20,236 nucleotides of DNA, taken from positions 1 through 20,236 of the IMG/VR virus record IMGVR_UViG_3300028925_004024, one strand, 5' to 3'. The position numbers were made by a program, and so were the translations under genes. Source of the DNA: a virus. Below are positions 1-20,236 of this stretch, one piece after another; the stretch's first letter is position 1, and each line of letters begins with the position of its first letter. Below the pieces are notes generated by a model. The model was given only the letters and a program-made list of their open reading frames with translations, was not told where the DNA came from and searched no databases.

Positions 1-757
1 TATAGTTATCTTTCTTGACTCTTGTAATCTTTGTGCCATCGTCCCCTATCTCATAGGCCGTGCCTGACGCATGGCGTTCATGTATTCGTTTGTTGTCTAT
101 CGTGTCGTCATACTCTCGTAGATGGCCGCCCTCTGTCTCGTACACATGATTAAAGGGATACAAAGCAGCATAAGAAGTCTCGGGTTCATCCCAGAAACCG
201 CCATCATCAGCCGCTAGTACATCATTCACAATAGTCGTGGTGTCTACATTGGCAACGCCGACTGCTATATCTCTGTCAGCCTTTCGTTGTGTAAGTGATA
301 GATGAGGATTGTTTTCATCATTCACAGCCAGTCTATTGACATCGGTCTCTGCATACTTCGGGTAGTTGCTCTTCGGGTCATAGAATCCTTTAGAAGAAAA
401 AGTATTCACCCCGTCATAGGTTCCCATATGGTCGAGCCACTCCTGGCGCGGAACACCAGGCAAAGTCCCTAGTAGTATAGGCGTCTGAGCTTCTTCGCCA
501 TCAGAAAAGAAACCAACCACCCAAGTGCCTTCGACAACACCAAGCGGAGTCTGGCCCACGCCTGAAACGGTGGCACTTGTAATAGGATTCATAGGGTGAG
601 CCCATGGGAGGTCAGCGGTCGGTAGTTTACTCGTATCTTCTGTGTGTAATCCAAGACAGCGAACTCTCACACGCCCTAAGTACTTCGGGTCGTTTCTATC
701 TTCGACCACGCCAACGAACCACGAAAACCCGCTCTTTCCCATAAAATTTTTCTGCAT
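1..757 (-). CDS. gp5: gp5-like baseplate hub / central spike protein, N-terminal part (runs off window)
   Basis: The reading frame starts at ATG 757-755 and stays open to the window edge, giving 252 residues; the C-terminus is outside. Residues about 10-105 read as the gp5 OB-fold: a start FSWFVGVVEDRNDP, then LGRVRVRCLG, DLPWAHPM and a GTWVVGFFSDG strand typical of phage spike and VgrG proteins. Around residues 203-240 comes the GGHLREYDDT ... RIHERHASGT segment that in this family leads into the beta-helix spike. In T4 gp5 a lysozyme domain sits between these two parts; here only about 100 residues without a lysozyme catalytic pattern separate them, so this looks like a lysozyme-less spike. 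G+C is about 47% by hand count on four 60-base lines, against about 32% in neighbouring genes. The ribosome site is modest (GGAAAAAAG). Family assignment is confident; the structural role in the tail needle is inferred from family knowledge. Confidence 0.85.
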   Translation of the reverse strand, partial: MQKNFMGKSGFSWFVGVVEDRNDPKYLGRVRVRCLGLHTEDTSKLPTADLPWAHPMNPITSATVSGVGQTPLGVVEGTWVVGFFSDGEEAQTPILLGTLPGVPRQEWLDHMGTYDGVNTFSSKGFYDPKSNYPKYAETDVNRLAVNDENNPHLSLTQRKADRDIAVGVANVDTTTIVNDVLAADDGGFWDEPETSYAALYPFNHVYETEGGHLREYDDTIDNKRIHERHASGTAYEIGDDGTKITRVKKDNY

Positions 758-812
758 ATTCTTTTTTCCTCTGCCGATACCCTGCCGACTTTATACCATT
801 GGCTTCCTGTTA

Positions 813-878
813 TTAACGAGCATTTAAATGGTCCTTCTCAATAGGTCCCTTTCTATACCCTCTACTATATTCATACAT
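813..878 (-). CDS. candidate 21-residue micro-ORF in the gp5-iscA gap
   Basis: The 178-bp gap between the A-type carrier gene and gp5 holds one short ORF preceded by a purine-rich ribosome site (AAGGGG, about 7 nt before ATG). It encodes 21 residues beginning MYEYSRGYRKGPIEKD and ending LNAR before TAA. It is polar and basic, with no signal peptide or membrane segment. I do not recognise it. The good ribosome site is the only support; the ORF could be chance or a leader peptide for gp5. A TATAAAGT sequence at 795-788, between this ORF and gp5, is too far from the late consensus to call. Confidence 0.25.
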   Translation of the reverse strand: MYEYSRGYRKGPIEKDHLNAR

Positions 879-935
879 TCGTTTCCCCTTTCATATCAAG
901 GGTCCTACGTCTACGCTTTTTTACAGCATTTTAGA

Positions 936-1268
936 TTATACTGCGAAGCTACTACCACAACCACATGATGAAGAAGCAGATGGATTCTTTATTTGGAACT
1001 GTTCTGCCATTAAAGTCTTCGTATATTCTACTACTGCGCCATCTAGATATTGGTGTGATATAGCATCAACAATCACTAGAAGATTCGTACCTTCTAAATC
1101 TAACACAGTATCATCTTCTTCTATATTCGTGTCCCAAGTGAATCCGTATTGAAATCCTGAGCACCCACCCCCTTGTACATACATTCTTAATCCCTTTATA
1201 TCCTTATCAGATTCGTATGTATATAGGTCTTTTATCTTGTCTATAGCTGAGGAGTGTATAGTTATCAT
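936..1268 (-). CDS. iscA: A-type iron-sulfur carrier protein (IscA/ErpA/HesB family)
   Basis: This 110-residue protein has the full A-type carrier signature: a first cysteine in GGGCSGFQYGF (C36) and the C-terminal pair SCGCGSSF (C102, C104). These three cysteines bind iron or a [2Fe-2S]/[4Fe-4S] cluster and hand it to apo-enzymes. Length equals the usual 105-115 residues, so it looks intact. The start overlaps the stop of the upstream 48-residue gene (ATGA), so the two are translationally coupled. A second Fe-S gene, iscU, lies about 4.3 kb away in the same orientation. HesB-like carriers are known in T4-like cyanophages, where they are thought to support host Fe-S metabolism during infection. 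IscA versus ErpA cannot be settled from sequence alone. Confidence 0.93.
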   Translation of the reverse strand: MITIHSSAIDKIKDLYTYESDKDIKGLRMYVQGGGCSGFQYGFTWDTNIEEDDTVLDLEGTNLLVIVDAISHQYLDGAVVEYTKTLMAEQFQIKNPSASSSCGCGSSFAV

Positions 1269-1411
1269 TTTTTCTTCTTTTCGTGTATGATTGTATCTAA
1301 TTCGTGTCTTCTTTCTTCTATATTAGGATTGCTAAATATTCTATCCCAATTAGATTCATACTCGTTTTGTGGGACCTTCTGCGGTCGTCTTTTATCGCCT
1401 TTACCATTCAT
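1265..1411 (-). CDS. 48-residue protein, translationally coupled to the Fe-S carrier
   Basis: ATG at 1411-1409, TGA at 1267-1265. The product starts MNGKGDKRRPQKVPQNEYES, continues NWDRIFSNPNIEERRHELDT and ends IIHEKKKK. It is hydrophilic and Lys/Arg rich, with a probable C-terminal helix. The RPQKV...WDRIF pattern reminds me of small conserved phage proteins but I cannot name a function. Two points argue that it is real: its stop overlaps the iscA start in an ATGA junction, and an exact late-promoter octamer TATAAATA ends 6 nt before its start codon. No Shine-Dalgarno sequence is present, which fits leaderless initiation. It probably opens a late unit with iscA (and perhaps gp5). Confidence 0.7.
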   Translation of the reverse strand: MNGKGDKRRPQKVPQNEYESNWDRIFSNPNIEERRHELDTIIHEKKKK

Positions 1412-1416
1412 ATGGC

Positions 1417-1424
1417 TATTTATA
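1417..1424 (-). promoter_or_regulatory. T4-type late promoter (TATAAATA) for the 48-aa / iscA unit
   Basis: On the minus strand the exact octamer TATAAATA is followed by five bases (GCCAT) and then the ATG at 1411. T4-family late promoters use this element centred near -10, so the predicted transcript would begin at or next to the A of ATG. The upstream bases are a C/T-rich stretch without a -35 hexamer, as expected for late promoters. Confidence 0.7.
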
Positions 1425-1504
1425 CTGAGTTGTTGAGAGTATTGGGAGGGAATGTGCTGGGAAAAATCTTCTAGAGTCTGAGGGAGTGAGAGGAGACTAG
1501 GAGT

Positions 1505-1564
1505 TTACTTCTCCTGTTTTCTTCTTGTTTTTCTCTTTGTAGCTGTTTTTTTTCGTCTAGGCAT
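1505..1564 (-). CDS. 19-residue highly basic peptide, coupled to the hub gene
   Basis: The start codon overlaps the stop of the upstream hub gene (TAATG). The peptide reads MPRRKKTATKRKTRRKQEK, with 11 Lys/Arg of 19 residues and no hydrophobic or acidic stretch apart from one Glu. Such composition suggests nucleic-acid or membrane-surface binding, but this is only inference. An AGGAG...CTCCT inverted repeat spans its stop codon. The stop-start overlap favours translation by re-initiation. A chance ORF is possible because it is so short. Confidence 0.4.
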   Translation of the reverse strand: MPRRKKTATKRKTRRKQEK

Positions 1565-3051
1565 TATACTTCTATCTTCTTATATTGTGTATTTTCGTTG
1601 TTTGCTGTTCCTACGAAATTATCAACGCTACTACCATAATGTGCTTCTTTTACTGAGTCTTTCTTGACTTCTAGAACCATCTTATAGTCTTGTTTTGTAA
1701 CTCTGTGTCTTACTTTACAAACAACATATCTTCCACTATATTGTGCGTCATATGGTTTCTTATCAGCAGTTAAACCTTCTTCTTCTACTGGTCGTACTTT
1801 AAAATCAATAACATTACCAGGTTGAATATAGGTCTGACCCTTGATTGTCATTTGAATTGTTGTTCCTGCTTGTACTTGCATTATTTGAGCATTTCTTATA
1901 CCCTCTAATCTGCCATCATCATTCACATCGGTGCCAAAACTACCTGATGCTTCGTTATGTAGAAATTGTGTTGTTGGTTGTAGTGAGACCATGCTCTCTG
2001 CATAATCACTCACATTATTGTTATCAAAATCAACTGGATTACCTGATACTGTAGGATTTGTTGCACTCTTATCACCACCTTCTTGGTCAGCGTGTACTGT
2101 TTGATTAAACTCGTTATGATAGTTCCAATCAGTAGATTTAAAGTCTTTAGCAAATAGATTATGACTAATTACTCTATGACCATATGTACCTAACGCCTGA
2201 GCGGCGGCTGTGTCATGAAAAGTGTTCACAAATTTGTATTCTTCGACTGATTTTAGGTCATGTATCTCTTTTGGCTCATCAATCTTCTCGTCTGTAATAT
2301 TCTGTGGCATATAATAAAACTCTTGTACTGGGCCTTTACTAGGGTCATCTTTATTAGGTATGCCTTTAGTACACATATTCTCCCATGATTGAAAATACAA
2401 ACCTTTTGTTGTTTCATAGTAATAATAACCTACACCATTACCACGTTCTGGTAATGCTCTTTTTGCAATCATACCAATTGCATTAAAGGGGGATATATTT
2501 GGCATTACAAACTTATCTGAGTTACTCGTTTCTTCATAGTATAATGTTTTGCGACTATCAAGTCCTTCTTTCTCTGCTACGATTTGTTGAACCATATCAG
2601 ATAGTTTACCTTCGTATGCTTTACTGACCTTTGTTCTTATGTTACGCAAGAACTCTCTACTACAAAAATGTATTGTATATACTTGTGTTCCTTGACTTGT
2701 TTGTTGTTTATTTGATATTTTATAGACATAAAAAGGATGACCTGTCTCCTCACTTGCGTCTATGATGTGTTCAACATTTGAAGCGCCTGGTGTTGATAGT
2801 TTGAAAAATAGTCTTTCTGTGCCTTGTATTGGTAGATTAGCAATTAAATTTCTTGCGTCAACCATAACTAGCGTACCGTATACTGCGGACTGATTAATAC
2901 CTTCGTATATATTTAATTCTTGTACTAATGCTTGTATGTTGACACCACCTTCGCCTAATCTACCACCTGTACCATCATGTGATTGTAATATAATACCATT
3001 TAAATTATAATCGCCTGCGAAATCTATGTGGTCAGGATGTTTACTTCCCAT
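1564..3051 (-). CDS. gp27-like baseplate hub protein
   Basis: This 495-residue protein lies between gp53 and gp5 in a baseplate run. Its start HIDFAGDYNLNGIILQSHDG and the following region with LVQELNIYEGINQSAVYGTL, a charged middle with AKRALPERGNG and a beta-rich C-terminal domain with GQTYIQPGNVIDFKV are typical of marine T4-like hub proteins related to gp27, which forms the trimeric ring holding the gp5 spike. It is longer than T4 gp27 (about 390). No signal peptide or membrane segment is seen. A GGAG ribosome site lies 7 nt before ATG. It is downstream of gp53 with a 10-nt gap and overlaps the 19-residue ORF at its end. The family call rests on pattern memory and synteny, so the hub assignment is probable rather than certain. 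Confidence 0.65.
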   Translation of the reverse strand: MGSKHPDHIDFAGDYNLNGIILQSHDGTGGRLGEGGVNIQALVQELNIYEGINQSAVYGTLVMVDARNLIANLPIQGTERLFFKLSTPGASNVEHIIDASEETGHPFYVYKISNKQQTSQGTQVYTIHFCSREFLRNIRTKVSKAYEGKLSDMVQQIVAEKEGLDSRKTLYYEETSNSDKFVMPNISPFNAIGMIAKRALPERGNGVGYYYYETTKGLYFQSWENMCTKGIPNKDDPSKGPVQEFYYMPQNITDEKIDEPKEIHDLKSVEEYKFVNTFHDTAAAQALGTYGHRVISHNLFAKDFKSTDWNYHNEFNQTVHADQEGGDKSATNPTVSGNPVDFDNNNVSDYAESMVSLQPTTQFLHNEASGSFGTDVNDDGRLEGIRNAQIMQVQAGTTIQMTIKGQTYIQPGNVIDFKVRPVEEEGLTADKKPYDAQYSGRYVVCKVRHRVTKQDYKMVLEVKKDSVKEAHYGSSVDNFVGTANNENTQYKKIEV

Positions 3052-3061
3052 AATCTAACTC

Positions 3062-3601
3062 CTAAAATTTGTTTTTTCTAATCAACCCAAAAAACTCCTC
3101 TGTAAATGCGTCAAGGTATCTTTCGTCTAGTAAATTTATTTGTCTTAATCTGTCTTGTTCTCTTTCTTCGAATTGTCTATTTGATATAGAGGTCGCATTG
3201 TCTGTATCAGAATTAACTTCTAGCATATGTGATTCATCGCTTGATGTTGTTGCACCACTTGTCTGCGCTAGTTCATAATGATGTACTGCGTCTTCACTAC
3301 CAGCACCATACTTGTCTGTAAGAAAATCTGCAAAATCTGGTTGTGTCATTGGCCATTCAAAATATCTATCTGTTATATTGTTCGCCATCATCACAACCCA
3401 ATGATATTGTGCGTCACCATAATATTTAAATGCGATATCTTCTGGTTTCTCGCCCTCTTTTACATTGTACTTATCGAATACAAATCGACTTGATGAAAGA
3501 CTTGAGCGTAATTTAACACGCCTTAGTATATCAGGCAACAGTTTATAAGTTTTGTCGCCTTTGATATCATAGACCATCAGCGGAAATTTACTAAAATACA
3601 T
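3062..3601 (-). CDS. gp53: gp53-like baseplate wedge protein
   Basis: The 179-residue product matches the gp53 family in layout. An N-terminal MYFSKFPLMVYDI is followed by a LysM-like stretch, YNVKEGEKPEDIAFKYYGDA then QYHWVVMMANN, and by RYFEWPMTQPDFADFLTDKYG. In T4, gp53 closes the baseplate wedge and joins wedges around the hub. Length is close to T4 gp53 (196). It begins 1 nt after the gp48 stop with a ribosome site (AAGGA) inside the end of gp48, so gp48 and gp53 are co-translated. The C-terminal third (about 110-150) is polar and looks disordered. Confidence 0.85.
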   Translation of the reverse strand: MYFSKFPLMVYDIKGDKTYKLLPDILRRVKLRSSLSSSRFVFDKYNVKEGEKPEDIAFKYYGDAQYHWVVMMANNITDRYFEWPMTQPDFADFLTDKYGAGSEDAVHHYELAQTSGATTSSDESHMLEVNSDTDNATSISNRQFEEREQDRLRQINLLDERYLDAFTEEFFGLIRKNKF

Positions 3602-3602
3602 A

Positions 3603-4778
3603 TTAGAATCCTTGGTTAACTCTTTCTTTCGTTAATAATTCTGTTTCTTGGAATGCCAATGACATTGTAATCTTTGTTGGTGAACCATCTTCGAATGACT
3701 TAACACCATCGGGTGAGTAGTTTACATCACAAGCAGTACACACACAGGTCGCAATCTTATTATAGTAATCGTTTTCACTTGCTTGACCGTCTGCTGCTTG
3801 ATACATATAATGAATATCAAACTCTGATGGTAGTGTTAAGAATCTATTAGCTGCGCCTTTTAATTCAGGCGACATATGAAATCTAAACAATGTTATAATC
3901 TTTTGTACATCATCTCTTTCATCTGTATTTTTTGGCGCAAATGTAAAGTTATATGTGAATGTTCTTAACTCCATCTGCGAAAACAATACTTCCATATAAG
4001 GATTGTCTGCCTGACCAAATGCTTTATTAATAAGACCTCTTGTACCCTCTGTGCCAGATATTGCCTCTACAATCTCTGTTCCCGCTTTCAATGCTGCTTC
4101 TCCGACTAGAGCTTTAGCAGCATCAACTAATCCTTTTGCCGCTGCTTCGTAATCTTTTTTACCTAGATTTGCAAGAACATTCATGCCACCGGCAGCCGCT
4201 GCCCCTACGACACCTGTAGCTGCACCTTCGTATGTTGCTGTTGTAGTGTCTTGTACATTAGGTGGTAAATATATTGCGACTGAATCTGTAATTCTTTTTG
4301 TTGTCTTGTTATAACTAGACATACCAGAACCTCTTTTTCTCTGGTCTTTTGCTAGTTTTACTGCGTCTGAATTTCCTGTAAACCCTTTTTTACCTCGTCT
4401 TTGTAGGTCCTCATGATATTTAAATCTTTGAGGGTCATCACCTTTTACAATATAATTAGGATAAGGTTTATCCCAAGTGTCTGCAACCGAAACTGTTTTA
4501 CCAACTTCTACACCATCTGTGCCTTCATAAACATATTTTGTAGCGTCTTGAACATTAACATAAAATAACATATAATGACCAATACCACTAGTGCTTGTTA
4601 AGTCTCTTGGATATTGTATAGATGAATATTCAAATGGGTCGTGGTCTAATTTAGATGTAGGACTTGTTTCGTTGATACCAATAGCACTCTTTCGTAATAT
4701 AGGTGTAGTCTTACCTGTATTACCACCACCAAAGATGTTAGTCTTTAGCCCGTTTAGTGCGTTATATAGATTTCCCAT
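3603..4778 (-). CDS. gp48: gp48-like baseplate tail-tube cap protein
   Basis: This 391-residue protein starts MGNLYNALNGLKTNIFGG and carries the conserved C-terminal core of the gp48/gp54 family: MEVLFSQMELRTFTYNFTF, then PKNTDERDDVQKIITLFRFH and LKGAANRFLTLPSEFDIHYMY. Family knowledge: gp48 caps the central hub and is the platform on which gp54 starts the tail tube. The Ala/Gly-rich segment around residues 180-235 (GAATGVVGAAAAGG and following) looks like a low-complexity insertion. It is slightly longer than T4 gp48 (364). A separate, shorter paralogue at 9007-9981 fits gp54, which helps assign each. The leader is 39 nt from a TATAAATA element, with an AAGGA ribosome site, unlike the leaderless units nearby. 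Confidence 0.83.
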   Translation of the reverse strand: MGNLYNALNGLKTNIFGGGNTGKTTPILRKSAIGINETSPTSKLDHDPFEYSSIQYPRDLTSTSGIGHYMLFYVNVQDATKYVYEGTDGVEVGKTVSVADTWDKPYPNYIVKGDDPQRFKYHEDLQRRGKKGFTGNSDAVKLAKDQRKRGSGMSSYNKTTKRITDSVAIYLPPNVQDTTTATYEGAATGVVGAAAAGGMNVLANLGKKDYEAAAKGLVDAAKALVGEAALKAGTEIVEAISGTEGTRGLINKAFGQADNPYMEVLFSQMELRTFTYNFTFAPKNTDERDDVQKIITLFRFHMSPELKGAANRFLTLPSEFDIHYMYQAADGQASENDYYNKIATCVCTACDVNYSPDGVKSFEDGSPTKITMSLAFQETELLTKERVNQGF

Positions 4779-4810
4779 TGTTTTCCTTAATAAATACTTG
4801 TATTAACTAA

Positions 4811-4818
4811 TATAACTA
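4811..4818 (+). promoter_or_regulatory. variant late promoter (TATAACTA) for gp4
   Basis: TATAACTA differs from the late consensus TATAAATA at one base. Its last base is 6 nt before the gp4 ATG, the same spacing seen at the exact minus-strand elements. No Shine-Dalgarno sequence lies upstream of gp4. It overlaps the opposing late promoter for gp48, so the two divergent units share about 14 bp of promoter DNA. Confidence 0.45.
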
Positions 4819-4824
4819 TTTATA
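4817..4824 (-). promoter_or_regulatory. T4-type late promoter (TATAAATA) for gp48-gp53-hub
   Basis: An exact TATAAATA lies 39 nt before the gp48 start on the minus strand. A normal leader with an AAGGA ribosome site follows. It serves as internal contrast to the leaderless elements elsewhere in this window. Confidence 0.65.
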
Positions 4825-5288
4825 TGGATATGACAGAAAGAAAACAAAAATACAAAGGTAAATTTACACCAGAGAATCCTAGTAAATATGCAGGAGATAC
4901 TAGTAATATTATCTATCGCTCTGGGTGGGAGAGAAGGTGTATGAAATTCTTTGATAACAACCCAAGCATATTACAATGGGCAAGTGAAGAAGTTGTCATA
5001 CCTTACTATGATACTGCTACTAAAAAGGTGCGTAGATATTTTCCTGACTTTCTCATTAAAGTAAGAGATAAGAATGGTCAAGAGAAAACTCATCTCATAG
5101 AAGTTAAACCTTCTAAAGATATGCGACCACCTGTTGGCGGCAAAGGTAAAAAGAAATCTACTGTACTATATGAAATGAAAACTTATCAAATGAATAGGGA
5201 TAAGTTTGCGTCTGCTCGTAAATGGTGTGATGATAGAAATATTATATTTGATATCTGGACTGAAAAACATCTACAACAAAAAGGTTAA
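4824..5288 (+). CDS. gp4: gp4-like head completion protein, PD-(D/E)XK nuclease fold
   Basis: The 154-residue product matches T4 gp4 (150 residues), which completes DNA-filled heads before tail joining. Conserved features are YRSGWERRCMKFFDNNP near residues 31-47, SILQWASEEVVIPYYD, the pair P74-D75 in RYFPDFLI, and E93-V94-K95 in HLIEVKPSKD. Together these form a PD-(D/E)XK nuclease core, with E36 as the likely first acidic residue. The C-terminal helix (TYQMNRDKFASARKWCDDRN) is also family-typical. It is the only plus-strand gene of the window, flanked by minus-strand units, so it must have its own promoter. ATG at 4824 was chosen over the in-frame ATG at 4830 because it sits 6 nt after the late-like element; either is possible. 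Confidence 0.87.
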   Translation: MDMTERKQKYKGKFTPENPSKYAGDTSNIIYRSGWERRCMKFFDNNPSILQWASEEVVIPYYDTATKKVRRYFPDFLIKVRDKNGQEKTHLIEVKPSKDMRPPVGGKGKKKSTVLYEMKTYQMNRDKFASARKWCDDRNIIFDIWTEKHLQQKG

Positions 5289-5336
5289 AAATGTCTAAAA
5301 TTAGGGGGTACTATCATACGCAGGCAGCTCTAAACA

Positions 5337-5351
5337 CCGCCTAGAGGGCGG
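5337..5351. terminator. GC-rich hairpin between convergent gp4 and the iscU unit
   Basis: CCGCC, loop TAGAG, GGCGG form a 5-bp all-GC stem in an otherwise AT-rich gap. Read on the minus strand it is followed by TGTTT, a weak U-tract, so it could end the iscU / small-TM / Cys-rich transcript. On the plus strand no T-run follows. The loop TAGAG can also pair with CTCTA at 5328-5332, giving a competing hairpin. The gap 5289-5375 holds no convincing gene. Confidence 0.35.
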
Positions 5352-5375
5352 CTATGAGACGGCATTTCCATGTTT

Positions 5376-5468
5376 TTACTTACAACAACACTTATCTTTG
5401 CAACATTCACAAGTTTTCTCAACACAACATTTATATGGTGGTTTACACTTACATTTTACTTCTGTCAT
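5376..5468 (-). CDS. 30-residue cysteine-rich (metallothionein-like) peptide
   Basis: ATG 5468-5466, TAA 5378-5376. The peptide runs MTEVKCKCKPPYKCCVEKTC then ECCKDKCCCK: 10 cysteines in 30 residues (6, 8, 14, 15, 20, 22, 23, 27, 28, 29), 8 Lys, and no hydrophobic core. CxC, CC, CxCC and CCC clusters with interspersed Lys are the hallmark of metallothionein-type metal-thiolate peptides. A strong ribosome site (AGGAG, 7 nt before ATG) makes translation likely; it lies inside the upstream TM gene, which overlaps it by 20 nt in another frame. It follows iscU by about 140 nt in the same direction. A role in holding Cu, Zn or Fe near Fe-S assembly is inference. I know no named family for it. Confidence 0.7.
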   Translation of the reverse strand: MTEVKCKCKPPYKCCVEKTCECCKDKCCCK

Positions 5469-5607
5469 TCTTTTCTCCTATTACTTCAATTGTATCTAAT
5501 GTTATTGTGATTGGTTCTTCTTCACCTATGTTATATTTAAAACTAAAAAAGAAACAAATTAATACTACAAAATAAAGTACTATATGAAGTACCTCATCAT
5601 TTTTCAA
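5449..5607 (-). CDS. small single-TM protein with TTG start, directly after iscU
   Basis: The frame opens at TTG 5607-5605, immediately after the iscU stop (TAA TTG), with AGGA of the iscU 3' end as the likely ribosome site. It encodes 52 residues: MKNDEVLH, a strongly hydrophobic helix IVLYFVVLICFFFSF (about residues 9-23), then an acidic tail with GEEEPITITLDTIEVIGEKN. The amphipathic split into one membrane helix plus a structured polar tail, and the perfect packing between iscU and the Cys-rich gene, support a real gene. There is no in-frame ATG near the 5' end, so the TTG start is required. The function is unknown; topology is probably N-in with the tail outside, or the reverse. Confidence 0.55.
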   Translation of the reverse strand: MKNDEVLHIVLYFVVLICFFFSFKYNIGEEEPITITLDTIEVIGEKNDRSKM

Positions 5608-5982
5608 TTACTTTTTTCCTAGATAATCAGCAATTGCTGATTTGATAGCGTCCTCTGCTAGTACAGAGCAATGTATCTTAACTGGTGGTAGTGCTAGTTC
5701 TTCAACAATTTCCATATTTTGTATTGCTTGTGCTTGTTCAATAGTTTTTCCTTTGAGCATTTCTGTAACAAGACTTGAACTTGCAATAGCACTACCACAC
5801 CCATAAGTTTTAAAACAAGCGTCTTCAACTATGTTATCTTTAACTTTAATTTGTAGTTTCATGACATCACCACAGGCAGGTGCGCCAACCATACCAGTGC
5901 CTACATTTTTATCGTTTTTGTCCATTGAACCAACATTACGAGGATTTTCGTAATGGTCTAATACTTTATCACTATATGCCAT
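5608..5982 (-). CDS. iscU: Fe-S cluster assembly scaffold IscU
   Basis: The 124-residue protein starts AYSDKVLDHYENPRNVGSMD, the classical IscU N-terminus. All ligands are present: C37 and D39 in GAPACGDVMKLQ, C62 in YGCGSAIASSS, and H104-C105 in KIHCSVLAEDAI. The motif LPPVK (98-102), which recruits the HscA chaperone, is intact. Length equals bacterial IscU (about 128), so it is probably an active scaffold on which [2Fe-2S] clusters are built with host IscS and released with host HscA/HscB. None of iscS, hscA, hscB or fdx is in the window, so host partners are needed. It begins 2 nt after the tape-measure stop without an obvious ribosome site. Confidence 0.95.
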   Translation of the reverse strand: MAYSDKVLDHYENPRNVGSMDKNDKNVGTGMVGAPACGDVMKLQIKVKDNIVEDACFKTYGCGSAIASSSLVTEMLKGKTIEQAQAIQNMEIVEELALPPVKIHCSVLAEDAIKSAIADYLGKK

Positions 5983-5984
5983 AA

Positions 5985-7754
5985 TTAAAAATTAGATGCC
6001 CCATACAGTTGTAATGCTAACATTCTAGCAGTTGAATCTGAACCATCGACTGCTAAACCAGGTGTTTGTGTAGTATTACTAGTGCTTTGATTTGTTTGTG
6101 AAGCGTCAGTAGTATTAATTGTAGTAACAACTGTGCCACCACTATTTGTCCCTTGTAATTCAAGTGATTTCTTAGCAATATCACTTTGTATTAATGCATT
6201 ATCTTGTGATTTAACTGCTCTAATTAATTCTATTTCAGCTTCGTTTGTTTTTATTTCTTCTCTTGCCTTATTAGCAGGTAAACTTTCTTCTGCATCTGTT
6301 CCAATATCTACTTGTTCAGGTTCTGAAATTTTATTAGTTTTTGTATACTCATCATATCCTTTCTTAAAACCTTCAATAGGTGAAAACGGACTTTTAATTG
6401 CAGCAAGTGCTCCTGCACCAATTGCTTTGATAGAGTCCATAAGAGATTTGCCTATGTCAGTAAACTTACCCATAACTGCTTGGAAATCTATGTCAAATAA
6501 ACCTAATACAAAGTCTTTTGCTTTGGTAACTAAATTCTTGACACCATCTTTGATATCATCTACTATATTAATCTCTTTAAGCGCAGCTGCGATACGTTCA
6601 AATCCTAGTTTCTCTGCTACCCAAGCAACAAAGTTTTTCATTAGTGTAATCGGTAATGTTACTAGAGTTAATAGTGCTGTTGATACACCTTCAATGATTG
6701 CGACCAACATACTATCACCTTCTTCTAGTGATTTCTTGAACGCATCTATACCATCTCTGATTGAATAAAATGCCAATACTGCACCTGCAACAACAGCTGC
6801 TACAATTGCAATAGGAACTATAAACGGCGCTGCTATGGCAGTAATCGCTGGTATCATTGTGCCTAATAAAAATACCTTCAGAGCAGTAAATGCTGCACCT
6901 AAACCAACAACTGCTTTCACAAGTAAACCTTTTGCCCCACCATATGAACTTGCAATAGCAGGTATCAATGTTTTTAACATGAATACTCTCATGGCAGTAA
7001 AGGCAGCTTTTAGTGCTGTAAATGCTTTTATGACTAATCCTTTTGCACCACCATAGGCAGCAAGAAGAGCGTTAGGTGCTGTCGTCATTACAAAAGTTCT
7101 CATAAGCATGAATCCCTTTGTGAGCAAACCAAATGCATATTTTATACTTTTTTTACCTGCACCGTATAATGCTTTAAATGTTTTAGGAAATATTATACGT
7201 GTTAAACCAAGAAGTCCTAAATACAACGTACCTGTGGGGCCAAGCATCTCTAAAAATTTATCTGCACCCTTTAGTACAGGTTCTAACGCAGCCGCTATCT
7301 GGTCGCTATATTTAAATAATGCTGTAAGACCTAGTAACATAAGTGCTAAACCTACCTTAGGTCCCACCTCTGGCACTTCAAAAGCAAATTTGCTTTTATC
7401 TTTTTCTGCAGCAGCAGGTGGTCCATCTTCCTTATCTGCGTCACCAATACCTTTGTCTCTTGCGTTTGGTATCATCTTTGATAAAAAATCAGCAGTGTCT
7501 AATGTGTTCCTTGCTATAGATTGTATATCATATGCCATCTCAGTAAAGATTTCTTTAAGACTAGCAAGACCGCCTTTATCTACATTTTCGCTTGTAACAT
7601 CCGCATACTGATTACCAGACAATTCATTAGCAGATTGTTCACTTGGTCCTGGTAATTGAAACTGCATTGACTTCGATAGAGCAGCTGGGCTTAACGTGGG
7701 TTCTCCTAGAATTTTTGCAGAGTAAGGATTATTAGCGTTGAATATTTGCTCCAT
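5985..7754 (-). CDS. probable tail tape-measure protein (gp29 position)
   Basis: The 589-residue protein has a polar N-terminus (1-125, with MAYDIQSIARNTLDTADFLS), a long hydrophobic centre (about 132-375) and a polar, Thr/Asn-rich C-terminus ending ALQLYGASNF. The centre contains three tandem 37-residue repeats (198-234, 235-271, 272-308) followed by a very hydrophobic segment, FIVPIAIVAAVVAGAVLAFY. Membrane-like segments in the centre are common in tape measures, which are ejected into the host envelope. The length nearly equals T4 gp29 (590). The gene follows gp26 with its frameshift extension, and tail chaperone genes with frameshifts normally precede the tape measure. I do not see residue-level similarity to gp29, so the assignment is by position and architecture. 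Confidence 0.55.
   Translation of the reverse strand: MEQIFNANNPYSAKILGEPTLSPAALSKSMQFQLPGPSEQSANELSGNQYADVTSENVDKGGLASLKEIFTEMAYDIQSIARNTLDTADFLSKMIPNARDKGIGDADKEDGPPAAAEKDKSKFAFEVPEVGPKVGLALMLLGLTALFKYSDQIAAALEPVLKGADKFLEMLGPTGTLYLGLLGLTRIIFPKTFKALYGAGKKSIKYAFGLLTKGFMLMRTFVMTTAPNALLAAYGGAKGLVIKAFTALKAAFTAMRVFMLKTLIPAIASSYGGAKGLLVKAVVGLGAAFTALKVFLLGTMIPAITAIAAPFIVPIAIVAAVVAGAVLAFYSIRDGIDAFKKSLEEGDSMLVAIIEGVSTALLTLVTLPITLMKNFVAWVAEKLGFERIAAALKEINIVDDIKDGVKNLVTKAKDFVLGLFDIDFQAVMGKFTDIGKSLMDSIKAIGAGALAAIKSPFSPIEGFKKGYDEYTKTNKISEPEQVDIGTDAEESLPANKAREEIKTNEAEIELIRAVKSQDNALIQSDIAKKSLELQGTNSGGTVVTTINTTDASQTNQSTSNTTQTPGLAVDGSDSTARMLALQLYGASNF
6831..7163 (-). repeat. three tandem 111-bp / 37-residue repeats in the tape-measure gene
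   Basis: Protein units start GAGKKSIKYAF, GGAKGLVIKAF and GGAKGLLVKAV. Each ends in a hydrophobic block (TTAPNALLAAY, KTLIPAIASSY, GTMIPAITAIA). The second and third are clearly similar; the first is more diverged. There are no gaps between units. In tape measures such repeats change tail length by whole units. Confidence 0.75.
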
Positions 7755-7757
7755 TTT

Positions 7758-8078
7758 TTACTTTTTCCCTTTACTTGTTCCTGTATATAACCCAAACCAT
7801 GCTGCCCCGGCGCCAACTACAATTGATACTAAACCAGACTGTTCGAGAGTCGGTGTTGGTATATCCATAAACCATATTGTTACTTTATACAATAGAAAGA
7901 TATAGACTGTTAAGAACAACCTTGGAAATATTCGCCAAGCGTCAACTGCTCTTGCCATATGAATTAGTTTTGCATATGGGTTTACACCCAAATCTTTCAT
8001 AGAAGTATCTATCTCTAGGTCTACACTAATTTTTTGTTTAGGTTCTGCTATTTTAATTTCTTTTATTTCTTCAGCCAT
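7758..8078 (-). CDS. small membrane protein, holin-like
   Basis: This 106-residue protein has a charged N-terminus (AEEIKEIKIAEPKQKIS), an amphipathic stretch with LIHMARAVDAWRIFPR, one transmembrane helix LFLTVYIFLLYKVTIWFM (about 54-71) and a second, Gly/Ala-rich helix SGLVSIVVGAGAAWFGLYTG, ending in TSKGKK. Two short helices, small size and a basic C-terminal tail suit a class II-type holin, and similar proteins in marine phages are sometimes labelled that way. It could also be a tail-associated membrane protein given its place between the tail chaperone and the tape measure. The start follows the stop of the gp51-like frame directly (TAA ATG). Confidence 0.5.
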   Translation of the reverse strand: MAEEIKEIKIAEPKQKISVDLEIDTSMKDLGVNPYAKLIHMARAVDAWRIFPRLFLTVYIFLLYKVTIWFMDIPTPTLEQSGLVSIVVGAGAAWFGLYTGTSKGKK

Positions 8079-8273
8079 TTATTTTCTCTCTGCTTCTCTT
8101 TGTTTTTGTTTTTCGTTTTCTTCTTTAATATGTGTAATCAACATATCAACATATACGTCCCTTTCCCACGGCATCATATCCTCAATTTCAGTCAAAGAAT
8201 ATTTATGATGTTGCATAAGAGAAAAATTAATCTCAAAATAATTCTCTAAACTATTGTGTGAAAGGGCTATGCG
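8079..8273 (-). CDS. gp51-like C-terminal extension of gp26, reached by -1 frameshift
   Basis: In the -1 frame relative to gp26, an open stretch begins right at the slippery site and runs 64 codons to TAA 8081-8079. It reads RIALSHNSLENYFEINFSLM, then QHHKYSLTEIEDMMPWERD and VYVDMLITHIKEE, ending with a Lys/Glu/Gln tail. The MQHH...MMPWERDVYV pattern is what tail-assembly chaperones of the G/GT type and gp51-like proteins show. A separate start at ATG 8216 (45 residues) is possible but has no ribosome site, and codons upstream of it also read as sensible protein. I therefore favour a gp26-gp51 fusion of about 300 residues made at low frequency. Confidence 0.65.
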   Translation of the reverse strand, partial: RIALSHNSLENYFEINFSLMQHHKYSLTEIEDMMPWERDVYVDMLITHIKEENEKQKQREAERK

Positions 8274-8980
8274 AAAAAATCGTTTAGTCCAGTCAATGTT
8301 ACATCACTACTCTTTTTTGTCTTAGGATTCTTTACCTTAATCGTATGTTTTAATTTAGGCATAGTATCAAAAAACGACTGTAGTTTTTTGAATTGTTTAC
8401 TATCCATTGATTCAATAAATTCAGTCAACTCTTTTTTAGTTTGGTCTTTGGCTTGATAAACTTTTTCACCTTTTTCTTCGTATATCTGTAATATACAAGT
8501 ACCGATAACATCTAACATATTACTAGCGTCTATATTTTCGATACCACTTTCTAAAAATGAATCAATAGTAGGGTATGTCATAATTATTCCCATATCATCT
8601 GTTAATTCAATCTTATTACTATGTTCATCATCAACTTGTACTTCTACTTTTGTTAAATCTAATTCAACACTAGCATAAGTTTTTTTATCATCAGGACAAA
8701 GTATCTTTAGTTTAGAAATCTCGCCGACTGACTTTGCTCTTATATTTAAAAAGATATATTCCATGTCAAACATAGGCATAGTAGCCGCATTTAGTTTTTC
8801 AAATGTACATGATGAAACAATGTCTTTTACTGCATTGATAATTTGAGTATTATCTTTGCTTTCCATTGCCATCAACAATATCTTTTCTTCTTTTACCAAG
8901 AACGGACGATATTTTATTTTCTCGTCAGTACTTGGTACTTCCAACTCATAAGTTGGGGTATTCAGTTTAGGTAGTGCCAT
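8267..8980 (-). CDS. gp26: gp26-like baseplate hub / tail-assembly chaperone protein
   Basis: The 237-residue product starts ALPKLNTPTYELEVPSTDEK and has the gp26 core: YRPFLVKEEKILLMAMESKD, the FEKLNAATMPMFDMEYIFLN block around residues 79-98, RAKSVGEISKLKILCPD, and the closing VTLTGLNDFFA. T4 gp26 is 208 residues and takes part in baseplate hub assembly. A good ribosome site (AAGGAG) precedes ATG by about 8 nt. The last codons GAT TTT TTC GCA TAG include the slippery heptamer T TTT TTC, letting some ribosomes continue in the -1 frame into the gp51-like stretch. The upstream neighbour is gp54 (26-nt gap) and downstream are the small membrane protein and the probable tape measure. Confidence 0.87.
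   Translation of the reverse strand: MALPKLNTPTYELEVPSTDEKIKYRPFLVKEEKILLMAMESKDNTQIINAVKDIVSSCTFEKLNAATMPMFDMEYIFLNIRAKSVGEISKLKILCPDDKKTYASVELDLTKVEVQVDDEHSNKIELTDDMGIIMTYPTIDSFLESGIENIDASNMLDVIGTCILQIYEEKGEKVYQAKDQTKKELTEFIESMDSKQFKKLQSFFDTMPKLKHTIKVKNPKTKKSSDVTLTGLNDFFA
8273..8279 (-). other. programmed -1 frameshift site (T TTT TTC)
   Basis: The heptamer fits X XXY YYZ with X and Y both T. It lies three codons from the gp26 stop, and the -1 frame after it is open for 64 codons of chaperone-like protein. The tRNAs at TTT-TTC can re-pair as TTT-TTT after slipping. Confidence 0.65.
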
Positions 8981-9006
8981 TATTTAATCTCCTTAATAAT
9001 GTAATA

Positions 9007-9981
9007 TTATGTAAATGGTGGGAATATTTTCCCTTTAAACAGTTTTCCTACTGGAACCTGTCGTTTAGCAGAATTAAATACTTCTCTGCCTGCTCTTTGT
9101 AACTCGATAGGTAATCTACCGAATAATCCTTTATCTGCACCTTTGACATCATGTATAGTTTGTTGACTATTGCCATAAGACATACCTGCAAACTTGTCAG
9201 TTGTAAGATTATACCATTGTTTGTATGCAAATCCTACATTTATTTTTACTATCTGATTTGTCGAACCATAATTATACTCTACAGCACTTAATGTCTGTGG
9301 GAAAACTTCTATTGCTTCAACACCATAAGTTGGTACATCTCTATCACCTTCACCGTCTAGTGAGCCTAATTGATATATTTGCATTTTGCCTGTATAATCA
9401 TCATAGTATTTTGCTTCGTTTGTCAAGTTATTGTGTGCCATCTTCATCCATAATTCTATGAATTGTCTTTCTCTTAAATACTTATCTGCATAAAAAGAAG
9501 CGTTTATTGTACCTGCATATTGATGACCTGTAACCATATCAACTTCTGGTTCGTTACCATATTGTTTCTTTTGTGTAACTAAATCTTTACCTGGCATAGA
9601 TACACTATCACAATGTATATTTAATTGTTGTCCCATTTGTCCAGCTAAATCTAGCATGGTAAAAGGGTCAGGGTTAGATGCTGATGATATTAAGTGTGAA
9701 GGTGTGTGCCCATTTGTGCCTTCAGAAGATTTGGTATTTTGAGCCTTCTTTAGTACTGTGCGTAAATTTGCTGGTACAGATAACTTAATAGCAAATCTTG
9801 CTGGTCTAGCATAACCTTCTGCTCTTGCCATAGTAGCACGAAAACGACCAATTGTGTTATCTGTGTTTGCACCTTTTTTAAGTCTAGGGTCTTTATCAAC
9901 ATTATCAAGACTTTTATCTCTAGGAAATCCTACTCTTATGTCAAAAGCACCTACTCGTTTGCCTGCTCTAAAAATAGCCAT
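9007..9981 (-). CDS. gp54: gp54-like baseplate tail-tube initiator
   Basis: The 324-residue protein has nearly the length of T4 gp54 (320). Family features include FTMLDLAGQMGQQLNIHCDS, VSMPGKDLVTQKKQYGNEPE, the strand ASFYADKYLRERQFIELWMK and the beta-rich VEAIEVFPQTLSAVEYNYGS near the C-terminus. Family knowledge: gp54 binds gp48 and starts polymerisation of the gp19 tail tube. It shares the general fold class of gp48 and tail-tube proteins. Its start overlaps the stop of the 170-residue gene (TAATG), with an AAAGGA ribosome site inside that gene. Together with gp48 elsewhere in the window, both tube-cap components are present. Confidence 0.8.
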   Translation of the reverse strand: MAIFRAGKRVGAFDIRVGFPRDKSLDNVDKDPRLKKGANTDNTIGRFRATMARAEGYARPARFAIKLSVPANLRTVLKKAQNTKSSEGTNGHTPSHLISSASNPDPFTMLDLAGQMGQQLNIHCDSVSMPGKDLVTQKKQYGNEPEVDMVTGHQYAGTINASFYADKYLRERQFIELWMKMAHNNLTNEAKYYDDYTGKMQIYQLGSLDGEGDRDVPTYGVEAIEVFPQTLSAVEYNYGSTNQIVKINVGFAYKQWYNLTTDKFAGMSYGNSQQTIHDVKGADKGLFGRLPIELQRAGREVFNSAKRQVPVGKLFKGKIFPPFT

Positions 9982-10493
9982 TAGTATGGTTTTCCTTTCT
10001 TAAATCTTGCGACTGGTAAAAATATTGCAATTGCCATTTCCTCAGCTGTTATGTTTAAAAATGATGTTCTCACTTGACTATACAAATAATGTTTAATTGT
10101 TTTTTTATAATATCTTCCTGATAATTCACCAATATTGTATCTTGTTTTTCTATCAAAATTCTTATCACTCGTAAATCTTGATAACTGTCTTAAAAAGTTT
10201 ACTCTTGCACCTGGTGGCAAATAGTGAAAATTGATACCATAGAAACCACCTTTAGCAAAATCTATGGGAAATATCAAGGGAAATCTATCATAGTATGGTA
10301 ATGTCTCTTTGAATTTAGGGTCATAACCAAAAAGATTCATTATACCATACTTAGGTGCTACAGTTGCTTTTCCTTGATTGATTAAACTTCGAGCACCAGG
10401 CTGACTTGTCATCGCTGATACCTTTCCTTTGTACCAATCATATGATTTGGGACCAGTTGTAGTGTCTAATATTTTATCGAATACAGTTGCCAT
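9981..10493 (-). CDS. 170-residue virion-associated protein, function unknown
   Basis: The protein begins MATVFDKILDTTTGPKSYDW and contains YGIMNLFGYDPKFKETLPYY, then DRFPLIFPIDFAKGGFYGIN and FHYLPPGARVNFLRQLSRF, with a basic C-terminus (ARFKKGKPY). The aromatic, basic composition and YYDRFPL...FHYLPP pattern recur, as I recall, in marine T4-like phages as a conserved structural-module protein without a known role. It heads the unit with gp54 and gp26. The promoter TATAAATA ends 6 nt before its ATG, and there is no Shine-Dalgarno sequence, so this looks like a leaderless late message. Confidence 0.7.
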   Translation of the reverse strand: MATVFDKILDTTTGPKSYDWYKGKVSAMTSQPGARSLINQGKATVAPKYGIMNLFGYDPKFKETLPYYDRFPLIFPIDFAKGGFYGINFHYLPPGARVNFLRQLSRFTSDKNFDRKTRYNIGELSGRYYKKTIKHYLYSQVRTSFLNITAEEMAIAIFLPVARFKKGKPY

Positions 10494-10498
10494 ATTAC

Positions 10499-10506
10499 TA
10501 TTTATA
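10499..10506 (-). promoter_or_regulatory. T4-type late promoter (TATAAATA) for the 170-aa / gp54 / gp26 unit
   Basis: An exact TATAAATA overlaps the TAA stop of the upstream cyclase gene and is followed by GTAAT and the ATG at 10493. The spacing equals that at 1417, 17678 and 18258. Confidence 0.7.
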
Positions 10507-12337
10507 TAGGTTTATAGATGGTAATTAACTCTTTCTTACCTTTAACTTTGATTTTATCTACTTCTACTGATTGTATATTTTCTAGTTTTTCTTGTGTAAA
10601 TGATGAATATAGTAAAGGTGTTACTTTACCATTCTCGTCTTTATAATTTCTTGTTGTTGCTTCTAGTCTTGCAGCTAAATTAACTGCGTCTCCTATGACA
10701 GAATAGTCTAGTCGCATTTCACTACCCATATTACCTACAATACAAGTGCCAGTATTAACGCCAGAACCTATGTTAATATCAGGTAGTCCTCTTTCTTTAA
10801 ACTCTGTTTTTATCTTGTCTGTTTCTTCAGCACACTCGATAGCAGTTTTGACTGCCATTTCTGCATGATTAGGACAATCAAGTGGTGCATTCCAAAATGC
10901 CATAATACAGTCGCCCATATACTTGTCAATTGTACCACCATTATCTAATACTATTTTACTCATACGGTTTAGATAGTCATTGATAACTTCAACTAAACCT
11001 TCCGGGTCATCTTTATTCTTATAGTGTTCTGAGATAGGTGTAAACCCTACAATGTCCATAAACAAGAAACTCATTTCTTTTCTTTCGCCACCTAGTTTTA
11101 GTTTACTAGGGTCTTTTACAAGTATCGCCACTTGTCTAGGGTCTAGATATTTCTCAAACTGTTTTCTTATTTGTTGTTTAAGTCTAAACTCTAATATAAA
11201 TCTTAGGAATGTAGAATGAAATCCTACTACAAATGCTGTTAATAATATCCATGTGATATCAAATAAGACTAGACCATCAAATGCTATTGATGTATAATTA
11301 AGACCGCCTATCGTACCTACACCGAGTAGTAATGCGATAGACCAGTAAGGTGTGTATCTACAAACAACTATTATAACACATCCTACAAAAAATGCAAGCA
11401 TTAATTCAAGTAAACTATCAAACCTTTTGATACTCTCACCATCTAGTATCGTCTGGAGTGAATTAGCACTTACTACATAGTCGTACTTCTCGCCAGTAGG
11501 TGTTGCTACTACACTCGATAATCCCTCTGCTGTCAAGGCAATAATTACAGTAGTTCCTGCAGCCGAAGAAAAGTCTTGACTTGCTGCTGATATTGTGTTA
11601 AACTGTTTGTTCCATCTCAACCATATTCTTGCGTTTGCGTCTGTATTGATTGTTGTATAAGCAGGCACTCTTATAGCAGTTACACCAAAATCATCTGCTT
11701 TCACTTGATAACTAGGGTCACCTACTGCAACTCGTATTGTTTCGATTGCCATATTAGGATAAACTTCATCACCTATCTTCATTAATAAAGGCACTCGTCT
11801 TACAACACCGTCAACTTCAGGTGCTGTGTTGATAACACCTACACCTTGTGTACAGTTTGCTAGTTTTGGTGTTGGTCCTACCATACCAGACCATTCATAC
11901 AAAAAGTCTAGTGGGTTACCTATCTTTGCAACACCTCTTGGCACAGGATTAGATGTTCTCTTTTGTGTTGTACCAACTTGAGCAATAACTGTACCGTAAC
12001 CTAATGCTTCACAAAAAGTTTCATCATGACCAAATCTATCAGGTTCACTAAACAATATAGGCATAACAATAACACCTGTTTCTGCTTGTCGTAACTCTAC
12101 AATTAAGTTTGCTAGTGTATCTCTAGGCCATGGCCATTGACCATACTTTTCAATTGCTTCTTCATCTATTGTTATGATTGTTACATCTTGTGATGGTGTT
12201 ACTTCTTCATTTGCTAAAAGATAGTCAAATGATTTAAGTCTTAAAATTTCTTTACCTGAAAAGTCTTGTAAACCAATATATATTAATACAAATAAAGTTA
12301 CAAAGGCAGTGGTCCAATGTGTTAATACTTTTCTCAT
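10502..12337 (-). CDS. CHASE2-domain membrane adenylate cyclase (class III)
   Basis: This 611-residue protein has an N-terminal TM helix (about 8-24), an extracytoplasmic CHASE2 sensor domain (about 28-305, with SFDYLLANEEVTPSQDVTI, IDEEAIEKYGQWPWPR and GVGVINTAPEVDGVVRRVPL), three TM helices (about 307-326, 332-350, 356-375) and a cytosolic class III cyclase domain (about 420-585). Metal-binding D428 (FLFMDIVGFT) and D476 (KYMGDCIMAFW), the adenine-specifying K472 and D544 (DYSVIGDAVNLAARLEA), N553 and R557 are all present, so it should be active and make cAMP from ATP. It is the last gene of the curlin operon (1-nt stop-start overlap). CHASE2 cyclases often neighbour FecR-domain proteins in bacteria, as here. 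A full-length sensor cyclase in a phage is unusual. Confidence 0.93.
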   Translation of the reverse strand: MRKVLTHWTTAFVTLFVLIYIGLQDFSGKEILRLKSFDYLLANEEVTPSQDVTIITIDEEAIEKYGQWPWPRDTLANLIVELRQAETGVIVMPILFSEPDRFGHDETFCEALGYGTVIAQVGTTQKRTSNPVPRGVAKIGNPLDFLYEWSGMVGPTPKLANCTQGVGVINTAPEVDGVVRRVPLLMKIGDEVYPNMAIETIRVAVGDPSYQVKADDFGVTAIRVPAYTTINTDANARIWLRWNKQFNTISAASQDFSSAAGTTVIIALTAEGLSSVVATPTGEKYDYVVSANSLQTILDGESIKRFDSLLELMLAFFVGCVIIVVCRYTPYWSIALLLGVGTIGGLNYTSIAFDGLVLFDITWILLTAFVVGFHSTFLRFILEFRLKQQIRKQFEKYLDPRQVAILVKDPSKLKLGGERKEMSFLFMDIVGFTPISEHYKNKDDPEGLVEVINDYLNRMSKIVLDNGGTIDKYMGDCIMAFWNAPLDCPNHAEMAVKTAIECAEETDKIKTEFKERGLPDINIGSGVNTGTCIVGNMGSEMRLDYSVIGDAVNLAARLEATTRNYKDENGKVTPLLYSSFTQEKLENIQSVEVDKIKVKGKKELITIYKPI

Positions 12338-13758
12338 TAATTACCTTGCGTTGTTGATAGTGTACATCCTGATGATGTTCCACAAGTCATATCTACATTA
12401 TAATCTTGGTCAGTAGAACCTCGTTGCACTAAATCAAAGTTAGTAGAATAACCGTCTAACTCTACACGAGCCGCATGGTCACCTGTTCCTGTCTGTGATA
12501 TATCAACATCATGAGCATAACTACCAGTATCTAAACTTAAATCTAGATAATGTTCACCTGTACCAGATTGAGTTACATCTACTGTATTATTGTTATTATT
12601 TATATCTAAAAATAATGTCTTGTCTCCGTTGTCTAATTGTTGCATAGTGATAACATTTTGACCACTATCTAAATCTAAACTCATAAAATGTTCAGAAGAT
12701 GTTGTGCCGTTATTTCTTTGTGTTAATGTCATTGTATTTGTAGAACCATCAATATCAATCCACATTCTATGGTCACCGACATCTGTAGCATAATCGCCTT
12801 GTGATATATTAAGTGTGTTTGTATTGCCTGTGATATCTAATGCAAGACCATTGTTGCCACTATTACCACTTGTTGTTACATTACCTTGGTCAACATTAAG
12901 TGTATTATTACTTCCTGTGATTGTGGCATCGCTAGACCAATCACCACCTATAAGAAAGTTGTTCTCACCTGTTTGTTCAATATTAATTGTATTACCATCA
13001 CCATCAACATTTAGTTTGACACCATTATCTGTTGCTGTTTTAGCATTATTAATAATTGTTGTTTGGCTTGATGTAGATGTAATATTTACTGTTGTGCTGA
13101 ATACACCTTCCTCTTCAAGTGTTTCTCCTAAAAAGGTATACATTCTTGCTGAACGAGTTGTGTTAGCATTATTAAATTGTGCCTGGTCTAAAGTGATAAT
13201 TAATTTACCACCATTACTACCATAACCATATACTGCCCAAGATTTCCAGCCACTAAGGCCTGATGCTGTATTTGACGCTATCGCCGTACCACCCGATTGC
13301 ATTGAAAAAAGATTTCTTGTTACCCATGAATTTGAAACGGTATATTGAGAACCATTAGCGTGAGAAGTATAGTTTGCCTCACCATTGTATATTGAGATAG
13401 CACCTACACTTAATTTACTTTCAACAAGCGATTCAATGCTAAGCGTTCTAGCGCCATCATGGTCACCATTACCAGCAATTAAAACTGTGCCGCCTGCTCC
13501 AATGTAAGTTTCATATGCTGTCTTACAGGTACCACCACAATTGTTATTACCTGCTATGTTAATATGTAAATCTTTACTAGTAAAATGACTTAAAGTAACT
13601 GAACCACTATTTGTGCCTGAAACTGTAAACCCATGACCCTCTAGTTCACCTTTTAGTTTATTGTACATATTGGTATCAGTATAATTTATATGAGCTGTTT
13701 CAGCAAATGCTGATGTACAAAACAATACAAATAAGAAACTAATTAACTTGCTGTTCAT
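12337..13758 (-). CDS. large curlin-repeat secreted protein
   Basis: The 473-residue protein has a signal peptide (KLISFLFVLFCTSAFA, cleavage near 19), an N-terminal domain (about 20-215) and a C-terminal half (about 225-473) of roughly 28-30-residue units bearing the curlin pattern N-x-(I/L/V)-x-(I/V)-x-Q-x-G, e.g. GNTINIEQTGENN, NNTLNVDQGN, NTLNISQGDY, NNTVDVTQSGTGEH and HDVDISQTGTGDH. It is extremely rich in Asp, Asn, Gly and Thr. The N-terminal domain (YNKLKGELEGHGFTVSGT ... GAGGTVLIAGNGDH) resembles in outline a Rossmann-like ThuA/glutamine-amidotransferase-type fold, but I cannot confirm it. A Cys pair lies near the N-terminus (NNCGGTC) and another at the C-terminus (CGTSSGC). It likely exits through the CsgG channel as an amyloid-type subunit. 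The start overlaps the SoxYZ-like stop (ATGA). Confidence 0.8.
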   Translation of the reverse strand: MNSKLISFLFVLFCTSAFAETAHINYTDTNMYNKLKGELEGHGFTVSGTNSGSVTLSHFTSKDLHINIAGNNNCGGTCKTAYETYIGAGGTVLIAGNGDHDGARTLSIESLVESKLSVGAISIYNGEANYTSHANGSQYTVSNSWVTRNLFSMQSGGTAIASNTASGLSGWKSWAVYGYGSNGGKLIITLDQAQFNNANTTRSARMYTFLGETLEEEGVFSTTVNITSTSSQTTIINNAKTATDNGVKLNVDGDGNTINIEQTGENNFLIGGDWSSDATITGSNNTLNVDQGNVTTSGNSGNNGLALDITGNTNTLNISQGDYATDVGDHRMWIDIDGSTNTMTLTQRNNGTTSSEHFMSLDLDSGQNVITMQQLDNGDKTLFLDINNNNNTVDVTQSGTGEHYLDLSLDTGSYAHDVDISQTGTGDHAARVELDGYSTNFDLVQRGSTDQDYNVDMTCGTSSGCTLSTTQGN

Positions 13759-14498
13759 TTTTTAAATATATTTCCTTTTGTATCTTCAGCTATTACACGA
13801 ACATTACCGTTGTATTTAAATTTTACATATGGGTCTTGTGAAATTGAAATGTAAGTGTCTACCTGCATAACAATATAATCGTCTTCGTCAACCCAAGTAA
13901 TAGTTTTAATGGTCCATAATGGTATATAACCACCTGACTCTAAATCTTTTTGTAAACCAGTAAACATCGGATGTTTAATTCTAGTAGTCTTATATCCTTG
14001 CTTTTCTTTAAATAAAATCTTACCTAAGTTTTTTGTTAATTGTGGGTCCTGTACATCCATGTAACCTGAACAACCACCACTGGCTCTGATACCTGTCTTG
14101 TGTGTGAACAAGTCGCCGTTGGCTGTTTCACCAACTACACGCACATAACTATCTGTTTCCATTCTGATACGGGTCGCTATTTCTGTGTTCTGAGTATTTT
14201 TAGTTAATTTAAATGTTGCCGCTAGCTGTGTTGGATTAGCATCAATAATTAAGTGAATTTTAACAAATCGTTTTGTATTAACAGTAATAGATACAGGCAC
14301 TTGAGCACCACTGGCCGCTCTTTTAGGACCCGATATTATTAACTCATCATTGTCAGCTGGTAATTCTACTGCTGTTCTAACACCAAACATTCTTTCTTGT
14401 ATGTATGGCCAAAAGTCTGGATTAAAGTTTGCAAATGATGGTGTGCAAAAAAATAATACTAATAAAAAACTAATTAATCTGTTGTATCGTAATAGCAT
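13755..14498 (-). CDS. SoxYZ-like sulfur-carrier fusion protein, secreted
   Basis: The 247-residue protein has a signal peptide (RLISFLLVLFFCTPSFA, cleavage near 23). Residues about 28-160 read as a SoxY-like domain: WPYIQERMFG, SGPKRAASGAQVPVSITV, HLIIDANPTQLAATFKL and the cysteine motif ASGGCSGYMD with C143, equivalent to the GGCGG swinging-arm cysteine of SoxY. Residues about 165-247 are SoxZ-like (RIKHPMFTGLQKD, SISQDPYVKFKYNG, DTKGNIF). This order matches the 'quinoprotein dehydrogenase-associated SoxYZ-like carrier' family. SoxYZ carries sulfur intermediates covalently in the periplasm; in the quinoprotein-associated group the cargo is unclear. It has a perfect AGGAGGT ribosome site and overlaps fecR by 29 nt. 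I know no phage precedent. The C-terminal motif is GGCSG rather than terminal GGCGG because of the fusion. Confidence 0.7.
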   Translation of the reverse strand: MLLRYNRLISFLLVLFFCTPSFANFNPDFWPYIQERMFGVRTAVELPADNDELIISGPKRAASGAQVPVSITVNTKRFVKIHLIIDANPTQLAATFKLTKNTQNTEIATRIRMETDSYVRVVGETANGDLFTHKTGIRASGGCSGYMDVQDPQLTKNLGKILFKEKQGYKTTRIKHPMFTGLQKDLESGGYIPLWTIKTITWVDEDDYIVMQVDTYISISQDPYVKFKYNGNVRVIAEDTKGNIFKK

Positions 14499-15594
14499 TG
14501 TCTTGACCTCCTAATTGAAAATCATACTGTACAAACTCGCCTTGTGTTATATTTAGTATATATCCATATTCTTTATCTAATCTTAATTCTATATATGAAC
14601 CACTTGCGTCTTCTCTTGCCCAAACCCATTCAGGATCCTCATCTAATATTATAACACCAGTTTCAGGATTCTTACCTAGTAATATGCCATCTACTGATTT
14701 ACCTTTATCAAACTCTGACCTCATTGACTTTGTTAATTCTTTATTGATTTGTGCTAGAATATCTGCTAAAAAGTTTTGTTCTAAAAAATCTATATCAAGT
14801 CCTGTTTTAAATTGACTTTCATCTTCCTCTAGATAATCTATTTCTAAATCATCAAATTGTAAAAAGTCAATATCTAAAGCATCTGCAACTTCGTTTAATC
14901 CTTCTTCTTTTTGCATTTTTTCTATTTCAGCAGGTTTAGATATAATCAACAAGCTGCCAATCATCTCCTCATCTAACTCTAATATTACAGGTGTCAATGG
15001 TCTACTTGCAACTGTATCAACAACTGTAGCTTGAAATGCTTGGTTAAGTATTACTTGACCTGCATCTGACTCTACACTAATCTCACCTACAAAACAATTA
15101 CCATTTGTATCGCAACTTGGTAATAAAATAATTGTAGATGAACCTACCTCATCAATAGTCATTGTGAAATCTGTACCACGAACACCAATCGTTGCTGTTG
15201 GTGTTGTTATCTTAACATTTGTTGCTGAGTTTTTTGCAATTTGACCTGAGGCATATCTTACTGTGCCTAGTTTTGCTCTTAATGAAAGTTTACCTGTTTT
15301 GGTATTAGGGTCATAGACAAACTCATCTATAATAAGTTTACTATGTTGAGTAACATCAACTCTAGTAGCGTCTATAAACTCTATACCAACTTTGCCATTA
15401 CCTGTTTTTACAGTATCGTATGAAAATATATCTAATTTTTTCTCTACTACAATACCCTTGTCGCCATCTTTTCTATCAATGACACCATTACCCTCTAATT
15501 GAGTAACCTCACCAATAGCGGCAAGACTACTGTTTAGGGGTAAAATCGAAAGGGTTAAGACTATGCACCCAATTATAAAATCTATAAGTCGCAT
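14470..15594 (-). CDS. secreted FecR-domain protein with C-terminal curlin-like repeats
   Basis: The 374-residue protein has a signal peptide (FIIGCIVLTLSILPLNSSLA, cleavage near 26) and a FecR domain (about 27-195) with the signature KKLDIFSYDTVKTGNGKVG, the LRAKLGTVRYASGQ strand and TPTATIGVRGTDFTM. An acidic linker follows with three repeats of the type DIDFLQF / EIDYLEE / DIDFLEQ (241-272). The final 30 residues, with LNITQGEFVQYDFQ and GGQDNAITIQQIN, match curlin repeats. FecR domains outside iron signalling are widespread periplasmic or surface modules, often next to CHASE2 cyclases. The curlin-like tail suggests that it co-assembles with, or senses, the curlin fibre of this operon. The ATG has only a distant ribosome site and lies inside a 42-residue upstream ORF. 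Confidence 0.85.
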   Translation of the reverse strand: MRLIDFIIGCIVLTLSILPLNSSLAAIGEVTQLEGNGVIDRKDGDKGIVVEKKLDIFSYDTVKTGNGKVGIEFIDATRVDVTQHSKLIIDEFVYDPNTKTGKLSLRAKLGTVRYASGQIAKNSATNVKITTPTATIGVRGTDFTMTIDEVGSSTIILLPSCDTNGNCFVGEISVESDAGQVILNQAFQATVVDTVASRPLTPVILELDEEMIGSLLIISKPAEIEKMQKEEGLNEVADALDIDFLQFDDLEIDYLEEDESQFKTGLDIDFLEQNFLADILAQINKELTKSMRSEFDKGKSVDGILLGKNPETGVIILDEDPEWVWAREDASGSYIELRLDKEYGYILNITQGEFVQYDFQLGGQDNAITIQQIN

Positions 15595-15655
15595 ATATAA
15601 TTATACCTGTATATAATAAAAATAAAAATAAATCTTGTGGCATATAATAAAACAT
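15527..15655 (-). CDS. 42-residue small membrane protein overlapping the fecR start
   Basis: ATG 15655-15653 lies 1 nt after the curlin gene stop, with a GAGG ribosome site 8 nt upstream; TAG is at 15529-15527. The product starts MFYYMPQD, has one hydrophobic helix LFLFLLYTGIIIYATY (about 9-24) and ends NWVHSLNPFDFTPKQ. It overlaps the fecR signal-peptide region by 68 nt in another frame. The good ribosome site, the immediate placement after a stop and the clean TM helix argue for translation; an AT-rich gap producing a hydrophobic ORF by chance is the alternative. Translating it could deliver ribosomes to the poorly marked fecR start. Confidence 0.45.
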   Translation of the reverse strand: MFYYMPQDLFLFLLYTGIIIYATYRFYNWVHSLNPFDFTPKQ

Positions 15656-15656
15656 G

Positions 15657-16346
15657 TTAGTCCCTCTGTATTATATCAATATTGTGGTTATCACCACTTG
15701 TTGTTAAAGTAATCATGTTGTCATAGACACCTGATTGTGTAATATCGACATCAGCGATTGAACCTGTATGACTATGTACTAGTGTATGACCTATACTATC
15801 ACCATTACCGTCAATGTCAATTAAATAATTGTTTGTGTCGCCATTAACATTTAAAGTTAATACAACACTTGTGCCGTCTATTGTAGTAGCGATAGTATTA
15901 CTATCTGAGCCTGAAGCACCAGCAATAGTAATCGTAGCACCTTGAGCGTTTGCTGTTTCACCAACATCAATATCTAGGTCGTTTGAAGAACCTACCCAAA
16001 TGATTGAAGCACTAACAGTAGCACATGAACTGTTTGAACCACCACTATCACAATTGAAATCAATATTGTTACTATTACCAGTTGTACTTAAAACACCAGT
16101 ATAGTTAGCACCATTAATATCAAAAGTTATAACATTGGAATTACCAATTTGGTCAATGTTAAAGTTAGATGTAGCACCTGCTACAGTTGACGCTGTACTA
16201 CTATTACCTATTGTATTATTTTGTCCGTCTTGTAACACATCAAGAGTTAATGTAGCACCAGATTGTGTTACATAGATATCATTTGCCATTACTGGCATTA
16301 TAAACATCATCAAAGCAAACGTAACTACCCTAGTTATACTTTTCAT
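15657..16346 (-). CDS. curlin-repeat secreted protein (CsgA/CsgB-like)
   Basis: The 229-residue protein has a signal peptide (VVTFALMMFIMPVMA, cleavage near 21) and a mature chain made of curlin-type repeats: DIYVTQSGATLTLDVLQDGQ, SNFNIDQIGNSN, TGVLSTTGNSNNIDF, ADVDITQSGVYDN and HNIDIIQRD at the very end. Spacing and Q/N positions follow the CsgA pattern (N-x-I-x-Q-x-G), though the central repeats have lost some Gln. It is longer than E. coli CsgA (151). There is a Cys pair in DFNCDSGGSNSSC. It sits 1 nt downstream of csgG, so it is the natural substrate of that channel. Whether it is fibre subunit or nucleator cannot be told. Confidence 0.82.
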   Translation of the reverse strand: MKSITRVVTFALMMFIMPVMANDIYVTQSGATLTLDVLQDGQNNTIGNSSTASTVAGATSNFNIDQIGNSNVITFDINGANYTGVLSTTGNSNNIDFNCDSGGSNSSCATVSASIIWVGSSNDLDIDVGETANAQGATITIAGASGSDSNTIATTIDGTSVVLTLNVNGDTNNYLIDIDGNGDSIGHTLVHSHTGSIADVDITQSGVYDNMITLTTSGDNHNIDIIQRD

Positions 16347-16347
16347 T

Positions 16348-17184
16348 TTACTTTTTTTCCTTTTCTAAATGTATCTTGTTCACGCCTTGCATCTTCCATA
16401 ATTCTTTATTTACACCCTCGTATACCATTTGCAATATGGCGTGTTCTATTGTTGTTCTTATAGCATAATTAACTGGTTCATTCGTAGCATTTCCTGTTTC
16501 AAACTCTAAAGCTTTAGTACCTAAATCTAAAAATCTAAATACATCGCCACCTAAACTGTAACTTGCAATTGTTTTTGAAGCTGAAACAGATAATAATATC
16601 TCACCTGTCTGTACGGCAACAACTCGTAAAGAAACTGTTACTTGGTCTGTGCGATATTGCTCTTTAAGACCAATACCAAAATATCTTGCACCTAAACCAC
16701 CACTTGCAATATTGCTATCATATCCTACAATACCACCTTCTATAATTAATCCTGCAAAGACTAATGGTTTTAAAACATTATCTGCTTTTGTAGCACCATC
16801 GTATAAGTCTCTTGTTGACCTAATTAATTGTCTTTCTTTAATTAGATTACCTAAACCTCTTCTTTCAACAACTTTAAACCATTCACCATTACCCACTGCT
16901 TTTAAAGCAGAAATAACCCATACATCAGGACCTTGAGTTACAGCTGTTGATAACTGTGAAAAGTTAGGATTAGGTTTTCTTTGTCCTGTTTGGTCTGTAA
17001 AATTATAAACTGCAATTGTTATTTGAGGTTGATTATCTAAATCAGGTATCTCTCTCAATTTCTCATTTGTAGTTGTTCCTTCTATATAAGGTTCATCGCC
17101 TTTTTGAGCAATTTGACCAGTTACGGCACAACCTGTTAAAAAGCATAACAGTCCCATAACTTTTATAATTTCGTATATTCCCAT
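16348..17184 (-). CDS. csgG: CsgG-like outer-membrane curli secretion channel lipoprotein
   Basis: The 278-residue protein equals E. coli CsgG in length (277). It has a lipoprotein signal with lipobox LTGC (C19). The CsgG core is clear: ITIAVYNFTDQTGQRKPN, FSQLSTAVTQGPDVWVISAL, WFKVVERRGLGNLIKERQLI (the VVERRGLxNLxxERQ signature), GLIIEGGIVGYDSNI, GGLGARYFGIGLKEQYRTDQ and VTVSLRVVAVQTGEILLSVS. It should form the nonameric outer-membrane pore through which curlin subunits leave the periplasm. It is flanked by csgF upstream and a curlin-repeat gene downstream. CsgG-type genes are known from pelagimyophage genomes. Confidence 0.95.
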   Translation of the reverse strand: MGIYEIIKVMGLLCFLTGCAVTGQIAQKGDEPYIEGTTTNEKLREIPDLDNQPQITIAVYNFTDQTGQRKPNPNFSQLSTAVTQGPDVWVISALKAVGNGEWFKVVERRGLGNLIKERQLIRSTRDLYDGATKADNVLKPLVFAGLIIEGGIVGYDSNIASGGLGARYFGIGLKEQYRTDQVTVSLRVVAVQTGEILLSVSASKTIASYSLGGDVFRFLDLGTKALEFETGNATNEPVNYAIRTTIEHAILQMVYEGVNKELWKMQGVNKIHLEKEKK

Positions 17185-17192
17185 TTTAAATC

Positions 17193-17672
17193 CTAAAACT
17201 GAAAGTCGCCTAATGGTACTGACATTGTAGTAACATTACCAGTAGTGTCTGTAATTGTTAATGTAATAATTTCTGTTGATGCATCTTTTACCCAATAGAT
17301 TGTAGAACCCTCTACTTCAGCAGTACCACTTGTTGGACAAGTACCTGTACATGAAGTACCAAACATATTGTCAACTAACTGTTTTGATAAGTTAGCATAA
17401 ATTCTACTCTCTACATTCTTTATAAATTTAGAAATAGTAGTATTATTTTTCGCTCTAGTCGCAGCGGCTGCCGCTGACTTTGCGTCATCTTTTACATCCT
17501 TTTCTCTGTTGTATTGTAATTGCTCGATAGATAAGACATGACTAGAATATCCATTTCCGCTAAAGGATGGATTGCTAAACTTATGTACTAGTTCGCTGGC
17601 TGAAAGAGTGTTAGGACCCACCAATAACACATAAAGAAATGATACTAACACTATGTTTGATAGTGTTTTCAT
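17193..17672 (-). CDS. csgF: CsgF-like curli assembly factor
   Basis: The 159-residue protein has a signal peptide (cleavage after TLSA, near 25) followed by the CsgF N-terminal signature LVHKFSNPSFSGNGYSSHVL then SIEQLQYN, the segment that in E. coli inserts into the CsgG pore. A central Lys/Ala-rich helix (DVKDDAKSAAAAATRAKNN) and a beta-rich C-terminal domain ending TMSVPLGDFQF follow the family plan. A Cys pair (SCTGTC) is not found in E. coli CsgF. Its start has no Shine-Dalgarno sequence and sits 6 nt after an exact TATAAATA. It heads the curlin transcription unit, with csgG 8 nt downstream. Confidence 0.87.
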   Translation of the reverse strand: MKTLSNIVLVSFLYVLLVGPNTLSASELVHKFSNPSFSGNGYSSHVLSIEQLQYNREKDVKDDAKSAAAAATRAKNNTTISKFIKNVESRIYANLSKQLVDNMFGTSCTGTCPTSGTAEVEGSTIYWVKDASTEIITLTITDTTGNVTTMSVPLGDFQF

Positions 17673-17677
17673 GCTTA

Positions 17678-17685
17678 TATTTATA
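17678..17685 (-). promoter_or_regulatory. T4-type late promoter (TATAAATA) for the curli-like operon
   Basis: An exact TATAAATA overlaps the TAA stop of the 96-residue gene and is followed by TAAGC and the csgF ATG at 17672. Predicted transcription starts at the ATG itself. This places csgF, csgG, both curlins, fecR, soxYZ and the cyclase in a late unit. Confidence 0.7.
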
Positions 17686-17971
17686 ACTTTTTAGTTGTTC
17701 CCTTTGGTTTACTATTCTTGGTGTTTCTTCGTTCATTTTCTTGTATCTCTAATACTGTATTAACCTTACTTTTTAGTCTAATGATATCATTATCTAACAT
17801 TCTTACTCTATCAATCAGAGCAATTAAAACAATATTCATTTCACCTAGTTTTACTTTGATTTCTGTTGTAACATACTTGTAGATAAAATATATAAACCAA
17901 CCCATACCGATTGCAGCTATTGTAGCAAATCCATATTGGTTTAGTAAATCAATTATTATAGCATTTTGCAT
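17681..17971 (-). CDS. small single-TM coiled-coil protein, copy B
   Basis: The 96-residue protein has a TM helix (about 14-32, FATIAAIGMGWFIYFIYKY) followed by a predicted cytosolic or periplasmic coiled coil (EIKVKLGEMNIVLIALIDRV, then MLDNDIIRLKSKVNTVLEI) and a basic tail KNSKPKGTTKKL. It is a tandem paralogue of the upstream 93-residue protein: same TM position, the shared pattern G-x(2)-I-Y-x-I-x-KY, and the shared MxxxMN/LDNDxIxL segment. The start overlaps the partner's stop (TAATG). Size and topology resemble small phage holins or membrane-anchored spacers; a function in lysis or curli export is unproven. Confidence 0.6.
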   Translation of the reverse strand: MQNAIIIDLLNQYGFATIAAIGMGWFIYFIYKYVTTEIKVKLGEMNIVLIALIDRVRMLDNDIIRLKSKVNTVLEIQENERRNTKNSKPKGTTKKL

Positions 17972-18252
17972 TAGTCCCGCCTCGCATCATTCTTACCATC
18001 TGCTCTAGATATTCTTTCTTCATCTGGTTTTAGATTTAGTGAATGTGAAATAAGTAAATCTAATTTTATCATGTCATTATTCATAGTTTTAATTCTGTTA
18101 TCTAGTGCCATAATAATACTATGAGTAGTGCTTACTTGCCCTACAACAGATTCTAAAATGTATTTTATAATTAGGTAAATAAATAAACCCATTATTAATG
18201 CAGCTGCAACTGGTAAACCAAACTCAACTAATATTTGAAAAAATAATTTCAT
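17971..18252 (-). CDS. small single-TM coiled-coil protein, copy A
   Basis: The 93-residue protein has a TM helix (about 13-32, PVAAALIMGLFIYLIIKYIL) and a coiled-coil segment (STTHSIIMALDNRIKTMNND then MIKLDLLISHSLNLK), with a charged end (GKNDARRD). It is the first gene after the terminator of the lipoprotein cassette and is driven by a late promoter octamer 6 nt before its ATG. The duplication with copy B suggests hetero-oligomers, for example a holin and its partner. No catalytic motif is visible. Confidence 0.6.
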   Translation of the reverse strand: MKLFFQILVEFGLPVAAALIMGLFIYLIIKYILESVVGQVSTTHSIIMALDNRIKTMNNDMIKLDLLISHSLNLKPDEERISRADGKNDARRD

Positions 18253-18257
18253 ACCTC

Positions 18258-18265
18258 TATTTATA
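18258..18265 (-). promoter_or_regulatory. T4-type late promoter (TATAAATA) for the paired small TM genes
   Basis: An exact TATAAATA lies just downstream of the cassette terminator and is followed by GAGGT and the ATG at 18252, the same 6-nt spacing as the other elements. Confidence 0.68.
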
Positions 18266-18269
18266 CGCT

Positions 18270-18295
18270 AAAAAAAAGGGATGCCTAAGCACCCC
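18270..18295 (-). terminator. intrinsic terminator closing the lipoprotein cassette
   Basis: On the minus strand GGGGTGC, loop TTAG, GCATCCC form a 7-bp stem (one G-U pair), followed directly by eight T. This is a textbook rho-independent terminator for the transcript that starts at the sigma70 promoter near 18960. On the plus strand the stem has an A-C mismatch and no T-run. Confidence 0.8.
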
Positions 18296-18335
18296 TCTAT
18301 TTAACTCCTTTGGATGCCTAAACACCCCTCTATTT
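18279..18335. repeat. tandem 24-bp direct repeat with one mismatch
   Basis: Copies at 18279-18302 and 18312-18335 share GGATGCCTAA(G/A)C then ACCCCTCTATTT, with a 33-bp period. The first copy is the stem of the terminator; the second makes a weaker hairpin on the minus strand without a T-run, but on the plus strand it is followed by a short T-run. This is probably terminator duplication. Confidence 0.75.
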
Positions 18336-18391
18336 TTTCGTATTATAAACCATGTAGGTATCTATAATAGAATGTCATACAAACTAATTTA

Positions 18392-18408
18392 ACCTTCAAT
18401 AGGAAGGT
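18392..18408 (-). terminator. weak hairpin after the 108-aa gene
   Basis: On the minus strand ACCTTC, loop CTATT, GAAGGT form a 6-bp stem followed by TAAATT, 9 nt past the stop of the 108-residue gene. The U-tract is poor, so it may protect the mRNA 3' end or be an auxiliary terminator. Confidence 0.3.
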
Positions 18409-18416
18409 ACTTATTC

Positions 18417-18743
18417 TTATTCTCCTGTATAACATAATTGCTCATAACGAGGGGACATTTGTTTGCGAGTTTGACCTCTATCATTCACTAAATCAGCCTC
18501 TTGTAGTGCCAATTTTAGATAATTACAACCAATGAATCTAGATGAGCCATATTGCCTCACGCCTTCTTCATAGAATAATACTGAACGATTAAACTTATCC
18601 ATATTAAATCCAGCTGAGACCCATTTAGTCTTGTATGGTGCTTCAACATTATCCCATGACTCAGCCGAAACTGTTGGAATCAAAACAACACCAGCAATAC
18701 CAATTGCCAATACTAATGCTACTTTACCTATACTAAACTTCAT
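18417..18743 (-). CDS. small secreted protein with two cysteines, function unknown
   Basis: The 108-residue protein has a clear signal peptide (VALVLAIGIAGVVLIPTVSA, cleavage near 27) and an 81-residue mature part with WDNVEAPYKTKWVSAGFNMD, FNRSVLFYEEGVRQYGSSRF and IGCNYLKLALQEADLVND, ending QLCYTGE. C73 and C104 could form a disulfide in the periplasm. I do not recognise the family. It is translated from a GAGGA site inside the end of the lipoprotein gene, overlapping it by 11 nt, so both are made from the same transcript. A role as partner or antidote of the lipoprotein, or in envelope alteration, is only suggested by this coupling. Confidence 0.7.
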   Translation of the reverse strand: MKFSIGKVALVLAIGIAGVVLIPTVSAESWDNVEAPYKTKWVSAGFNMDKFNRSVLFYEEGVRQYGSSRFIGCNYLKLALQEADLVNDRGQTRKQMSPRYEQLCYTGE

Positions 18744-18912
18744 CGATTATTTCCTCAGTTGGTTCAACTTCTACATCAGGTTCATTCAGTTTGTCTGAAA
18801 TTATCTTTGATGCTGATTGAATATCTTTACCAATTCCATCGATTGTACTACAACCAGTTGATAATAATAATATACATATCAATAGGCCTATTCCAAATAT
18901 TGCATTTTTCAT
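18733..18912 (-). CDS. entericidin-like small lipoprotein
   Basis: I place the start at ATG 18912, with GGAG 6 nt upstream, giving 59 residues; the longer reading frame would begin inside the promoter, and an in-frame ATG at 18924 is the only other realistic start. The product is KNAIFGIGLLICILLLSTGC then STIDGIGKDIQSASKIISDK and an acidic tail EPDVEVEPTEEIIDEV. The lipobox STGC and the segment TIDGIGKDIQSASKIISD are the pattern of the entericidin A/B family, small cell-envelope lipoproteins linked in enterobacteria to a toxin-antidote pair. The acidic tail is an extension not typical of entericidins. In a phage it might alter the infected cell envelope or exclude superinfecting phage (inference). 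Confidence 0.68.
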   Translation of the reverse strand: MKNAIFGIGLLICILLLSTGCSTIDGIGKDIQSASKIISDKLNEPDVEVEPTEEIIDEV

Positions 18913-18952
18913 ATACTTCTCCATAATATAATTTTTTTCATAATATACATAT

Positions 18953-18981
18953 ATTATACAATATTTTGTATAGTTTGTCAA
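18953..18981 (-). promoter_or_regulatory. perfect consensus sigma70 promoter
   Basis: On the minus strand TTGACA (18981-18976) and TATAAT (18958-18953) are separated by exactly 17 bp. Start of transcription is expected near 18946, giving a leader of about 34 nt to the lipoprotein ATG. It lies 26 bp past the formate dehydrogenase stop. This host-type promoter contrasts with the late TATAAATA elements and predicts early, strong expression. Confidence 0.88.
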
Positions 18982-19007
18982 GCATTATTCCATTTATTCC
19001 AAAGAGA

Positions 19008-20213
19008 CTAATTTATTGATTTTACAAACTCTGCAGCTTCTTCTGACCCGCCTGTTGAAGTTCCTTTAGTATAAGAATGAGCGCCTACACCTGCTAGGTC
19101 TCCGTCTTTTACAATTAGATATTCATCCCTAATAGGTCTACTTTCAAACATACATTCAAGAATTTCTCTTACACCGTCTGCATATCTTGTTTGAGCAGAT
19201 AGAGATGTTCCAGATGTATGAGGTGTCATTCCGTGATGTGGCATATTTCTCCAGACATGGTCATTAGGTGCAGGTTGAGGGAACCAAACATCACCAGCAT
19301 AACCACTCAATTGACCAGATTCTACTCCTCTAGCTATTGCATCTTTATCACAAATCTTACCTCGTGCAGTATTAATTACATAAGCGCCTTTCTTACATTT
19401 AGCAATCATCTCATCATTAAACAAATGTTCTGTTTCAGGATGTAATGGGCAACTTATATTAATAACATCACAAACTGCAACCATCGACTCTACTGAATCG
19501 TGATATGTAAGATTTAACTCTTGTTCTTTTTCTATGCTTAATCTATGTTTATCAAAATAGTGAAGATGAACATCAAACGGATGCATCTTTCTTAACACAT
19601 CATAACCGATACGACCAGCTGCGATTGTGCCTACATGCATACCTTCTACATCATAAGACCTTTTAACTGCATCAGCGATATCCCAACCACCTTCATTAAC
19701 AATCTTATGTTGAGTATGGTAATCACGAACCATAGAAAGAATCATCATTACGATATGTTCTGCAACTGACCTTGAATTACAATATGTTACTTCAACAACA
19801 TCAATGTTGTGGTCCATAGCAGCTTGCAAGTCAACATGGTCTGAACCAATGCCGGCAGTAATTGCCATTTTTAAGTTTGGTGCAGTTTCCATTTTCTCTC
19901 TTGTTACATAGTAAGGCCAAAATGGTTGTGATATAACAATATCTGCATCAACTAATTCTTTATCTGCCGTACAACCTTCGCCATCTTTGTCTGATGTAAC
20001 GACTAATGTATGACCGGCATCTTCTAAAAACTTTCTTAGTCCTAACTCACCAGACACACAACCTAATAGTTCGCCAGGCGTAAAATCTCTGCCTTGAGGA
20101 CTAGGTAATGTCATGCCGTCAGGATATTTGTCTATTTTTGGCAAATCACTTAGTGGATAACTCTCAGGCATTCCGCCTTTAGGGTCATCATATAAAATAC
20201 ATAATATTTTCAT
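19008..20213 (-). CDS. fdh: NAD-dependent formate dehydrogenase
   Basis: The 401-residue protein oxidises formate to CO2 and reduces NAD+ to NADH in the cytoplasm, without metal. It aligns by eye along its length with the well-studied Pseudomonas sp. 101 enzyme, and the key residues fall at the same numbers: N146 (TYCNSRSVAEH), the Rossmann motif GTIAAGRIG (195-203), D221 (NAD+ specificity, HYFDKHRL), R284 (NTARGK), Q313 (WFPQPAP), H332 and S334 (MTPHTSGT). The conserved C-terminus GAHSYTKG...GGSEEAAEF is intact. The ribosome site AAAGGAG is strong. Its own promoter would be beyond the window. Formate is a C1 waste and energy source for SAR11 and methylotrophs, so it probably acts as an auxiliary metabolic gene supplying NADH during infection. 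Confidence 0.96.
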   Translation of the reverse strand: MKILCILYDDPKGGMPESYPLSDLPKIDKYPDGMTLPSPQGRDFTPGELLGCVSGELGLRKFLEDAGHTLVVTSDKDGEGCTADKELVDADIVISQPFWPYYVTREKMETAPNLKMAITAGIGSDHVDLQAAMDHNIDVVEVTYCNSRSVAEHIVMMILSMVRDYHTQHKIVNEGGWDIADAVKRSYDVEGMHVGTIAAGRIGYDVLRKMHPFDVHLHYFDKHRLSIEKEQELNLTYHDSVESMVAVCDVINISCPLHPETEHLFNDEMIAKCKKGAYVINTARGKICDKDAIARGVESGQLSGYAGDVWFPQPAPNDHVWRNMPHHGMTPHTSGTSLSAQTRYADGVREILECMFESRPIRDEYLIVKDGDLAGVGAHSYTKGTSTGGSEEAAEFVKSIN

Positions 20214-20236
20214 TATTTTTTCTCCTTTAAAAGTTT

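Follow-up and report, generated by a model that had tools for sequence, protein, structure and literature searches.

What does a reading frame of only 30 codons, one-third of them for cysteine, contribute to a marine phage that also carries an iron-sulfur (Fe-S) cluster scaffold gene, and is it a gene at all? The frame lies in a virus record of 20,236 bases, which we analysed as a single stretch (hereafter the window); the record ends where the window ends and represents part of the tail and baseplate region of a T4-like marine myophage, that is, a genome fragment. Read from an ATG start to a TAA stop, the frame encodes MTEVKCKCKPPYKCCVEKTCECCKDKCCCK, a small, highly charged peptide of 30 residues. 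Its ten Cys residues (C6, C8, C14, C15, C20, C22, C23, C27, C28 and C29) are grouped as CxC, CC, CxCC and CCC with Lys and Glu between the clusters, and it has neither His nor a signal sequence. An initial annotation of this DNA had called attention to a short Cys-rich frame with a strong AGGAG site; the frame is present exactly where it had placed it (Table 1), and an AGGAG precedes the ATG by six bases. Because frames of this length are often passed over in annotation, phage genes of this type are easily missed.

Table 1. Features of the window around the Cys-rich peptide gene and its Fe-S context
Feature	Position	Strand	Evidence or remarks
Cys-rich peptide gene (metallothionein-like)	5376..5468	-	ORF and RBS, orthologues, dN/dS, neutral and chance simulations
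AGGAG ribosome-binding site (RBS) of the peptide gene	5475..5479	-	AATAGGAGAAAAGA-ATG in the window, AAAAGGAGAATGTY-ATG in relatives
Conserved non-coding element 3' of the peptide stop, stem GCCGCC-N5-GGCGGY	5300..5367	-	common to all five cassette-bearing phages
52-aa ORF, TTG start, one hydrophobic stretch	5449..5607	-	weak phrog_18981 match; between iscU and the peptide gene, not core
iscU, Fe-S cluster scaffold, intact	5608..5982	-	TIGR01999 217.5 bits (above cut-off), PF01592, alignment to 2l4x
ErpA-like carrier of the A type, the window's second gene for Fe-S assembly	936..1268	-	NF010147 ErpA 129.1 bits, above cut-off
gp4-like head-completion/head-closure nuclease; convergent, marker of the insertion site	4824..5288	+	phrog_218 head closure 183 bits

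The frame is a genuine phage protein-coding gene, with a conserved start, RBS and stop and under purifying selection. Among 300 order-1 Markov simulations of the window, one gave an open frame with at least ten Cys and at least 25% Cys; among 300 of order 2 there was none (1 of 600 in total). The ATG-initiated frames of this composition in 0.85 Mb of related loci are without exception orthologues of the window peptide. The initial annotation had proposed to look for the same frame in relatives, and it does follow iscU in related marine phage contigs. We found orthologues in four other IMG/VR contigs, complete in 3300017769_000240 (labelled L003, L181 and L335), 3300017782_003193 (L211 and L336) and 3300025138_005638 (L154 and L334), the last of which begins inside iscU, and cut inside the peptide by the contig end in 3300000117_001570 (L214 and L333). 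The peptides encoded by the first two are identical. The Cys conservation that it had proposed to test is complete: the 30-residue length, RBS, start, stop and all ten Cys positions are the same in every complete copy, and the cut copy keeps all eight Cys that it covers. Among the complete copies 23 of 30 alignment columns are invariant and 7 of the 20 non-Cys positions vary; the conserved non-Cys residues include those of KPPY and EKTCE. The initial annotation had named as evidence against the gene its loss or disruption in close relatives with conserved iscU; among those that retain iscU here, neither occurred.

The pattern of substitution is likewise that of a coding sequence. The window peptide differs from the L003 and L211 peptides at six residues, none of them Cys, and its gene differs from that of L003 at 11 nucleotides, including silent changes in two Cys codons. 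The resulting dN/dS of about 0.26 (dS 0.37, dN 0.10) falls below 1, the bound that the initial annotation had set for the test, and supports coding, but it is not strong alone because it comes from a single independent comparison with 11 substitutions. In neutral simulations, which draw on the same single comparison, the frame stayed open and retained all ten Cys in 1.2% of simulations after 11 random substitutions; the proportion was 0.5% when, in addition, no more than six amino-acid changes were allowed (p about 0.005). Furthermore, the RBS is kept in the relatives despite a different sequence upstream of it: the window has the last part of the 52-aa ORF there, and the relatives have a short spacer behind iscU.

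The neighbouring iscU is intact. Along its entire length its product aligns with 2l4x, a structure of IscU, and it keeps the ACGD, YGCGS and LPPVKIHCS motifs, so that the assignment is based on an equivalog-level NCBI match (TIGR01999) together with conserved ligand motifs and LPPVK. The initial annotation had described the peptide gene as lying downstream of an intact iscU in the same direction, which is correct as to order and strand; in the window the two genes are not directly adjacent, since the 52-aa ORF lies between them and overlaps the start of the peptide gene. It had also envisaged a trio of iscU, a small transmembrane protein and the peptide, and this three-part system we reject. 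The 52-aa ORF is absent from L003, L211 and L154, where some 19 bases separate the iscU stop codon from the start of the peptide gene, and its homologues in L201 to L204 are not beside iscU. Missing from three relatives, it is not a core part of the cassette but an insertion specific to the window's own lineage, also found in L001.

What recurs is a cassette of iscU, the peptide gene and a GC-rich hairpin, inserted in the phage structural region with a tail gene on one side and convergent gp4 on the other, in the order tail gene, iscU, peptide, hairpin and gp4 in the window, L003, L211 and L154. To follow its presence and absence we fetched 36 loci anchored on gp4. Of the 32 other loci, 31 are resolved at this site, several of them near-duplicates; in these iscU and the peptide are both absent, and next to gp4 is either the tail gene or small ORFs unrelated to the cassette. 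Small hydrophobic ORFs of 45 to 54 aa lie between gp4 and the tail gene in L340, L343, L349, L365 and others, and because small ORFs are so often found at this junction in cassette-free phages, it looks like a hot spot for small-gene insertion. No such peptide accompanies iscU in related phages that have it at other places, namely L029 and L031, where iscU is beside the tail gene, and L071, where it is between two baseplate genes, and up to 800 bases downstream of iscU in 85 iscU-bearing loci (duplicates included) we found no other small ORF of comparable Cys content. Elsewhere among marine phages, and in bacteria, iscU is thus not followed by such a peptide over this distance, and so does not generally need it.

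Since the cassette-bearing phages are close relatives of each other, all copies of the peptide belong to one phage clade and probably descend from one acquisition. For this reason the co-occurrence with iscU is suggestive, being consistent with a functional link without proving one, and the linkage could reflect hitchhiking.

The non-coding element after the peptide stop is as restricted as the peptide, for it was found in no fetched locus other than those of the cassette-bearing phages. Its invariant flanks are TGCCGTCTCATAGCCGCC and GTACCCCCTAATTTTAG. It matches no Rfam family, and no T-run follows its stem. It is possibly a terminator between the convergent genes and may be more than that. 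Scans for sigma-70 and T4-late promoters gave nothing above chance.

Searches for homologues beyond this clade were negative. A tblastn search of 50,697 GenBank phage records with the peptide gave no match, nor did PHROGs or NCBIfam, and Pfam gave none above its cut-off; similarity to PDB entries was at chance level, the best matches being psalmotoxin chains at insignificant E values of 2-4. The metallothionein families in Pfam, NCBIfam and the PDB gave no significant match, and we therefore assign the peptide to none of the named families. We also searched 754 proteobacterial genomes (385 of one class and 369 of another), among which SAR11, SAR86 and OM43 genomes may be few, with a profile and found no homologue. 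The profile gave two weak matches, one inside an open frame of 935 aa and one in an open frame of 31 aa, where no Cys-rich ORF with a start codon was seen. In a DNA scan for ten Cys at fixed spacing, the matches listed were mostly TGT-repeat DNA read as poly-Cys, and from these matches we kept only frames with Lys or Glu spacing. Two looser DNA-pattern scans of viral sequences yielded the known copies and otherwise low-complexity or out-of-frame matches. In a similar scan of genome contigs the in-frame hits among the matches listed were of low complexity, which is weak negative evidence.

In regard to function, the most likely biochemical property of the peptide, judged from its composition, is metal binding, because its Cys clusters, its Lys and Glu spacers and its lack of a signal sequence are those of one metallothionein domain. 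Single metallothionein domains are cytoplasmic and Lys-rich, have about 30 residues and contain 9-11 Cys in CxC, CC and CxCC arrangements. With its high Cys content in the same arrangements, the peptide falls by composition within the broad metallothionein class. Two metallothionein domain types named in PMC10612145, M3Cys9 and M4Cys11, resemble it in length, Cys count and Cys patterns, and their Cys numbers bracket its ten; they differ in having no detectable homology to the peptide, which is a single stand-alone domain encoded by a phage. The bacterial metallothioneins of the SmtA type and MymT are likewise small prokaryotic Cys-rich peptides, but they exceed it in length, and SmtA adopts a zinc-finger-like fold (PMC10612145) and uses His ligands, whereas the phage peptide has no His, contains CC and CCC clusters and matched no bacterial metallothionein model. 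We regard it as an even proposition that the peptide is a single-domain metallothionein-like thiolate peptide that would buffer Cu(I) or Zn(II).

How such a peptide might act can be outlined. In the reducing cytoplasm its ten thiolates would wrap a small cluster of soft metal ions, either Cu(I) or Zn(II)/Cd(II), and the fold of a 30-residue peptide of this kind would depend on the bound metal. It is established that scaffold proteins can take up Cu(I) and Zn(II) at their cysteines. As the peptide gene lies behind iscU, and probably on the same transcript, we propose that it would keep free Cu and Zn low during late infection; IscU and the ErpA-like carrier could thereby be spared mis-metallation while supplying Fe-S clusters to phage or host proteins. 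Its position behind iscU, in a window that also encodes an ErpA-type carrier, suggests that the metal matters for Fe-S assembly, and the co-encoded Fe-S assembly proteins would probably benefit from metal buffering. A narrower proposal, which we advance tentatively and consider somewhat unlikely, is that the peptide is dedicated to Fe-S assembly and works with the phage IscU, either as a shield against Cu and Zn or as a donor of metal or sulfur, so that the two genes would form a metal-handling module of marine T4-like phages.

Alternatively, the peptide may be a direct partner of IscU and not a general buffer, carrying sulfane sulfur, thiol or metal in a persulfide relay or as an Fe or Zn donor. 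Consistent with this idea are its fixed place behind iscU, with a spacing conserved in three relatives, its absence wherever iscU is absent from the site, and the fact that the window also encodes an ErpA-like carrier and a SoxYZ-like sulfur-carrier fusion. We nevertheless think it unlikely, given that the peptide has no similarity to known sulfur carriers, that CC and CCC groupings typify metal thiolate clusters more than they do a lone relay cysteine, and that the co-occurrence comes from one clade.

A role in host takeover, in which the peptide would strip Zn or Cu from host proteins or disturb host Fe-S or metal homeostasis, is a somewhat poorer candidate still. Accessory phage genes of this size often encode host-takeover proteins, the peptide is small, highly charged and Cys-rich, and with thiols so densely packed it would be expected to chelate metal strongly; the gene lies, however, in the structural region behind iscU and not among early genes.

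Slightly less probable again is a regulatory reading in which the peptide itself has no function and the frame, ending in CCCK-stop and followed by the GC hairpin, senses the supply of Cys-tRNA as an attenuator. Polycysteine short ORFs reportedly serve as attenuators in mycobacteria, a finding ascribed to Canestrari et al. in 2020 (reference 47 of PMC13236596), and the present locus resembles them as a short ORF with three consecutive Cys codons near its stop and a conserved hairpin shortly after. The described cases, however, are leaderless ORFs that control a downstream operon, whereas the peptide ORF has an RBS and ends its unit. An ORF of this kind should immediately precede, on its own strand, the operon under its control, and here gp4 is next and convergent, while the next same-strand gene is about 600 bases beyond the peptide, in a downstream gene order that is the same in cassette-free phages. 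Conservation of all ten Cys together with KPPY and EKTCE is also more than codon counting needs.

That the product is a disulfide-bonded structural or secreted peptide and not a metal binder we hold to be very improbable: ten Cys in 30 residues, a gene in the structural region and psalmotoxin chains as the best PDB matches point that way, but those matches are at chance level, the peptide has no signal sequence, the cytoplasm is reducing, and CCC is unusual in disulfide-rich folds. Least probable of all, and close to refuted, is a spurious intergenic ORF conserved through DNA conservation or an overlapping frame, since, although the antisense frames across it are also open and one has as few changes (six) as the Cys frame, the RBS is conserved before the Cys frame, start, stop and length are intact in complete copies, Cys retention is unlikely under neutrality and the chance expectation is low.

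Genes for IscU and A-type carriers (ErpA-like) are known as auxiliary metabolic genes of marine phages, T4-like phages included (PMC5332604, PMC9038755), and the window, with its iscU and ErpA-like genes, resembles these cases; the genes are missing from many close relatives, Pelagibacter phage HTVC008M among them (PMC5332604). The window differs in the peptide, for a metallothionein is mentioned in neither PMC5332604 nor PMC9038755, and a survey of pelagimyophages (PMC7029224) mentions neither a metallothionein nor iscU. We found no report of a phage or viral metallothionein in the open-access literature. Thus, Fe-S genes in phages being known and no phage metallothionein being reported there, the peptide represents a phage gene family that is new but belongs to a biochemical kind already known. 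If it binds metal, these phages would govern metal speciation, and not metabolism alone, in the cells they infect; this would be relevant to the question why Fe-S assembly genes are found in phages and to what becomes of trace metals at lysis. The cassette of iscU and peptide is a small, directly testable system.

Several other genes of the window deserve mention in their own right. A SoxY-SoxZ fusion protein (13755-14498, minus strand; PF13501 92 bits, PF08770 56 bits) contains a GGCSGY segment, has no PHROG match and is encoded beside curli genes. These comprise CsgG (16348-17184) and CsgF (17193-17672), and beside them, along with a FecR protein (14470-15594), are two minus-strand genes for curlin-repeat-like proteins (12337-13758 and 15657-16346), of which the first has a weak PF07012 match (E 0.012) and the second has none. 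Published related phages are reported to carry csgF and csgG but neither csgA nor csgB (PMC9004378), so that the window, with its curlin-like proteins, may hold a fuller phage curli set. The gene at 10502-12337 (minus strand) combines CHASE2 with an adenylate/guanylate cyclase catalytic domain and strongly matches phrog_35576, a family of unknown function; its product is a possible phage-encoded sensor cyclase. A D-2-hydroxyacid dehydrogenase-like gene (19008-20213, minus strand; PF02826 158 bits) is also carried on this phage contig.
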